This document shows positions 1 through 64,000 of a stretch of DNA of 64,000 nucleotides, one piece after another (position 1 is the stretch's first letter; the number at the start of each line of letters is the position of its first letter). Source of the DNA: an uncultured Bacteroidota bacterium (GTDB taxonomy: Bacteria; Bacteroidota; Bacteroidia; UKL13-3); the NCBI GenBank assembly GCA_903910445.1, contig CAIVZR010000028.1, positions 1-64,000 on the forward strand. The letters are read 5' to 3'. The position numbers and the translations under genes are program-made. Below the pieces are notes generated by a model that was not told the origin of the DNA, did not search any database, and was given only the letters and a program-made list of their open reading frames with translations.

Positions 1-1670
1 GTAGATTTGCCTCTTTGCGCAACGCCTAAGATTTTATTATTTGGTAAAAAAGCAATACTCGACAAATCGAGGAAATAATGTTTAGATAAAGTAAGGGGAG
101 TAAAATCGGAGGTTCTAATTTTTCCGGTTTCGTTATTGATGATTGCAATTCTAGTAGATGATTTATTTTTCTTGGTGTAATTGTAATAAATAATTTTCAC
201 CTCCTGATCATTTCTATTGATAATAAAGGTATTAATTTTCATATCCACGGTTGAATAGTACTTAGGTATACGCTGTATATTTTGGACTTCCCCCTCGGCG
301 TTTACTTTAAAAATGAAGATATCGAGATAGTGATACACGGTATGGGTTTGTGAAGAACCATTAGATCCCTGTGTGGTATAAGTTGTTATAAAGTATTGCT
401 CGGCCATTACCAAATAACTACCATCATTATTGCTTAATACTTCACGAATTTTTAAAAGAGCTAAATTATTTTTTCCAGCCGTTTCAATTTTTTTATCAGA
501 AACATCTTTCTCAGGAATGGGTTTTTTATTCCCTTTTTTATCCTGACTTGATATGGCCAGCATTTTCCGATAATCAGGAACACTGAAATTTTGATTGGCT
601 ACAGTTACAAACGCTCCGGTGCTATCAACCAAGGAAAGGCGAATGGCAGCTTTCTCTTCCTTTTCAAATAAAGCAGCAACGAGTGCACTATTTTTTTGAT
701 CAACAGAGAGACACAAGTCGATGAGCGTATTATCTCCGCTTGAGACCAAATTAGAGCTTATTTTTTTTTGAGTACGGTTATAGCCTGTGATATAGGTATC
801 AAAACGTTTTCTAAATGTAATTTTCTTCTTCTTTTTTATTTGTTGTTGTTCCAAGAAATAGAAGGAACCTAAATTATCAATTACCACAGGGTTTTGTTTT
901 CCAGAAACAGTTTTTAATGCATTGAATGAAGTTCCAGGTAAGGTATTATGTTTCTTGAGGGTGTACCCAACATTATATTTTTTTGTAAAGGTGGAATCGA
1001 ACATCATGAAGCGATACCGTGAACGGCCTTTATTGGCTTTGCGCTCTCTTCTATTAAATTTTTGTTTAGTATAAAACATGAAATAATTTTTTTGTTCAGA
1101 AAACACCAAACCATAATTTAAGCCTACACCAAAGAACATGCTGTTATGTGCCTTAACAGAGGTAAGAAAAACCGGATCCCCTTCGGCATACCCAGCTTCC
1201 AAATTAAGTTGAGTTACATAAAAATCCACTTGATGTGTTTGGCGATTATATTGATAATAGAAAGCATAATTTTCTCCATCAATTTTTGCAACATCTACCA
1301 GGTATTTGGTGTTTTTTTTAAGCTTTCCAACGGCATACACTTCAAAGTCGTTGATTTTAGTGGTTTCTGTTTGCTTTAATTTCTCGTCGTAGGTGTTTAG
1401 ATAAATGTATTCATGAACATTTTGGTACCAGGGAAACAGCAAAAGATAAGGAATTACGCCCTTTATACGAAATTGCACCATAGTATGCGTGCTTTCGGTT
1501 GATTTAACATGAAAACTACTTGAGGTAAATGATTTTTGTTTTGTTTTTGACCCTATTGTATATTTAACATTAACTGCACCAGGCTTGGAAGTGATTGGTT
1601 TTTTCTGAGCATAAGTACTTATTGTGAATAAGAGAAATAAAATGAGATAAGGTAATATTCTAAATTTCAT
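1..1670 (-). CDS. Large secreted protein of unknown function (partial, C-terminus outside window)
   Basis: An open frame runs without a stop from an ATG at 1670 to the left edge, giving at least 556 codons; the C-terminus is missing. The first ~20 residues (MKFRILPYLILFLLFTISTY, then AQ) are a Sec signal peptide with a likely cut after Y-A-Q. The rest is hydrophilic with many beta-like segments, several Lys-rich stretches and no transmembrane helix. I recognise no domain; the alternating short hydrophobic strands would fit a beta-propeller-like or other exported repeat fold, but that is inference. It is transcribed divergently from the aldehyde dehydrogenase at 1788. A T9SS sorting domain could lie in the missing C-terminus. 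Confidence 0.8.
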   Translation of the reverse strand, partial: MKFRILPYLILFLLFTISTYAQKKPITSKPGAVNVKYTIGSKTKQKSFTSSSFHVKSTESTHTMVQFRIKGVIPYLLLFPWYQNVHEYIYLNTYDEKLKQTETTKINDFEVYAVGKLKKNTKYLVDVAKIDGENYAFYYQYNRQTHQVDFYVTQLNLEAGYAEGDPVFLTSVKAHNSMFFGVGLNYGLVFSEQKNYFMFYTKQKFNRRERKANKGRSRYRFMMFDSTFTKKYNVGYTLKKHNTLPGTSFNALKTVSGKQNPVVIDNLGSFYFLEQQQIKKKKKITFRKRFDTYITGYNRTQKKISSNLVSSGDNTLIDLCLSVDQKNSALVAALFEKEEKAAIRLSLVDSTGAFVTVANQNFSVPDYRKMLAISSQDKKGNKKPIPEKDVSDKKIETAGKNNLALLKIREVLSNNDGSYLVMAEQYFITTYTTQGSNGSSQTHTVYHYLDIFIFKVNAEGEVQNIQRIPKYYSTVDMKINTFIINRNDQEVKIIYYNYTKKNKSSTRIAIINNETGKIRTSDFTPLTLSKHYFLDLSSIAFLPNNKILGVAQRGKS

Positions 1671-1775
1671 CGTATAGGATTTGTGCAAACATAGTAATTA
1701 AATTTACCCAAGTCTCTAATATAGATCATATTTTGAAGTGTTCAGTCTCCGTAGGCTGTTTACCACAATGTTTCT

Positions 1776-1783
1776 TATTTTTG
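1776..1783 (+). promoter_or_regulatory. -7 element TATTTTTG, very close to the ALDH start
   Basis: TATTTTTG matches the Bacteroidota -7 consensus TAnnTTTG. Only four bases (CCCT) separate it from the ATG at 1788, so the transcript would be leaderless or nearly so. Confidence 0.5.
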
Positions 1784-1787
1784 CCCT

Positions 1788-3236
1788 ATGCAACGCATTT
1801 TAAATTTCATTAATGGCGAGTATGTAGCGCCTGTTTCTAATCAATATTTAAAAGGATTTAATCCAGCTATTGGAGCGGTTTACAGCGAAGTGCCGGATAG
1901 TGATGAACGAGACGTAGCGCTGGCTGTTAAAGCAGCAACAGCGGCGTTCGAAGTATGGAGTAATTATACCCAAGAACAACGAAGTGATATTTTATTAAAA
2001 ATAGCCCAAGGGATTGAAAACAGATTAGAGGAATTTGCTTTAGCAGAAACCAACGATCAAGGCAAGCCACTATGGTTAAGCAAAGTGATGGATATTCCTA
2101 GGGCGGTTAGTAATTTTAAATTTTATGCAACCACCGCATTAAGTTTGAGTGGAGAGTTTCATAAAACAGATTCACAAATTTTCAATTATACCTTGCGTTC
2201 CCCAATTGGAATTGTTGGATGTATTAGCCCTTGGAATTTACCGTTATATTTATTCTCATGGAAGATAACTCCTGCTTTAGCCATGGGCAATTGTGTTATT
2301 GCAAAGCCGTCGGAAATTACCCCGATGACGGCTTCTATGCTTGGAGAGGTTTGTAATGCGGCGGGTTTACCGAAAGGAGTTCTCAATATAATTCATGGTT
2401 TGGGACCAAAGGTAGGAAGTTCGATTACGGCGCATCAGGATATTAAAGCTATTTCGTTCACTGGTGGAACAAAAACGGGCGCAGAAATTTCTCGAATTGC
2501 AGCGCCAATGTTTAAGAAGATGAGTTTGGAATTGGGGGGTAAAAACCCAAATATTATTTTTGATGATTGTGATTTTGAGAAGACCGTGAAAATAAGTGCG
2601 GCAGCAGCATTTACGAATCAAGGAGAAATCTGTTTATGCGGATCACGCATCTTCATACAAGACACCCTTTATGAACGATTTAAAAATGCTTTTGTGGAGG
2701 AAGTTAAGAAACGAAAGGTGGGTGATCCATTGCTTGATACATCGAGGGTTGGGGCCATTGTTTCGAAACCTCATTTTGAAAAGGTACTTTCTTATATCGC
2801 GTTGGCCAAGGAGGAGGGAGGTAGTATTATTTTAGGTGGAGGGCCGGTAGAAGTGCCTGGAAGATGTAAGGATGGATGGTTTATTGAACCAACAATCATT
2901 GAAGGGTTAGCGTATGATTGTAGGGTAAATCGGGAAGAAATTTTTGGGCCAGTAGTCACGTTGGTTCCATTTTCTACCGAAGCCGAAGCATTAAAAATGG
3001 CGAACTCCACACAGTATGGTTTGGCTTGTACGATATTCACCGAAAATTTATCAAAGGCCCATCGAGTAGCTGCTAAAATTGAGAGTGGTATTGTATGGAT
3101 TAACTGCTGGCTTGAGCGCGATTTACGTACTCCTTTTGGGGGTGTTAAGCAAAGTGGGGTTGGAAGAGAAGGAGGCTTTGAAGCCTTGAAGTTTTTTACA
3201 GAAGAGAAAAATGTGTGCATCAAGATAGATAGTTAG
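1788..3236 (+). CDS. Aldehyde dehydrogenase, 2-aminomuconate-semialdehyde / 2-hydroxymuconate-semialdehyde type
   Basis: A 482-residue NAD(P)-dependent aldehyde dehydrogenase of normal length. Visible landmarks are SPWN (about 147-150), FTGGTKTG (about 224-231), the general base Glu in ELGGKNP (E248), the catalytic Cys in NQGEIC (C282), and the C-terminal WLERDLRTPFGG. That last motif is typical of the ALDH8/2-aminomuconic and 2-hydroxymuconic semialdehyde group, which act in tryptophan (kynurenine) or aromatic ring-cleavage breakdown. Tryptophan 2,3-dioxygenase lies 1.3 kb away on the other strand, which supports the kynurenine assignment, although recA sits between them and the other pathway genes are not in the window. 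The ATG at 1788 is needed for the usual N-terminus. The gene ends in a bidirectional terminator shared with recA. Exact substrate is inferred. Confidence 0.85.
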   Translation: MQRILNFINGEYVAPVSNQYLKGFNPAIGAVYSEVPDSDERDVALAVKAATAAFEVWSNYTQEQRSDILLKIAQGIENRLEEFALAETNDQGKPLWLSKVMDIPRAVSNFKFYATTALSLSGEFHKTDSQIFNYTLRSPIGIVGCISPWNLPLYLFSWKITPALAMGNCVIAKPSEITPMTASMLGEVCNAAGLPKGVLNIIHGLGPKVGSSITAHQDIKAISFTGGTKTGAEISRIAAPMFKKMSLELGGKNPNIIFDDCDFEKTVKISAAAAFTNQGEICLCGSRIFIQDTLYERFKNAFVEEVKKRKVGDPLLDTSRVGAIVSKPHFEKVLSYIALAKEEGGSIILGGGPVEVPGRCKDGWFIEPTIIEGLAYDCRVNREEIFGPVVTLVPFSTEAEALKMANSTQYGLACTIFTENLSKAHRVAAKIESGIVWINCWLERDLRTPFGGVKQSGVGREGGFEALKFFTEEKNVCIKIDS

Positions 3237-3265
3237 TAAACCAAATAAATCTGAGATTTAATAAT

Positions 3266-3298
3266 AAAAAAACCCATTAGATTCCTAACGGGTTTTTG
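3266..3298. terminator. Bidirectional intrinsic terminator between ALDH and recA
   Basis: Stem AACCCATTAG (3271-3280), loop ATTC, CTAACGGGTT (3285-3294), with one G-T wobble. It is flanked by an A-run on the left and a T-run on the right, so it can serve both convergent genes. Confidence 0.8.
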
Positions 3299-3325
3299 TG
3301 TCTAAATTATTATTGATATGTCTAA

Positions 3326-4369
3326 TTAATCAATTTCTTGTTTTGTTTTTATGGTCGCTGCTGCTGCTGCTCTGATTTTGTTTTCAATCTCGATACTCAT
3401 CTCCGGGTTATCGAGTAACATTTGTTTAACGGCATCGCGACCTTGACCAATCTTGGTTTCATTATAGCTGAACCATGAACCTGATTTCTTAATGATTTCG
3501 AAGTCAACTCCCAAGTCCACAATTTCACCCACTTTACTGATACCTTCACCATAGTTGATATCGAACTCTACCACACGAAAAGGAGGGGCCACTTTATTTT
3601 TAGCTACTTTCACTTTGGTACGATTCCCTACGATGGCGTCTCCATCTTTTATTTGACCAATACGACGAATATCTAAACGTACAGATGCGTAAAATTTAAG
3701 GGCATTTCCACCAGTTGTTGTTTCGGGGCTACCGAACATCACACCAATTTTATCACGCAATTGATTAATGAATATACAAACACAATTAGTTTTATTGATA
3801 GATCCAGTGAGTTTACGCAATGCCTGGCTCATTAAACGAGCTTGTAATCCCATTTTGCTGTCTCCCATATCACCTTCAATTTCGGCTTTCGGAACCAATG
3901 CTGCTACGGAGTCAATTACAATGATATCAATAGCGCCAGAGCGGATGAGGTTATCAGCAATTTCGAGGGCTTGCTCACCATTATCTGGTTGGGCAATAAG
4001 TAAGTTTGAAGTATCAATACCTAACCTTTCTGCATATGTTTTGTCGAAAGCATGCTCTGCATCGATGAATGCAGCCATACCACCTTGGCGCTGGCACTCA
4101 GCAATTGCATGCATACTTAAGGTTGTTTTACCAGAACTTTCAGGTCCATAAATTTCGATAACACGACCTTTTGGTAAGCCGCCTACACCAAGCGCTATAT
4201 CTAGGCCTAAAGAACCTGTAGGGATTACCTCTAAGGGCTCTATACGTGTATCGCTCATGCGCATTACAACGCCTTTGCCATATTCCTTTTCGAGTTTCTC
4301 AATTGTGAGCTGTAATGTTTTCAAACGTTCTTTATTATCGTTTGCTACTTCTTTTGATTCTTTTGCCAT
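3326..4369 (-). CDS. recA: RecA recombinase
   Basis: A 347-residue RecA, the ATP-dependent strand-exchange protein of homologous recombination and SOS induction. Walker A is [10 protein letters not shown] (about residue 75), Walker B is [13 protein letters not shown], followed by the L1/L2 DNA-binding loops ([23 protein letters not shown] spread over ~23 residues, and [22 protein letters not shown] in the central core). The C-terminal domain is complete but has a short, only mildly acidic tail. The ATG at 4369 gives the usual N-terminus (MAKESKE). It is monocistronic: it has its own upstream -7 element and converges with the aldehyde dehydrogenase at a shared terminator. Confidence 0.98.
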
Positions 4370-4402
4370 GATTTGTAATGATTAGATGTTTTTTATTGAA
4401 GG

Positions 4403-4410
4403 CAAAAATA
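4403..4410 (-). promoter_or_regulatory. recA promoter -7 element
   Basis: On the minus strand TATTTTTG matches TAnnTTTG, 33 bases upstream of the recA ATG. I see no LexA-type palindrome that I could name with confidence. Confidence 0.5.
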
Positions 4411-4449
4411 GGTGGTAGGATTCGAATAATATTCGAGTTGGAAAATTAT

Positions 4450-4475
4450 CTGCTAATATTTTTAGCAGGTTTTTT
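4450..4475. terminator. Possible terminator between kynA and recA
   Basis: Inverted repeat CTGCTAA (4450-4456) / TTAGCAG (4462-4468), followed by a T-run on the plus strand. On the minus strand it lies about 100 bases past the kynA stop but is followed only by ATAATTTT, so it is a weak candidate. Confidence 0.35.
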
Positions 4476-4565
4476 TCACTCAAGCGACGTGATATCAAAG
4501 CAGATACACCCCTAAAAGTATTATCTAATAAGGGATTGGGTGTTTAGTATGGAAGCAATATTATA

Positions 4566-5495
4566 TTATTTAGTATTTGTTCCCCAGGCTTCTAATTCGG
4601 TTGAAGACCATAATTCGGGAAAGAAAATGCGGCGTTGAAAACGAGGAGGCAGGTATTTTTGCCAATTGGTTCCTCCAGTTGCTGCAATATCTTCGGGTTT
4701 CTTTTCTAGATATCGCGCTGCACTCTTATAATGCATCAATGGCCATTGAACATTTACTTGGGTATCGTATTCCTTCATCAAATCAATCAATTCTTGATTT
4801 TGCTGTTCAGAATCGGGCAACTGCTTAAATTTTTTCCATAAAGTTTGCCCCTCATATTTTTTTGCCAATGAATATAATTCCGAAAGATATTTTTCTTCAA
4901 ATTGCAATAAGGTCAGCGTTTTTTTGCCTGTAGCCAATTCAGTTGCACCTTGCTTCCAGTAAATATTTTCAAACTGTTCATCAAAACCTTTACCAGCCAT
5001 TGTCTCTCTTTTTGATACTGAAACCAAATTTTCGATTGATGTTGTTAGGATTTCAATTTTTCTGTATTGGGCACTTTGGAAGCCACTTGCAGGAAGCAAC
5101 GCCATTCGATATTTAAGAAACTGTGCCGAATCCATCCCATCAATCATAATGGTAAACGAAGCGATGAGGTTTTTAAAATATTGAACAATGCGATGTAAGC
5201 GTTCTTGGAAAAAGCCGATACTAATTTCTACCGATGCAATTTGTTCTAATTCGTGAAGAATAAGATTGAAGTAGAGCTCCGTAATTTGATGATAAATGAT
5301 AAATATTTTTTCATCCGGGTAGGAGGTTTTAGGATTTTGTAGGGTAAGGAGGGTATCCAAATGTATATAATCCCAATAGGTAAGATAATCCGATTCGATC
5401 AAACCTTCCAAATAGCTGCTCATATCTTGCCCCATCGTGGCATATTTGGCATGAAGGCGTTCGAGTTGATGAATTACTTTTTCGTCAATTTGCAT
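4566..5495 (-). CDS. kynA: Tryptophan 2,3-dioxygenase
   Basis: Heme dioxygenase opening the indole ring of L-tryptophan to N-formylkynurenine, the first step of the kynurenine pathway. The diagnostic run DYLTYWDYIHLDTLL followed by HQITELYFNLILHEL (distal and substrate-pocket region) is clear, as is ASGFQSAQYR in the middle. The longest open frame begins with a GTG at 5534, but homologous sequence begins about at MQIDEKVIHQL, so I place the start at the ATG at 5495 (309 residues). No Shine-Dalgarno decides this; an intermediate ATG at 5513 is also possible. A -7 element (TACCTTTG, 5647-5640) lies upstream. The aldehyde dehydrogenase at 1788 may act later in the same pathway. Confidence 0.93.
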   Translation of the reverse strand: MQIDEKVIHQLERLHAKYATMGQDMSSYLEGLIESDYLTYWDYIHLDTLLTLQNPKTSYPDEKIFIIYHQITELYFNLILHELEQIASVEISIGFFQERLHRIVQYFKNLIASFTIMIDGMDSAQFLKYRMALLPASGFQSAQYRKIEILTTSIENLVSVSKRETMAGKGFDEQFENIYWKQGATELATGKKTLTLLQFEEKYLSELYSLAKKYEGQTLWKKFKQLPDSEQQNQELIDLMKEYDTQVNVQWPLMHYKSAARYLEKKPEDIAATGGTNWQKYLPPRFQRRIFFPELWSSTELEAWGTNTK

Positions 5496-5639
5496 CTTGC
5501 AAAGAAAGTACATTTGCCTCAATTGGAAGGCCACCGAAATTGATAAAGAACCATCCCGATTTTCACCCCCTATTTAAATCGATTCTTAATAATGACAATA
5601 GCCCACCATTGATAGCCTTCTTGCGTATTAAATTACAAG

Positions 5640-5647
5640 CAAAGGTA
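5640..5647 (-). promoter_or_regulatory. Candidate kynA promoter -7 element
   Basis: TACCTTTG on the minus strand matches TAnnTTTG. It implies a leader of about 140 bases before the ATG at 5495. Confidence 0.35.
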
Positions 5648-5673
5648 ATTTTACCCCCAATCATTTAATTTTT

Positions 5674-7227
5674 TTGACTATTAAAAAGCGTCTACTAACT
5701 CTACTCGTTATTGTATTTTCTGTTTTTTCAGCCAATGCAAATAATATCCTGATATCAAATGTTTCCTTGTCGGGACAAAATGGTGTATTGAATTATACCA
5801 TGATTAATTTCGATTTAAGTTGGGATCATTCCTGGCGTACTTCTACCTATGAAAGCAATTGGGATGCGGCATGGGTATTTGTAAAATGGCGACTCAAAAC
5901 ATCGAATGTTTGGAATCATGCTACCATTGACACGCTGGGGCACACGGTACCTGCAGATGCTACGATTGAAACCCCATCGGATGAAAGAGGTGTATTTATC
6001 TATAATGCTTATGATACCATTTCATCGAATGCTTTCACTGGAATCCAATTGCGCTGGGATTATGGAGTAGATGGATTATTTGATAATGATAGTGTAGAGA
6101 TTTGTGTATTCGCCATTGAGATGGTGTATGTACCTCAAGGCGAATTTTATTTGGGTGATGGAGAGCTGACAAAACCAGAAGGACATTTTACCAACGAGAA
6201 CACCACCGATCCATTTTATTTAACTTCGGAAGCAGCAATTACACTAGGAGATGGCAGCGCCGGTAGCATGGGTGATAATGGGGGTAATGGAATGGATTTC
6301 GATGATGACTTTGCTGGCGGAACAGCCAAGACCTTACCAGCTGCTTTTCCCAAAGGGTATAATGCGTTCTATATTATGAAATATGAAGTGTCGCAGGAAC
6401 AGTATGTGGAATTTTTAAATAAATTGACGTATACCCAACAAGTAACTCGAACAACCAATGCACCAACGAGTGCCTCAGGAACTGGAGCTTTGTGCGCAAA
6501 CACATTTAGAAATGGAATTGATGTAATGACGTCTGGAACGAGCCCTGGAACTCCTGCGGTGTATGCATGTAATTATACCAGTAATGCCATCTTTAAACAG
6601 GCATTTGATGGACAAAATATTGCCTGTAACTTTATTAGTTGGGGCGATTTGGCGGCTTACCTTGATTGGAGCGGATTGAGGCCTTTTACTGAATTAGAGT
6701 ATGAGAAGGCTTGCAGAGGAAGTAATATTACACCCTTTATGGGAGAATATGCATGGGGAGATACCACGTTGAAAGGTGCCAAATCAATCATCTATCCTGG
6801 ATACAATAATGAAACAGATACCACTACCGGAGCGAATGCTGCATATCGAGACACCTCAGGTGTTCAAGGCCCGATGCGTGTAGGCAATTTTGCAAAATCG
6901 AACACCGATCGAATTTATTCGGGGGGTGCCTATTATGGTGCTATGGATATGAGTGGTAATTTATGGGAAAGGGTAATAACGGTAAGCAATGCAAGTGGTA
7001 GAATTTATACAGGAGTTCATGGCGATGGAAATTTGGATGCATCAGGATACGCCAACGTTAGCAATTGGCCATCGAATACAACAGCACTTGGAATAGGCTC
7101 GAAAGGAGGGGGGTGGGAATCGAATGCTGTATCATTGCGAATATCAAGTCGGTATTATTCAAATACGACGGTAGCCACTCGTGGAAGATATTACGGAGGA
7201 AGAGGTGTAAGAAATTCACGCTATTAA
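5674..7227 (+). CDS. Exported SUMF1/formylglycine-generating-enzyme-like domain protein
   Basis: 517 residues, starting with a TTG (MTIKKRLLTLLVIVFSVFSANA signal peptide; no ATG gives this peptide). Residues ~23-140 form a beta-rich N-terminal region; from ~148 (MVYVPQGEFYLGDG) to the end it follows the SUMF1/EgtB/PvdO fold: MKYEVSQEQYVEFLN, FISWGDLAAYLDWSGLRP with FTELEYEKACRG, MDMSGNLWERV, and a terminal GGRGVR. I do not see the paired C-terminal cysteines of a true formylglycine-generating enzyme, so it is probably a non-catalytic family member of the type related to GldJ/GldK and other Bacteroidota surface proteins. The next gene, 39 bases downstream on the same strand, is a T9SS cargo, suggesting a shared transcript and a cell-surface role. 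Confidence 0.8.
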   Translation: MTIKKRLLTLLVIVFSVFSANANNILISNVSLSGQNGVLNYTMINFDLSWDHSWRTSTYESNWDAAWVFVKWRLKTSNVWNHATIDTLGHTVPADATIETPSDERGVFIYNAYDTISSNAFTGIQLRWDYGVDGLFDNDSVEICVFAIEMVYVPQGEFYLGDGELTKPEGHFTNENTTDPFYLTSEAAITLGDGSAGSMGDNGGNGMDFDDDFAGGTAKTLPAAFPKGYNAFYIMKYEVSQEQYVEFLNKLTYTQQVTRTTNAPTSASGTGALCANTFRNGIDVMTSGTSPGTPAVYACNYTSNAIFKQAFDGQNIACNFISWGDLAAYLDWSGLRPFTELEYEKACRGSNITPFMGEYAWGDTTLKGAKSIIYPGYNNETDTTTGANAAYRDTSGVQGPMRVGNFAKSNTDRIYSGGAYYGAMDMSGNLWERVITVSNASGRIYTGVHGDGNLDASGYANVSNWPSNTTALGIGSKGGGWESNAVSLRISSRYYSNTTVATRGRYYGGRGVRNSRY

Positions 7228-7266
7228 ATTTAATAAACTATAAAATAATCATACCTTATCGATAGC

Positions 7267-7962
7267 ATGTTTACTTCGGCAACGCTTAAAAAATTAATAT
7301 TAGGAAACGTACTCTTTTTTAGTATTTCAGTTTCTGCACAGAATAATGGAATTTTTCACGGTAGTATTAGCGATGGATTCGCTATGAGTTGTGCTGGTAC
7401 AACTTCGGTAATTGCTATGCCCGTTCATTTGGTGTCCTTTGATGGAGTATGTAATGATAAACAGGTACAGTTATCTTGGAGAACAGCTTCTGAAATAAAT
7501 AGCTCACATTTTATTTTAGAAAGAAGCTATTGTGGAACACGTTGGGAATTTGTTTCCAAAATTAATAGTGTTGGAAATGCAGCACATTTAAGCGGTTATT
7601 CATTTAATGATAAGCTAGACGGAACGAATCGGAGAGCATATTATCGCCTAAAGCAAGTAGATAATGATGGAAATTATGAATATTCAAAAATAATAAAGAT
7701 AGAAGCCTGTCAACGCGAGGCCATAGACTTTAGCATTTACCCAAACCCTACACAAGGTAAAATTAATTTTGTGTACAATGGAAACCCTTCTCAAGTTCAA
7801 TACTTTGAAATATGCAATGTGATTGGTGAAGTATTATATACTTCCAATCAGTTTGAAACCTCTTTAAATATTAGCATGTTACCTAGTGGAGTATATTTTG
7901 TTAGATTGGGTTTGATAGATCATAGCCTAACTCAAAAACTGATAATAGGTGATTCTAACTAA
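7267..7962 (+). CDS. T9SS type A sorting-domain protein
   Basis: 231 residues with a signal peptide ending near SISVSAQ. Residues ~55-150 form a fibronectin-like beta domain (LVSFDGVCNDKQVQLSWRT, YYRLKQVDNDG) commonly found just before sorting domains. The C-terminal ~75 residues are a type A Por secretion sorting domain: FSIYPNPTQGKINF, then a strand pattern ending SGVYFVRL. This predicts export across the outer membrane by the type IX system with cleavage and surface attachment. There is no enzymatic domain, so it is either a small adhesin/structural cargo or an accessory of the upstream SUMF1-like protein. A weak palindrome (AACTAAATTTAGTT, 7965-7978) just after the stop might terminate the pair. 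Confidence 0.85.
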   Translation: MFTSATLKKLILGNVLFFSISVSAQNNGIFHGSISDGFAMSCAGTTSVIAMPVHLVSFDGVCNDKQVQLSWRTASEINSSHFILERSYCGTRWEFVSKINSVGNAAHLSGYSFNDKLDGTNRRAYYRLKQVDNDGNYEYSKIIKIEACQREAIDFSIYPNPTQGKINFVYNGNPSQVQYFEICNVIGEVLYTSNQFETSLNISMLPSGVYFVRLGLIDHSLTQKLIIGDSN

Positions 7963-8014
7963 TGAACTAAATTTAGTTTTTAGTTTAAATACATATTCAA
8001 AACAATTTGCTTGT

Positions 8015-8032
8015 TTATGACTCGAATCATAA
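8015..8032. promoter_or_regulatory. Crp/Fnr-type operator upstream of the nos operon
   Basis: TTATGACTCGAATCATAA is a nearly perfect palindrome (only positions 7/12 break symmetry) with TGA/TCA half-site cores like those read by Crp/Fnr/DNR proteins. It is centred at 8023.5, 21 bp before a -7-like element. A 16/18 identical copy lies before the fasciclin gene, and a Crp/Fnr regulator is encoded 8.7 kb downstream. Confidence 0.75.
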
Positions 8033-8053
8033 ACGTGATTGCAGACGTGGATA

Positions 8054-8061
8054 GACCTTTG
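8054..8061 (+). promoter_or_regulatory. nos operon -7-like element
   Basis: GACCTTTG differs from TAnnTTTG by one base. Its 21-bp spacing from the operator equals that at the fasciclin promoter and would put the operator near -41, the classical activating position. The transcript would start near 8066. Confidence 0.5.
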
Positions 8062-8086
8062 TTTCGAAATTCAAGGTCAGTATCCA

Positions 8087-8578
8087 ATGAAAAATTTAAC
8101 CGTCTATTTTGTAGTCCTAGGTATCTTAACCGTTGCGTTATTATCTAGTTGTGGAGGAAGCGAAACCCGCTCACCCAATGCACCAAATCCCAATGGTGAA
8201 TCTAAAAACCCCAATACCTCTTCTTATGACCCCAATCGAGGGGAAGGAAAATTTACCAACGACAATATTGTTATTGGTTCTAGCTTAGATGCTCCCATGG
8301 CCAAAAGTGGCGAAGCAATTGTTGGCACCAAATGTACTTCTTGTCATAAACTTACCGCTGAAAAGCTTGTTGGTCCTGGTTGGAAAGGTGTAACCGAAAG
8401 AAGAAAACCTGCGTGGATAATGAACTTTATTACCAATCCAGATCCTATGATTGATAAAGACCCGGCAGTTCAAGCTGCCTTAGAATTATGTTTGGTGAGA
8501 ATGCCAAACCAAAGTTTAACAGACGAAGACGCTCGACATGTGCTTGAGTTCTTGCGCAAAAATGACGGCGTAAAATAA
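8087..8578 (+). CDS. c-type cytochrome lipoprotein of the nos cluster
   Basis: 163 residues from the ATG at 8087. A longer frame opens at 8039, but that lies upstream of the probable transcription start and lacks a signal; from 8087 there is a lipoprotein signal with lipobox LSSC (Cys22). A low-complexity Asn/Pro/Ser linker (~25-55) leads to one monoheme cytochrome c domain: CTSCH at 83-87 binds heme, and Met139 in RMPNQSLTDEDARHV is the likely sixth ligand. It is the first gene of the cluster, 25 bp before nosZ. A membrane-tethered electron donor to NosZ, replacing soluble cytochromes, is the natural role and has been proposed for clade II clusters; here it is inference from position. Confidence 0.88.
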   Translation: MKNLTVYFVVLGILTVALLSSCGGSETRSPNAPNPNGESKNPNTSSYDPNRGEGKFTNDNIVIGSSLDAPMAKSGEAIVGTKCTSCHKLTAEKLVGPGWKGVTERRKPAWIMNFITNPDPMIDKDPAVQAALELCLVRMPNQSLTDEDARHVLEFLRKNDGVK

Positions 8579-8603
8579 TATTAATCCTTAAACCCAATAC
8601 CCA

Positions 8604-10583
8604 ATGAACAAATCAATTAGTTTAATATCCTTAGCCACTTTATGTGTGCTATTCTTTGTTACTTCATGCAAACCCAAAAATTCGGGGAATGCAGTAAGTG
8701 GTGATGCTGCAACGAAAGTTTATGTAGCCCCAGGAAAATATGATGAATTTTATAATTTTGTTTCTGGTGGATTCAGCGGACAAATGAGTGTATACGGTAT
8801 ACCTAGCGGAAGACTGTTGAGAGTAATACCTGTATTTTCGGTAGACCCTGAAAAAGGATGGGGGTATAGTGAAGAAACAAAACCGATGCTTAATACTTCT
8901 CATGGCATGGTTCCTTGGGATGACTTACATCACGTTCAACTTTCAAAAACCGATGGCAATTACGATGGCAGATGGGCTTTTGGAAATGCTAATAATACAC
9001 CTCGAGTGGCGCGTATTGATTTGAAAACTTTTAGGACTACTGAAATCATAGAATTGCCTAATAGCGCTGGAAATCACTCGTCGCCATTTATTACCGAAAA
9101 CACTGAATATGTTGTTGCAGGTACTCGATTCAGTATTCCACCAGATGATGTGAATGGAGATGTTGCTATTAATACCTATAAGAAAAACTTTAAAGGCACC
9201 TTATCATTTATTAGTGTTGGTAAGGAAGATGGGAAAATGGATATCGCATTTCAAATTCAATGCCCTGGAGTAAATTTCGACCTTAGTCGTGCAGGTAAAG
9301 GAAAATCGCATGGTTGGTTTTTCTTTAGCTGCTATAATACCGAACAAGCAAATACTTTATTAGAAGTAAATGCTTCACAAAAAGATAAAGATTTTATTAT
9401 GGCCGTTAATTGGAAGAAAGCTGAAGAATACATAAAAGCAGGAAAAGGTAAAAAGCAAGCCGTACGCTATGCACATAATACCTATAGTGATATTACACAC
9501 AGTGCTACTTCAGAAATTAAAACAGAAGTTACTGTGCTTGATTCCAAAGAATTTGCGGATATCTGTTATTTTATTCCATGCCCAAAATCACCTCATGGTT
9601 GTGATGTTGATCCAACAGGAGAATTTATTGTAGGGAGTGGAAAACTTGCTGCTCTGATTCCTGTTTTTGGCTTCGATAAAATTCAGAAAGCAATTGCTGA
9701 TAAAGCTTTTGATGGTGAATATGAAGGGATACCAGTTATTAAATATGAAGCCGCACTTTATGGAGAGGTTAAGAAACCAGGCTTAGGCCCATTGCATACT
9801 GAGTTTGATAATAACGGTAATGCATATACTTCATTCTTTGTATCATCAGAGGTAGTAAAATGGAATATTAAAGACTTGAAAGTTTTAGATCGAGTTGCAA
9901 CCTATTATTCTGTAGGTCACTTATGTGTAGCTGGAGGAGACACTAAAACACCAAATGGCAAATACCTTATCGCCTATAACAAAATAACCAAAGACAGATA
10001 TTTACCAACGGGTCCTGAACTTTCGCAGAGTGCTCAACTTTATGATATTAGCGGAGATAAAATGCAATTAATTTTAGACTTCCCAACAATTGGTGAGCCG
10101 CATTATGCACAAATGGCACCGGCCGACTTGATTAGAAATAATGGCCAATTGAAAATATTTAAGATTGCTGATAACATGAATCCATTTGCTACTAAAGGTG
10201 AAGGAGAATCTAAAGTAGTTCGAGAAGGAAATAAAGTTCATGTATACATGACCGCAATAAGATCACATTTCTCACCCGACAATATTGAGGGTGTACGAGT
10301 AGGTGATGAGGTATACTTTCACATTACTAATCTCGAACAAGATTGGGATGTACCACATGGATTTGCTGTGAAAGGTGCTTCAAATGCAGAGCTACTAATT
10401 ATGCCAGGAGAAACAAGCACCCTTAAATGGGTTCCAGAAAAAGCAGGAATGTACCCTATTTATTGTACAGATTTCTGTAGTGCGTTACATCAAGAAATGC
10501 AAGGATATGTGAGAGTTTCGCCAGCTGGAAGTAATGTGCCACTTAGCTTCTCTTTGGGAAGTACGGTACCCGAAACCAAATAG
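8604..10583 (+). CDS. nosZ: Nitrous-oxide reductase, clade II (Sec/lipoprotein type)
   Basis: 659 residues. NosZ reduces N2O to N2 in the periplasm using CuA and the CuZ copper-sulfide cluster. The N-terminus is a Sec lipoprotein signal with lipobox VTSC (Cys22), not the Tat signal of clade I. The CuZ histidines are visible in order: DDLHH (106-110), GNHSSPF, SHGWFF, SPHGCDVDPTGEF, GPLHTEFDNNG, VGHLCVAGGD and GEPHYAQM. The C-terminal cupredoxin domain has VPHGFAV and the CuA motif CTDFCSALHQEM. All ligands needed for both centres appear present, so the enzyme should be functional. A strong hairpin terminator follows the stop codon. Confidence 0.97.
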   Translation: MNKSISLISLATLCVLFFVTSCKPKNSGNAVSGDAATKVYVAPGKYDEFYNFVSGGFSGQMSVYGIPSGRLLRVIPVFSVDPEKGWGYSEETKPMLNTSHGMVPWDDLHHVQLSKTDGNYDGRWAFGNANNTPRVARIDLKTFRTTEIIELPNSAGNHSSPFITENTEYVVAGTRFSIPPDDVNGDVAINTYKKNFKGTLSFISVGKEDGKMDIAFQIQCPGVNFDLSRAGKGKSHGWFFFSCYNTEQANTLLEVNASQKDKDFIMAVNWKKAEEYIKAGKGKKQAVRYAHNTYSDITHSATSEIKTEVTVLDSKEFADICYFIPCPKSPHGCDVDPTGEFIVGSGKLAALIPVFGFDKIQKAIADKAFDGEYEGIPVIKYEAALYGEVKKPGLGPLHTEFDNNGNAYTSFFVSSEVVKWNIKDLKVLDRVATYYSVGHLCVAGGDTKTPNGKYLIAYNKITKDRYLPTGPELSQSAQLYDISGDKMQLILDFPTIGEPHYAQMAPADLIRNNGQLKIFKIADNMNPFATKGEGESKVVREGNKVHVYMTAIRSHFSPDNIEGVRVGDEVYFHITNLEQDWDVPHGFAVKGASNAELLIMPGETSTLKWVPEKAGMYPIYCTDFCSALHQEMQGYVRVSPAGSNVPLSFSLGSTVPETK

Positions 10584-10601
10584 TTAAATCAAATACAATC
10601 G

Positions 10602-10641
10602 AAGGAGCAGTTAGGTAATTGAATCTTGCTGCTCCTTTTTT
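10602..10641 (+). terminator. Intrinsic terminator inside the nos cluster, after nosZ
   Basis: A 9-bp stem AAGGAGCAG (10602-10610) / CTGCTCCTT (10629-10637) with an 18-nt loop runs into a T-tract. No promoter is obvious before the next gene, so it probably acts as a partial terminator that keeps nosLDFY levels below nosZ. Confidence 0.7.
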
Positions 10642-10664
10642 ATGCCATTTTAATTTATAATATC

Positions 10665-11684
10665 ATGAATGAAATACGAATTTCCAGAACCTCCCGAGTA
10701 CTTTTAATTATTTCGGCGATATTGTTGGTAGCTTCAATATTCATCCCAATTTGGCGAATAGAGCTCGACGCTCCGCAATATCCAGAAGGGTTGGCACTCT
10801 TAATATATTCGAATAATATTGGGGGCGATGTTGATATCATTAATGGTTTGAATCATTATATAGGGATGCAAACGCTTCATGCAGAAAATTTCATAGAGTT
10901 TACTATTTTGCCATATATCATTAGTTTTTTTGCAGCATTAGCTTTGGCTACAAGTATCATTGGAAGAAAGAAAATACTCTATCTTTTATTGTTTACTTTT
11001 ATTGCCTTTGGAATTATTGCGATGGGTGATTTTTGGAGATGGGAATATAATTATGGACATAACCTCGACCCTAAGGCAGCCATTATTGTGCCTGGAATGG
11101 CCTACCAACCACCATTGATTGGCTTTAAGCAATTGTTAAACTTTGGAGCCTATTCTATTCCTGATATTGGAGGGTGGTTTTTTATTGGGAGTGGCCTCCT
11201 CATGCTAGTGGCTTCGGTTATAGAATCAAAAATTCTAGATAAATTCATGAAACAAAAGAACGTAAACAAAAGCATCTTGTTTTCACCTTTGCTATGCTTG
11301 TTAATATCATGTAGTTCTTCGCAACCACAGCCATTGAAATTAAACACCGACAATTGTGATTTTTGTAAAATGACTATTGCTGATGGGAATTTTGGATGTG
11401 AATTAATAACTGAAAAAGGGCGAGTTTATAAGTTTGATGATTTACGTTGTTTGATTCATTATAAATCGGCCAATTCAAATACCACTTTTAGTTCTGTATA
11501 TGTGAATGCCTATCGTGCTGATAATTTATTAATCGATGCTGAAAAAGCTTTCTATATCAAAGCTAACGATTTAACGAGTCCAATGGGCGGAAATATCGCT
11601 GCATTTAAGGACTCTACGGAAGCAAATTTTTATGCTTCAAAATTCCATACTACAAAGCAATTGTGGAAAGACATCATAAAATAA
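10665..11684 (+). CDS. nosL: Membrane protein fused to NosL copper chaperone
   Basis: 339 residues from the ATG at 10665; the longest frame opens with a TTG at 10626, inside the terminator hairpin, and is rejected. Residues ~1-195 form a membrane domain with about five helices, beginning RTSRVLLIISAILLVASIF, with conserved-looking loops APQYPEGLAL, GLNHYIGM and FWRWEYNYGHNLDP. Homologues stand alone in other Bacteroidota nos clusters as I recall them. The last 145 residues are NosL, the Cu(I) chaperone for CuZ assembly, with NCDFCKM (metal site), KFDDLRC and SPMGG. The join contains a complete lipoprotein signal (ATG at 11247, lipobox LISC), so NosL may also be made alone by internal initiation. 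The frame is continuous with no stop or shift between the parts. Confidence 0.85.
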   Translation: MNEIRISRTSRVLLIISAILLVASIFIPIWRIELDAPQYPEGLALLIYSNNIGGDVDIINGLNHYIGMQTLHAENFIEFTILPYIISFFAALALATSIIGRKKILYLLLFTFIAFGIIAMGDFWRWEYNYGHNLDPKAAIIVPGMAYQPPLIGFKQLLNFGAYSIPDIGGWFFIGSGLLMLVASVIESKILDKFMKQKNVNKSILFSPLLCLLISCSSSQPQPLKLNTDNCDFCKMTIADGNFGCELITEKGRVYKFDDLRCLIHYKSANSNTTFSSVYVNAYRADNLLIDAEKAFYIKANDLTSPMGGNIAAFKDSTEANFYASKFHTTKQLWKDIIK

Positions 11685-11691
11685 ACAAACA

Positions 11692-12924
11692 GTGAAAAAC
11701 CCACTTTTATTTTTTTTAATTTTCATCTCAATACTTTCTGAAGGGAGAACCATCAGGGTTGGGCCAACTCATGAAATAAAACAGATTAAACCCGCATTAA
11801 GTCTTTCAAGCCAAGGTGATACAATAATTGTTGAAGCAGGATTATATCAAGAAGGAAATATTGTGATAAACCAATCTATAGTTTTTCTAGGAGTAGGAAT
11901 GCCAATTATAGATGGAGAAAAAATATATGAAGTGTTATCTATAAAGGCAAATAATGTTGTTGTAAGCGGATTTACAATTCAGCATTCAGGCATAGCAACA
12001 ATGGACGACCCAGGTGGCATAAAAGTATATTATTCAAATCATGTTACAGTTAGTGATAATTATTTATATGACAATTTTTTCGGTGTTTATATGCTATGCT
12101 GTAAAAATTGTTTGATAAAGAACAATAAGATTGTTGCACTAGGAAAGGAAGAACAAATGATAGGTAATGGTATCCATTGCTGGAAAAGTGATAGCATGTT
12201 GATTATTGCCAATAATATTTCAGGACACCGAGATGGAATTTATTTCGAATTTGTAACTCATTCGGTTATCTGGAGAAATATTTCAACGTATAATATCCGT
12301 TATGGTTTGCATTTTATGTTTTCCAACGACGATTCCTATTTCACCAATCTCTTTAGAGGAAATGGTGCCGGGGTTGCTGTGATGTTTACCAGCCGTGTAA
12401 TTATGATAAACAATACGTTCGAAGAGAATTGGGGAGATGCAGCCTATGGATTACTATTAAAGGAAATATCTGACAGTTATATTTATGGGAATCATTTTGT
12501 AAAGAATACTTCCGGAATTTATATGGAAGGGACTAATAGGATTTATATTTCAATGAATGTTTTACAAAGTAATGGCTGGGGAATGAAGATTCAAGCGAGT
12601 TGTATGGATAATACAATAACCAACAATAATTTCGTTTCCAATACATTTGATATTAGTACTAATGGAAGTTTGGTTCTAAATACTTTTAATGAAAACTATT
12701 GGGATAAGTATGAGGGCTATGATTTGAATCGTGATCAAACAGGCGATATTCCATACCACCCATTAAGTTTATTTTCGGTTATCATTGAAAAAAACCCACC
12801 AGCAATGTTGCTCTATCGAAGTTCCATGGTGATGTTGCTCGACAAGTCGGAAAAGGTGCTACCCAGTTTAACACCAGATAATTTCATCGACCATAAACCA
12901 CGCATGCATGCGTTACCACTATGA
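11692..12924 (+). CDS. nosD: NosD, periplasmic beta-helix maturation protein
   Basis: 410 residues starting with a GTG seven bases after the nosL stop; the first ~19 residues are a signal peptide. The body is a right-handed parallel beta-helix with CASH/pectate-lyase-like repeats (many NN-x-I/F motifs such as LIKNNKI, MINNTFEEN, TITNNNF) and the family ending YWDKYEGYDLNRDQTGDIPY followed by PLSLF. NosD works with the NosFY ABC transporter in sulfur delivery and assembly of the CuZ centre of NosZ. It overlaps nosF by four bases (ATGA), indicating translational coupling. Confidence 0.95.
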   Translation: MKNPLLFFLIFISILSEGRTIRVGPTHEIKQIKPALSLSSQGDTIIVEAGLYQEGNIVINQSIVFLGVGMPIIDGEKIYEVLSIKANNVVVSGFTIQHSGIATMDDPGGIKVYYSNHVTVSDNYLYDNFFGVYMLCCKNCLIKNNKIVALGKEEQMIGNGIHCWKSDSMLIIANNISGHRDGIYFEFVTHSVIWRNISTYNIRYGLHFMFSNDDSYFTNLFRGNGAGVAVMFTSRVIMINNTFEENWGDAAYGLLLKEISDSYIYGNHFVKNTSGIYMEGTNRIYISMNVLQSNGWGMKIQASCMDNTITNNNFVSNTFDISTNGSLVLNTFNENYWDKYEGYDLNRDQTGDIPYHPLSLFSVIIEKNPPAMLLYRSSMVMLLDKSEKVLPSLTPDNFIDHKPRMHALPL

Positions 12925-13628
12925 TTTCAATAATTAAAGCACGTAAGCAATTCTCCAAATTACAAGTACTAGACGATGTTAGTATTGAATTCCAACGCGG
13001 GGAATGTATTGCTTTGATTGGCCCGAATGGTTGTGGTAAAACCACACTTATCAAAAGCATTTTAGGAATGGTTATTCCTGATAGTGGTGAGATACATTTT
13101 CAAGGAAAGGCGGTATTAAATGATGAAACCTACCGAAAGCAGATTGGTTACATGCCACAAATTGGTCGCTATCCTCAAAACATGACCATCGGACAGGTAA
13201 TAGAAATGATATGCGATATTAGAAAACCGAATCAATCTTTGGATGAAGAACTCCTGTTTAAATTTGATCTAAGAAAATTGTACCATAAAAAGATGAGTAC
13301 ACTTAGTGGCGGAACCACTCAAAAGGTAAGCGCCACCCTAGCATTTTTATTTAACCCCGATGTTTTGATTCTAGATGAACCCACAGCGGGCTTAGATCCA
13401 ATTTCTGCTGAAATATTAAAAGCGAAAATTATTCGTGAGAAATCAAATGGGAAATTAATCATAATCACATCTCATATTTTAAGTGAACTCGATGATTTAA
13501 TTACCGCCTTGATTTATATGCAGGATGGGAAAATAATTTTTCATAAAACCATGGAGGCAATAAGACAAGAGTCGGGAGAACAAAGAATATCAAAAGCTTT
13601 AGCACAGATACTTCAAAAGCAAGCATAA
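12921..13628 (+). CDS. nosF: NosF, ABC transporter ATPase
   Basis: 235 residues, a complete ABC ATPase: Walker A GPNGCGKTT (about 34-42), Q-loop MPQIGRYPQNMT, signature LSGGTTQK, Walker B VLILDEPTAGLDP and H-loop TSH. With NosY and NosD it forms the complex that energises CuZ assembly. It is a short ATPase without a C-terminal regulatory domain, as usual for NosF, and is translationally coupled to nosD and one base before nosY. Confidence 0.95.
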   Translation: MISIIKARKQFSKLQVLDDVSIEFQRGECIALIGPNGCGKTTLIKSILGMVIPDSGEIHFQGKAVLNDETYRKQIGYMPQIGRYPQNMTIGQVIEMICDIRKPNQSLDEELLFKFDLRKLYHKKMSTLSGGTTQKVSATLAFLFNPDVLILDEPTAGLDPISAEILKAKIIREKSNGKLIIITSHILSELDDLITALIYMQDGKIIFHKTMEAIRQESGEQRISKALAQILQKQA

Positions 13629-13629
13629 G

Positions 13630-14397
13630 ATGAACCGAATTATAAAATTTATATTACTCGACATTGTAAAAAACAAGGTAGTATTACTCTACACAATTTT
13701 ATTGGCTGCATTCTCATGGAGTGCCTTTGGGCTAGAAGACAATAGCACCAAAGGGATACTTACCTTATTAAATATTATACTACTTACGGTGCCTTTGGTG
13801 GCCATTTTATTTGCTACTATTTATATATATAATAGCGCAGAATTTATTGAATTGTTATTAGGCCAACCCATTAAAAGAAGTAAAATATGGTGTGCCCTAT
13901 TTTTAAGTCTATGTTTCAGTTTATTATTTGCTTTTTTAATTGGAGCCGGAATACCAATTCTAATTTATGCTCCGAATGATGTAGGGCTCATGATGTTAAT
14001 TCTAGGAAGCTTTATAACGGTAATCTTTGTTTCCATTGCATTTTTAAGTGCTATTGCCACTCGCGACAAAGCCAAAGGAATCGGGATTTCCATGATGCTT
14101 TGGCTGTACTTTGCATTATTATTCGATGGGCTAATCTTGTTTTTAACATTTCAGTTTTCTGAGTATCCAATTGAAAAAATGATGATAGGAGTAAGTATGT
14201 TAAGCCCTATTGATATGGCGCGTATTATGATATTATTAAAGCTTGATGTATCAGCAATGATGGGCTATACTGGGGCTGTATTCAAGGAGTTCTTTGGAAC
14301 TGTTTTAGGAACTATTGTTTCAATAGCCATCTTATTCTTATGGATGTGGATTCCATTTTTTTGGTCCTTATTTAAATTTAAACACAAGGATTTATAA
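13630..14397 (+). CDS. nosY: NosY, ABC transporter permease
   Basis: 255 residues with six predicted membrane helices (about 17-36, 43-70, 88-112, 118-143, 148-175, 222-245), typical of NosY. The conserved LGQPIKRSKIW cytoplasmic loop, ATRDKAKGIG, and the SPIDMARIM motif before the last helix all fit. It is the membrane partner of NosF and docks NosD. The gene follows nosF by one base. Confidence 0.94.
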   Translation: MNRIIKFILLDIVKNKVVLLYTILLAAFSWSAFGLEDNSTKGILTLLNIILLTVPLVAILFATIYIYNSAEFIELLLGQPIKRSKIWCALFLSLCFSLLFAFLIGAGIPILIYAPNDVGLMMLILGSFITVIFVSIAFLSAIATRDKAKGIGISMMLWLYFALLFDGLILFLTFQFSEYPIEKMMIGVSMLSPIDMARIMILLKLDVSAMMGYTGAVFKEFFGTVLGTIVSIAILFLWMWIPFFWSLFKFKHKDL

Positions 14398-14417
14398 CCT
14401 TTAAAGCCCAAAATAAA

Positions 14418-14789
14418 ATGAAGACAGATATTCGAGATCGTGCCGACATCGAGCACTTGATAAATGCCTTTTATAGTAAGGTTAAGATTGATCCGGTTAT
14501 TGGATTTTATTTTAGCAAGGTAGTTAATGTTAATTGGGATAGCCACTTACCCAAGATGTATGATTTTTGGGAGAATATCCTTTTTCATAGTGGTGTGTAC
14601 TCAGGAAATCCAATGGAGAAGCACGTACAATTGCATCAAAAGCATCCCATGAATCAGGAGCATTTCAAACAATGGACTAGCCTATTTACTCAAACTGCAG
14701 ATGAATTATTTGAAGGAGAGATGGTTGAAACTATTAAGCAGCGAGCATTAAGTATAGCCACTGTTATGCAGATAAAGGTGATTTCTTAA
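14418..14789 (+). CDS. Group III truncated hemoglobin
   Basis: 123 residues with the trHb3 pattern: IEHLINAFYSKVKIDPVIG, MYDFWENILFHSG, and the proximal region HVQLHQKHPMNQEHFKQW with the heme-binding His. It starts 20 bases after nosY and reads into the terminator that closes the cluster, so it is almost certainly in the nos transcript. Group III truncated hemoglobins bind NO/O2; a role in protecting NosZ or its assembly from NO, or scavenging O2, is inference from location. Confidence 0.9.
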   Translation: MKTDIRDRADIEHLINAFYSKVKIDPVIGFYFSKVVNVNWDSHLPKMYDFWENILFHSGVYSGNPMEKHVQLHQKHPMNQEHFKQWTSLFTQTADELFEGEMVETIKQRALSIATVMQIKVIS

Positions 14790-14810
14790 GTTTTCTATAT
14801 TTTCAAAAGC

Positions 14811-14852
14811 AAAACGGCGGAATGTTCAACTAATAGAACATTCCGCCGTTTG
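14811..14852. terminator. Strong bidirectional terminator closing the nos operon
   Basis: A perfect 16-bp stem AAACGGCGGAATGTTC (14812-14827) / GAACATTCCGCCGTTT (14836-14851) with an 8-nt loop, flanked by A and T runs. It serves the hemoglobin gene and the convergent fasciclin gene. Confidence 0.85.
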
Positions 14853-14867
14853 TGTAAGTGTTTTTAT

Positions 14868-15422
14868 TTATTGAGGAAGCAATACTTCGTCAATCACATG
14901 AATAATACCATTTGATGTGGGGATTGAAGCAATTATTGTTGCTTTTCCATTGATGATTACTTTTCCATCTTTCTTGGTTATTGTAATTTTCCCTCCATTC
15001 ACTTGTTCAAATGACTGGCCATCTTGCATGTATTCGGTTTTTAAAACGCCCACATAAGTATGATACTCTAGAATATTTTTTAAATCGGCTATTTTATCCG
15101 CCTTTAATAACCCTTCAACAGTTCCTGCTGGCAATTTTTCAAAGGCTGCATTCGTAGGGGCAAAAACGGTGAATGGACCAGCATTACTCAAGACATCCAC
15201 AAGGTTGGCTGCTTTAACGGCCGCTACCAAAGTTGTATGGTCCTTACTGCCAGAAGCAACTTGTACAATATTTGGCGCAGAAGTCTCATCTTTCACTCCT
15301 GATTGGCCTGTAGTTGGAGATGATGGTTCAGTGGAGCTTGTTGATTTTGATTCAGTGGTTGAAGTACACGATGTCACACAAAGACTGGCACTAATTAATA
15401 ATAAGAGGAGTAGGTTTTTCAT
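14868..15422 (-). CDS. Fasciclin-domain lipoprotein
   Basis: 184 residues with lipobox VTSC (Cys19), a Ser/Thr-rich linker (20-50) and one complete fasciclin (FAS1) domain: DHTTLVAAVKAANL, GPFTVFAPTNAAFEKLPAGT, LKNILEYHTYVG and the H2 box ending NGIIHVIDEVLLPQ. FAS1 domains mediate adhesion or protein binding at the cell surface. Its promoter carries the same operator as the nos operon, at the same spacing, so it is probably co-induced with N2O reduction. No copper or heme motif is visible, so any role in Nos function is only suggested by shared control. Confidence 0.93.
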   Translation of the reverse strand: MKNLLLLLLISASLCVTSCTSTTESKSTSSTEPSSPTTGQSGVKDETSAPNIVQVASGSKDHTTLVAAVKAANLVDVLSNAGPFTVFAPTNAAFEKLPAGTVEGLLKADKIADLKNILEYHTYVGVLKTEYMQDGQSFEQVNGGKITITKKDGKVIINGKATIIASIPTSNGIIHVIDEVLLPQ

Positions 15423-15441
15423 GATGCAATAAAATTTCTTA

Positions 15442-15449
15442 CAAAATTA
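15442..15449 (-). promoter_or_regulatory. Fasciclin gene -7 element
   Basis: TAATTTTG on the minus strand is a perfect TAnnTTTG match, 19 bases before the ATG and 21 bp from the upstream palindrome. Confidence 0.6.
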
Positions 15450-15470
15450 TAGTGCCTTACGACCCTAGCT

Positions 15471-15488
15471 TTATGACTGGAATCACAA
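15471..15488. promoter_or_regulatory. Crp/Fnr-type operator upstream of the fasciclin gene
   Basis: TTATGACTGGAATCACAA matches the nos operator at 16 of 18 positions and keeps the TGA/TCA half-sites. It lies 21 bp upstream of the fasciclin -7 element, giving a centre near -42. Confidence 0.7.
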
Positions 15489-15496
15489 AGGAAGAA

Positions 15497-16723
15497 CTAT
15501 TTTTTCGATGTAAATTTTAATTGCCCCAATATTATCAAGCACAATGAAATAAAAATAGTAATCGCGATAATTAATAAAATAATGTTAACACCTGGAATAA
15601 CGATGTACTGAAGAGAGCCGATACCCTGAAAAGCAAGTACTACTTCATTAAAAAATACAGCAATTGCAAATACTACAATTCCTGTTAGTGTAAGCTTAGA
15701 CTTGGTTATAAGATTATTAATTAACACGTAAGTAATAAGATATACGGATGTGATAGCCAATAGAACCAAATGCAAATAGGCTATTACAATTGGGCGGAAA
15801 CCAAAGGCTAATTTGCTAATTTCCGGAATCGTTGAAACTGCCTGTAATAGCAATTTCAAGGTAAGTGCTAATGCAATATATAAAAATAGAAAAAAGTAGA
15901 GCGCTTTGTTTGGTTTAAAATCAAAAGAGGGAAGGATCCGAATTCTCTTTATCATTATCCCCCATGCAACTAGTTGTGTGATTGCCCCCAGTGCAATTAT
16001 AATATAAAGCCATAAAGGAATTTCTACCCATAACACCGATAACCCATAGGCAGGAATACAACTAACTGCAAATAGCCAAAATGCCCTATTTGAGATGTTG
16101 AAATCGGGATGTATTCTTTTAAGATAATTAAGAAATAAACCAACGCAGGCAAAGAAAAACCAGCCATTATATTGAAAATGAAGATACCAATAAACAGAAG
16201 CCAAATAATAGTGTTGTTGAAAGTTTTTTGTAGCCATTATATAGGCTAAGGCAAATGTTCCTAAAGAAGAAAGAATATTGAATACTAATGATGCTCTAAG
16301 CCAAGGAATTCCTGGCCAGTTTTTTTGGTGATGTAAGTCAAGTAAACACCACCAGGTAAAGCAGGCATTCACCAAAATTGACAACGTAGAAAAAATCAAG
16401 GAATATGTTCCATACCCTTGAATCGCAAAACTAAAGAGCATTCCATAGGAGACTATAAGATTAGAAGCTAGCAGAATATTATATAATTTATAGCTCGAAC
16501 GTGAAATAAAAGGTGAAAGGAAATGCACTATTAGCACCATTAAGGTTTGTGTAACCCAACCGCTAAAGGCAAAATGAGCATGAGCATGCTGCAAATATTT
16601 TTGATCAAAGTAGTCAAAATCAAAGCCAATTTTATAACGCATTAATACGCCTACCAGCGCAACGACCAATAAATTGAAGAGCGATAGGTTAATCCATCTT
16701 TGTGAAAAGTTAGAATCCCTCAT
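15497..16723 (-). CDS. Multi-spanning membrane protein, possibly heme-copper oxidase subunit I-like
   Basis: 408 residues with about twelve hydrophobic helices. Histidines sit where heme/copper ligands would in a heme-copper oxidase or NO reductase-like subunit I: HAHAHFAFSGWV (45-56), YWYLHFQYNGWFFF (~178-191, recalling HLWVEG of NorB) and AYLHLVLLAI (~320). It is shorter than real subunit I and lacks a clear HPEVY-like catalytic motif, so I regard it as a family relative, perhaps a heme-binding NO/O2-related membrane protein. It is translationally coupled to the Crp/Fnr gene upstream (TAATG), implying a joint function in respiratory control. Confidence 0.55.
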   Translation of the reverse strand: MRDSNFSQRWINLSLFNLLVVALVGVLMRYKIGFDFDYFDQKYLQHAHAHFAFSGWVTQTLMVLIVHFLSPFISRSSYKLYNILLASNLIVSYGMLFSFAIQGYGTYSLIFSTLSILVNACFTWWCLLDLHHQKNWPGIPWLRASLVFNILSSLGTFALAYIMATKNFQQHYYLASVYWYLHFQYNGWFFFACVGLFLNYLKRIHPDFNISNRAFWLFAVSCIPAYGLSVLWVEIPLWLYIIIALGAITQLVAWGIMIKRIRILPSFDFKPNKALYFFLFLYIALALTLKLLLQAVSTIPEISKLAFGFRPIVIAYLHLVLLAITSVYLITYVLINNLITKSKLTLTGIVVFAIAVFFNEVVLAFQGIGSLQYIVIPGVNIILLIIAITIFISLCLIILGQLKFTSKK

Positions 16724-17316
16724 TAAAAGTAGAGTTTATGATTTATGATTTCAACCTTATCTTGTTCTTGCATTTTTATTAATGTTCGAATTACTGTTTC
16801 TACTCTTAACCCCGTTAGGTTGGCAATTTCTTGACGAGTGAAAGGAATGAGTATTCTTTCCTTTGGACTTCCATTTTTCTTTTTGGTAACATTTAAAAAG
16901 CTAAGAATTCGGGATTCAGGCGGGTTATTAGTTATATCTCTTACTGTTGTTGATTTACTGAAAATTCTACGTGCGAATTCAACCAAGAATTGTTTTTGCA
17001 ACGATGGATACTCATCTAATATTTTCATAAAATCGTCAGCGGCAATTCTAATAATTACAGAATATTTTACAGCAACAGCTGATGCTGGATAAGGTTCTTT
17101 GATAAAGATAGGGGGCTCTCCGAAACTACTTCCATCATAGAAAACCCCTTGAGTAAATTCCTTACCATCGTTATTAATATTGTACATTTTTACTTCTCCA
17201 CTAATAATTTGATAGTATCTCCGAGCCTCCGTACCCTCTTCAAAAATGAGTTCCCCTTTTTCAAAGTTTTTTATGGCTGCTCCCCATGCTAACAAAATGT
17301 CAATGTCAATCTGCAT
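16723..17316 (-). CDS. Crp/Fnr-family transcriptional regulator
   Basis: 197 residues: a cyclic-nucleotide-binding-like beta-roll (about 10-110; GELIFEEGTEARRYYQIISG, SFGEPPIF), dimerisation helix (~100-125) and a winged HTH (160-181) with recognition helix LRVETVIRTL. The VE-x-x-x-R spacing is like Fnr. There are no cysteines at all, so it cannot hold an Fnr-type iron-sulfur cluster; a DNR/NnrR-like NO or heme sensor is more likely. It is the obvious candidate to bind the two TTATGA-type palindromes nearby. I find no copy of that palindrome in front of this gene, so it is probably not autoregulated through it. Confidence 0.92.
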   Translation of the reverse strand: MQIDIDILLAWGAAIKNFEKGELIFEEGTEARRYYQIISGEVKMYNINNDGKEFTQGVFYDGSSFGEPPIFIKEPYPASAVAVKYSVIIRIAADDFMKILDEYPSLQKQFLVEFARRIFSKSTTVRDITNNPPESRILSFLNVTKKKNGSPKERILIPFTRQEIANLTGLRVETVIRTLIKMQEQDKVEIINHKLYF

Positions 17317-17488
17317 ATTTGATACTTTGTTCTGATTAAAAAGAGTGAAAAATTTGGTTCATTGAAGTATACCGCAAAGGAAGTACAAATATTTAGAAAT
17401 TACTGGGCTAAATGACAAATCTATTTACGGCCTTTATTTTGTAACTTTCCCTACATTTACACGTTATATTAGTAGGCAGTAATTATTG

Positions 17489-20275
17489 ATGAATATATTC
17501 CCAAGACTTTTTATTTTCCTTCTGGTTTTTGTGCTAACGCCCTCGTACTTAAATGCGCAGCGCGGAGTAGTAAATGGCATTGTAAAGGATACGACTTCCT
17601 ACCCACGTGTGGCCAATGCCACTGCATTAGTCATTTCCGCCAAGGATTCAATATTGCAGAAATTCACCCATACACAAAAGGATGGTAGCTTTAAACTAGT
17701 TGGAGTTCCTTATGGAAATTATATCCTCATTATTTCGCATCCTAATTTTGGAGATTATACGGAGGAGATTACCCTTTCTGATTCAATAAAAATAATTTCC
17801 AAAGATTTTTTCCTAGTACAGAAAAGTATTCTGATAAACGAAGTGCTCATTCAACGCCAGCGTGATGTAAAAATTAATGGAGATACAACAGAGTTTAATG
17901 CCAACAATTATAAACTCTTAGAAAATGCCAGTGCAGAGGATCTATTAAAATTATTGCCAGGAATAAAAGTAGATAAGGACGGAAAAGTAACTGCATATGG
18001 GGAAGCGGTAAATAAAGTATATGTTGATGGAGAGGAGTTTTTTGGCGAGGATCCAACCTTGGCCACCAAAAATATCAGAGCCGAAATGATTGATAAAGTT
18101 CAAGTTTATGATAAGAAGACGGATCAGGAAACAATTACAGGAGTGGATGATGGAGAGAAGAATACTGTAATTAACCTAAAACTTAAAGATGAGTTTAAAA
18201 AGGGTTTTTTTGGCAAGGTGTATTCAAGAGCCGGCATGCCTAATAGCTTTGATAATGGTGCCATGATAAATATCTTCAACAACAAGCAAAAACTATCTGC
18301 GTATGTAACCCAATCGAATATTGGAGGTAATAGTTTAAGCTGGAGCGATCGTAAAAATTATAGTGCAAGCGATAACAATACTGTTTATGAAGATGGATAC
18401 ATGTATACTTACTACTCTAGCGAAGATGATATTCTTGATGGTGATGAAGGAGTGAGTAATTCTATCAATGGTGGTACTAATTACTCAAACAAGTTTATGA
18501 AGGAGAAACTCGGATTGAACGCAAGTTATAGTTTTAATAGCGGTAACCGTGACATCTTGAGGACCACCAATACTCGACAATCCATCAATGACTCTGTTTA
18601 CCTGAAGAATGATTCCGAACAATATCATGCTTCGTTAAAATTGCATACACCTTCAGCGCGATTAGTGTTTGATTTGGATTCGAATAATAAACTAACCTAT
18701 TCTGTAACAGCCAAAATCAAGGAAGTAAAACTCCAAGGAGGATATTATAGTGAGACGCTCAACAGCCAATTTGATTCGGTAAATAATAGTGAAAGGAGTA
18801 TTGATCAAAACACACAAACCACCAATTTTTCTCAGTCGTTGTTATTATCGCATAAGTTTAGGCATATTGGACGCACACTATCAATAAATGCCAGCCTTGA
18901 TATAAATAATTCGGCTAAGACTAAGTATGTGAATACCCGACAACAATATTATAATGGAGGTTTATTATCAAGGAAGGATACTCTTAATCAAAAAAACGAT
19001 CAAGATATGGCTGCCCTAACTACAAGTGTAAAAGTATCATATACCGAATCGCTTGGTAAAAAATGGCTACTAGAACTTCATTATAAACCGACATTTGCAA
19101 CAAGCAGTTCAGCAATATTTTCAAAAGTAAAAGACCCTATTGGAGAATACACTTTATCACTAGATACATTAAGTAATCAATTTGAATTCAATTTCAACAA
19201 GCACGAAACAGGATTTAGCCTTCGATACACGAATAAAAAATTAAATGGTTCTATTTCTATTAACGACGAATTGGGTGAACAGCAGCGCATCGACTTGTTA
19301 AATAGTATCAACAATAAAAGCCTTAATTATAATGCAATTAATCCATCGTTACAATTGCGATATACCTTTTCTAACAATATGAATTTGCATTTAAGGTATT
19401 CTGGGAATAATCAACAACCCCAAATAAATCAATTACAACCGATCAAAGATTACTCAAACCCTCTAAGTATTAACATTGGTAACCCAACGTTAATTGCAGC
19501 TTATGAGCATCGTTTGAATGTTTTTGTACATAAGTACAGTGTTCAGCATAGCAAGTATTTTTATGCAAATATTAGTTACAATTTAACACAGCGTGATTTC
19601 ACTCAAAAGAGCACCTTTAGTAACGAAGGAATAACCCGGTATATGACCATTAATGGCGATAATACATCGGGAATAAGCGTGTGGTCGACGATAGGAAGAA
19701 GCATTTTAAAGGATCTTCTTCGTGTTTCAATAGAATATAGCTTCTATACTAACAATGGTAATAATATAGTAAACGACGTAAAGAATAGAAGCTTTAACGC
19801 TCAGAATTCTATTGGTTGTGAATTTGAATATTCAATAGAAAAAGTGCTCAATGTGAGTCTGAAATACAATTTATCTTATGGCACAAATAAAAACGTAGGA
19901 ACGATTACCACCGCTACGAATATCACTGGGAATTCAATTGGAACTTCGGGAAAGTATAACTTTTTGAAACACTTTTATTTCGCATGGGATTATTCCTATA
20001 ATAGAAACCAAAGTAATACCGCTACAGCAGCTCCGTATACTACTCACATGTTGGAAGCCAATGGAGGATACAAACTCTTTAAGAATAAGGGAGAATTGGG
20101 GTTGGTAGGCTACAACCTATTAAATCAGAATAATGGCTATAATTTATATCAAAGTGCTTCAACAATTACTCGTTCACAGCATAATGTATTAGGGAGATAT
20201 TTTATGATTTCATTTACCTATAATTTTTCAAACAAAGGAGGCATTCAAAAGAACGGAGATGATGATGACTATTAA
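17489..20275 (+). CDS. TonB-receptor-like outer membrane beta-barrel protein with carboxypeptidase-regulatory domain
   Basis: 928 residues from the ATG at 17489 (a TTG directly before it is also open). A signal peptide ends near YLNAQ, then a CarboxypepD_reg-like domain (~25-110; GVPYGNYILIISHPNFGDY), a plug-like region (LLENASAEDLLKLLPGIKVD, VNKVYVDGEEFFGEDPTLAT) and a large C-terminal barrel rich in alternating strands. This is the outer membrane beta-barrel (OMP_b-brl_3) family of Bacteroidota, related to TonB-dependent receptors but without a clear TonB box. The last bases overlap a GLPGLI-family gene, a pairing common in this phylum. Substrate unknown. Confidence 0.9.
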   Translation: MNIFPRLFIFLLVFVLTPSYLNAQRGVVNGIVKDTTSYPRVANATALVISAKDSILQKFTHTQKDGSFKLVGVPYGNYILIISHPNFGDYTEEITLSDSIKIISKDFFLVQKSILINEVLIQRQRDVKINGDTTEFNANNYKLLENASAEDLLKLLPGIKVDKDGKVTAYGEAVNKVYVDGEEFFGEDPTLATKNIRAEMIDKVQVYDKKTDQETITGVDDGEKNTVINLKLKDEFKKGFFGKVYSRAGMPNSFDNGAMINIFNNKQKLSAYVTQSNIGGNSLSWSDRKNYSASDNNTVYEDGYMYTYYSSEDDILDGDEGVSNSINGGTNYSNKFMKEKLGLNASYSFNSGNRDILRTTNTRQSINDSVYLKNDSEQYHASLKLHTPSARLVFDLDSNNKLTYSVTAKIKEVKLQGGYYSETLNSQFDSVNNSERSIDQNTQTTNFSQSLLLSHKFRHIGRTLSINASLDINNSAKTKYVNTRQQYYNGGLLSRKDTLNQKNDQDMAALTTSVKVSYTESLGKKWLLELHYKPTFATSSSAIFSKVKDPIGEYTLSLDTLSNQFEFNFNKHETGFSLRYTNKKLNGSISINDELGEQQRIDLLNSINNKSLNYNAINPSLQLRYTFSNNMNLHLRYSGNNQQPQINQLQPIKDYSNPLSINIGNPTLIAAYEHRLNVFVHKYSVQHSKYFYANISYNLTQRDFTQKSTFSNEGITRYMTINGDNTSGISVWSTIGRSILKDLLRVSIEYSFYTNNGNNIVNDVKNRSFNAQNSIGCEFEYSIEKVLNVSLKYNLSYGTNKNVGTITTATNITGNSIGTSGKYNFLKHFYFAWDYSYNRNQSNTATAAPYTTHMLEANGGYKLFKNKGELGLVGYNLLNQNNGYNLYQSASTITRSQHNVLGRYFMISFTYNFSNKGGIQKNGDDDDY

Positions 20276-20993
20276 TAGAATCATTTTAGCAAAGATTTTA
20301 ATTATGTGCTCTGTGATGGGTTATGCCCAAAATTTCATAAACAAGGGGGTTATAACCTATGAGCGTAAGGTACAAATACATAAAGTGTTGGAAGGTAATT
20401 CATGGGCTAAAAACAATATCGAAAGCTTCCCCAAGTTTTACGTTTCCACCTTCGATTTGAAATTCAATCATGATACATCCATCTATACGAAAACCAGTGA
20501 GGATGATCAAAAAAGTGGCTCTTGGGCTGTTTATTCTAAGGACAATGAAATTATAACCTTTTTTGCATTTGAACAAAACATTGTAAAACGCGCTATTTAT
20601 AGTGATGTTTATACTGTAAAAGATTCCTTGCCAAAGATAAACTGGAAACTAGTTAACGAAACAAGAATGATTGCAGGCATTGAATGCAAGAAGGCTACTG
20701 CCATCATTAATGACTCTATTTTTGTAGTTGCATTTTATTCTGAAAGAATTCAAATTAGCGGTGGCCCAGAGCAATTCAATGGCTTGCCCGGAATGATTTT
20801 AGGAGTTGTAGTTCCGAGATTGCACGTTAGTTATTATGCTCAAAAGGTAACTTCAATGGAAAATCAAACGACACCCATGCCCAAGCAGAAGAAACAAAGT
20901 ATGACCCGAAAGGAGTTTGAAGAAATGGTAATGAAGAACATGAAATGGGCCTTTACCAATTCAGGCATAGGAGTCTTATATTTGTTCCTATAA
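20259..20993 (+). CDS. GLPGLI family exported protein
   Basis: 244 residues; three in-frame ATGs at 20259, 20262 and 20265 are equally possible starts, preceded by a purine-rich ACGGAG. A signal peptide ends at MGYAQ. The family signature appears as FNGLPGMILGV (residue ~175), following the usual RMIAGIECKKA and AFYSERIQISGGPE. It overlaps the upstream barrel gene by 17 bases, so the two are made together. GLPGLI proteins are secreted, of unknown function, and are often paired with TonB-like barrels; an accessory role in uptake or envelope maintenance is inference. Confidence 0.9.
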   Translation: MMMTINRIILAKILIMCSVMGYAQNFINKGVITYERKVQIHKVLEGNSWAKNNIESFPKFYVSTFDLKFNHDTSIYTKTSEDDQKSGSWAVYSKDNEIITFFAFEQNIVKRAIYSDVYTVKDSLPKINWKLVNETRMIAGIECKKATAIINDSIFVVAFYSERIQISGGPEQFNGLPGMILGVVVPRLHVSYYAQKVTSMENQTTPMPKQKKQSMTRKEFEEMVMKNMKWAFTNSGIGVLYLFL

Positions 20994-21001
20994 AATAGGA
21001 A

Positions 21002-21538
21002 ATGGATATCAAGGAAGCCTTGCTCCAGGAGCATAGTAAACGTCAAACAATAGCCATAGCTAATTATATTGGCAACAATTCAACACGGTTTAATGCATTA
21101 ATGAAGCTTGTTTTAGGCAATGAACCACTTTTAGTACAACGTGGTTATTGGGTATTAGGTTATTGCGCAGAGGATCACCCAGGGCTATTTAAGAACCATA
21201 TTGAAGCATTACTAGAGCACTTATCAAAAGTTGGAATTCACAATGCTGTAAAACGCAATACACTGAAAGTATTTCAATTTATTAAAGTCCCAGATAAAAT
21301 GCTTGGTGCTGTGGTAGATATTTGTTTTGGCTATTTGTATAGTGCGAGTGAAGCAATTGCTGTAAAATCCCTAAGTATTAATTTGTTGATTGATACTTGT
21401 ATGAGATATCCAGAACTAAAGGAGGAACTCATACCGTTATTACATGAATTATCTACCCATGAGGCACCGGCCATTTTGGCAAGTACTCGCAATGGAATAG
21501 CATTATTAAATAAACAAATCAAAAAGCAAACACTTTAA
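21002..21538 (+). CDS. HEAT-like helical repeat protein, unknown function
   Basis: 178 residues, no signal peptide, all-helical. The chain falls into HEAT-like helical pairs (for example RFNALMKLVLGNEPLLVQRG then WVLGYCAEDHPGLFKNHIEAL, and ASEAIAVKSLSINLLIDTC then PELKEELIPLLHELS), suggesting a small alpha-solenoid binding a protein or nucleic acid partner in the cytoplasm. It lies eight bases after the GLPGLI gene and may be cotranscribed. Its stop codon lies inside the first copy of a 15-bp direct repeat. Confidence 0.75.
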   Translation: MDIKEALLQEHSKRQTIAIANYIGNNSTRFNALMKLVLGNEPLLVQRGYWVLGYCAEDHPGLFKNHIEALLEHLSKVGIHNAVKRNTLKVFQFIKVPDKMLGAVVDICFGYLYSASEAIAVKSLSINLLIDTCMRYPELKEELIPLLHELSTHEAPAILASTRNGIALLNKQIKKQTL

Positions 21539-21564
21539 ATTGTTAAGCACAAACACTTTAAATT
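21527..21564. repeat. 15-bp direct repeat spanning two convergent stop codons
   Basis: CAAACACTTTAAATT occurs at 21527-21541 and again at 21550-21564. The first copy holds the stop codon of the HEAT-like gene, the second overlaps the stop of the convergent gene. It looks like a small tandem duplication. Confidence 0.7.
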
Positions 21565-22391
21565 TTCACAAATCGAAAAGTAATCGTTTCTTTTGATGAA
21601 ATTATTTTTAGAAGATAAATACCAGGGTTTAAATCACCAACATCAATAGTTGGATTGGGAGCTACCGTTAATGATTTAAGAATATCTCCATGGAGGTTAT
21701 AAACTTTAATGGTAGCGTTATCTAAGAAATTAAGTTGAAGAGAAGAGGCTACGGGGTTTGGGAAAAAACTTAATATTGTTGCGTTAGATTCGGCAGGAAT
21801 TCCTGATGTTCCTGTACCTGCAATTGATAATGTTTTCGTATAAATTTCATCACCACTATTGGAGCTCGAGTGATTTGTTGCATTGAATGCAGCATATACT
21901 GTAGCAGTTCCAAAATTACCCGTAGGGGCTTTCCAATTAAATTGCCATGTTCCATTATTCGTTGCAAAATCAATTCCCCCTAATTTATGCATGATGTTTT
22001 TGCGATTTGCAGGGCCAAATAGCTGAGTAGAATCGGGAGATGTAATAATCATAGTACCTACGGCTGTACTATTGGTTCCGATGCCTCGCAAAACAATCGC
22101 TTCAAAACCATATCTGGTTTTAGTTCCTTCACTTACACGAAGTTTAATTGTATAAGTATGATTGGGTATATAGGAGGTAACAATATTTCCTAAAGAATCG
22201 AGACATAGGATAGCAGTAGATCCACCCCCACTATTGAGAGGGCTACCTGTATGACACCCGCCAACATTGCAGGTTTCATTTAGTGGTGGTTCACCTGCAA
22301 CCCCATAAGTTGGTCCACCAGCATTGGTATAGAGTTGGAAACTTATTAAGGAAAAGAGAATGATAAAACTTAAAACGACAATTTTGGGCAT
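21558..22391 (-). CDS. Choice-of-anchor V protein with T9SS sorting domain
   Basis: 277 residues from the ATG at 22391; a TTG at 22415 extends the frame but adds a poor N-terminus. After a signal peptide (VVLSFIILFSLISFQLYTNA) comes GGPTYGVAGEPPLNETCN, then a CNVGGCHTG motif resembling a heme-binding CxxCH except for spacing (C-N-V-G-G-C-H). Next is an immunoglobulin/reelin-like beta domain (choice-of-anchor V family) and from ~205 a C-terminal sorting domain (ILSFFPNPVASSLQLNF ... LNPGIYLLKI). The C-x4-CH arrangement may bind heme or metal. It should be exported by T9SS and surface-anchored. Confidence 0.85.
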   Translation of the reverse strand: MPKIVVLSFIILFSLISFQLYTNAGGPTYGVAGEPPLNETCNVGGCHTGSPLNSGGGSTAILCLDSLGNIVTSYIPNHTYTIKLRVSEGTKTRYGFEAIVLRGIGTNSTAVGTMIITSPDSTQLFGPANRKNIMHKLGGIDFATNNGTWQFNWKAPTGNFGTATVYAAFNATNHSSSNSGDEIYTKTLSIAGTGTSGIPAESNATILSFFPNPVASSLQLNFLDNATIKVYNLHGDILKSLTVAPNPTIDVGDLNPGIYLLKIISSKETITFRFVKI

Positions 22392-22438
22392 GACTTGTAT
22401 GAAATAGAAATGCAATAAAGGTTTAATTAACGAGAATA

Positions 22439-22470
22439 AAAAAACCCCTTCAGATTATGAAGGGGTTTTA
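22439..22470 (-). terminator. Terminator after the first DUF1573 gene
   Basis: Stem AAAACCCCTTCA (22441-22452) / TGAAGGGGTTTT (22458-22469), loop GATTA; perfect 12-bp pairing with A/T flanks. It separates the DUF1573 gene from the downstream T9SS gene on the same strand. Confidence 0.8.
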
Positions 22471-22488
22471 CAAAAATATTACAATATT

Positions 22489-23013
22489 TTAGTTTTTAGG
22501 TTGCTCTGGTACAACAACTGGTGAAGGTTGTTCAACAGGCTTCGCTTCAACAACACCAGTAATAGTTAATACTTTTGGTGAAGATTTAGCATTTGAAGTA
22601 ACAGTGATACTTTTTGTGAATGGTCCTGGACGGCCACTTGAATTATAAGAAGCAGTAATTGTTCCTGTTTTTCCAGGTGCAATTGGCTCATTGCTCCATT
22701 TTGGAGTAGTGCAACCGCAAGATGCTTGTACGTTGCTAATGATTAATGGCTCTTTTCCAGTATTTGTAAATTTGAATTCAAAAGTTGCTTGAGTTCCTTC
22801 AGGTACAGTACCGAAATCGTGACTTTCAGCTTCGAATAAAAAATCAGGTTGGGTAGAAGCTGGAGTAGCTGGAGTAGCTGGTACTGTTGCAGTAGTAGCT
22901 TTAGGTGCTGGAGTAGTAGCTGGCTTTTTAGGAGCCATTTTGTTTCCTGTTTGTGCGAATGTTACCATTGCTCCTAAAAGTATGGTAGCAATTGTTAGTG
23001 TGAACTTTTTCAT
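22489..23013 (-). CDS. DUF1573 exported protein (paralogue 1)
   Basis: 174 residues: signal peptide (cut near TFAQ), an Ala/Pro/Thr low-complexity linker (~25-55, encoded by GCT/GTA-type repeats), then a DUF1573 immunoglobulin-like domain with SHDFGTVPEGTQATFEFKFTN spread over ~21 residues, SCGCTTPKW and the strand SGRPGPFTKSITVTSNA. The tail is again Pro-rich. DUF1573 proteins are periplasmic or surface proteins of unknown function, abundant in Bacteroidota. A second copy lies immediately upstream, pointing to tandem duplication. A TACATTTG -7 element (23070-23063) precedes it. Confidence 0.9.
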   Translation of the reverse strand: MKKFTLTIATILLGAMVTFAQTGNKMAPKKPATTPAPKATTATVPATPATPASTQPDFLFEAESHDFGTVPEGTQATFEFKFTNTGKEPLIISNVQASCGCTTPKWSNEPIAPGKTGTITASYNSSGRPGPFTKSITVTSNAKSSPKVLTITGVVEAKPVEQPSPVVVPEQPKN

Positions 23014-23062
23014 GATGAGAGTAAATGATATTAAAATATGATGGAATAATTTATTTAGGTTT

Positions 23063-23070
23063 CAAATGTA
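23063..23070 (-). promoter_or_regulatory. -7 element upstream of DUF1573 paralogue 1
   Basis: TACATTTG on the minus strand is a perfect TAnnTTTG match, about 50 bases before the ATG. It shows the two DUF1573 genes can be transcribed separately. Confidence 0.45.
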
Positions 23071-23123
23071 AGTTATCCTTTTATTACTGAAATAGGGCTT
23101 AACATTATTTTACATTTATTGAA

Positions 23124-23606
23124 TTAATGAACTTCTTGAGGCCCAGCAATTACATTTCCTGAAATAATAAGTGTTACAACAGGTGAAATTGATGAGTTGG
23201 AAGTTACGGTGATTGATTTTGTAAATGCCCCCACACGGCCATGTGTAGCATATTTAACGATAACGGTACCACTTTTTCCAGGCATTACGGGTTCATGTGT
23301 AAAATCGCTTACGGTACAACTACAGCCGGGGCGTGCATCCGAAATAGTAAGTGGCTCCTTACCAATATTGTAAAAAGTGAAAACATAAATTGCATCTACT
23401 CCTTCAAACACTTCTTTAAAATCGTGTGAGGTGGAATCAAACTTAATTTCGGCTTTGTCGTAAATTATCGCAGGTGTAGTAGGTTTAACTTCCTTTTTTT
23501 TAGAGGCTGTTTTTACTTTTTCTTGTGATGTTTTGTTTTTGGTGTTTTGGGCATTTGATTGAAATGCAACAAAAACAACAAGGAGGGTTAGGAATAGGTG
23601 CTTCAT
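23124..23606 (-). CDS. DUF1573 exported protein (paralogue 2)
   Basis: 160 residues from the ATG at 23606; the frame opens at a TTG at 23636, but only the ATG gives a clean signal peptide (MKHLFLTLLVVFVAFQSNAQ). After a Lys-rich linker (~20-50) comes one DUF1573 domain: SHDFKEVFEGVDAIYVF, PGCSCTVSDFTHEPVMPGKSG, and VGAFTKSITVTSNSS. It aligns along its length with the gene downstream (the same C-x-C-T core and TKSITVTSN strand), so the two arose by duplication. No sorting domain or lipobox is present. Confidence 0.9.
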   Translation of the reverse strand: MKHLFLTLLVVFVAFQSNAQNTKNKTSQEKVKTASKKKEVKPTTPAIIYDKAEIKFDSTSHDFKEVFEGVDAIYVFTFYNIGKEPLTISDARPGCSCTVSDFTHEPVMPGKSGTVIVKYATHGRVGAFTKSITVTSNSSISPVVTLIISGNVIAGPQEVH

Positions 23607-23685
23607 ATAAATAAAATTGATAGGGCAAAAATGCAATGATTGAATGCAAACAGATGTTATTGTTAACAGCTATTAGTAAAGTATT

Positions 23686-25623
23686 TTATTGAATTACTCC
23701 AGCGTCTAAGGATTCGAACACGGAATTTTTGCTGATGAATTCTGGAACAATGATTTTCATTTTCGCCACGATACTATCATTATTCTGTGTTTTAAAGAGT
23801 TTTATTAAGTCTTCAAGTTCTCGATAGGCTTGCTCATATTTATAGCTTTGAACATGCGCAATCATTATTTTAGGATGATGTGTTGGGATTGTTTTTTCCT
23901 TGTCGTTAAGCAATTCTTCCTTCAATTTTTCTCCAGGCCGAAGTCCTGAAAATACAATTTGAATGTCCTTACCAAGTTCCATTCCAGCCAATTTAATCAT
24001 CTTACGTGCTAAATCTACGATACGAACACTTTCACCCATATCGAAGATTAAAATTTCACCGCCACGGCCAATGGCTCCTGCTTCTAATACCAATTGACAA
24101 GCTTCGGGAATGGTCATGAAATATCGAGTGATATCGGGGTGCGTGACGGTTACTGGCCCACCTTCTTTAATTTGTTTTTGAAAAACAGGAATTACAGAAC
24201 CGTTGGACCCAAGTACATTTCCAAATCGAGTAGTTACAAATTGGGTATAGGTAGTACCGCCAACTTTGAATAAATGTTCGTTTAATGATTGAATATAGAT
24301 TTCAGCTATTCGTTTACTGCATCCCATCACACTGGTAGGGTTCACCGCTTTGTCGGTACTTACAAAAACAAACTTTTCAATTCGAAAACGTACAGCTAGA
24401 TCGGCCACAACTTTGGTTCCGAAAACATTTGTATTTATGGCTTCACTGGGGTTATCTTCCATAAGCGGTACATGCTTATAGGCGGCGGCATGATATACAA
24501 CTTGTGGCTTGAAGGTGGCGAAAACATTTTCCATTCGCACTTCATTTCTTACATCAGCAACAACAATCTCAAATGCATTGAATCGTAATTTTTCCCTAAG
24601 TTCAATTTCCAATTCATAAAGAGGTGATTCTGCTTGATCGAGTAAGTAAATTTTTTCGGGATGGAAAAAGCGAAGTTGTCGTGCAATTTCGCTACCGATG
24701 CTACCACTAGCACCTGTAACTAAAACCCGCTTACCGCTTACTTCTCGGCTTATTATTTTTTTATCTAAGGTAATTTCGTCGCGATCTAATAAATCCTCAA
24801 TATTTACGTTTTGAAATTGTGCTAAGCTTAATTCTCCATTAATCCAGCGTTCCACACGAGGAACACTTTTTACAATTACTTTTAATTTCAGGCATAGCTC
24901 AATGATTTCTTTTTTGCGCTTAGGAGCTATATTTTGAACAGAAATTAAAATAGTATGTATTTTGTATTTTTCAATAACTTCTGTGATTGATTCTGATGTT
25001 GAGTGATAGATATTAATTCCTTCTACCTTTTTCCATGCTTTCTTTTCGTCATCATCTAGGAATGCTACAATTTTGTAGGATGATCTACTATCCTTATCCA
25101 AAGAGCGTTTGGTGATGATGCCAGATTCACCCGCGCCAAAGATGGCAATGTTTTCTTTGGGTTCGTGAGGGGAGCTACGATAGTAACTATAAAGTAATTT
25201 ATACGCGACCCTAGAGAATGCTAATGCCACTAGGGTTATGAAGAAATCAAGTAAGATAATACTGATTGGAATGTAAAGCTCAGGATTTTCGCTAACGAAG
25301 TAAACAACAAAATCGAAAGCAAGAATACTTGAGCTACTAATAAAGACTGCCGCCAATATTCTAATTGCATCACTAATACTTGTGTATCTAACCAAGCCTT
25401 GGTACATCCTGGTAAGTGCAAAGGCAAATATTTTGAAAAACAAAACCACTAACAGGGACTCCAATAACCACCCTGTACCATGGGGTTCAAAGGAAAAGTT
25501 TAAAATAATAAAGGTGATAAATACATACGAGAACGCGCATCACAAAACGTCAATCAGTAACACCACCCAACGAGGCGTGTGGTTAGTAGAAAATTTCAGA
25601 AAGAGTTTTTCTAGTGAAAACAT
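23686..25623 (-). pseudogene. CapD/FlaA1-type nucleotide-sugar 4,6-dehydratase interrupted by an in-frame TGA
   Basis: The family normally has four N-terminal membrane helices and a large Rossmann dehydratase domain acting on UDP-sugars for capsule, O-antigen or glycan synthesis. The normal start is visible: the ATG at 25623 is in frame and encodes the family N-terminus (TPRWVVLLIDVL), but codon 28 (25542-25540) is TGA. After it the frame continues perfectly (CAFSYVFITFIILNFSFEP) into 592 uninterrupted codons. Those contain GAGESG, VTGASGSIGSEIARQL, STDKAVNPTSVMG with CSK, and RFGNVLGS. Everything catalytic is intact; the stop falls in the first membrane helix, and the next start (a TTG at 25464) would drop part of the membrane region. 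It is a recent nonsense mutation or a sequence error. Confidence 0.85.
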
Positions 25624-25663
25624 TTTTTTAATTGCTTTTGCATTCAATGACAAATCTAGCCAT

Positions 25664-27286
25664 TTATTTAGTCGTTGGCAAATCAATGGGGTTGCTTATA
25701 CTCCCATTAGGAAATTCAACATGCAATATAGATGAAATTGTTGGAGCTATATCGGTGATATTTATCTGGTTTTTACTGCTTCCGTGAAGGATATTATACC
25801 CATAAAAATATAAAGGAACATGTGTATCGTAGCTATAGGGTGCACCATGAGTTGTGCCTTTTTTATTTGTGCTTTCGATATAGTTCGGAGGTAAAACATA
25901 GAATACATCACCGCTTCTATTTGAATTATAGGCCATTTGCAGCAGGTGAATCGTTTTGTTATGAGCCTCTTCAAAATTCAAAACAGGCGCAGGATAGGCA
26001 TCTGCCAATCCGGGAATTTTCATCAATACCTCTGCTAATTGAGATCGAATAGTTACTAACGATAATTTTTTCTTTTCAATTTCGTCGTGATTTAAATAGA
26101 TACTTTGATCGCCCATTGCCTCAAACAACAATGAATCGTGATATTCGTTCACTAAGAAATCCTTAGCTACACGTTCAACTTCTTTTGGGTCAAAAAACCC
26201 AGCATTGAATTTATGGTCAATTAAAAACTGTGGATTTTGAACAGCCCCGTGATCAGCAGTAAGAAACAATAGCACATTTTTTTTGCCAAGATTCTGGTCA
26301 AGAAAATTTAATAAATCTTCCAAATCCTTATCAAGTCGGAGGTAACAATCCTCTGTTTCAATTGCATTAGGACCAAATTGATGTCCAATATAATCGGTGG
26401 ATGAAAAGCTAACGCAAAGCAAATCGGTTATTTCATCGGCACCTAGTTTTTCGCTGGTGATTGTAGCTTTGGCAAAATCCGTTGTTAGGGTATTGCCAAA
26501 AGGGCTTCTACGAATATTTTCAAAATCTTTTGAATTTAACTTCCCAAAATCGTGTGGAAATATGGGAGCGCTTTCTCCTTTAAAGGCATTCTCATAAATC
26601 GTATTATCATCAGTTGATTCGGTATATTTACTTATTTCAAGCAAAGTATTCCATGCCATTTTGTTGTATTCTTCAGGAAATTTCAAGGCATTGAATTGAT
26701 TTACCCATTCGGGCAATTGTGGCATATAGTAGGTGCTTGAAATCCAGTAACCTGTTTTGTTATCAAACCAATAGGCCGCATTGGCCGCATGACCTGCAGG
26801 AAGAATGGCACCCCGATCTTTTAATGAAATACCTATTACTTTTGATTTAAAATTGGTTGCCAACATGAGTTCATCACCAATGGTATTTGCTAGTAAATTT
26901 TTTGGTGACATGGCGCCTGTTTTGCTATCACATCCTACCGATTTTACTGAATTATCTTCGGCACAATAGATATTTTTTTTGGTAATGCGATCGTACCAAT
27001 CATTGCTAATAATACCATGCACTGAAGGAGTAGTGCCTGTATATATACTAGCATGCCCCGGGCCAGTAACAGTAGGAGCATAATTATATCGGGTATTACT
27101 ACATTCAAATCCTTCTTTCACCAATCGTTTAAATCCGCCATCACCCAATTTATCCCAATAGCGATAAATATAATCATACTTCATTTGATCTACTACAATG
27201 CCAATAACTAATTTAGGGCGCTGCAATGATTGTGCTGTAATTGTTAAAAAAAGGCACGAAAGAAGAAGGGTATTGATGAGCTTCAT
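25664..27286 (-). CDS. pafA: PafA-type alkaline phosphatase
   Basis: 540 residues from the ATG at 27286; a TTG 45 bases upstream is rejected because the signal peptide (MKLINTLLLSCLFLTITAQ) begins at the ATG. Alkaline phosphatase superfamily: VIGIVVDQ (first metal Asp), nucleophile Thr in PTVTGPGHASIYTG (~74), Asn95 in ISNDWYDR, and Lys156-x-Arg158 in SLKDRGAILPAGH. The last pair is the phosphate-binding signature separating PafA monoesterases from the diesterases. Later metal sites are SSTDYIGHQFGPNA, LTADHGAV and THGAPYSYDTHVPL. It should release phosphate from organic monoesters in the periplasm, independent of phosphate repression in known relatives. The capD-like pseudogene follows after 40 bases. 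Confidence 0.92.
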   Translation of the reverse strand: MKLINTLLLSCLFLTITAQSLQRPKLVIGIVVDQMKYDYIYRYWDKLGDGGFKRLVKEGFECSNTRYNYAPTVTGPGHASIYTGTTPSVHGIISNDWYDRITKKNIYCAEDNSVKSVGCDSKTGAMSPKNLLANTIGDELMLATNFKSKVIGISLKDRGAILPAGHAANAAYWFDNKTGYWISSTYYMPQLPEWVNQFNALKFPEEYNKMAWNTLLEISKYTESTDDNTIYENAFKGESAPIFPHDFGKLNSKDFENIRRSPFGNTLTTDFAKATITSEKLGADEITDLLCVSFSSTDYIGHQFGPNAIETEDCYLRLDKDLEDLLNFLDQNLGKKNVLLFLTADHGAVQNPQFLIDHKFNAGFFDPKEVERVAKDFLVNEYHDSLLFEAMGDQSIYLNHDEIEKKKLSLVTIRSQLAEVLMKIPGLADAYPAPVLNFEEAHNKTIHLLQMAYNSNRSGDVFYVLPPNYIESTNKKGTTHGAPYSYDTHVPLYFYGYNILHGSSKNQINITDIAPTISSILHVEFPNGSISNPIDLPTTK

Positions 27287-27293
27287 AGGTTGG

Positions 27294-27301
27294 CAAATGT
27301 A
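27294..27301 (-). promoter_or_regulatory. pafA promoter -7 element
   Basis: TACATTTG on the minus strand, only seven bases before the pafA ATG, so the leader is extremely short. Confidence 0.5.
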
Positions 27302-27334
27302 ACCTAATTGCCCATGATGAAAACTACACAACTG

Positions 27335-28075
27335 TTAAATTTTGGAAAAGAAACTGAGAAATTCTTGTTTTTTTTGGCGTGACACATTGATCGTTTTACC
27401 ATTACTCATTACCACCTCTCCACCATCGCCACGTATGTACTTTCGAATATGTTTCATATTAATGAGATACGACTGATGTACTCTATAGAAGCCGCTTTCA
27501 GCGAGTGTTTCCTCTACATCTTTAATTGGTTTCGAAGTTTGAATTCGACGGTTATCGTTAAAGAAAAATGCAGTATAACTGCCATCTGATTCACAGTAAA
27601 CTATGTCCTTTACTTCAATAAAGGTGATCCCTTCCATGCTAGAAATAGCAATTACATCTGGGTTTTTTTGAAATGTGCTCTTCATCTTCAAGATTTCATT
27701 ACCCTGACGTTTCTCTTCTGGCTTTTTTTCTGTAATTTTTTTAATGGCACCAATTAGCTCGTCCTTATCAATAGGCTTCAATAGGTAATCTATCGCATTA
27801 AATTTAAAAGCACGCACTGCGTATTTGTCGTAAGCAGTAGTAAATATCACATGAAAGTTTATTTCGCCTAATTCACTTAGCAAATCGAATCCATTTAAAA
27901 TGGGCATCTCAATATCGAGAAAAAGTAAATCGGGGGTATTATTTCTAAGGTAAGTAAGCCCTTCTGATGAATTGTTGAACAATTTTACATCAGTCACTTG
28001 CTTACAATACTTTTGCAAAAGCAGTTGCAGAACCTCGCAACAATTAATTTCATCGTCAATAATTACTACATTCAT
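27335..28075 (-). CDS. LytTR-family response regulator
   Basis: 246 residues: receiver domain (1-~115; DDE near residues 7-9, phospho-acceptor Asp in LLFLDIEMP, FTTAYDKYAVRAF, LLKPID) and a C-terminal LytTR DNA-binding domain (~150-246; IVYCESDGSYTAFFF, GFYRVHQSYLINMKHIRKY, VSRQKKQEFL). It is encoded 11 bases after its probable sensor kinase and forms a LytS/LytR-type two-component pair. Target genes are unknown; adjacent pafA has its own promoter and could be one. Confidence 0.95.
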   Translation of the reverse strand: MNVVIIDDEINCCEVLQLLLQKYCKQVTDVKLFNNSSEGLTYLRNNTPDLLFLDIEMPILNGFDLLSELGEINFHVIFTTAYDKYAVRAFKFNAIDYLLKPIDKDELIGAIKKITEKKPEEKRQGNEILKMKSTFQKNPDVIAISSMEGITFIEVKDIVYCESDGSYTAFFFNDNRRIQTSKPIKDVEETLAESGFYRVHQSYLINMKHIRKYIRGDGGEVVMSNGKTINVSRQKKQEFLSFFSKI

Positions 28076-28086
28076 TTTTTAGGTAT

Positions 28087-30162
28087 TTAATGTTGTTCTT
28101 TAATGGGGATTTCAATTTTAACAGTTGTGCCAAAGGCAATACCAGTATCACCTAATTTATCAATTATTTCTACCGTAGCATGGGTATCATAAATTCTATT
28201 AATCATTTCAATTCTTTCAGCAGTTACTTTCATTCCATGTGACTTGTGTTCGATGGCTGTTTTACTTTTCATTCGTTGCGCCAAATCTCTTCCAATCCCA
28301 TTATCGTCAATAATAGCAGTAAGAATATTACCCTTTCTCGAGAAACTTAAATTAATTTTCCCCTCACCATTATATTGCATTAGCCCATGCCAGATTGCAT
28401 TTTCAACATAAGGCTGCAAGATCATAGGAGGTATCTCGGTTTCTTCAATATTGATATTATCATTCACGATAATTTCATAGCCAAACTTATTGGCGAAGCG
28501 AAGTGCCTCCATTTCAATATAAAGTTTTATTGCAGTAATTTCATTGCTTAAAGTTACCTGTTGAGTGCGCGAATTGTCAAGTACAAGCCGTATTAAACGC
28601 GAAAATTTAGTAAGATAATCTGAGGCAATATCGGGTTCGCTTTTAAGAATGAAAAGATTAATAGAATTTAAACAATTGAAAATGAAATGAGGGTTCATTT
28701 GGGCTCTCAGAGCCGCCATTTCAGTTTCAATGATTTTCTTTTGAAAATCGGATTGAATTTGTTGGATACGTTGTTCTTCAAAATGTTTATTGATACGAAG
28801 TACCTCATCTGTACGTTTATTCACCTGCACTTCAAGTTGCTCGTTCATTTGAATTTGTAGTTTTTGATTCTCTTGTAATTGCGTAATAAGTTGCTCTTGT
28901 GCCCTGTTTTTTTCTCTTTCAATAACCCTACTCTTGTGCCCTAACCCAACAGAGAAAAATAGAATTTCTAGGATCACACCCGTTTCGGCAAAATTACTTG
29001 GTATCATAAATGCCGAGCGAATCATCGTTTGAGAGACGGCCAAATAAGAAGCAATGATAACCCCAGAAAGTAGTGCAATGGTGCCAATTATGATATATCG
29101 AGAAAGAATATTTTTATTAAAAAACAATTGAATTAAGGCTGCCAATAGTATTCCATAATTGATGAATTTTTCAATAGCAAACAGAGGAATATTTTGATAT
29201 GAATAGGGGCTTATAACGATAATCACCAAATCCAAAGCAATCAATCCAATAAGGAAATACACGCTAATTGTTATGAACTTTTGAAGATAGCTTTGATGTA
29301 AATTTGTTTCTAAGAAATACTCTACAAATTTCAAGTAAAAAATCAAGGCTAGCGCGGTAAGTAAATTTTCGAAGCAATAAAAAAATTGAGGAAACCAGTA
29401 GGTGATAATTCTTAGATTGGCATTGAATTCAAGTAGTCGAAAGAAGATGAAAAAATTGGCCAAAATAAACAAGGCATAAAACACATAACCCCTATAATAG
29501 TTGCTTGAAAATTGCAGGATAGTATATAAGAACATGAAGAGCATGCATGCTAAAAAGCAACTCTGAAAGATGAGAAATGGCATCCGTGATTCGGACTGAC
29601 GTGAATTATAGTTTTGATATTGTGTTTGAGAATAAATTGCTACCCGAATATTTTGCATCAAGCGGAAATAGTTTTCTATTTTTAGATAGTAAATTTTAGT
29701 GGCTCCTGGTTCTATATTCAAATTAAAACCAAATGGAACACTCTTGCTCGAATATTCACGATTGGGGATTCCAAAACCCGCACTCATTTCTGTAAAATGA
29801 TCATTTTCGGGAATATATAAACTTAGGATATCGCAACGATTTGAGAGTACAATTGCCTGAATAGAATCTTTGCCTTGGTTATGTAGAACCAATTGGAACC
29901 AAACGTTTTGTTTGCCAAAAGCAAAAGGGGCATTGAGTGCATTCGTGAAATCAAGCGTTTTAAACTCTTTAGTTTCAATTTGTTTGGTATTTAATTGCTT
30001 ACTGCTATCGATGTATGCAGGGCAATTAGTTAAATCGAAACCGTCAGGAGAATTAAATAGTATACTATTTGAAATATCAATTTCATTTTGAGCCCAGCCC
30101 TCCCCTTTGAATAAGAAGAACATGGAAAGCACATAGAGTATTCTAAGATTTCTTTTAAGCAA
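28087..30162 (-). CDS. 7TMR-DISM sensor histidine kinase (LytS-like)
   Basis: 691 residues, TTG start at 30162 (no ATG gives the signal peptide ending GWAQ). Order: periplasmic 7TMR-DISM extracellular domain (~25-180, carbohydrate-binding-like beta fold), seven membrane helices (~190-400), a coiled coil (~405-465; EKNRAQEQLITQLQENQKLQ), then a His_kinase dimerisation domain with MNPHFIFNCLNSINLFI and an ATPase domain (PPMILQPYVENAIWHG, DDNGIGRDLA). It senses an unknown extracellular signal and passes phosphate to the LytTR regulator 11 bases downstream. Confidence 0.93.
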   Translation of the reverse strand: MLKRNLRILYVLSMFFLFKGEGWAQNEIDISNSILFNSPDGFDLTNCPAYIDSSKQLNTKQIETKEFKTLDFTNALNAPFAFGKQNVWFQLVLHNQGKDSIQAIVLSNRCDILSLYIPENDHFTEMSAGFGIPNREYSSKSVPFGFNLNIEPGATKIYYLKIENYFRLMQNIRVAIYSQTQYQNYNSRQSESRMPFLIFQSCFLACMLFMFLYTILQFSSNYYRGYVFYALFILANFFIFFRLLEFNANLRIITYWFPQFFYCFENLLTALALIFYLKFVEYFLETNLHQSYLQKFITISVYFLIGLIALDLVIIVISPYSYQNIPLFAIEKFINYGILLAALIQLFFNKNILSRYIIIGTIALLSGVIIASYLAVSQTMIRSAFMIPSNFAETGVILEILFFSVGLGHKSRVIEREKNRAQEQLITQLQENQKLQIQMNEQLEVQVNKRTDEVLRINKHFEEQRIQQIQSDFQKKIIETEMAALRAQMNPHFIFNCLNSINLFILKSEPDIASDYLTKFSRLIRLVLDNSRTQQVTLSNEITAIKLYIEMEALRFANKFGYEIIVNDNINIEETEIPPMILQPYVENAIWHGLMQYNGEGKINLSFSRKGNILTAIIDDNGIGRDLAQRMKSKTAIEHKSHGMKVTAERIEMINRIYDTHATVEIIDKLGDTGIAFGTTVKIEIPIKEQH

Positions 30163-30216
30163 GTGTTTTAATTTCGTGGAGTTACAAATATGTGATATTT
30201 TTCTAAGTTAATGAGC

Positions 30217-30750
30217 TTATAAATTAGGATTGGTTTTTTTATTCGCCCTTATCATTTCTGTGTATCCCATTTTTCTGCTCAAAGCACCAATTGCCATAAT
30301 AATTCTTTTTGCCTTTGTATCATTAGTTTTGGCACTATCAATCCATTTCGAAAAATATTTCTGATGCGAAAACGGTAATGATTTGAAATATTTCGATGCT
30401 TCAGGGTCATCGTTTAGGCAAAGCATAAATTCTTCGGAGAATTCAAATGGGGTGTTATCGGGCTCCATTATTACATCCAACTCATAGCCTGCTCGTTTAC
30501 CCAATGCCTTTCTCACATCTGCCTTTAGTGCCATTATAAAGTTGCCTTCACCCATTGGTAATAAGGATACCTGACGAAACGAATATTCGTCCAGGGTGCC
30601 TTTCACAGCGAATGATGTTTTTTGATTCGGTATTAATTTTGAGGCAATATTTTCAGGAATTTCAATATAGGTCCAACCGGTTTTTTCACCCATCTCCTCA
30701 AATTTTTTCATCGTTGCTTTGAAGCGAATTATATTATTGCTTTTGGCCAT
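30217..30750 (-). CDS. YdeI/DUF1905-family protein
   Basis: 177 residues, cytoplasmic. Residues ~5-95 match DUF1905 (GWTYIEIPENIASKL, FAVKGTLDEYSFRQVSLLPMGEGNF), and ~110-177 the YdeI/OmpD-associated segment (FKSLPFSHQKYFSKWID, KAKRIIMAIGALSRKM). Members have been linked to bacteriocin or stress resistance but have no established biochemical activity. It stands alone, divergent from the histidine kinase at 30883. Confidence 0.85.
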   Translation of the reverse strand: MAKSNNIIRFKATMKKFEEMGEKTGWTYIEIPENIASKLIPNQKTSFAVKGTLDEYSFRQVSLLPMGEGNFIMALKADVRKALGKRAGYELDVIMEPDNTPFEFSEEFMLCLNDDPEASKYFKSLPFSHQKYFSKWIDSAKTNDTKAKRIIMAIGALSRKMGYTEMIRANKKTNPNL

Positions 30751-30882
30751 TTTTACAAAAGTAGGAAACTTTTTTATTTGGGTAATAACAATTGCATAAG
30801 CATCAAATTTCTGTCAGTAATTGCAAACGATATACAGATATGCGTGAGAAACTCTTATTTTGCAAAGGTTTTATTATACAAT

Positions 30883-32085
30883 ATGTTAGCTCCATCAATA
30901 TATGATCGTAAAAAACGCTGGAAAATCTGGTTGTTTTTTGTGGCTATTGCTATCGGCATCTTTACTTTACTCTACACCAATTTCATGGTGAAGAAGCTAT
31001 CGGTAGAGGAGCGAAATAAAATGCAACAATGGGCCGATGCTTATCGATTGATAACATCGGATGAAGATTTGAGCTCGGGCACTCAAAATTATTTGCTTAA
31101 TAGTGTAATTCGCGCCAATAAGACCATTCCAGTAATTTTGGCCGACGAGAAAGGCAATATTAATTCGGTACTTAATTTCGATTCGGTACGAGATTCTGAT
31201 CCTGACTTTTTAAAAGGGTCGTATATGCAAAAGCAATTGCAATTAATGCAGAGTAAGAATGATAGCATCAAATTTTATTTCGACCCTAGCGACTCTACCC
31301 GATATAATGTTTTGTACTATAAGGAAAGTTTGATACTTCAACAGTTAAGGTATTATCCATTTGTGCAACTCGGAATTATAGCATTGTTTTTACTGGTTTC
31401 TTATCTGGCATTTTCTGCTTCACGTAGAAGCGAACAAAATAAAGTATGGCTGGGAATGAGTAAAGAAACAGCCCATCAGCTGGGTACTCCAATTTCTTCT
31501 TTGATGGCGTGGATGGAAATGATAAAAACAGACAGGGAACATATTGATCCTACCTTGGTAGAGGAGATGGATAAGGATTTACAACGCTTGAATTTGATAA
31601 CGGAGCGCTTTAGTAAGATTGGTTCAGAGCCAATACTTAAAGAAGCCAATCTAAGCGAAGTGGTTTCATCGGCATTGGATTATATGGAGAAACGAAGTAG
31701 TAAAAAGGTATTGTTTGGATTCTATACCAACGATGCTGCCGACAGTATTTGTAAATTAAATATTCCATTGTTTGAATGGGTGATTGAGAACCTAACCAAA
31801 AATGCTATTGACGCAATGGATGGGGAAGGCACCATAACTTGTGCCATGCACGTTTCGGGCAAAAATGTTATTATTGATTTTACTGATACTGGAAAAGGAT
31901 TAAAAACGAATCAATTTAAAACAATTTTCAATCCAGGATTTACCACCAAGAAAAGGGGATGGGGCATGGGTTTAAGCCTTGTAAAACGAATTATTGAAGC
32001 GTATCATGAAGGTAAAATATATGTACGGGGTAGTGAACTCAACCGAGGAACTACCATAAGGATAGAATTGAAACGTGTTAATTAA
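30883..32085 (+). CDS. Sensor histidine kinase
   Basis: 400 residues from the ATG at 30883; an open extension to 30778 adds 35 residues without a membrane or signal feature and is rejected. Layout: TM1 (~14-34), periplasmic sensor region (~35-150), TM2 (~153-178), a HisKA-type dimerisation domain with HQLGTPISSL (phosphoacceptor His) and an HATPase_c domain (NLTKNAIDAMDG N-box, DTGKGL, GWGMGLSLVKRII). The GTPIS variant of the H-box is common in Bacteroidota kinases. No response regulator is adjacent. The large membrane protein at the right edge of the window may belong to a related kinase family. Confidence 0.92.
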   Translation: MLAPSIYDRKKRWKIWLFFVAIAIGIFTLLYTNFMVKKLSVEERNKMQQWADAYRLITSDEDLSSGTQNYLLNSVIRANKTIPVILADEKGNINSVLNFDSVRDSDPDFLKGSYMQKQLQLMQSKNDSIKFYFDPSDSTRYNVLYYKESLILQQLRYYPFVQLGIIALFLLVSYLAFSASRRSEQNKVWLGMSKETAHQLGTPISSLMAWMEMIKTDREHIDPTLVEEMDKDLQRLNLITERFSKIGSEPILKEANLSEVVSSALDYMEKRSSKKVLFGFYTNDAADSICKLNIPLFEWVIENLTKNAIDAMDGEGTITCAMHVSGKNVIIDFTDTGKGLKTNQFKTIFNPGFTTKKRGWGMGLSLVKRIIEAYHEGKIYVRGSELNRGTTIRIELKRVN

Positions 32086-32095
32086 TATTGATAAA

Positions 32096-32133
32096 ACAAA
32101 AAAAGCCGGTTGAAATTTCATCCGGCTTTTTTT
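32096..32133. terminator. Bidirectional terminator after the histidine kinase
   Basis: AAAAGCCGG (32101-32109) pairs with CCGGCTTTT (32122-32130) around an inner palindrome TGAAATTTCA, with one T-T mismatch; A- and T-runs flank it. Confidence 0.8.
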
Positions 32134-32144
32134 AATAAATATTA

Positions 32145-32522
32145 TTAGTTTTCCTTGCTTGGTGCAGGTTGTTCGTTCCTTCCTCCACAATGCTTGCCCC
32201 AACGCGATTTCATTTGTTGTTTGAAGGCTTCACGCTCTTCGGGCGACATATTCGCCATGCGTTGATCCATACGAGCTTTCCAGTGTTGTGGGCCTCCATG
32301 ATGACCACCCCATCCACCGTGACCACGGTGACCGCGGAAACCACCTACCAAAATACGCATCAGCACTAAAATACCGAGTGCCTGTGCAAAGCCAATATTT
32401 CCGGTGAATACCGCAGGAATTAGCCAATTCCAAAGATGCATAATGATATATCCGCCAAGCAATACAAATGCAATTCCGAATAATGCAAATTTCAATCCTT
32501 TTAAAATCCAAAAACGTTTCAT
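32145..32522 (-). CDS. Small His/Gly-rich membrane protein (paralogue A)
   Basis: 125 residues. Two hydrophobic helices (~10-30 and ~40-60) joined by LWNWLIPAVFTGN, then a loop extremely rich in Gly and His (GGFRGHRGHGGWGGHHGG) and a charged C-terminus with MSPEEREAFKQQMKSRWG that recalls Spy/CpxP-like helices. The LWNWLxPxxFxG core is shared with the next gene upstream. The His-rich loop could bind metal; no function is established. It is the last gene of the ECF sigma operon. Confidence 0.8.
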   Translation of the reverse strand: MKRFWILKGLKFALFGIAFVLLGGYIIMHLWNWLIPAVFTGNIGFAQALGILVLMRILVGGFRGHRGHGGWGGHHGGPQHWKARMDQRMANMSPEEREAFKQQMKSRWGKHCGGRNEQPAPSKEN

Positions 32523-32553
32523 TTTATTAATAATTAAATTGTTAGAAAAAGTA

Positions 32554-32829
32554 TTAGTTGTTTTTTTCAGGGTTTACTATTTCCTGATTGTTGCAATGAT
32601 TGGGATATCCTTGATATCCGCCTGGGTGACCTCCACGATGTAATCCTCCGGTGAGAATAAAGGAGAGCGCCATCAATCCTAGTGCATGCTTTAGTTTGAT
32701 TTTTGGACCAGAGAATAATTCTGGTACCAGCCAATTCCAAAGTTTGAGCACAAGGAATCCAGTTACAAAAACTGCTAATAATGCAAGGCCAATAAATTTA
32801 AGGGCCATGAGTACTGTGAATGTTGTCAT
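32554..32829 (-). CDS. Small His/Gly-rich membrane protein (paralogue B)
   Basis: 91 residues; two helices (~8-28, ~43-62), the shared LWNWLVPELFSGP linker and ALGLMALSFILTGG helix, then a short GGLHRGGHPGGYQGYPNH segment. It is a shorter paralogue of the gene downstream, which carries the same architecture plus a C-terminal extension. It lies 21 bases after the sigma-factor gene, so it belongs to the same transcript. Possible regulatory or metal-related role; unproven. Confidence 0.78.
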   Translation of the reverse strand: MTTFTVLMALKFIGLALLAVFVTGFLVLKLWNWLVPELFSGPKIKLKHALGLMALSFILTGGLHRGGHPGGYQGYPNHCNNQEIVNPEKNN

Positions 32830-32850
32830 TTTAATTTTTAATTAAGATTA

Positions 32851-33432
32851 TTATAATTCATTATATAAATATTGCAATCGTTCCCGCATGAAGCTTACTG
32901 CATAACGTTTACGTGAGATCAAGGTTTTCACAGGAGTGCCGGTAAGTGCCGCTATCTGTTCAAATTTTAATCCATCAAACTCATGCATTTCAAATACATC
33001 CCTTTGCGCTTCGGGCAATTCATCAAGCACTTCTGCTATAGCATCCATAATACTTTCACGCATCAGGAGTGTATCCGCCGAATCGCTGGCAGCAGGAAGC
33101 AAATCGGCCAATAACAAAGCATCGTCATCATCTTCTCCCAGGGTGATTTCCTGATCTAAACGTTCAGGTTTCTTGCGACGATAGGTATCGGTGATTTTGT
33201 TGCGTGCTACTGTAAATAACCATGACGCCAATTGTTGTACAGGCTTCATGAGTCGGTAGCTTTGCACCAGTTCATAGAAAACATCCTGCAGAATGTCCTC
33301 CGCATCCTCTTCGTCGGGAATTCGAAAGCGAATAAAATCGAGCAGCCTCCCTCTGTTGGAGCTTACCACATCCTCAATATTTTGATTCTGCTGATTTGTT
33401 ATTTCTTCCATTGCATGGGTTGCAATATCCAT
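32851..33432 (-). CDS. ECF-family RNA polymerase sigma factor
   Basis: 193 residues with sigma-70 region 2 (DAEDILQDVFYELVQSYR, WLFTVARNKITDTYRRKKP) and region 4 (LPEAQRDVFEMHEFDGLKFEQIAALTGTPVKTL). The linker between them (~100-125) is unusually acidic (LGEDDDDALLLADLLPA). The ATG at 33432 is used here; an ATG seven codons later is possible. No classical anti-sigma gene follows. Instead two small membrane proteins are in the operon, which may take that role or be its main targets. Confidence 0.92.
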   Translation of the reverse strand: MDIATHAMEEITNQQNQNIEDVVSSNRGRLLDFIRFRIPDEEDAEDILQDVFYELVQSYRLMKPVQQLASWLFTVARNKITDTYRRKKPERLDQEITLGEDDDDALLLADLLPAASDSADTLLMRESIMDAIAEVLDELPEAQRDVFEMHEFDGLKFEQIAALTGTPVKTLISRKRYAVSFMRERLQYLYNEL

Positions 33433-33558
33433 ATATAAGGATAAAGACGAATAGGAATGAAAATTACTTTAAAATATTTAAAAATATTTTAGACTTGCTG
33501 TTCAAGGCCTATAAAATTGGGTAGAATAATGGAGTAGGGTATAGGATAAAGGAAGCAT

Positions 33559-34053
33559 TTACCCCTCAAAACCTTTTACTTTTTCCATTACTTCACTGGT
33601 AAGTTGTAATTTGTAGTCAATTACTTTTTGTTGTAAAGAAGTATCGGATATCGCAAGAATTTGTAATGCAAGAATCCCTGCATTCTTTGATGCATTGAGT
33701 GCTACGGTTGCCACGGGCACCCCGTTTGGCATTTGCAAAATAGACAGGATTGAGTCCCAGCCATCGAGGCTATTGCTACTTTTAACGGGCACTCCAATTA
33801 CAGGCAATGGCGTGATACTCGCCACCATTCCTGGCAAATGGGCAGCACCGCCTGCACCTGCAATAATTACTTTGATGCCTCTGGTATGCGCTTGGGTTGC
33901 ATATTCCATCATACGATGGGGTGTACGATGTGCCGATACAATGGTGGCTTCATAGGCAATATGATGTTCTTTTAAAAAATCGGCAGCAGCTTGCATTACT
34001 TTCCAGTCGCTGTCGCTACCCATAATAATACCTACAATTGGTGTTGAACTCAT
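33559..34053 (-). CDS. purE: N5-carboxyaminoimidazole ribonucleotide mutase
   Basis: 164 residues, class I PurE, which converts N5-CAIR to CAIR in purine synthesis. Visible are VGIIMGSDSDWKVM at the N-terminus, the SAHRTP catalytic segment (His about 42), AGAGGAAHLPGM and GVPV. The start codon overlaps the end of purK by four bases, so the two enzymes of this two-step route are translationally coupled. Confidence 0.97.
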   Translation of the reverse strand: MSSTPIVGIIMGSDSDWKVMQAAADFLKEHHIAYEATIVSAHRTPHRMMEYATQAHTRGIKVIIAGAGGAAHLPGMVASITPLPVIGVPVKSSNSLDGWDSILSILQMPNGVPVATVALNASKNAGILALQILAISDTSLQQKVIDYKLQLTSEVMEKVKGFEG

Positions 34054-35204
34054 GATGTTGCTTTTACGCTTATTTCTTTTTTTACTTTATTGGCCAATGC
34101 AATGGCATCATCGATACGATTGCTACACACCGTAATATGACCCATCTTACGAAAAGGCTTGGTGGTGGTTTTTCCGTACAAATGTACATATACCCCGGCA
34201 TTTGAAATTATTTTTTCAAACCCTTCATACCAAACCTTCCCAGTATAATTTTTTTCTCCAGTTAAATTTATCATTACTGCGGGTTGTATCACCTCCGTAT
34301 TGCCTAATGGCAAATTAAGAATGGCTCTTAAATGTTGTTCAAACTGGCTGCAGGCGCATGCTTCAATAGTATGATGGCCACTATTGTGTGGGCGAGGTGC
34401 CACTTCGTTCACATATAAACCACCCTCCTTATCTAAAATCATTTCTACAGCAAGTATACCTACATGATGAAAAGCATCACTTACTTCGAGTGCTAAGGAT
34501 TTCATCTGGTTGCTTAGTTTTTCGTCGACACGTGCTGGATAAACCAATACATCTAATAAATTGGCCTCGTCATTGAAAACCATTTCCACCGCATCGTAAA
34601 TAGCGGTTTCGCCATGAGCATTGCGAGCAACAATGATTGCGTATTCGGTATCGATATTTAATTTTGACTCAATAACACTTTCACCATCGAGCAATAAAAA
34701 TAAATCATCATTTGAATTAATTACCGCCACCCCTTTGCCATCATAGCCTCCCGTAGCAAGCTTTTGAACAAATGGATAGCTAAGTTTTGCTTCAGCTAAA
34801 TGATTGAGTATTTCCTCTTTGCTTTGAACAATGGTAAAGGAGGCTGTTTTTATTTCATTTTCATCATAAAAGGCCTTTTGCAACGCCTTGTTCTGAATAG
34901 TACGAAGTACCGAAGGTTGAGGATAAACGTGCACTCCTTCTTTTTCTAATTGTTCTAAGGCATCAACATTTACATGTTCAATTTCAATAGTAAGAATATG
35001 GCATGATTTCCCAAAATTATAGATTGCATCGTAGTCGAAATAGCTCTTACATACTTTGTATTCATTGCAAAGTATTTTACAAGGAGCATTTTCTTCATTT
35101 GCAAGAATACTTGTATTTAAATCCCATTTTACGGCCTCTTCTAGAAGCATTTTACCCAATTGTCCGCTACCAATGATGCCTATCTTTTGTTGTTGTAATG
35201 TCAT
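34050..35204 (-). CDS. purK: N5-carboxyaminoimidazole ribonucleotide synthetase
   Basis: 384 residues, an ATP-grasp enzyme that carboxylates AIR to N5-CAIR using bicarbonate. Visible are the N-terminal GIIGSGQLGKMLLEEA, the ATP-grasp KLATGGYDGKGV, the metal/nucleotide region EMILDKEGGLYVNEVAPRPHNSGH and the C-terminal GKTTTKPFRKMGH. It supplies the substrate for PurE, encoded next. birA ends 33 bases upstream on the same strand. Confidence 0.97.
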   Translation of the reverse strand: MTLQQQKIGIIGSGQLGKMLLEEAVKWDLNTSILANEENAPCKILCNEYKVCKSYFDYDAIYNFGKSCHILTIEIEHVNVDALEQLEKEGVHVYPQPSVLRTIQNKALQKAFYDENEIKTASFTIVQSKEEILNHLAEAKLSYPFVQKLATGGYDGKGVAVINSNDDLFLLLDGESVIESKLNIDTEYAIIVARNAHGETAIYDAVEMVFNDEANLLDVLVYPARVDEKLSNQMKSLALEVSDAFHHVGILAVEMILDKEGGLYVNEVAPRPHNSGHHTIEACACSQFEQHLRAILNLPLGNTEVIQPAVMINLTGEKNYTGKVWYEGFEKIISNAGVYVHLYGKTTTKPFRKMGHITVCSNRIDDAIALANKVKKEISVKATS

Positions 35205-35237
35205 GTTTGTCTGTTATAAATTCTCAATACCTGTTGC

Positions 35238-36002
35238 TTATATTTTCCAAAGTGCCTCTCCATGAAGGTATGTTTTAATTTGATTGTTCACTATTAACTC
35301 AATCGTTCCATCGGCATGTATGCCTTTAATGGTGCAGGTTTCCTTTTCCCCATCTATAAAAAAAACTTGTGTTTCATGCACTTTGTAAAGATGCTGAAAG
35401 TAATTGGAATCCACTGTTTTAAAATTCCCTAATTGTAATTCCAGATAACGTTTGCTGATCCTGGCAAGTAAGTGATTGGCCACCTCTTGTAAAGGAAATT
35501 CTTGTCCTGAACAGTTTAAAATAGAGGTTGGGAGGTTCTCACTTAGGAAGCTTTCTTGATTTATATTTAGCCCGATTCCTATAATTGATTGCTTTACAAA
35601 TTCGCCTTGAATACTGTTTTCAATAAGGATACCAGCAATTTTTGATTGATCTACATAGATATCGTTGGGCCATTTTATACTAACTTTCTTCTGAATAAAG
35701 TGATGCACTGTATCAAGAACCGCCACGGCAATGGTTTTACTTAATCTGAAGGCTTCAATGGCTTTGAGAGAAGCAGGTTTCAATAAAATGCTGAGGGTGA
35801 GATTCTTTCCAGTTTCGGAGCGCCATTGATTTTGGTGTTGACCCCTACCGGCTGTTTGTTCCAATGCCCATATAACAGTGCCTTCCGGGGTGTTTTCGGT
35901 AGTCGAACAAATACTTTTCAAATAATCGTTCGTACTAGGAAGTGAATCAAACACATGGATTTGAGCCGGTAAAAATTGTAAAGGGGCGAAAGCGTTTGTC
36001 AA
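35238..36002 (-). CDS. birA: Biotin--[acetyl-CoA-carboxylase] ligase
   Basis: Biotin protein ligase without the N-terminal DNA-binding domain of E. coli BirA. Core motifs: DSLPSTNDYLK, ALEQTAGRGQHQNQW (biotinyl-AMP-forming GRGRxxxxW-like loop), WPNDIYVDQSKIAGIL and IGIGLNIN. The open frame extends to a GTG at 36074, overlapping the divergent rsfS coding region. I prefer a TTG at 36002 (about 254 residues), which gives the usual short N-terminus before FDSLPSTN; no ATG is available. Its job is biotinylating the carboxyl-carrier protein. Probably cotranscribed with purK-purE. Confidence 0.92.
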   Translation of the reverse strand: MTNAFAPLQFLPAQIHVFDSLPSTNDYLKSICSTTENTPEGTVIWALEQTAGRGQHQNQWRSETGKNLTLSILLKPASLKAIEAFRLSKTIAVAVLDTVHHFIQKKVSIKWPNDIYVDQSKIAGILIENSIQGEFVKQSIIGIGLNINQESFLSENLPTSILNCSGQEFPLQEVANHLLARISKRYLELQLGNFKTVDSNYFQHLYKVHETQVFFIDGEKETCTIKGIHADGTIELIVNNQIKTYLHGEALWKI

Positions 36003-36014
36003 ATTAAAAAAGTG

Positions 36015-36022
36015 TAAATTTG
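36015..36022 (+). promoter_or_regulatory. rsfS promoter -7 element
   Basis: TAAATTTG is a perfect TAnnTTTG match, 23 bases before the rsfS ATG in the birA-rsfS divergent region. Confidence 0.5.
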
Positions 36023-36045
36023 TGGCAGCAAATTTAACATAGTTA

Positions 36046-36420
36046 ATGCGTAAAGTAAAACCCGTAAACGACACCGATCAGTTAATTCCTTCCATCATCA
36101 AAGGCATACAGGAAAAAAAAGGTAAAGACATTGTAATTCTCGATCTTCGACAATTGGCTACCCGAGCCACCGATGTATTTATTGTATGCCATGGAGATAG
36201 TACCACACAAGTAGATGCTGTATACAGAAGCATTGAAGAAGAAGTTCACAAAACCAATGACGAATGGCCTTGGCACACCGAAGGACAGCAAAATTCCGAA
36301 TGGATTTTACTAGATTATATTAACGTGGTGGTGCATGTGTTTTTGAAGGATCGACGAGAGTTTTATGGTATCGAAGACCTATGGGGTGATGCTAAAATAG
36401 AGCGATTAGAAAACCTTTAG
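36046..36420 (+). CDS. rsfS: Ribosomal silencing factor RsfS
   Basis: 124 residues, complete RsfS/Iojap domain: DIVILDLRQLATRATDVFIV, HGDSTTQVDAV, TEGQQNSEWILLDYINVVVHVF and the ending YGIEDLWGDAK. It binds ribosomal protein L14 and blocks joining of the subunits when nutrients are short. It is followed 85 bases later by ftsH on the same strand, an order common in Bacteroidota. Confidence 0.96.
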   Translation: MRKVKPVNDTDQLIPSIIKGIQEKKGKDIVILDLRQLATRATDVFIVCHGDSTTQVDAVYRSIEEEVHKTNDEWPWHTEGQQNSEWILLDYINVVVHVFLKDRREFYGIEDLWGDAKIERLENL

Positions 36421-36505
36421 GAAACCATTCCCTGACACTTTGACGTAAGTTCTTTGTGGAATGGCTTTTGGAATATCGAATTCACAAAATTTTATAGTAG
36501 TTAAA

Positions 36506-38551
36506 ATGAGCGACGAAACAAAAGAACCTGGTGGCGACTTTGAAGGCCAGCAAAAACAGGAGCCTAAGCGCCCTGTTACCAGTGATGATTTATCTCCTAA
36601 TAGCAATACCAACAAACCTTTAGCACGTAAACCACAAATTCCCAAATTCAATTTTTATTGGATTTATGGAATCATTGCGATTATACTTTTGGTTACCTTA
36701 ATGGTACCTGGAGAAAATGCTGTTAGCACCAGTTGGACCAAGGTGCAACGTGAGATGTTACCAAACAAAGATGTCAAGAAGATTATTATTGACCGTGAAC
36801 ATGGCAGAGTTTATGTCGTGATTAACAAAGATTTGGTACGTGTTAAAGAACCATACTCAAAGGATTTGAAGAGCTTGAATCCTGATATGCCCGCCGGACA
36901 TTATTTCTTTTATGTAAGTGATTTGGAAAGTTTTAATCGCCAGTTGGAAGAATCGTTAAAGCAAAATGACCCTGAAAAACAGGTAGAGGTAACTACCGAT
37001 CCCAATCGTGGAGATTGGACCGACTTCTTTAAAAACGGAAATTTGATCATCTTAATTATGATTGTCATTTTTTCAGTAGTGATGTTCAGAAAGATGAGTG
37101 GTGGTGGTGCAGGAGGAGGCCCTGGGTCGCAAATATTTAATATTGGTAAGAGCCGAGCTACCTTATTTGATAAGGATACAAAAGTGAATATTAATTTCTC
37201 CGATGTAGCCGGATTAGAAGAAGCGAAACAAGAGGTGATGGAAATTGTAGATTTCCTTAAGAACCCTAAAAAATATACAAACCTGGGTGGTAAAATTCCG
37301 AAAGGAGCATTACTTATAGGCCCTCCAGGAACAGGTAAAACATTATTGGCAAAAGCGGTTGCTGGTGAAGCGAGCGTTCCCTTCTTCTCTTTGTCGGGTA
37401 GCGACTTTGTAGAGATGTTTGTTGGTGTGGGCGCATCACGTGTGCGTGACTTATTCCGTCAGGCAAAAGAAAAAGCACCTTGTATCATTTTCATTGATGA
37501 GATTGATGCCATTGGTAGAGCTCGTGGAAAGAACTTAGTTCAAGGAGGAAATGACGAACGTGAAAACACGTTGAATCAATTGCTCACCGAAATGGATGGA
37601 TTTGGAACGGATAGCGGTGTTATTATTTTAGCAGCTACCAATCGTCCTGACATTTTGGATACCGCCTTATTAAGACCAGGTCGTTTCGATAGACAAATTG
37701 GTGTTGACCGCCCCGACCTAAGTGGACGTGAACAGATATTTAAAGTGCATTTGAAGAGCTTAAAGCTCGACAATACCATCGACCCTCATAAATTGGCGTT
37801 ACAAACTCCAGGATTTGTAGGAGCGGATATTGCGAATATTTGTAATGAAGCGGCTTTGTTTGCTGCTCGTAGAAACAAGCCAGCCATTGAAATGCAGGAC
37901 TTCAATGATGCCATCGATCGTGTAATTGGTGGATTGGAGAAGAAGAATAAATTAATATCACCTGAAGAGAAGAAGATTGTTGCTTATCATGAAGCGGGTC
38001 ATGCGATTACAGGATGGTTCCTTGAGCATGCCGATCCATTGGTGAAAGTAACGATTGTACCTCGTGGTGTAGCTGCATTAGGTTATGCGCAATACCTTCC
38101 AAAGGATCAATACTTATATACCACAGAGCAACTCACCGATAGTATGTGTATGACTTTGGGTGGACGTGCCAGTGAAGATTTAGTGTTTGGAAAAATATCT
38201 ACTGGAGCTCAAAACGACTTAGAACGAATTACTAAACTGGCTTATGGAATGGTTACCATTTACGGTATGAATTCAAAGGTTGGTAACGTATCATTCAATA
38301 ATTTTAGTCAGGATGAGTTTTCAATGGGTAAACCATATAGCGAAAAAACGGCTGAATTAATTGATGTTGAAGTACGCGGAATCATCGATTCTGCTTACCA
38401 GCGCACACGTAATTTGTTGGTTGAGAAAAGAGAACAACTAGAGATATTAGCACAGAAATTATTAGAAAAAGAAGTGTTGTTCCAACAAGATTTAGAAGAT
38501 CTCCTGGGTAAACGCCAATGGAGTGGTAAACCTGCCGAGCCAATCATTTAA
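36506..38551 (+). CDS. ftsH: ATP-dependent zinc metalloprotease FtsH
   Basis: 681 residues from the ATG at 36506; an in-frame ATG at 36461 adds 15 residues unlike the family, so I reject it. After a charged N-terminal tail come TM1 (~49-67), a periplasmic domain, TM2 (~157-174) and a Gly-rich hinge. The AAA+ module has Walker [14 protein letters not shown], Walker [16 protein letters not shown] and [23 protein letters not shown]. The M41 protease domain has HEAGH as zinc motif and an [16 protein letters not shown] segment. It degrades misfolded and regulatory membrane proteins and is usually essential. A strong terminator follows. Confidence 0.97.
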
Positions 38552-38567
38552 TTTGCAAGGCAATCAT

Positions 38568-38607
38568 AAAAAAAAGCGAAGTTTCAATTGAAACTTCGCT
38601 TTTTTAT
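38568..38607. terminator. Bidirectional terminator after ftsH
   Basis: Uninterrupted palindrome AAGCGAAGTTTCAA / TTGAAACTTCGCTT flanked by A-run and T-run, shared by ftsH and the convergent MFS gene. Confidence 0.9.
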
Positions 38608-38627
38608 TTTATGTAATTCTAATAGAA

Positions 38628-39950
38628 TTAAGCCTCTTTAGTTTCTTTTACCTGAAGGCAAAGAACACCAGCAATCACCATTGAAATTCCACCGACTACC
38701 AATGCGTAAATGCTTTCGCTATTAAAAACATTCTTAATAAAAAATCCCAAGATGGCAGCGGCTACTATTTGAGGAATTACGATGAAGAAATTAAATACCC
38801 CCATATAAAATCCCATTTTATTGGGAGGCAATGAGTTGGCAAGAATTGCATAAGGCATGGTAAGTGTAGAAGCCCAGGCCAGTCCTACGCCCAGCATTGG
38901 AAGCAAGAGCATGGTTTTGTCTTTAATAATAAACATCGAGATTAAACCAATGCCACCGATGATTAAACAAATCATGTGCGTATAATTTTTGCCGATGCGC
39001 TTGGCAAGTACGGGAAGCATAAATGCAACTATTGCCGAGATACCATTATATACCATGAACATTACACCTACCCAGTCGCCTGCATCTTGAAATGCCTTAG
39101 AGGTAGTATCGGTAGTTCCAAATGCATTTTGAGCCACACTTGAAGTAGTGTAAATCCACATTGAGAAGAGCGCAAGCCATGTAAAAAACTGTACGATGGC
39201 AAGTTGCAACATTATTTTAGGCATCTTGAATACCCCTTGTACAATTTCTATAATACCGTTGAATAACCCTTTTGATTTTAATTTTTCTTGTTCCCATTTC
39301 GCAATATCTTCAGGTGGGAATTCATCGGTAGAAAGTACGGTCCATAAAACCGATGCTAAAAACACGATAGCTCCAATGAAGAATGAATATTTCACAGAAT
39401 CGGGAATGATGCCTTCGGCGGCGGTATTGCTGAAGCCGAGCACGTTGGTGAAAAAGTAGGGTAGTAGTGAAGCAATGACGGCACCAGTGCCAATAAAGAA
39501 AGTTTGCATGGCATATCCAGTCGTTTGTTGCTCAGCAGGAAGTTTATCACCTACAAACGCACGAAAAGGCTCCATGCTAATATTAATAGATGCATCGAGT
39601 ATCCAAAGCAGAACGGCTGCCATCCAAAGTGCTGAAGAGTTGGGCATAAGAAATAATGCCAATGAAGAGAATACAGCACCCATAAAAAAGAATGGGCGGC
39701 GGCGACCAAATTTTGGATGCCAGGTACGATCGCTAATATATCCTATGATTGGCTGTACTAAGAAACCTGTGATGGGAGCGGCAATCCATAGAATAGGAAT
39801 ATCGTCGATTTTAGCACCAAGAGTTTGAAAAATTCGACTCACATTGGCGTTTTGCAATGCGAAACCAAACTGGATTCCTAAAAACCCAAAACTCATATTG
39901 AAAATTTGAGTTAAAGTTAAACGTGGTTTTTCTTTTAGAGATATTGCCAT
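38628..39950 (-). CDS. MFS transporter, SLC45/sugar-cation symporter-like
   Basis: 440 residues from the ATG at 39950 (a TTG three codons earlier is also open), with twelve helices. The loop after TM2-TM3, [20 protein letters not shown], is the conserved D-R-x-x-x-x-x-GRRRP motif of the SLC45/GPH-like sugar transporters, and [15 protein letters not shown] is typical of that group. Substrate is probably a di- or oligosaccharide such as maltose, but no sugar-hydrolase gene is adjacent to support it. Convergent with ftsH. Confidence 0.87.
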
Positions 39951-40051
39951 AGCACACAATTTAATTTGTTATTTAAACAAGGGAAAGTTAAAAAGCAATG
40001 ATAAATAAAATTATTTGGAAATAGGCTGATAATGTAGACTAGCTATTTTCA

Positions 40052-40059
40052 TATCTTTG
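40052..40059 (+). promoter_or_regulatory. -7 element for the lipoprotein gene at 40079
   Basis: TATCTTTG matches TAnnTTTG; the start codon lies 20 bases after it. Confidence 0.5.
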
Positions 40060-40078
40060 TTATAGTAAGAAAGTTGTT

Positions 40079-40831
40079 ATGATTTCCAAAGGGTATTTGA
40101 TTCTATTTATAATGCTAACGCAATTCGCCTGTGTTAGGAAAGCAATCATTCCTAATTCTATAGAAATTGGTAACTCAACAGGTATGATAATAACCCAATT
40201 AGATTCAACTCTTATTCCATCCCGTTTTACTCCAACCTCATTTCTTATGGACCTTAACACGGATGGTGAAAATGATTTAAATTTTTATTTGGATTATTCC
40301 TACTCTCCTGGAGGTGGGGCACATGGCAATATAAAAGTCAAATTTCTCAATAATAAGATAGCTTTTAAAGGGGCTAAATTCGATGAGAACGTTTATATAA
40401 GGTTGGATACTTCATATGTGAATTTTAAGCCACCAGCCATTGAGAAGAAAGTGGTTCGATCTTATTATTTCATCCCGAATGGTGCTAAGGATAGTATCTC
40501 ATCTATTAATATATACCCTTTTAAAACACTTGCATTAGATAAGGGGAATATTATTTTTACTGACGACAATTTCGAAAGTGGTGAAACTTCTTTACATATT
40601 GACAACCAATTTACGAATGACTCCTCGTATAAAACCTATACTTCAGGCGATACCACGTATACCTTCTTTGTTAACCAAAAAATAAATGAAAATCCATTTC
40701 CTTGGAATAAAGAAATCCATTTTGGATTTAAGCTGGATGATAAGTCGGGAAGCCGATTGGGATGGATAAAGTTCAATATTTTAGATATCAGCAGGATTAA
40801 AATTATAGAGACCGCAATTCAAAAAAGTTAA
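40079..40831 (+). CDS. Hypothetical lipoprotein
   Basis: 250 residues with a short lipoprotein signal (lipobox TQFAC, Cys near residue 18). The mature part begins with DSTLIPSRFTPTSFLMDLNTDG, with MDLNTDGENDLNFYLD resembling a calcium-binding EF-hand/dockerin-like loop, as in VCBS or FG-GAP-type secreted proteins. The rest is beta-rich. No family is recognised. A TATCTTTG promoter sits 20 bases upstream, and a DUF952 gene follows after three bases. Confidence 0.82.
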   Translation: MISKGYLILFIMLTQFACVRKAIIPNSIEIGNSTGMIITQLDSTLIPSRFTPTSFLMDLNTDGENDLNFYLDYSYSPGGGAHGNIKVKFLNNKIAFKGAKFDENVYIRLDTSYVNFKPPAIEKKVVRSYYFIPNGAKDSISSINIYPFKTLALDKGNIIFTDDNFESGETSLHIDNQFTNDSSYKTYTSGDTTYTFFVNQKINENPFPWNKEIHFGFKLDDKSGSRLGWIKFNILDISRIKIIETAIQKS

Positions 40832-40834
40832 TAG

Positions 40835-41161
40835 ATGATTTACCATATTACCACACCCGATTTACACGCAAAATTTATCGCAACAGATTATTACGAAGCC
40901 CCTTCATTACAGCTTGAAGGATTTATCCATTGCAGCACTTTAGTACAGCTCAAAGCCACTGCAGAAAGGTACTACAGCGAGGTACCCGAAATTTTGGTGT
41001 ACTATATTGATGAAAAACTATTGGAATCTGAATTAAAGTATGAAATGGCAACCATTGGGGAATCGTTTCCTCATATTTATGGAAGCATAAATAAGAATGC
41101 TATCGTATCAGTTCAAAGTTATCCGAATCGCTCGGGAAGCTTTGATATTAAAGTTGTGTGA
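40835..41161 (+). CDS. DUF952 domain protein
   Basis: 108 residues, no signal peptide. The family pattern IYHITT at the N-terminus, GFIHCSTLVQLKATAERYY, and ESFPHIYGSINKNAI near the C-terminus identify DUF952, a small cytoplasmic fold distantly related to ADP-ribosyl-transferase-like proteins and of unknown activity. It starts three bases after the lipoprotein gene and converges with the BT_3928 gene with one base between stops. Confidence 0.88.
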   Translation: MIYHITTPDLHAKFIATDYYEAPSLQLEGFIHCSTLVQLKATAERYYSEVPEILVYYIDEKLLESELKYEMATIGESFPHIYGSINKNAIVSVQSYPNRSGSFDIKVV

Positions 41162-41162
41162 T

Positions 41163-42287
41163 TTAGTTCATCAACTTTTTCACTTCTTCAATATTTGGAA
41201 TATTATAACTACTCCATTTATGAATCACCACATCTTTCTTGATAAGAAGTAATCCTGGATTGCTTCTCACCATCATTTTAATTGGTGTTGCATCGAGATT
41301 ATAAAAGTCGATATACATCTGAAAGTCGTGACGCAAGGCTTCAGTTTCTGGTTCCAAACTATTGGTAAGTCCCCAGAAATCCTTTCCTAATTTTCTCCAT
41401 TCATCACTTAATTTGGCGATGCGTGGAAAGGCACCACGATTGCTATTTTTCAAATCATAGCTCGTAAACACCAGTTTATAATCATCGGCAAAAAATGAAA
41501 GTGTTACATCATTGCCGTCTTTATCCGATATAATAAAATCGTGGATGGGTGCTTTCTTACCTTCGTGTACCAGTTTTGTTTCACGATCTTTGTATTTGTA
41601 TAAAGTGTCGGTACCTTCATGATAGATGGCTTTTAAGCGTGCTTCATTGATACTGCTGTCGGCGCCGGTTGGCAAGTAAGTATAGATGAAATTATTTTCA
41701 TATACATCCGGATCGTCGCTTACCATATTCGCCTGAATACTGTTTCCAACTTTAAAAGGCAAATAATCCTTAGCTGGGAGGTATAAATAATTTTTAAGTG
41801 TAAATCCCATACTTAAAAAGAAAACCACAATAAAGCTTACCATTCCAATTGCTTTTCCAAGGATTGGTTTTATATGATTTAATCCAAACAAAATAAGGAT
41901 GATAAGTGCTAAGAAGATACTATCATTTATAAACTCTTGTTTCACAGAGAACTTAATGGCATCGCCAAAACAACCACAATCGGTAACTTTGCCGGTATAC
42001 GCTGAAAAGCCCACCAATAGCCAGAAAAAGAGCATCATTACAAATGTAAGCCAGGCGGTAAGCTTGGGTTTAAGGCCCATAAGGAGCGCATAGCCAATTA
42101 AAATTTCAACCACCGATACTACACACGCTAAAGCGAAGGCAATAGGGTTGAGCGCCGATAAATTGAACACCTCAAAATAATCGTGCAATTTAAATCCAAA
42201 GCCAGAAGGGTCGTTGGCTTTAAGCAAGCCTGAGATGATGAATACCAACGCTATAAGAACGCGAGCAATATTGGTTAATATTTTCAT
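41163..42287 (-). CDS. BT_3928/DoxX-like membrane protein with thioredoxin-like tail
   Basis: 374 residues. The first ~140 form a DoxX/MauE-like four-helix membrane domain (ISGLLKANDPSGFGFKLHDYF, VEILIGYALLMG, TDCGCFGDAIK), and a fifth helix lies near 150-170. The C-terminal half (~240-374) looks like a thioredoxin-fold domain (KAPIHDFIISDKDGNDVT, LVFTSYDL) but lacks the CxxC redox pair. This arrangement is the BT_3928 family of Bacteroidota; a role in envelope redox or quinone chemistry is suggested only by the MauE/DoxX resemblance. It overlaps the DUF1599 gene by four bases, a conserved pair. Confidence 0.85.
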   Translation of the reverse strand: MKILTNIARVLIALVFIISGLLKANDPSGFGFKLHDYFEVFNLSALNPIAFALACVVSVVEILIGYALLMGLKPKLTAWLTFVMMLFFWLLVGFSAYTGKVTDCGCFGDAIKFSVKQEFINDSIFLALIILILFGLNHIKPILGKAIGMVSFIVVFFLSMGFTLKNYLYLPAKDYLPFKVGNSIQANMVSDDPDVYENNFIYTYLPTGADSSINEARLKAIYHEGTDTLYKYKDRETKLVHEGKKAPIHDFIISDKDGNDVTLSFFADDYKLVFTSYDLKNSNRGAFPRIAKLSDEWRKLGKDFWGLTNSLEPETEALRHDFQMYIDFYNLDATPIKMMVRSNPGLLLIKKDVVIHKWSSYNIPNIEEVKKLMN

Positions 42288-42838
42288 GATTTACTTTCGT
42301 TGATTCGAATGAGTGCAAATACTGCATAATTGAGCATGTCGCGGTAATTGGCGTCGATACCTTCACTAATGATGGTTTCTCCTTTATTATCCTCAATTTG
42401 TTTTACCCTAAATAATTTTACGAGAATGAGGTCGGTAAAAGTATTGATACGCATATCTCTCCAGGCTTCACCATAATCATGGTTTTTATCTTCCATTAAT
42501 GATTTGGTTTGTTGTACCTCTGATTCGAATAGTGCCATTACTGTATCCTTTGGCATTTCAACTTCATCGGTAAGCGGGAGGGTTAATTGAATGAGTCCAA
42601 TCACACAATAATTAATGATTCCCACGTATTCGTTTCTAATATCTTCCTGAATTTTCTGTGTTCCTTTTTGTTCGATACTTCGGATACGCTGTGCCTTGAT
42701 AAAGATTTGATCTGTTATCGAGGAGGTACGCATGATTCTCCAGGAAGTACCATAATCCGTATTTTTCTTTTGAAAGATATCGCGACACTGACTGATAACG
42801 GCATCGTATTGCTGGGAGGTAAGGGTGGCTGCGCTCAT
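42284..42838 (-). CDS. DUF1599 protein with internal duplication
   Basis: 184 residues. The longest frame reaches 42916 but its N-terminus looks non-coding; I use the ATG at 42838 (42850 also possible). Two DUF1599 units are visible: KKNTDYGTSWRIMRTSSITD with KAQRIRSIE, and DKNHDYGEAWRDMRINTFTD with KLFRVKQIE. The acidic/DYG-x-x-W-R pattern resembles the all-alpha nucleotide-pyrophosphatase/MazG-like group, so a nucleotide-related role is plausible. It is translationally coupled to the BT_3928 gene. Confidence 0.85.
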   Translation of the reverse strand: MSAATLTSQQYDAVISQCRDIFQKKNTDYGTSWRIMRTSSITDQIFIKAQRIRSIEQKGTQKIQEDIRNEYVGIINYCVIGLIQLTLPLTDEVEMPKDTVMALFESEVQQTKSLMEDKNHDYGEAWRDMRINTFTDLILVKLFRVKQIEDNKGETIISEGIDANYRDMLNYAVFALIRINESKS

Positions 42839-42954
42839 GTAAAATTGCATGGCAAAGATAAAATTAATGTGGTAATTTGCTAATGAGATACATCTCGTAA
42901 AAGTCGCAACCAGCAAGGCGTTATCATAAATTCACATTTACGCACTTCAAAAAA

Positions 42955-43548
42955 ATGAATACCCCTGAAACAATAATCTCAGAAGATGGCTGGGTAACTT
43001 ATATTTCCGATTTTTTATCCTTCGATTTAAGCGAGGATTTTTTTCATCGTATAAACAATTCCACCAACTGGTCACAGCAAGAAATTAGAATATTTGGTAG
43101 CATGGTGCCCATGCCGCGACTTACCGCTTGGTATGGTGATAAAGAAAGCCGCTACACTTATTCGGGGCTTGATAATAACCCGCAGCCTTGGACGCCAGTA
43201 TTGCTGGAACTAAAGCAAATGGTTGAAGTGCATACAGGTTTATACTTCAACAGTGTATTACTCAACTTATATAGAAATGGAGATGATGCCATGGGCTGGC
43301 ATCGCGATAATGAAAAGGAACTAGGACAGAATCCAGAAATTGTATCACTGTCCTTTGGAGCCCCTAGAAACATGCGATTTAAGCATGCTAATAATAAAGA
43401 GAAAAAGGCAGCAGTGGAACTAGCTTCAGGCAGTTTGTTGTGGATGCGTGGTGCTACCCAACATCATTGGTATCATTGTATCCCACGCACTGCAAAAGTA
43501 GTGGCGCCAAGGATTAATCTCACCTTTCGAACGATATTAAAAAAGTGA
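42955..43548 (+). CDS. AlkB-like Fe(II)/2-oxoglutarate dioxygenase
   Basis: 197 residues. Core: MPRLTAWYGDKESRYTYSG, YRNGDDAMGWHRDNEKELG containing the iron-binding H-x-D, LSFGAPRNMRFKH, GSLLWMRGATQHHWYHCIP with the distal His, and RINLTFR binding 2-oxoglutarate. This is the ALKBH2/AlkB group that removes alkyl groups from DNA or RNA bases by oxidative demethylation. It has its own transcription unit, divergent from DUF1599 and converging on the acyl-CoA dehydrogenase. Confidence 0.94.
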   Translation: MNTPETIISEDGWVTYISDFLSFDLSEDFFHRINNSTNWSQQEIRIFGSMVPMPRLTAWYGDKESRYTYSGLDNNPQPWTPVLLELKQMVEVHTGLYFNSVLLNLYRNGDDAMGWHRDNEKELGQNPEIVSLSFGAPRNMRFKHANNKEKKAAVELASGSLLWMRGATQHHWYHCIPRTAKVVAPRINLTFRTILKK

Positions 43549-43549
43549 A

Positions 43550-44689
43550 TTAGCGACTGATGGCGCGGGCAATCACAATCTTTTGAATTTCGCTGGTTCC
43601 TTCGCCAATCGTACACAATTTACTATCGCGATAGAATTTCTCTACTGGGAAATCTTTGGTATAACCATAACCACCAAAAATTTGAACCGCATCGGTGCTT
43701 ACACTTACTGCCACCTCACTTGCATAGTATTTCGCCATGGCACTTTCTTTTGTCATAGGGAGATGTGCATTTTTGAGTGATGCCGCTTGCATCGTAAGAA
43801 GGGTTGCTGCTTCAATTTTGGTTGCCATGTCGGCCAACTTAAAGCTGATGGCTTGAAACTCTCCAATAGGTTTTCCAAATTGCTCGCGCTCCTTAGCATA
43901 TTTTACAGAAGCCTCATAAGCACCGGTAGCAATACCAATTGAAAGTGATGCGATAGAAATTCGTCCACCATCGAGCACTTTCATGGCCTGAATAAATCCA
44001 TCTCCTTCGTTGCCTAAGAGCTGACTTTTATGAATTCTACAATTGTCGAATACCAACTCCGCAGTTTCACTGGCGCGCATTCCCAATTTATTTTCTTTTT
44101 TACCTGCACTAAAACCAAGTGTACCACGCTCAACGATAAAGGCTGAGATACCATGTGAATCGAGTAAATCGCCAGTACGAGCAAGTACTACAGCTACATT
44201 TCCACTTTTACCATGTGTAATCCAATTCTTAGTTCCATTGATAATATAATCATCACCATCCTTCACCGCCACACATTTCATACGTAAAGCGTCGCTTCCT
44301 GTATTGGCTTCGGTAAGTCCCCAGGCTCCAATCCATTCGGCGGTTGCGAGCTTAGGTAAGTATTTTCTTTTTTGTTCTTCGTTGCCGAATTGTAAAATAT
44401 GGCCTGTACATAATGAGTTGTGTGCTGCTAGTGATAATCCAATACTACCGCACACTTTGGCCACTTCGGTAATCACAGTTACATATTCAATATAACCAAA
44501 ACCACTCCCACCATACTCTTGAGGAACCAATACACCCATGAGTCCGAGTTCGCCCAATTGTTTAAAAATATGCACAGGGAATTCCTGACTTTCGTCCCAT
44601 TCCATGAGGTGAGGGCGAATATTTTTTTCAGCAAAATCGCGCACCATTTGGGCGATCATAATTTGATTTTCGTTGGTTGCAAAATTCAT
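43550..44689 (-). CDS. Acyl-CoA dehydrogenase
   Basis: 379 residues, complete flavoprotein: [15 protein letters not shown] (FAD/substrate), [40 protein letters not shown], and the C-terminal [19 protein letters not shown] followed by [15 protein letters not shown]. The Glu in IGEGTSEIQ region is at the position of the catalytic base of short/medium-chain enzymes. It probably oxidises short-chain or branched acyl-CoA in fatty-acid or amino-acid breakdown. Monocistronic; no beta-oxidation genes are adjacent. Confidence 0.95.
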
Positions 44690-44789
44690 ACGGACGAGAG
44701 TATTTAGTGGAATAATTTCAGGGGCCTTTTTTGAATAAAGAGATTGCCTAAAACTATTTTTCCGCGCGAAGGTATTTTAAATTCCCATC

Positions 44790-45713
44790 TTAATCAATAT
44801 AGATATAAGATTTAATTTTCTCAAAAACCTCGTCTGTCATAATTAAGATATTTTTCAGGTCGTCGATGGATTTATAATTACCATGCTGGGTGCGATAATT
44901 GACGATGGCATTGGCCAGTTTGTAGCGCAGGTAGGGATGAATTTTGAGTTGGTCGATAGTGGCAGTATTAAGGGGCAATTTAATCACCTTGGAGGGATCG
45001 AGGGTAAGATATGGCCGAATAGAATCGAGAAGCCCTGTACGAAACCCATAAACTTCCATCAATTGATTTAGATTGACAAAGCCACCCAGTGAGTTGCGGT
45101 ATTTTATGATTCTTCGTGCGTATCCCATACCGATGCCAGGAAGTTCATCGAGTGCTAATGAATCGGCAGTGTTGATTTCTATATGGCGACCTTCTATGGA
45201 ATTAATTTTATGATGCGATCCTGATTTAGAAACAGACTCCCTCGTTTCGGGCAAATCAATATAAGGCTCGAGTTGGGTAAATTGAGTTGAAGAGATGCCA
45301 TATATTTTTTTGAAATCAGCCTTGCTTTTTATCTCACCTACTTTGGCAATATAATTCTGAATTGTATGTATTTGTTTTTCGGAAAATCCAAGCTTTAGAA
45401 AATCATCTAAAGAAATTGTGTTGGGATTAAAGCTAAATAGTTCAATGTTATGATTTGCGATGCTGGTATCATGAAGCGGAGGATTGAATTCGGAATTTGA
45501 AGATTCGTTGGATAAGAGCAATGCATCTAATTCATAGGCTTTTGCGAGCAGTTGTTCTTGATTGTATTTGGGAGAAAATACTTTCAGGTGAATATCGGGA
45601 TAGCACCATACTGCGATAGTAATTAGGAATAATGCTAAAGTCGCTTTGTATTCGCGACGGCTGAAAGTGAAATACTTTCTTAAAAGCTCGGGGAGTTCAG
45701 GATGAAATTGCAT
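44790..45713 (-). CDS. Membrane-anchored helix-hairpin-helix (ComEA-like) protein
   Basis: 307 residues. One N-terminal membrane helix (~23-40; YKATLALFLITIAVWC) is followed by a polar linker and three helix-hairpin-helix units: FLKLGFSEKQIHTIQNYIAKVG (~105-130), INTADSLALDELPGIGMGYARRI (~185-210) and LNTATIDQLKIHPYLRYKLANAI (~255-280). These resemble the ComEA DNA-binding domain, so binding of double-stranded DNA outside the cytoplasmic membrane is plausible, for example in DNA uptake. No other competence genes are visible nearby. Confidence 0.87.
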   Translation of the reverse strand: MQFHPELPELLRKYFTFSRREYKATLALFLITIAVWCYPDIHLKVFSPKYNQEQLLAKAYELDALLLSNESSNSEFNPPLHDTSIANHNIELFSFNPNTISLDDFLKLGFSEKQIHTIQNYIAKVGEIKSKADFKKIYGISSTQFTQLEPYIDLPETRESVSKSGSHHKINSIEGRHIEINTADSLALDELPGIGMGYARRIIKYRNSLGGFVNLNQLMEVYGFRTGLLDSIRPYLTLDPSKVIKLPLNTATIDQLKIHPYLRYKLANAIVNYRTQHGNYKSIDDLKNILIMTDEVFEKIKSYIYID

Positions 45714-45820
45714 AAGTTTTATTTTTCACGAAAGTAAAAAATAAAATGCAAAAACAACACTCAATTATTAAATTTCAAGCAAGATGAATCACACAAAAGG
45801 CTAACAGAAAACAACGACAA

Positions 45821-47248
45821 TTAAACTTTCTTTTTCTGAAGTTCTTGCCATAAGTAGTAAATAGGGAATCCAAGGGCAACAATAAATAGCCCGATCATGG
45901 TTTCTTTACGCGATTGCTCATTATAGAGTAAAGCCACGCAAATGGCGGTAGTAATTATAATGTACAACGCAGGAATTACGGGATATCCAAATGCCTTGTA
46001 AGGTCTTTCGGTATCAGGTTCTTTGGTTCTAAGAATAAACAATCCAGCAATGGTAAGAATATAAAAAATTAGAGAAGCAAAGGTGGCATAAGTTAGCAGG
46101 GTTCCATATTTACCCGATAAACACAGTACAGAAGCCCAAATACACTGAGCCCATAAAGCATATGCTGGTACACCATGCACATTGCTATCGGCAGCCTTCT
46201 TAAAGAATAAATCATCTTTAGCCATGGTTTGAAAGAGGCGGCCTCCAGCCAATATAATTCCATTATTACAACCAAAGGTCGACACCATGATTAATGCTGC
46301 CATTAAATATTTCGCTGTATCACCAAAGAGCACACTGGCTGCTGCGGTACCCACACGATCGCCTGCTGCATTTTGAATATCATGCATAGGTAATAAAGCT
46401 AAGTAAGCGATATTGGCCAGAATATAAATCACAGTTACGATTAATGTTCCCCAGAACAAACTCAAAGGAATATTACGTTTAGGATTATCTATTTCACCAG
46501 CAATGAAGGTTACATTATTCCATGCATCACTACTAAACAATGGATTGATGATGGAAGCTCCCAAGGCGATGGCCAGGGTTAGGCCAGTGAGGGGCGACCA
46601 TTCGGAAACGATGGTTCCATCGACCGTGCTTTTACTAATCGCACTTGCATCCCATGCATTTTGAAAATTGTCCCAAAGGATGGTTCCTTTCAAGCCAACG
46701 TATAATCCAAAAATGATTAACCCAAAGAGTGCTATTAATTTTGCGGAGGTAAAAACAAGTTGAATTAATTTACCATTCTGAATTCCTTTGGTATTGATAT
46801 ACGTGAGAAAAACAATACAAGCGATGGCGAGTAATTGTGCGTATCGAATGGTGAATTCAAAATTTGATATTTTAATTGGGTCGAAGATATTTCCATCTAG
46901 GAAAGGGAAAAACACCCCTGCATAATTAGCGAAGGCCACCGCTACGGCAGCAATTACACCGGTTTGAATTACTGCAAAAACGGTCCAACCATATAAGAAT
47001 GCAGTAAGTTTATTATAGGCACGTTGAATGTAAACATACTGACCCCCCGCTTTGGGCATCATCCCAGCAAGTTCGCCGTAACTTAATGCAGCAGCAATGG
47101 TAATTAAACCAGTTATGAGCCAAAGAGATATTAGCCATCCAGCACTTCCTAAATCGCGTGCCATTTGTGCACTAACGAGGAAAATACCAGAGCCAATCAT
47201 ACTACCTGAAACAAGTAGGGTAGCATCAAGTAGTGAGAGTTTTTTCAA
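45821..47248 (-). CDS. APC-family amino acid permease
   Basis: 475 residues with about twelve helices. TM1 contains the APC substrate motif SGSMIGSGIFLVSAQMA; ANYAGVFFP and FSSDAWNNVTFIAGEIDNPKRNIP (TM6 and following loop) are typical of the L-type/LAT-like amino-acid exchanger branch. It starts with a TTG (MKKLSLLDATLLV), as no ATG precedes that N-terminus. Nine bases separate it from the upstream permease, so the two may be cotranscribed. Substrate unknown. Confidence 0.9.
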   Translation of the reverse strand: MKKLSLLDATLLVSGSMIGSGIFLVSAQMARDLGSAGWLISLWLITGLITIAAALSYGELAGMMPKAGGQYVYIQRAYNKLTAFLYGWTVFAVIQTGVIAAVAVAFANYAGVFFPFLDGNIFDPIKISNFEFTIRYAQLLAIACIVFLTYINTKGIQNGKLIQLVFTSAKLIALFGLIIFGLYVGLKGTILWDNFQNAWDASAISKSTVDGTIVSEWSPLTGLTLAIALGASIINPLFSSDAWNNVTFIAGEIDNPKRNIPLSLFWGTLIVTVIYILANIAYLALLPMHDIQNAAGDRVGTAAASVLFGDTAKYLMAALIMVSTFGCNNGIILAGGRLFQTMAKDDLFFKKAADSNVHGVPAYALWAQCIWASVLCLSGKYGTLLTYATFASLIFYILTIAGLFILRTKEPDTERPYKAFGYPVIPALYIIITTAICVALLYNEQSRKETMIGLFIVALGFPIYYLWQELQKKKV

Positions 47249-47257
47249 AATGGAATA

Positions 47258-48727
47258 TTAATTATTTAATTTACTGTTACCTTTTGAATAGGCGAAATAG
47301 ATGACCAAGCCAATAACAAGCCAAGCGCCCAATCGAAGCCAATTGGTCCAGCCTAATCCAAGAATCATTAAAAAGCATACCGCAATACCAAGTAATGGAA
47401 CAAATGGAACCCACGGTGTTTTAAATTTACGAGGTAAATCAGGATTTGTTTTTCTTAAAATAATAACTCCAGCACATACCAACATAAATGCGAACAATGT
47501 ACCAATGCTCGTCATGTCGCCTACAATATCGCCAGGAATAAAAGCTGCAAAAGCCCCTACAATCAATAAAATGATCAAGTTCGCTTTATAAGGAGTTTTA
47601 AATTTAGGATGTACATCACCAAATACCTTTGGTAATAAACCATCAAGGCTCATGCTATAGAATACGCGTGATTGTCCCAAAAGCATAACTAAGATTACCG
47701 AAGAGAAGCCAGCTAAAATGGCAATTGTAACCAAATTAGCAAGCCAAGTATATCCCATGTATTTTTGAATAACAAAGGATACAGATGCTTCTTTACCCGT
47801 GGTTCTAAAATCTTCAACAGTGCCTAAGCCAGTTAATACATGAGCGAATAAAATATATAGCACGGTACAAATAACCAACGATCCTAAAATACCGATTGGC
47901 ATATCTTTTCCCGGATTCTTAGCTTCTTGAGCAGCTGTACTTACAGCATCAAAACCAATAAAAGCAAAAAACACAACGCCTGCTGCACCTATGATTCCCC
48001 AGAACCCCCCAAAATTATGAGAGATGTTTTGAGAGTCGACATAGGTGGTAGCAACCGGGATATAGGGGGTGTGATTGGTGGGATTAATAAATCCCCATCC
48101 TAATATAATAATCATAATTACGATGGCCACTTTTGCTACCACAATAATTCCATTTACGAAAGCTGATTCTTGTGTACCGCGAATCAGGAGTAAACTCAGA
48201 ATTGCAACAATAGCGAAGGCAGGCAGATTTACCATTCCGTGAACCCCTGCAGTGGAAATTTCAAAAGGAGAATGACACCATTCATAGGGTATGGCTTTCC
48301 AATGCAGAACATTTACCAATAAATTATTTAAATATTCACTCCAAGCAATACCGACAGTAGCGGCACCCACAGCATATTCAAGAACCAAGTCCCAACCAAT
48401 AATCCAGGCGATGAACTCACCCATGGTTGCATAGCTATAGGTATAGGCACTTCCAGCAATAGGAATAGAAGAGGACAATTCGGCATAGCATAAACCTGCA
48501 AGCGCGCAACCGATTGCGGCTACAATAAACCCGAGGGTAACCGATGGGCCTGCATTTTGAGCGGCAGCAGCAGCAGTTCTAACAAAGAGGCCCGCGCCAA
48601 TGATTGCTCCTATTCCTAGTGCAATTAAATTGGTGGATGTTAAGGTTCGTTTCAAACCTTTTCCATGTTCGTTGGAACTTTGCATTAAATCGGATATCGA
48701 TTTCTTACGCCATAAAGGATTCGCCAT
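47258..48727 (-). CDS. APC-family amino acid permease, cationic-transporter-like
   Basis: 489 residues from the ATG at 48727; a TTG at 48751 is open but unsupported. Twelve or more helices: TM1 LIALGIGAIIGAGLFVRTA, AGLCYAELSSSIPIAGSAYTYSYA, FAFIGFDAVSTAAQEAKNPGKDMPIG and the long AYTYSYATMGEFIAWIIGWDL segment place it with the cationic amino-acid transporter (CAT/YfnA-like) group. It differs clearly from the permease downstream, so this is not a simple duplication. It is divergent from the chromate transporter. Confidence 0.92.
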   Translation of the reverse strand: MANPLWRKKSISDLMQSSNEHGKGLKRTLTSTNLIALGIGAIIGAGLFVRTAAAAAQNAGPSVTLGFIVAAIGCALAGLCYAELSSSIPIAGSAYTYSYATMGEFIAWIIGWDLVLEYAVGAATVGIAWSEYLNNLLVNVLHWKAIPYEWCHSPFEISTAGVHGMVNLPAFAIVAILSLLLIRGTQESAFVNGIIVVAKVAIVIMIIILGWGFINPTNHTPYIPVATTYVDSQNISHNFGGFWGIIGAAGVVFFAFIGFDAVSTAAQEAKNPGKDMPIGILGSLVICTVLYILFAHVLTGLGTVEDFRTTGKEASVSFVIQKYMGYTWLANLVTIAILAGFSSVILVMLLGQSRVFYSMSLDGLLPKVFGDVHPKFKTPYKANLIILLIVGAFAAFIPGDIVGDMTSIGTLFAFMLVCAGVIILRKTNPDLPRKFKTPWVPFVPLLGIAVCFLMILGLGWTNWLRLGAWLVIGLVIYFAYSKGNSKLNN

Positions 48728-48798
48728 AATTGAATGATATAATTTTTGCAATATAAAAATAAATTGCAGGAAACAAAGTAAGCACTTATTTTTACAAA

Positions 48799-49974
48799 GT
48801 GCAGTTGCGAAATTTAATCTTCTTACGTGACATCCTCATTTTGGCGTGTACTGCCTTTGGAGGGCCCCAAGTGCATATTAGTATGTTTCTTAAACGACTC
48901 GTTGTGCAACGACGTTATCTTACCGAAGATGAGTTTATGGAAATCAATGCATTGTGTAATGTATTACCAGGACCCTCTTCAACACAAACGATTACTGCCA
49001 TTGGTTATAAACAAGGGGGTCCGCTCCTGGCTTTACTCACCTTATTAATCTGGGCATTGCCTGCATCTATTATTGTATCCTTGGTGGTACTGGGTTTCAC
49101 TGTATTTTCCAATGTCGATTTAAGCTTCACAAAATTCATCACCCCAATGGCTATTGGATTTATCCTTGCAGGGGCATATACTTTAGGAAAAGCAGTTATC
49201 AATGATAAGCTAAGTATCATTTTATTTATTTGCTCAGCTATAGCAGGTGTCATTTTTACAAGTCCCTGGGTGTATCCTCTCATCATTGTTGCAGGAGCAT
49301 TAGCGGCCAATATCTTTATAAAGGGATATAATTTTGAGCCATTAGAAGGAGTTAAAATTAAGTTGCAGTACATATTTACTTTTTTTGGTGTTTTAATTTT
49401 GGCTGCCATAATTGGAAAAATATCTCAACATCGTTCGGTACTCTTGTTTGAAAACACCTATCGATTTGGTAGTTTGGTATATGGGGGTGGCAATGTACTG
49501 GTGCCTTTAATGTACGAGCAGTTCGTCGATTTTAAGCATTATATCAGTGCACAAGAGTTCGCTATTGGTTACGGATTGGTACAGGCATTGCCCGGTCCGA
49601 TATTTACTTTGGGAACCTTTACTGCCGGAATGAGTATGAAGAGTTACGGATTATGGTGGCAACTGGCAGGTTGCTTGATTGGAATGACTGCCATCTTTTT
49701 ACCAGGTGTATTACTCATTTTCTTTTTTTATCCTATATGGCAACAAGTAAAGAAGTACCCAATTTTTAAGAAATCGGTTAAAGGGAGCAATGCGGTATCA
49801 ACTGGGTTAATACTCTCGGCAGCTTTTATTTTAACGCAACCATTACTCATTCAAGGCAGCATGCAAATTCAAAACATGTTGATTATTACGATTACATTTT
49901 TGGTCATTGCGTTTACCAAAATCCCCTCACCACTAGTAGTATTGGCCGCTATTTTACTTGGGTTTATTTTTTAA
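48799..49974 (+). CDS. chrA: Chromate transporter, two-domain CHR family
   Basis: 391 residues, GTG start at 48799. The fused two-domain form: the N-terminal half has AFGGPQVHISMFLKRLV and the CHR motif CNVLPGPSSTQ, the C-terminal half repeats it as YGGGNVLVPLMYEQFV and GLVQALPGPIFTLGTFTAG. About ten helices. CHR proteins export chromate with protons; many members may transport other anions, and nothing here shows chromate resistance specifically. It stands divergent from the permease pair. Confidence 0.9.
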   Translation: MQLRNLIFLRDILILACTAFGGPQVHISMFLKRLVVQRRYLTEDEFMEINALCNVLPGPSSTQTITAIGYKQGGPLLALLTLLIWALPASIIVSLVVLGFTVFSNVDLSFTKFITPMAIGFILAGAYTLGKAVINDKLSIILFICSAIAGVIFTSPWVYPLIIVAGALAANIFIKGYNFEPLEGVKIKLQYIFTFFGVLILAAIIGKISQHRSVLLFENTYRFGSLVYGGGNVLVPLMYEQFVDFKHYISAQEFAIGYGLVQALPGPIFTLGTFTAGMSMKSYGLWWQLAGCLIGMTAIFLPGVLLIFFFYPIWQQVKKYPIFKKSVKGSNAVSTGLILSAAFILTQPLLIQGSMQIQNMLIITITFLVIAFTKIPSPLVVLAAILLGFIF

Positions 49975-50014
49975 CAAAATTAAAGCGTAATTTTGCTTTA
50001 AGCGATTTAAGGAT

Positions 50015-50848
50015 ATGAAGAATAGATTTTTACTTTTAGTTTTTTTTACTTTTGGTTATACTTCAATGCAAGCTCAGGTGGCTGAGATGGGCTTGAATTT
50101 CACACCACATAAATTCTATCTTACCAATCCAGCAGAAAAGGTTGAGGGCGGTGGTTTTACTGAAGTTTTACCAACCCTTAGATCGGGAAGTTCGGTGGGC
50201 GTGTTCTTCAATAAAATTTTAGGAAATCAAAATGGACTGCAATTGGATGTAAATTTCATGCACCAAACCCAAAACTATATTTATACAGGGCTTTCGGAGA
50301 ACAAGAGTAAAATATATACTTCCTTCAATACCATCAATATTGGGATTTCACATAATATCTATTTGTGGAATTATGACAACGATGATAATATCATGTTTAG
50401 TTATGGATTGAGCTACCGGAGTTTAATGGATTATACCGATTTTTATAGTCTGGAATTCGATTCTAAAACCAATGGAGTAATTACTAAAGATTTGCATCTT
50501 ACCATTATTGAAAATGATAAGTCGGTGAGCACAAATACCATCACTAGAAATGATTCAATTCTGTCGGTAACAGGAGATGCAAAAACGTCAGCACCACGCT
50601 ATAAGAGCAGTAATATTGGATTTAATTTTGGAATACATTTTTTACATTACTTCACCGATAATTTAGCATTTACGGTAGGAGCCAAGTCGACTTATTATTT
50701 AATGAATCCAGAAAATACCACTTCAGGTTTTTGGAGTAACACTTCAAAATTTAAATATGGTACAGTTTCTTCAAGTGATGATCGAATCGCCACGAAAATG
50801 TATACTTTCGGACTCTCGGTGAGTTTAATTTATTGCTTTGGGAGGTAA
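50015..50848 (+). CDS. Outer membrane beta-barrel protein, unknown function
   Basis: 277 residues; signal peptide (MKNRFLLLVFFTFGYTSMQAQ) then alternating amphipathic strands with aromatic belts (NTINIGISHNIYLWNYD, NIGFNFGIHFLHYFTDN, TMYTFGLSVSLIYCFGR-like ending). The last residues form a typical barrel-closing strand ending in hydrophobics before CFGR. The size suggests an 8- to 12-stranded barrel of the PorT/OmpW-like kind. No specific family is recognised. It follows chrA by 40 bases and converges on the SUI1 gene. Confidence 0.78.
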   Translation: MKNRFLLLVFFTFGYTSMQAQVAEMGLNFTPHKFYLTNPAEKVEGGGFTEVLPTLRSGSSVGVFFNKILGNQNGLQLDVNFMHQTQNYIYTGLSENKSKIYTSFNTINIGISHNIYLWNYDNDDNIMFSYGLSYRSLMDYTDFYSLEFDSKTNGVITKDLHLTIIENDKSVSTNTITRNDSILSVTGDAKTSAPRYKSSNIGFNFGIHFLHYFTDNLAFTVGAKSTYYLMNPENTTSGFWSNTSKFKYGTVSSSDDRIATKMYTFGLSVSLIYCFGR

Positions 50849-50850
50849 GT

Positions 50851-51192
50851 TTAGCCGCCCGCTTTTTTCACTTGATATCCTTTCTTAACCAGGTGCGTTA
50901 TAATTTTATCACGTGCATCTCCTTGAATCATAATCTCTCCATCCTTAGCACTGCCGCCCGATCCACAAAGTTGCTTTAGTTGTTTTCCCAATTCTTGTAA
51001 GTCGGCATCACTGCCAACAAAACCTTTAACTACGCTGGTTACCTTACCTCCTTTCCCTCTTTCGAGCCAGACACGTAAATTTTGAGATCCTGGGGTTGGT
51101 GTATGCTGTTCTGTTTCTTCTGAACTTGAGAATTCAAAATCAGGGTTCGTACTATAAACAAAGCCGCTTTTATTTTTATTCTTATTGCTCAT
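50851..51192 (-). CDS. yciH: SUI1/YciH-family translation factor
   Basis: 113 residues. After an unstructured N-terminus (~1-38), the SUI1 fold follows: LRVWLERGKGGKVTSVVKGF, LQELGKQLKQLCGSGGSAKDG and EIMIQGDARDKIITHLVKKG. It is the bacterial homologue of eIF1, binding the small subunit and affecting start-codon fidelity. It follows the thioesterase gene by six bases on the same strand. Confidence 0.95.
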   Translation of the reverse strand: MSNKNKNKSGFVYSTNPDFEFSSSEETEQHTPTPGSQNLRVWLERGKGGKVTSVVKGFVGSDADLQELGKQLKQLCGSGGSAKDGEIMIQGDARDKIITHLVKKGYQVKKAGG

Positions 51193-51198
51193 AAAAAA

Positions 51199-51591
51199 TT
51201 ATTTTAATGAATTGAATAGCGATTCAAGTTTGGCTTTTTTAAGAATCTTTTGACCCGTTGTTCCTGATGCAATCAATCGTTCTTGATCCTTGGCTTCCCA
51301 TTTACAGTGAACATTATTTCCTTGCAAGTCGGTAATTTCGGCCGTGAAATTGATACTTGCATTAACCATGGCAGGAGCATGATGATTCACCGTGACGTAG
51401 GTTCCAATGCCTTCTTCATCGGTTTCTTTCATATCGAGAACAAACAATCGACAACACCATTCGGCATCGCGAGCTATGGCGAATGTGGCATAAACGTCGT
51501 GAACTACACCACTTTCAAAAGCGGCGATATCAGATGAATTTACCTTTTTATCGTATTTCTTTTCATCACCAATATTATATATTGATAGCAT
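51199..51591 (-). CDS. FlK-like hot-dog thioesterase
   Basis: 130 residues. The pattern GTYVTVNHHAPAMVNASINF with TAEITDLQGNNVHCKWEAKDQERLIASGT and the preceding hydrophobic AEWCCRLFVLD matches the FlK (fluoroacetyl-CoA thioesterase) group of hot-dog thioesterases; the VNHHAPA His is the usual catalytic-site residue. Substrate is probably a general acyl-CoA, since nothing else here handles organofluorine. Cotranscribed with the SUI1 gene. Confidence 0.85.
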   Translation of the reverse strand: MLSIYNIGDEKKYDKKVNSSDIAAFESGVVHDVYATFAIARDAEWCCRLFVLDMKETDEEGIGTYVTVNHHAPAMVNASINFTAEITDLQGNNVHCKWEAKDQERLIASGTTGQKILKKAKLESLFNSLK

Positions 51592-51750
51592 CTATGATTC
51601 TCCTTATGCCAACAAAAATAGATTTAAAACCTGATAATTTAAAATCGAGCATCGCGATTCATAGCAGGCTTTCATAGCCTCATGTATGATAATTAATTGC
51701 TAATTGGTAGAATTTAAATAATAATATGTTTGTCAGAACAAATATTCTTT

Positions 51751-52016
51751 ATGAGAATCTTGATTAGAGCTGTTATCCTTTTTGTTTTACTATCCTCTTT
51801 ATTCAAAACAAACTGCTCTTAGCTTATTCTGGTGAAGTTATCGCTGAAGATATTAAAAATAATAAGGCGATTAATAAATTCAATCATATAACGGAGTGTG
51901 ATAAAACAATTAATTATGAATACGGAAATAGTTTAAATAAACAAATCATGAGTGATTTTGATTTAGCTGTGTAATCTCAGGACGAACTTTTTAAATGGGC
52001 ACCCCAATTGATCTAA
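51751..52016 (+). pseudogene. Decayed short lipoprotein gene
   Basis: The ATG at 51751 encodes a lipoprotein-like signal (MRILIRAVILFVLLSS, then LFKTNCS) that ends at a TAG (51820). One base out of frame, a coding-looking stretch continues (LAYSGEVIAEDIKNNKAINK ... IMSDFDLAV), stops at a TAA (51972-51974), and resumes in the same frame (SQDELFKWAPQLI) to a final TAA at 52014-52016. One frameshift plus one nonsense codon would explain it. I see nothing else in the 445-bp gap 51592-52036; bases 51592-51750 hold no feature I recognise. Confidence 0.45.
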
Positions 52017-52036
52017 AGGCAAAGATTTTGTTTACC

Positions 52037-52969
52037 TTAGATAGGGTAATTTTTAAGCTGTTTTTCAACCTCTGAAAGCTGTTCAGAAAGAGAGTCATTT
52101 CCATTTATCCAGTGGATATGATTCCCTTCACGTTCCATTTTCCTGAACCAGGTCATTTGTCGTTTTGAGTATTGTAAGATGGCAGTTTGCAATCGGTCAA
52201 TGGTGGTAGGTAAATCAAATTTCCCAGTAAGGTAACTTGTAATAAAAGTGTATTCTAGTCCTAGAAAATGCAGCCTTTCAGAGCTTATTCCATCATTCAA
52301 AAGTGAAGCCACTTCTTCTATCAAACCTTCATCAATTCGAGTCATCAAGCGTTGTTGAATTCTTATTTTACGTTCGGAAGCCGAAAGCCGGATACCAAAT
52401 AGGATGGGTTGAAGGCTTGGGTAAGGAATTGGCACAGCCTCCTGTTTGCTTAAGAAATCGGCAATCTCTATGGCTCTGACGGTGCGCTTCACCGTGGAGA
52501 TATCAGCTTGTTCGGTATTCTTTGCAACGTATGATTGCAAAAAAGAAATTAATTGCTCATGGCTCTTATCTAGTAGTTCAGTTCTTAATATTTCATTATT
52601 GGGAATATTAATATACTGGTGTTTTTTCAATGCGAGATCAAAGTATAAACCAGTGCCGCCTGCCAGAATAGGCAATTGTTTTTTAGTTTCACATTCATTA
52701 AATGCCGAAATATAGCTTTGAATAAAATCATAGCTATGAAAATGAGTTTCTATATTGCATAAATCAATAAGGTAATATGGAATTTGCTTGTCATTGAGTT
52801 GATATTCGTTAAGGTCTTTGCCCGTACCAATATTGAGTTTTTTATACACCTGACGTGAATCAAAGCTAAGTATTGCACTGTTAATACGATCGGCGATATT
52901 TACCGCCAATCGTGTTTTTCCTGATGCTGTGGGTCCTAGAACAATAATACAGTTCGGCTTTGTCGTCAT
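52037..52969 (-). CDS. miaA: tRNA dimethylallyltransferase
   Basis: 310 residues. P-loop VLGPTASGKTRLA, DSRQVYKKLNIGTGK, AGGTGLYFDL and the C-terminal YSKRQMTWFRK with nearby R/K residues identify MiaA, which adds dimethylallyl to A37 of tRNAs reading UNN codons. The second motif has the DSRQVY form rather than DSMQVYRGM. The start codon overlaps the preceding gene by four bases, suggesting coupling to the acyltransferase-like gene. Confidence 0.93.
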   Translation of the reverse strand: MTTKPNCIIVLGPTASGKTRLAVNIADRINSAILSFDSRQVYKKLNIGTGKDLNEYQLNDKQIPYYLIDLCNIETHFHSYDFIQSYISAFNECETKKQLPILAGGTGLYFDLALKKHQYINIPNNEILRTELLDKSHEQLISFLQSYVAKNTEQADISTVKRTVRAIEIADFLSKQEAVPIPYPSLQPILFGIRLSASERKIRIQQRLMTRIDEGLIEEVASLLNDGISSERLHFLGLEYTFITSYLTGKFDLPTTIDRLQTAILQYSKRQMTWFRKMEREGNHIHWINGNDSLSEQLSEVEKQLKNYPI

Positions 52970-53682
52970 TCGTATTTAATTAGTTTGTAATTCCCCTTAT
53001 TCCAATATTCGATAGTGGCATTGGCGGATGTAATTAAAGTGCAAGAAATGGGAGTTGTTATTGAATCGAGCACAAAACCAAGCGCGTAATAGGCATGCGG
53101 TTCGCCCCAACTAATATCGATATAGGTCATAATATCGCCAGGAGATTGAAAGTTCTCAAAATGCCTGATGAGTTTACTTAACCCACCGACTACAGTGAAA
53201 TCATTTTTACTACAAAAACGAATGAGCTCATAAGATTTTTTACCTTCTTCCAGTCTTCGCATTTGACGTCCTTTACTAAAACATGCAATGGCAACCAATT
53301 CCTCTTTAAGAAATAACCCAAAATGATAATAGCAATTAGCATAACCCATAATATGATTTGTGTTTACAAATTGCTGTGCTATTGGTTTACTTATCCGAGC
53401 GATGCTGCATTGACGCGCGTGTATTCGCTGGGTAATACCTAATATGGAACAAAGCCGAGATTGAGAAGCCTCCAAACGCTGATACCATAATGTTTCTATA
53501 AAATAGAACCGATAGGGTAAGCTGGCCATTTTCGATACAGCATTATTGGTAAGGAAGCAAATCGACTTCTTCATCTCGTCATGATATAGCACCGAAAAAT
53601 CGGGATGTATCTCCCAAGAGGCCCCAGGCCATCGTGTAGCCACAAAAGCACTTACCTCTTTTAGGAATGATTCCAATTTCAT
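52966..53682 (-). CDS. Acyltransferase-like protein (Mom/GNAT-like pattern), unknown function
   Basis: 238 residues, no signal or membrane segment. The stretch ~110-190 (FVNTNHIMGYANCYYHFGLF, LVAIACFSKGRQMRRL, SYELIRFCSKNDFTVVGGLSKLIRHF) has the rhythm of GNAT-type acyltransferases, and most recalls the Mom-like proteins that modify DNA bases or phage-encoded relatives (H-x-x-x-x-x-YGLF ... EL-x-RFC ... VVGG-x-SKL). This is a weak, remembered similarity; the protein could equally be an uncharacterised nuclease-associated domain. It is translationally coupled to miaA, so a nucleic-acid modification role is attractive but unproven. Confidence 0.55.
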   Translation of the reverse strand: MKLESFLKEVSAFVATRWPGASWEIHPDFSVLYHDEMKKSICFLTNNAVSKMASLPYRFYFIETLWYQRLEASQSRLCSILGITQRIHARQCSIARISKPIAQQFVNTNHIMGYANCYYHFGLFLKEELVAIACFSKGRQMRRLEEGKKSYELIRFCSKNDFTVVGGLSKLIRHFENFQSPGDIMTYIDISWGEPHAYYALGFVLDSITTPISCTLITSANATIEYWNKGNYKLIKYE

Positions 53683-53775
53683 GGTGCAAAGAGAGTGTTT
53701 ATTTTATTAGAAACAAATAGGATTTCGGTTTATAACTCAAAATATTAAATAAAGGCATAGCACTAATTTCACAGC

Positions 53776-54930
53776 ATGACTTTTAAAGATTTTCTAACGC
53801 CTTTGAATGCGGAGGATTTTGGTGCTACTGTTGGTTCAGTAAATGCGTATCATAATCAGATAATGAAGTATGTCGATGAATTTCCCGACCTCGAGGAAAT
53901 TGATATTGTACTTTTAGGAGTGAATGAATTACGTAATCGAGATAACCAACACTTAGCTCCTGGAATTAGTTATTCGGCTGATGCTTTAAGGCGACAATTT
54001 TATAAGTTATACAAAGGGAATTATCAGGTTAAAATTGCGGATATTGGAAATATTGAAGCGGCGAATAGTTTTAGTGATACCGCCTATGCGGTGCAAGAAA
54101 CGGTGAAGCAATTATTGGAGATGAAGAAAACCGTAATTCTTTTTGGCACCCATCAGGAACTGATAGCTTCACACTACAAGGGATTTGAGTCGACCACCAA
54201 AGCATTGAATTTAGTAGTACTTGATGCCTATTTGAATTTAAGTGAACTTGAAAATGAAGAGAGCTATCTCACCCAAATTATCAAACACACTCCTGAATAT
54301 TTGTTCAATGTGAGCCATGTAGGAAGTCAGATGTATTTGAATGAACCAGGTGCAATTAACCTCATGGATGCGATGTTATTTGATGTATGCAGATTGGGTA
54401 TTGTTCGAAAAAATTTGGCCGATGCAGAGCCCTTTTTTAGGAATGCCGATATGGTATGCCTGAATGCATCTGGAATAAAGCAAAGCGATTTTCCTGCTCA
54501 GCTTAATGGAAGTGCCAATGGATTATTGAGCGAAGAAGCATGTGCTCTGTTGCGTTTTGCCGGTTTGGGTGGTTCGGTAAGAAGCTTAGGAATCTATGAT
54601 TATATAAGTGATTTGGATAGTGGGGAGCAAAGCTCAAAATTGGCAGCTCAAATGTTATGGCATTTTATCGATGGATTTTATCATCGTGTGGAAGAAAATC
54701 CACTTGTTAACGAAAATGATTTTATTCGTTATCGAGTTCCCTATCATGATGATCAGAGCAACGAGATGATATTTTATAAGAGCACCATTACAGAGCGCTG
54801 GTTTATGGAGGTAACTTCCAATTTCCATAAGAATTCTTTTATGCTTCCTTGCTCTTACAGCGACTATCAGATGGCTGTTAATGGTGATATCCCCGATCGA
54901 TGGATGAAAGCCACTCAGAAACTCATGTAA
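53776..54930 (+). CDS. Arginase-fold protein lacking most metal ligands (pseudoenzyme)
   Basis: 384 residues of the ureohydrolase (arginase/agmatinase/formimidoylglutamase) fold: VLLGVNELRNRDNQ at the N-terminus, central beta strands and the terminal DYISDLDSGEQSSKLAAQM. The metal-binding motifs are degraded. GGDHS is FGTHQ (124-127), keeping only His; DAHxD is DAYLN (150-154), keeping only the first Asp; and SFDxDxxDP is CLNASGIKQ (228-236), with both Asp lost. At most two of six manganese ligands remain, so no arginase activity is expected. As I recall, such degenerate homologues lie near topA and gliding/T9SS genes in other Bacteroidota; here the neighbours are miaA and menA. Confidence 0.85.
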   Translation: MTFKDFLTPLNAEDFGATVGSVNAYHNQIMKYVDEFPDLEEIDIVLLGVNELRNRDNQHLAPGISYSADALRRQFYKLYKGNYQVKIADIGNIEAANSFSDTAYAVQETVKQLLEMKKTVILFGTHQELIASHYKGFESTTKALNLVVLDAYLNLSELENEESYLTQIIKHTPEYLFNVSHVGSQMYLNEPGAINLMDAMLFDVCRLGIVRKNLADAEPFFRNADMVCLNASGIKQSDFPAQLNGSANGLLSEEACALLRFAGLGGSVRSLGIYDYISDLDSGEQSSKLAAQMLWHFIDGFYHRVEENPLVNENDFIRYRVPYHDDQSNEMIFYKSTITERWFMEVTSNFHKNSFMLPCSYSDYQMAVNGDIPDRWMKATQKLM

Positions 54931-54938
54931 TTATAATA

Positions 54939-55859
54939 TTACTCACCGAGCAAAACAAAGTGATGTAATAAAATACCTGTTGCAAAAAGCATCGTGAAAA
55001 GCAGGGTAAACAAAGCTGTTTTTTTTAATAGCTTGTCCAAAGTGGCGGTATCAGGGTTTTTGAATAGGGGCTTGAAAATGAGTCCACCCAAAAGCATCGA
55101 TAGAAGTGTTAGCGCCAAGAGGTGATAATTATTCATTATCAAAGCATACATCATATTACATAGAAAAGGTGTGAGGATAATGATATAATGATATTTCAAC
55201 CCCTTCTCTCTACCTAACTGCACGGGAATAGTAATTTTACTGGTTGCTTTATCATTTTCAATATCTCTCAGATTATTCAAATTTAATACAGCGGTACTCC
55301 ATGCACCAATACTAATGGATGGCAATAATACTTCAAATGAAAAATCGTGTGTCAATAAAAAGTAGGTGCCAGATGAAGAGACCAATCCAAAAAACAAAAA
55401 CACAAATAAATCGCCCAAACCGCGGTATCCATAGGGATTTTTACCCATAGTATATTTTATGGCTGCGGCGATACTTGCAATTCCAATGAGGAAATAAATA
55501 ATAAACTTTAGATCGAAATCCTTGAAGGCCATATATAATAAGGTGATTCCTGAGCCTAGTGTTATTATGATGGTAATGATTATCGCCATTTTCATTTCTT
55601 TCGCAGAAATGGCCCCCGATTGCACCGCGCGTTTAGGCCCTACGCGATGGGCGTTATCGGCACCGTTTTCGAAGTCGCCATAATCGTTGGCGAAATTGCT
55701 AAGTATTTGCAAAAGCAGGGCGGTAACAATGGCTAATATGAATACTCTTGTTTCAAATTGTTCGGCATTGTATTGATACCCCATTACACCGCCAGTTATT
55801 ATTCCAGCAATACTAAGAGGGAGCGTTCTGAGGCGCATTGCGCTTATCCATGAGGTCAT
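54939..55859 (-). CDS. menA: 1,4-dihydroxy-2-naphthoate polyprenyltransferase
   Basis: 306 residues, integral membrane prenyltransferase of menaquinone synthesis. About eight helices; the first aspartate-rich motif is NFANDYGDFENGADN (~62-75) and the second surrounds LNNLRDIENDKATSK, with YRGLGDLFVFLFFG between. Menaquinone is the quinone expected for this phylum and would feed N2O respiration. The gene ends the fur-purA-recF-menA run and is one base from recF. Confidence 0.95.
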   Translation of the reverse strand: MTSWISAMRLRTLPLSIAGIITGGVMGYQYNAEQFETRVFILAIVTALLLQILSNFANDYGDFENGADNAHRVGPKRAVQSGAISAKEMKMAIIITIIITLGSGITLLYMAFKDFDLKFIIYFLIGIASIAAAIKYTMGKNPYGYRGLGDLFVFLFFGLVSSSGTYFLLTHDFSFEVLLPSISIGAWSTAVLNLNNLRDIENDKATSKITIPVQLGREKGLKYHYIIILTPFLCNMMYALIMNNYHLLALTLLSMLLGGLIFKPLFKNPDTATLDKLLKKTALFTLLFTMLFATGILLHHFVLLGE

Positions 55860-55860
55860 A

Positions 55861-56922
55861 TCAAGTGAGAATTATTTTATTTTCGTGTTCGAATATTTCA
55901 GTACTGGTATGGGTTGTAATTACTTGTCCCACTTGGTCGCCATTCAATAATTTAATAAGTGCTTTGCATCGATGATAATCCAATTTATCAAAGATATCAT
56001 CTAGCAATAAAATGGGCTTTATACCTAATTGATTTTCTATGTATCGAAGTTGTGATAATCGCAGTGCAAGTAAAACAGTTTTTTGTTGCCCCTGAGATGC
56101 CCATTTTTTTACTGGTTGGTGGTTGAAAAGCAACTCCATATCGTCGCGATGAATGCCAGAGGTAGTATATCCCAAAGCCATATCCCGTCGGTAGTTGGAG
56201 GCAGCTGCCTGTAGGTAACTTTGATTAGAAAATTCTGATAAGTATCGAATGTTCACCGGCTCCTCTTTATTGGCAATCTCTGTATAATATTGTAAAAAGT
56301 ACGGGAGAATTTCTTCAAAGAAGGCCTTTCTGGCATGGTAAATATAGGCGTTTAGTGGCGCCATCTGTTCGTCGAAAAGCTGCAATAAACCAGCATCGAA
56401 GTTATTTTGCTTATCAAAGATTTTAAGTTGTGCGTTGCGTTGCTCAACGAACTTATTATACTTTAAAAGTGCTGCTAAGTATTTGTTGTCTGTTTGTGCC
56501 AGCGTACCATCAACAAATTTACGTCGCTCTGAGCTACCACCTGTTACCAATGCAGCGTCGGCTGGGGCATTCATAATAAGAGGCAACTGACCGATATGCT
56601 CGCTCAGTTTTTCGTAAGGCACTTGATTTTTTTTTAAGATTTTTTTTCCGCCTTCTTGAAATCCGCAGAAATAATTTTCCGTGTTTTGATTTTTAACGAA
56701 AGAGCCATCAATGGTGAAATACTGCTCTTGCTCCTTGATATTATAGGTATCGTTGGTATTAAAATAACTTCGCGTTAGGCAAAGGTAATTAATGGCATCG
56801 ATAAGATTGGTTTTTCCAGTACCATTATTACCACAAATAGCATTTAGTTTGGGCAGGAACCGAATTCGCTTGTCCGAATGATTTTTAAAATTTACAACAT
56901 GCAGATCTTGTATATAAAGCAC
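55861..56922 (-). CDS. recF: DNA replication/repair protein RecF
   Basis: 353 residues with a GTG start. SMC-like ATPase: Walker A GNNGTGKTNLIDAINYL (32-48), LCLTRSYF, signature region WASQGQQKTVLLALRLSQL and Walker B ILLLDDIFDKLD. RecF loads RecA at ssDNA-dsDNA junctions together with RecOR. The gene is 17 bases after purA and one before menA, in a compact housekeeping operon. Confidence 0.95.
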   Translation of the reverse strand: MLYIQDLHVVNFKNHSDKRIRFLPKLNAICGNNGTGKTNLIDAINYLCLTRSYFNTNDTYNIKEQEQYFTIDGSFVKNQNTENYFCGFQEGGKKILKKNQVPYEKLSEHIGQLPLIMNAPADAALVTGGSSERRKFVDGTLAQTDNKYLAALLKYNKFVEQRNAQLKIFDKQNNFDAGLLQLFDEQMAPLNAYIYHARKAFFEEILPYFLQYYTEIANKEEPVNIRYLSEFSNQSYLQAAASNYRRDMALGYTTSGIHRDDMELLFNHQPVKKWASQGQQKTVLLALRLSQLRYIENQLGIKPILLLDDIFDKLDYHRCKALIKLLNGDQVGQVITTHTSTEIFEHENKIILT

Positions 56923-56939
56923 TTCGGTACGTATAAGGT

Positions 56940-58184
56940 CTATCGGAATAGGGTGGCACTGCGGTCGGGGCCAAGGGATACAATCTTAATTGGTGTATTC
57001 ATTCTTTTCTCCAAGTAATCGATATAAGAGGTGAGTGTAGGAGGCAAATCGAGACCTTCTTGAGACCATCCTTTTACCGCATTCAATATGGGAGTAATTT
57101 TAACATTGCATAAATCGTATGGAACTTCGGTAGTGTTTTTACCATCAATTTCATAAGCTTCACAAGCAAATATTTCATCGAATCCATTCAATACATCGGC
57201 TTTGGTCATTACCAATTGGGTAACACCATTGAGCATGATGGTATAGTTTAGTTGTGGAATATCAATCCAGCCAGTACGGCGTGGGCGACCTGTAGTAGCA
57301 CCAAATTCGTGGCCTTTTTGACGAAGCAATTCACCCATCTCATTATCGAGTTCGGTAGGGAAGGGGCCACTACCCACGCGGGTACAATAGGCTTTAAAAA
57401 TACCAAACACTTCACCAATATATTTTGGTGCAATGCCTAAACCAGTGCAAACTCCAGAGGTTAATGTATTTGATGAAGTAACAAAAGGATAGGTTCCAAA
57501 ATCGATATCGAGCATGCTACCTTGAGCACCTTCAGCCAATATTTTCTTACCATTTTTGAGGGCGTCATTGATATAATATTCACTATTAATGAAAGTGAAT
57601 GATTTCAAAAACTCTATGGCTTCAAACCATTCTTTTTCAAGCTCGGTATTATCGAATTCAAATTTCAATGAATGGATGATACCGGTATGGCGTGCTGTTT
57701 GATCGGAATATTTTGTTTTGAAGTCGGCCGAAAAAATATCGCCGATACGTAAACCACTACGCCCTATTTTATCTTGATAAGTAGGAGAGATGCCACGCAA
57801 GGTGGAGCCAATTTTGGCTGCGCCTTTAGCTGCTTCGCTTGCTGCATCCATGGTACGGTGGGTAGGGAGGATGAGGTGCGCTTTGCGGCTAATGAGTAAT
57901 CGTTGTTTAATATCTGGACAGAGGGGTGTTATTTTCTCTATTTCTTTTTTCAGTAATATGGGGTCAATTACAACCCCATTGCCAATAATATTCATGCAAT
58001 GACTTTGAAAAATCCCAGAGGGGATGGTATTCAAAACAACTTTATGTCCATCGAATTCCAGCGAATGCCCTGCGTTAGGCCCACCTTGAAAGCGAGCAAT
58101 GATATCATATTTGGGCGCTAAAAAATCAACGATCTTTCCTTTTCCTTCATCACCCCACTGAAGTCCTAAAATTACATCAACCAT
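56940..58184 (-). CDS. purA: Adenylosuccinate synthetase
   Basis: 414 residues. GLQWGDEGKGKIVD (P-loop and catalytic Asp), GGPNAGHSLEF with catalytic His, GAQGSMLDIDFGTYPFVTSS, TTGRPRRTGWID and TKADVLNGFDEI are the full set of PurA motifs. It makes adenylosuccinate from IMP and Asp using GTP. Slightly shorter than E. coli PurA, normal for the phylum. Located between fur (29 bases upstream) and recF. Confidence 0.97.
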   Translation of the reverse strand: MVDVILGLQWGDEGKGKIVDFLAPKYDIIARFQGGPNAGHSLEFDGHKVVLNTIPSGIFQSHCMNIIGNGVVIDPILLKKEIEKITPLCPDIKQRLLISRKAHLILPTHRTMDAASEAAKGAAKIGSTLRGISPTYQDKIGRSGLRIGDIFSADFKTKYSDQTARHTGIIHSLKFEFDNTELEKEWFEAIEFLKSFTFINSEYYINDALKNGKKILAEGAQGSMLDIDFGTYPFVTSSNTLTSGVCTGLGIAPKYIGEVFGIFKAYCTRVGSGPFPTELDNEMGELLRQKGHEFGATTGRPRRTGWIDIPQLNYTIMLNGVTQLVMTKADVLNGFDEIFACEAYEIDGKNTTEVPYDLCNVKITPILNAVKGWSQEGLDLPPTLTSYIDYLEKRMNTPIKIVSLGPDRSATLFR

Positions 58185-58213
58185 ATTATTGTATCTGAAT
58201 ATTTGTTTCCAAT

Positions 58214-58732
58214 TTACACTCCTGTTTTTTCCAATGTTGGACGCTCCAGCGTTTCGATTTCCACTTCATGCTTTCCACAATGCATACATACCCCGCTATC
58301 ATTGAACTGTGGCTTGCCAAATAAATTTAAGGAATGTTGCGTAATATCAAATTTAAGAATATCACCCATCATTTGCTGAATTTGTTGGATACGTGGATCA
58401 CAAAACTCAATTACGTTATTACAACGATTACAAATCAAGTGATCGTGTTGTTTGTTACCTACAGATGGTTCAAACTGTGCAATGTTTTTTCCAAATTGGT
58501 GTTTGGTAACTAGGTCACAAGCCAAGAGTAAATCTAAGGTATTGTAAACTGTAGCTCGACTCACACGGTATTTCTTGTTTTTCATTTGTAGAAACAATTG
58601 TTCTACATCGAAGTGACTCTTACGAGCATAAATTTCTTCGAGTATAGCGTAGCGTTCCGGTGTTTTACGGTGAGCGTTTTTGGTAAGAAATTCGGTAAAA
58701 ATTTGCTTTACTTTCTCCTGTATCGTAGTCAT
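58214..58732 (-). CDS. fur: Fur-family metal-responsive repressor
   Basis: 172 residues. Winged HTH with [29 protein letters not shown], then the metal/dimer region [18 protein letters not shown] and a second Cys pair [10 protein letters not shown] for structural zinc. It fits Fur/PerR/Zur; which metal it senses cannot be told from this. Its C-terminal tail ([16 protein letters not shown]) is a little longer than usual. First gene of a run with purA, recF and menA. Confidence 0.92.
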
Positions 58733-58837
58733 ATATTATTTACAAAACAAAGCGTAAAAGTATAAGGAATTGACTAAAAGCTAAAATGTATTTATGCACT
58801 TGCGAAAAGAATCCCATTTTGGGTTAATTTAAAGCAA

Positions 58838-60253
58838 TTAAATAACACTAATTTTAACCATATTGGCAATCCCCTGCTCATTGATAGGCATACTTCCTGT
58901 GTTGATTACCACATCGCCCGTTTTAACGAAATTACCTTCAATTAAAATCTTCTGCACATCCTTTATAGTTACATCGGTACTTTCAAACTTGGTATAGGCA
59001 AATGCTCTTACGCCCCAACAGAGACTTAACTGGTTAATGATACTTTGACGATCGCTAAAAATATAGATTTCAGCATGTGGACGGAAACTACTTAATTTAA
59101 AAGCAGTGTAGCCACTGCGAGTCATACCAATCATAGCTTTTGCATCTAAATCTTCTGCAATTTTACAAGCATTATAGCAAAGTGCATCGCTCAAGAAGGA
59201 AGGGGAATGCTTTTGTGGAATGAGGTCACGGGTATAAATTACGGCTTCTTTTTCTACTTCATCACAAATTTTTCTCATGGTTTGAACCACCAATTCGGGG
59301 TATTTCCCTACTGCTGTTTCACCACTTAGCATTACGGCATCCGTGCCATCGTATACTGCATTGGCAACGTCGGTAATTTCACTTCTATTAGCCTGTGTTT
59401 TATCAATCATACTTTCCATCATTTGAGTGGCCACAATTACCGGTTTGGCACGGTGGATACATTTACGGATGATGGTTTTTTGAATATGAGGTATCTTTTC
59501 AATGGCTACTTCAACGCCCAAATCGCCTCGTGCTACCATGATGGCATCACTTTCACGAATGATTTCGGTGATGTTCTCTACGGCTTCAGGCATCTCAATT
59601 TTTGCGATGATTTTGATAAATGACTGATGTTTATTAAGAATTTCTCGGAGTTCGTGAATATCGCTTGGTTTGCGCACAAAGGAAAGGGCAATCCAATCAA
59701 CTTCATGTTTGATTCCAAATAAAATATCGGCATAATCCTTCTCGGTAATGCACGGTAAGGAAATTTTAGTATTGGGTAAATTGATACCTTTTTTTGAACT
59801 GAGGATACCACCAATAACGAATTCTGCTTTCACCTGACCGTTTTCATGAACTTCGGTAACCTTAGTAACAAGTTTTCCATCATCAAGCATAATTTGGTCA
59901 CCTACTTTTACATCAAGATGTAAATTTGGGTAGGATAGATATACCTTTTCTTTGTTGCCAATAACCTTTTCTCCTACAAAGGTGATGATATCACCTTCGT
60001 TAAAGGTCACGCCATTGTTTTCCATTTCACCAACACGCAATTTTGGTCCTTGAATATCGGCCAGAATTGAAATATTTACATTGTTTTCCAGGTTTATTTC
60101 TCTAATCCAGGTAATTATTTGCAATTTTTCTTCATGCAATCCATGTGAAAAATTAAGTCGGAATACATTAACACCGGCTTTTACTAATTTGAACAACATT
60201 TCTTTGGTGCTGCACGATGGTCCTACGGTGGCAATAATTTTAGTTTTACTCAT
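58838..60253 (-). CDS. pyk: Pyruvate kinase
   Basis: 471 residues, complete: TKIIATVGPSC (N-terminal), FRLNFSHG, ADIQGPKLRVG, DIHELREIL with IAKIEMPEAVENI, MVARGDLGVEV (catalytic Glu/Asp metal site), CIHRAKPVIVATQMMESM and DAVMLSGETAVGKYP. It converts PEP and ADP to pyruvate and ATP. No extra C-terminal PEP-utiliser domain. Own promoter (TATATTTG, 60298-60291). Confidence 0.97.
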   Translation of the reverse strand: MSKTKIIATVGPSCSTKEMLFKLVKAGVNVFRLNFSHGLHEEKLQIITWIREINLENNVNISILADIQGPKLRVGEMENNGVTFNEGDIITFVGEKVIGNKEKVYLSYPNLHLDVKVGDQIMLDDGKLVTKVTEVHENGQVKAEFVIGGILSSKKGINLPNTKISLPCITEKDYADILFGIKHEVDWIALSFVRKPSDIHELREILNKHQSFIKIIAKIEMPEAVENITEIIRESDAIMVARGDLGVEVAIEKIPHIQKTIIRKCIHRAKPVIVATQMMESMIDKTQANRSEITDVANAVYDGTDAVMLSGETAVGKYPELVVQTMRKICDEVEKEAVIYTRDLIPQKHSPSFLSDALCYNACKIAEDLDAKAMIGMTRSGYTAFKLSSFRPHAEIYIFSDRQSIINQLSLCWGVRAFAYTKFESTDVTIKDVQKILIEGNFVKTGDVVINTGSMPINEQGIANMVKISVI

Positions 60254-60290
60254 GATAAAAAATCAAAATATTATTAAAAAGGGTAAGCTG

Positions 60291-60298
60291 CAAATATA
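60291..60298 (-). promoter_or_regulatory. pyk promoter -7 element
   Basis: TATATTTG on the minus strand matches TAnnTTTG, 37 bases before the pyk ATG. Confidence 0.5.
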
Positions 60299-60559
60299 CT
60301 CAATTTTGGGCAGTAAAAACCGATTTAGATTAAGCGGGTATTAAGTTTTAAGTATATGCATCTAGATTTAATTCTATTAAGTTTTTATGATAAATTATAG
60401 GTGATAAGCTAAATTTAAAATTTTATTCAATGTTGTTTATCAATAGCAAAAATTTGAAAAGCGATAAACGATTCACCTATTTCTTTATAGAAGCACAAAG
60501 GCGCTATGAAACACATAAATATTATATGCATAAAAAGTGGCGCAAAGTCAGAAAAATTG

Positions 60560-60567
60560 TAGTTTTG
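60560..60567 (+). promoter_or_regulatory. hldD promoter -7 element
   Basis: TAGTTTTG matches TAnnTTTG, 19 bases before the hldD ATG. Confidence 0.5.
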
Positions 60568-60586
60568 AAGCATATTCAATTATACT

Positions 60587-61552
60587 ATGATTATTGTTAC
60601 TGGTGCCTTGGGTTTTATTGGCAGTTGCCTGATTCAGAAACTGAACGAGATGGGATATAAAGATATCGTTGCTGTTGATGATTTCAGTAAAAAGCAAAAG
60701 GAAAGAAATTTGGAAGGTAAAATCATTTCCCAACGAATCGACCGATGGGAGTATTTGGAATGGCAGCGTAAGAATCATAATCAAACTCAATTCATATTTC
60801 ATATTGGAGCACGTACCGATACAACTGAATTTAATATGGAAATTTTTGATGAGTTAAATATTAACTATTCAAAAGCCCTTTGGAAAATTTGTGTCGAATT
60901 CGGACTTCCCATGGTGTATGCTTCTTCGGCTGCTACCTACGGAAATGGAGAGCATGGCTATGATGATGATATCTCGAAAATTCCATTGTTAAAGCCATTG
61001 AATCCTTATGGTGATTCAAAGCAACTTTTCGATTTGTGGGTATTGGAGCAAGAGGAGAAACCATTCTTTTGGGCAGGACTAAAATTCTTTAATGTGTATG
61101 GTCCCAATGAATATCATAAAGCCCGAATGGCTTCTGTTATATTTCATGCCTTCAATCAAATTACAGAAAAGAAGCAGCTCAATCTTTTCCGATCGCACCA
61201 TCCTGACTATAAGGATGGAGAGCAATTGCGCGATTTTGTTTACGTTAAAGATGTAATTGATGTGTTGGTTTATTTAATGGAACACCGGGAGGTAAGCGAT
61301 ATTTTCAACTTAGGTACTGGGCAGGCAAGGAGTTTCAATGCCTTAGCCAATGCGGTTTTCGAGGCATTGGATTTGCCTCCAGTAATAAACTATATAGACA
61401 CCCCTATAGATATTCGTGATAAATACCAATATTATACTCAGGCGAATATGAAAAAGTTGCGCGATGCTGGTTATGATAAAGATTTTACAACCTTAGAAGT
61501 TGGTGTATCAGAATATGTGAGAACCTATTTAAAAAATAATACCTGTTTTTAG
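60587..61552 (+). CDS. hldD: ADP-L-glycero-D-manno-heptose-6-epimerase
   Basis: 321 residues, extended SDR: VTGALGFIGS (NAD(P) binding), ARTDTTE, YASSAATYGNGEHGYDD with the catalytic Ser, NPYGDSKQLFD (Tyr-x-x-x-Lys) and QLRDFVYVKDV. The AATYGNGEHGYDD segment is specific for HldD/RfaD, which makes the heptose precursor of the LPS inner core. It starts a plus-strand unit with the large membrane protein 12 bases downstream. Confidence 0.92.
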   Translation: MIIVTGALGFIGSCLIQKLNEMGYKDIVAVDDFSKKQKERNLEGKIISQRIDRWEYLEWQRKNHNQTQFIFHIGARTDTTEFNMEIFDELNINYSKALWKICVEFGLPMVYASSAATYGNGEHGYDDDISKIPLLKPLNPYGDSKQLFDLWVLEQEEKPFFWAGLKFFNVYGPNEYHKARMASVIFHAFNQITEKKQLNLFRSHHPDYKDGEQLRDFVYVKDVIDVLVYLMEHREVSDIFNLGTGQARSFNALANAVFEALDLPPVINYIDTPIDIRDKYQYYTQANMKKLRDAGYDKDFTTLEVGVSEYVRTYLKNNTCF

Positions 61553-61564
61553 CGAATAACAACA

Positions 61565-64000
61565 ATGTTTACTTTTCATACCCGACGTCATTTCTACCTA
61601 CTTTTTATCGCCGGGTTGGTTTGCCTATTCTCTTCTTTTTACCTTGATAGAAATATCAAACCCATTGCTGCCGAATCGGAAGAGAACAAAGTAAAAGAGA
61701 AATTCAAATCGCATCTTGATAAGGAGATGGATTTAATGAAAGCATTTTTTGAAAATAAAAATCATGTTCGGTATTCGGAGTTTTCTGGCGATGGTCATTA
61801 TTCCATTCAAGTATATAAGGCCGACTCCATGGTTTTCTGGAATAATAACTCCATTGAACCAATTTACACATCTATCTCCGACAGGCCGATTCAAATAAAG
61901 ACACTGAATAATGGTATCTATTTAAGTTATACGTACAGGAGCTATGATACCACATTCCAACTTTATTATCTTATTCGAAATAATTTTCAAATAAATAATA
62001 CGTATTTAAAAAATAATCTCAATCCCGATTTTGGAATTCATTCCAATTGTGAAATAGAGAGCCATTCTAAAACAGGGTACTCGGGAATCGTATTAAAGGA
62101 TGGAACACCATTGTATATGCAATTTGAATTGCCCCCGCATTATTCGGCAATTAATTTCTATCTTTTTATTCTTGGTATCTTTTTAGTTTTTCTTTCGCTT
62201 CGATATCCACTCAACGATTTTTTCAGAATTGATTTTGCACTCGGCCTTTCTTTGTTAATTGTGGCAGCTGTGATATTAAGGGTAGTCATGGTGAAGTATC
62301 ATTATCCTGCCTATTTGTATGGAATTGAAATTTTCAACCCACATTACTTTGCTTCATCCGATTTTTTAGAATCCTTTGGTGATCTGGTGGTGACGGTACT
62401 ATTATTAGCAGGAGCTGTGCTCATGGCCAACTATTATTTAAAGAGATTGAAAGAAGAACGGCTGCTTGTAATTACCAATACAGGGAAAGCTTTCTTGTTA
62501 TTTTACGTTTTCAATTCTACATTCTTCACATTTAAAATCATTCATGCTTTGGTGTCGGATTCAAGGATTTCATTCGACCTCACCAATGCATTTGAACTCT
62601 CATGGCTCTCGTTAGCGGGAGTTATAGTAATCATTATAATGTACTTGGTTACGATAAGCTTGGCTCATATTTTTTCGAAAGAATATACAGGAAGTAAATT
62701 ATTTAACAGAAACAATACCATACAATTTGTATTGGTATTGTTAATGGTCATCTTATTGAGAGCTGCACAAGGAGATTCATTTAAGTGGGATTGGGAAAAG
62801 ATTTATATCGCTGCATTATTCTTGGGATTACTGGTGTTGGCGAGAAGAGTATTTGTGCTGGAAGGCTTCTTATTAAGGCATCTCACCTATGCTTTAATTT
62901 TTGTGAATGTTGCCGCTGTGTCATTTTACATCGAGGGAAATGATAAGGAACTTCAGGATCAAATATCGTATGCCAATCGATTAACAACCCAGATTGATTA
63001 TAAGGCAGAGGAAATATTAAATACCAAGGAACATGAAATTGCTGCCGACTCTGTGTTTATAAAAAACTGTATACATGGCACCGAAAGCAATATCGTTGCT
63101 TCAAGATATATAACAGTAAACTATATTAATAATTATTTAGAAAAATATGATTGCAGTGTATACTTATTTCTTAACGATACTGCAAATAGTACAATATTCA
63201 ATTATTCTCAAAACGACTTAGAAACAATCTACAAGAATCAAGGGGTATCGGGATTGAGTGGTAATTTCAGATTTGTTAAAAGCCCTGCAGAGTTTTTTGG
63301 CTATATCGGCCGATTTGAAATTCAAAGAGCCGACACCAATTTAAAAATATATATTATACTGAAACTTCAGCCCTATCAGGAAGATAATCTATTGCCTATT
63401 CTCTTGGCCGATCGTTCAACAACATTTAAGCGGAACAAATTGCGTTATTCTTATGCGATCTATAACAATAACAACTTGATGCAGCAGTCGGGAACTTATC
63501 AATACCCAGCAAAAAATAATTTTGATACACCCCAGGTTGATTATTTATTAATAAACAAAGATGGTTATTCGCATCTTCTTTTTAAGGATTCGGGTGAATT
63601 AATAGTCGTGGTTTCTTCACAAGTTCCATCATTGCTTTCTATTTTAGCCAATGCCCTTTGTTTATATATCATTGCAATACTTACAGGAATAGTTCTCTTT
63701 TTCTTGGATTTTATAATCATTTTAGTATTTCAAACTAAATATGAATTCAAACTAATAAGGAAACTAAGAAGTGCATGGTTGGTGACACGTAAAAAATATG
63801 AAATCCTAAATTTCCGCTTTAGCACCCGGATGGTCATTAATATACTGGGGTTGGTTCTCTTTATTTTTATTGCTACTTCAGTATTTACGTTGCAATATAT
63901 CGACAATAAAATTAATGATGAAGCCCGCACTGCATTGATTGCTAAACTTAAATCAATAAATAAATACTTTAGTGAAAACAAACTATTGCTAGCGCCCGAT
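61565..64000 (+). CDS. Large multi-spanning membrane protein, probable sensor histidine kinase (partial)
   Basis: 812 codons from the ATG at 61565, open to the right edge; the C-terminus is missing. TM1 (~10-27), then an extracytoplasmic domain (~30-195), about eight helices (~198-465, e.g. INFYLFILGIFLVFLSLRYP, FALGLSLLIVAAVILRVVMV, KAFLLFYVFNSTFFTFKIIHAL), a second extracytoplasmic domain (~470-685; KNCIHGTESNIVASRYI, KSPAEFFGYIGRFEI), a membrane segment (~690-725) and another (~758-780). This layout resembles very large Bacteroidota sensor kinases, with a HAMP and kinase core expected in the missing part, but no kinase motif is within the window. It begins 12 bases after hldD. Confidence 0.7.
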   Translation, partial: MFTFHTRRHFYLLFIAGLVCLFSSFYLDRNIKPIAAESEENKVKEKFKSHLDKEMDLMKAFFENKNHVRYSEFSGDGHYSIQVYKADSMVFWNNNSIEPIYTSISDRPIQIKTLNNGIYLSYTYRSYDTTFQLYYLIRNNFQINNTYLKNNLNPDFGIHSNCEIESHSKTGYSGIVLKDGTPLYMQFELPPHYSAINFYLFILGIFLVFLSLRYPLNDFFRIDFALGLSLLIVAAVILRVVMVKYHYPAYLYGIEIFNPHYFASSDFLESFGDLVVTVLLLAGAVLMANYYLKRLKEERLLVITNTGKAFLLFYVFNSTFFTFKIIHALVSDSRISFDLTNAFELSWLSLAGVIVIIIMYLVTISLAHIFSKEYTGSKLFNRNNTIQFVLVLLMVILLRAAQGDSFKWDWEKIYIAALFLGLLVLARRVFVLEGFLLRHLTYALIFVNVAAVSFYIEGNDKELQDQISYANRLTTQIDYKAEEILNTKEHEIAADSVFIKNCIHGTESNIVASRYITVNYINNYLEKYDCSVYLFLNDTANSTIFNYSQNDLETIYKNQGVSGLSGNFRFVKSPAEFFGYIGRFEIQRADTNLKIYIILKLQPYQEDNLLPILLADRSTTFKRNKLRYSYAIYNNNNLMQQSGTYQYPAKNNFDTPQVDYLLINKDGYSHLLFKDSGELIVVVSSQVPSLLSILANALCLYIIAILTGIVLFFLDFIIILVFQTKYEFKLIRKLRSAWLVTRKKYEILNFRFSTRMVINILGLVLFIFIATSVFTLQYIDNKINDEARTALIAKLKSINKYFSENKLLLAPD

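Follow-up and report, generated by a model that had tools for sequence, protein, structure and literature searches.

This locus raises the question of whether a protein related to the arginase-type hydrolases can have lost the metal site needed for hydrolysis and still be kept by selection, and, if so, what it is kept for. The gene is situated in a 64,000-nucleotide stretch of DNA (hereafter the window) and was originally predicted to code for an arginase-fold pseudoenzyme. As stated in that prediction, the open reading frame (53776-54930, plus strand) is long, intact and not frameshifted, and it contains all three motifs quoted there, namely FGTHQ, DAYLN and CLNASGIKQ. No signal peptide-like or membrane segment was found in the product, which is best read as a soluble, cytoplasmic protein, and no RNA element was found near the gene. 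The features of the protein, hereafter the pseudo-formimidoylglutamase, are listed in Table 1.

Table 1 Features of the pseudo-formimidoylglutamase gene (window coordinates; ligand columns in rat arginase I numbering).
Feature	Position	Strand	Basis or remark
Complete ORF, pseudo-formimidoylglutamase, protein P0001	53776..54930	+	384 aa; single copy in its genome
HutG/arginase-like body, residues 41-306	53896..54693	+	PDB and profile-profile comparison
Conserved C-terminal domain, residues 310-384	54703..54927	+	Not in HutG, Pfam or PDB; this protein only
Q127, column of ligand His101	54154..54156	+	Alignment
D150, column of ligand Asp124, sole ligand kept	54223..54225	+	Alignment
Y152, column of ligand His126	54229..54231	+	Alignment
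N154, column of ligand Asp128	54235..54237	+	Alignment
N230, column of ligand Asp232	54463..54465	+	Alignment
S232, column of ligand Asp234	54469..54471	+	Alignment
D275, column of substrate-pocket Glu (Glu277-type); always E in canonical HutG	54598..54600	+	Alignment

Profile comparison shows homology between formimidoylglutamase (HutG) and the body of the protein (residues ~41-306). When the family profile was aligned with that of 17 canonical HutG proteins, hhalign gave a probability of 100 and an E-value of 2.4e-50 over 305 columns, with the alignment ending near residue 306, and the wide family profile matched the formimidoylglutamase structure PDB 3m1r with an E-value of 9.4e-16. Both matches indicate common fold ancestry with the arginase/ureohydrolase superfamily (PF00491). 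The window protein by itself has no Pfam match and does not reach the PF00491 gathering threshold, and the AlphaFold model built from it and three close relatives has a mean pLDDT of 40.6 and was not used for a fold search, so the fold assignment rests on sequence profiles; PF00491 is matched by 23 of 30 relatives at E-values of up to 1. The predicted arginase fold over 384 residues therefore stands as to the fold but not as to its extent, since residues ~310-384 form a separate domain. Automated annotation as a formimidoylglutamase had been expected as well, which is not what the databases return: the NCBIfam HutG model TIGR01227 gives the protein 40.4 bits against a curated cut-off of 229, and Pfam gives nothing.

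The C-terminal domain is recognized by the motif FYKS..T.RWWMEVP...PCSY.DY..A...E.P.RW, with F333, W342, C359, D363, Y364 and A367 being near-invariant. None of its matches in Pfam or the PDB was significant, and in the 29 genomes searched it was present once per carrier genome and always in the pseudo-formimidoylglutamase, with the sole exception of a borderline hit (E 0.0096) in a frame unrelated to it.

The metal-ligand columns (His101, Asp124, His126, Asp128, Asp232 and Asp234) were read from an ungapped family alignment. The window protein does not possess the binuclear six-ligand site, as five of the six ligands are lost and D150 alone is retained. Four losses had been counted originally, H126 evidently having been taken for the ligand histidine; the segment ILFGTHQEL aligns with IIIGGTQDL and IVLGGGHDI, which places Q127 in the ligand column and H126 one residue earlier. 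The ligands are kept in canonical HutG of other classes and in HutG paralogues of the same class, a few of which have Asn in the His101 column. The first His ligand is replaced by Asn (GGGND/GGSND) in six otherwise canonical HutG proteins (L100, L102, L105, L117, L118 and L119), so a residue other than His at this position alone is no proof of inactivity.

Relatives of the protein are widespread in a whole class of Bacteroidota. The family profile matches 69 of the 73 sampled class genomes, some of the matches being weak or partial, while a wider profile matches 57 of 77 genomes picked to span families (one match is weak). In one order, 56 of the 79 genomes have a strong match to this wider profile, scoring above 150 bits. 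Among 91 class sequences from outside the window's family, the Asp124 and Asp232 columns are occupied by Asp in every sequence and the Asp128 column in 85, the His101 column contains Q in 72 and H in 15, His is missing from the His126 column in 87, and the Asp234 column is never Asp. The commonest pattern is Q/H-D-x-D-D-S, and 67 of the 91 sequences retain the three Asp together with the pocket Glu. Judging by these columns, the second metal site is lost throughout the set, and most of these relatives, keeping three Asp and a Gln or His, could still bind a single metal or a small ligand of the amidine type. In two more divergent clades (f4 and f6) most of the site has disappeared, in each by its own route, the ligand alignment being less sure there. 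The tree, a quick one in which some branches are long, places all the pseudoenzymes in one clade (SH-aLRT 99) apart from canonical HutG, same-class HutG paralogues included, and so gives the pseudo-formimidoylglutamases a single origin. No member of this clade has an intact binuclear site, and a lineage-specific loss from intact orthologues is rejected.

In the window's own family the gene was found in 58 of 64 genomes and is single-copy in 43 of the 45 good ones. None of the 30 aligned orthologues has an intact ligand set: D150 is invariant, every one of them has Ser or Asn in the Asp232 column, and the Glu277 column is never Glu. Because this family has lost the remnant site as well, the conserved function would require no metal. 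Within the genus dN amounts to 0.136-0.181, with the saturation of synonymous sites precluding an exact dN/dS, so dN was used along with one LWL85 value (omega 0.09 for one window pair). The dN of the pseudo-formimidoylglutamase is below that of most neighbouring genes, with menA, recF and miaA (names read from sequence) evolving faster. The window's family is under strong purifying selection. The protein combines loss of the catalytic residues with conservation under selection, as expected of a pseudoenzyme of the arginase superfamily, and the original proposal of a non-catalytic role, likely on these grounds, holds up well: the loss of the intact site is common to all 30 aligned orthologues of the family, the clade is monophyletic and selection shows no sign of relaxation. 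It is thus very probable that the protein is a conserved non-ureohydrolase.

As to what the protein does instead, gene order suggests a link to the type IX secretion system (T9SS). T9SS/gliding proteins had been named as possible partners, and this hint proved to be a good one, the gene being a frequent neighbour of porP-gldKLMN. In an unselected order-level sample containing 56 carriers, 34 have it 3.0-4.8 kb upstream of gldL and in the same orientation, the chance of such adjacency being about 0.0007 per genome. All 14 inspected loci, which were chosen as adjacent, have the order topA-gene-porP-gldK-gldL-gldM-gldN, and in another clade the order is topA-gene-gldKLMN, without porP. The topA-gene-porP-gldKLMN neighbourhood is apparently ancestral. 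This association with T9SS core genes is found in relatives but not in the window's own genome, where the gene stands alone between opposite-strand genes (neighbour names, e.g. miaA and menA, were read from sequence), topA and the T9SS genes are both missing from its immediate surroundings, and porP-porP-gldKLMN is located on another contig; the window's copy has left the locus. The two porP genes of this genome are arranged in tandem just upstream of gldK, and there are two copies of gldM on different contigs (G000:C14, locus L202, and G000:C4:1053-2573). Close to the pseudo-formimidoylglutamase gene, at 52966-53682 on the minus strand, there is also a fast-evolving gene coding for a 238-aa protein, GNAT-type acetyltransferase-like by eye, which overlaps the miaA start.

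The gene is present in 108 of 138 gldL-positive genomes versus 2 of 11 gldL-negative ones (one-sided Fisher test, 1e-4, with related genomes counted and several of the gldL-negative genomes being small). Several gldL-positive lineages (f11, f12 and others) do not have it. The near-complete genome G525 possesses neither gldL nor gldM, yet it carries an intact copy (L195, G525:C32) whose ligand columns read H-D-K-D-D-S and which lies apart from both topA and the T9SS genes. No link between an arginase-like or formimidoylglutamase gene and gldK or the T9SS was found in the open-licence literature, an earlier mention elsewhere being possible.

Since topA is part of the same neighbourhood, the protein might work with DNA topoisomerase I or in another topA-linked housekeeping process, in which case the T9SS adjacency would be incidental. 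The distance from the topA stop to the gene start is often only -4 to 20 bp, a spacing suggestive of translational coupling, and the gap to porP or gldK is 70-460 bp, so the gene may be co-transcribed with topA instead of the secretion genes; in clade f4, moreover, it stays near topA with no gld genes close by. On the other hand, in clade f6 the gene adjoins gldJ, porP and porU without topA, and in the window it adjoins neither topA nor the T9SS genes. Every bacterium should possess topA, but the pseudo-formimidoylglutamase gene is absent from 9 of the 11 gldL-negative genomes. We consider this explanation unlikely, though still a serious rival.

The protein could also be a ligand sensor or an inactive partner subunit of a metabolic enzyme, having no tie to the T9SS. 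There is a precedent in MetCb, a metal-free partner of the arginase family which is needed by its active subunit (PMC11271267), and 67 of the 91 class members retain the three Asp and the pocket Glu. Candidate partners exist in the window's genome, which contains two further members of the arginase family, an agmatinase gene and an arginase-like gene scoring slightly below its cut-off. However, both of them are located on other contigs than the pseudo-formimidoylglutamase, and the genes conserved beside the latter are topA and those of the T9SS, with no metabolic genes among them, which makes a sensor or subunit of this kind quite improbable.

Another possibility is that the protein remains catalytic through a mechanism using one metal or none, being for instance a different hydrolase or lyase acting on amidine compounds. 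The Asp124, Asp128 and Asp232 columns, often with Glu277, are kept across most of the class and could hold one metal. In addition, no canonical HutG was found in a search of the window's own genome, although urocanate hydratase (hutU, G000:C68:9140-10756, L201) is present, which leaves the formiminoglutamate step without an assigned gene. This step could, however, be carried out by formiminotransferase (FtcD), and in the window's family even Asp232 is replaced by Ser or Asn in all aligned orthologues and Glu277 is gone, so retained catalysis appears very unlikely. The neighbours of hutU are ruvA, a sugar nucleotidyltransferase gene and a gene for a T9SS cargo protein, with no other hut genes. 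Finally, a decaying gene leaving this lineage is hardly conceivable and the pseudogene reading is rejected, for although fewer ligands survive in the window's genus than in most of the remaining class, the frame is intact in one copy in nearly all relatives, its dN is lower than that of most neighbours, purifying selection is evident and the C-terminal motif is conserved.

The reading we prefer is that the protein is a non-hydrolytic descendant of formimidoylglutamase which would act in the cytoplasm as a binding protein, its partner belonging to the T9SS/gliding machine. The T9SS-linked role taken separately falls slightly short of an even chance, and for the combined reading, a conserved non-hydrolytic cytoplasmic HutG descendant with a T9SS/gliding partner-binding role, the chances are about equal either way. 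The cytoplasmic domain of PorL/GldL is a known docking site of the cytoplasmic regulator PorX (PMC5005315, PMC10951265), and for this reason that domain of GldL, a subunit of the motor, would be the natural candidate partner; the pocket might have a sensing function. Tentatively, and with more doubt than confidence, one may go further and suggest that throughout the class the T9SS/gliding motor has an unrecognized cytoplasmic part or regulator, derived from a captured HutG whose pocket was turned to sensing a metal or metabolite and later became purely structural, with the new C-terminal domain docking on the motor. If that were so, cell metabolism could gate secretion and gliding.

With its apparently ancestral position between topA and the T9SS core genes and a domain that occurs only here, the gene is a concrete candidate, and one simple to delete, for a part or regulator that has been overlooked in the T9SS, which drives gliding and virulence. 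Its product is also a look-alike of a histidine-degradation enzyme that is spread across much of the class and, by its sequence, should be incapable of that reaction, which means that pathways predicted for these bacteria may be in error. In a Mariniflexile genome paper the histidine pathway was described as missing except for formiminoglutamase (PMC11278836), which is possibly this pseudoenzyme, misread. Besides, the metals are lost by degrees, two giving way to perhaps one and then to none, which offers a natural series for studying how an enzyme becomes a non-enzyme.

Compared with known systems, the protein shares with HutG (TIGR01227; PDB 3m1r) common ancestry and the fold over residues 41-306, and differs from it in lacking five of the six metal ligands and the pocket Glu and in having the extra C-terminal domain. 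MetCb of the metformin hydrolase MetCa/MetCb (PMC11271267) is likewise a prokaryotic member of the arginase superfamily which has a role without a metal centre; it pairs, however, with an active paralogue from its own gene cluster, whereas the conserved neighbours of the pseudo-formimidoylglutamase are topA and T9SS genes, and the protein has a new C-terminal domain. Other arginase-like proteins without the binuclear centre, from both eukaryotes and prokaryotes, are, as far as their description in PMC11271267 goes, similar in having the same fold, and their function is mostly unknown. PorX probably has a different fold from the pseudo-formimidoylglutamase, and the two are alike in another respect: PorX is a cytoplasmic factor able to bind the motor subunit PorL/GldL, and the pseudo-formimidoylglutamase is, on the best reading, cytoplasmic and associated with the T9SS locus.
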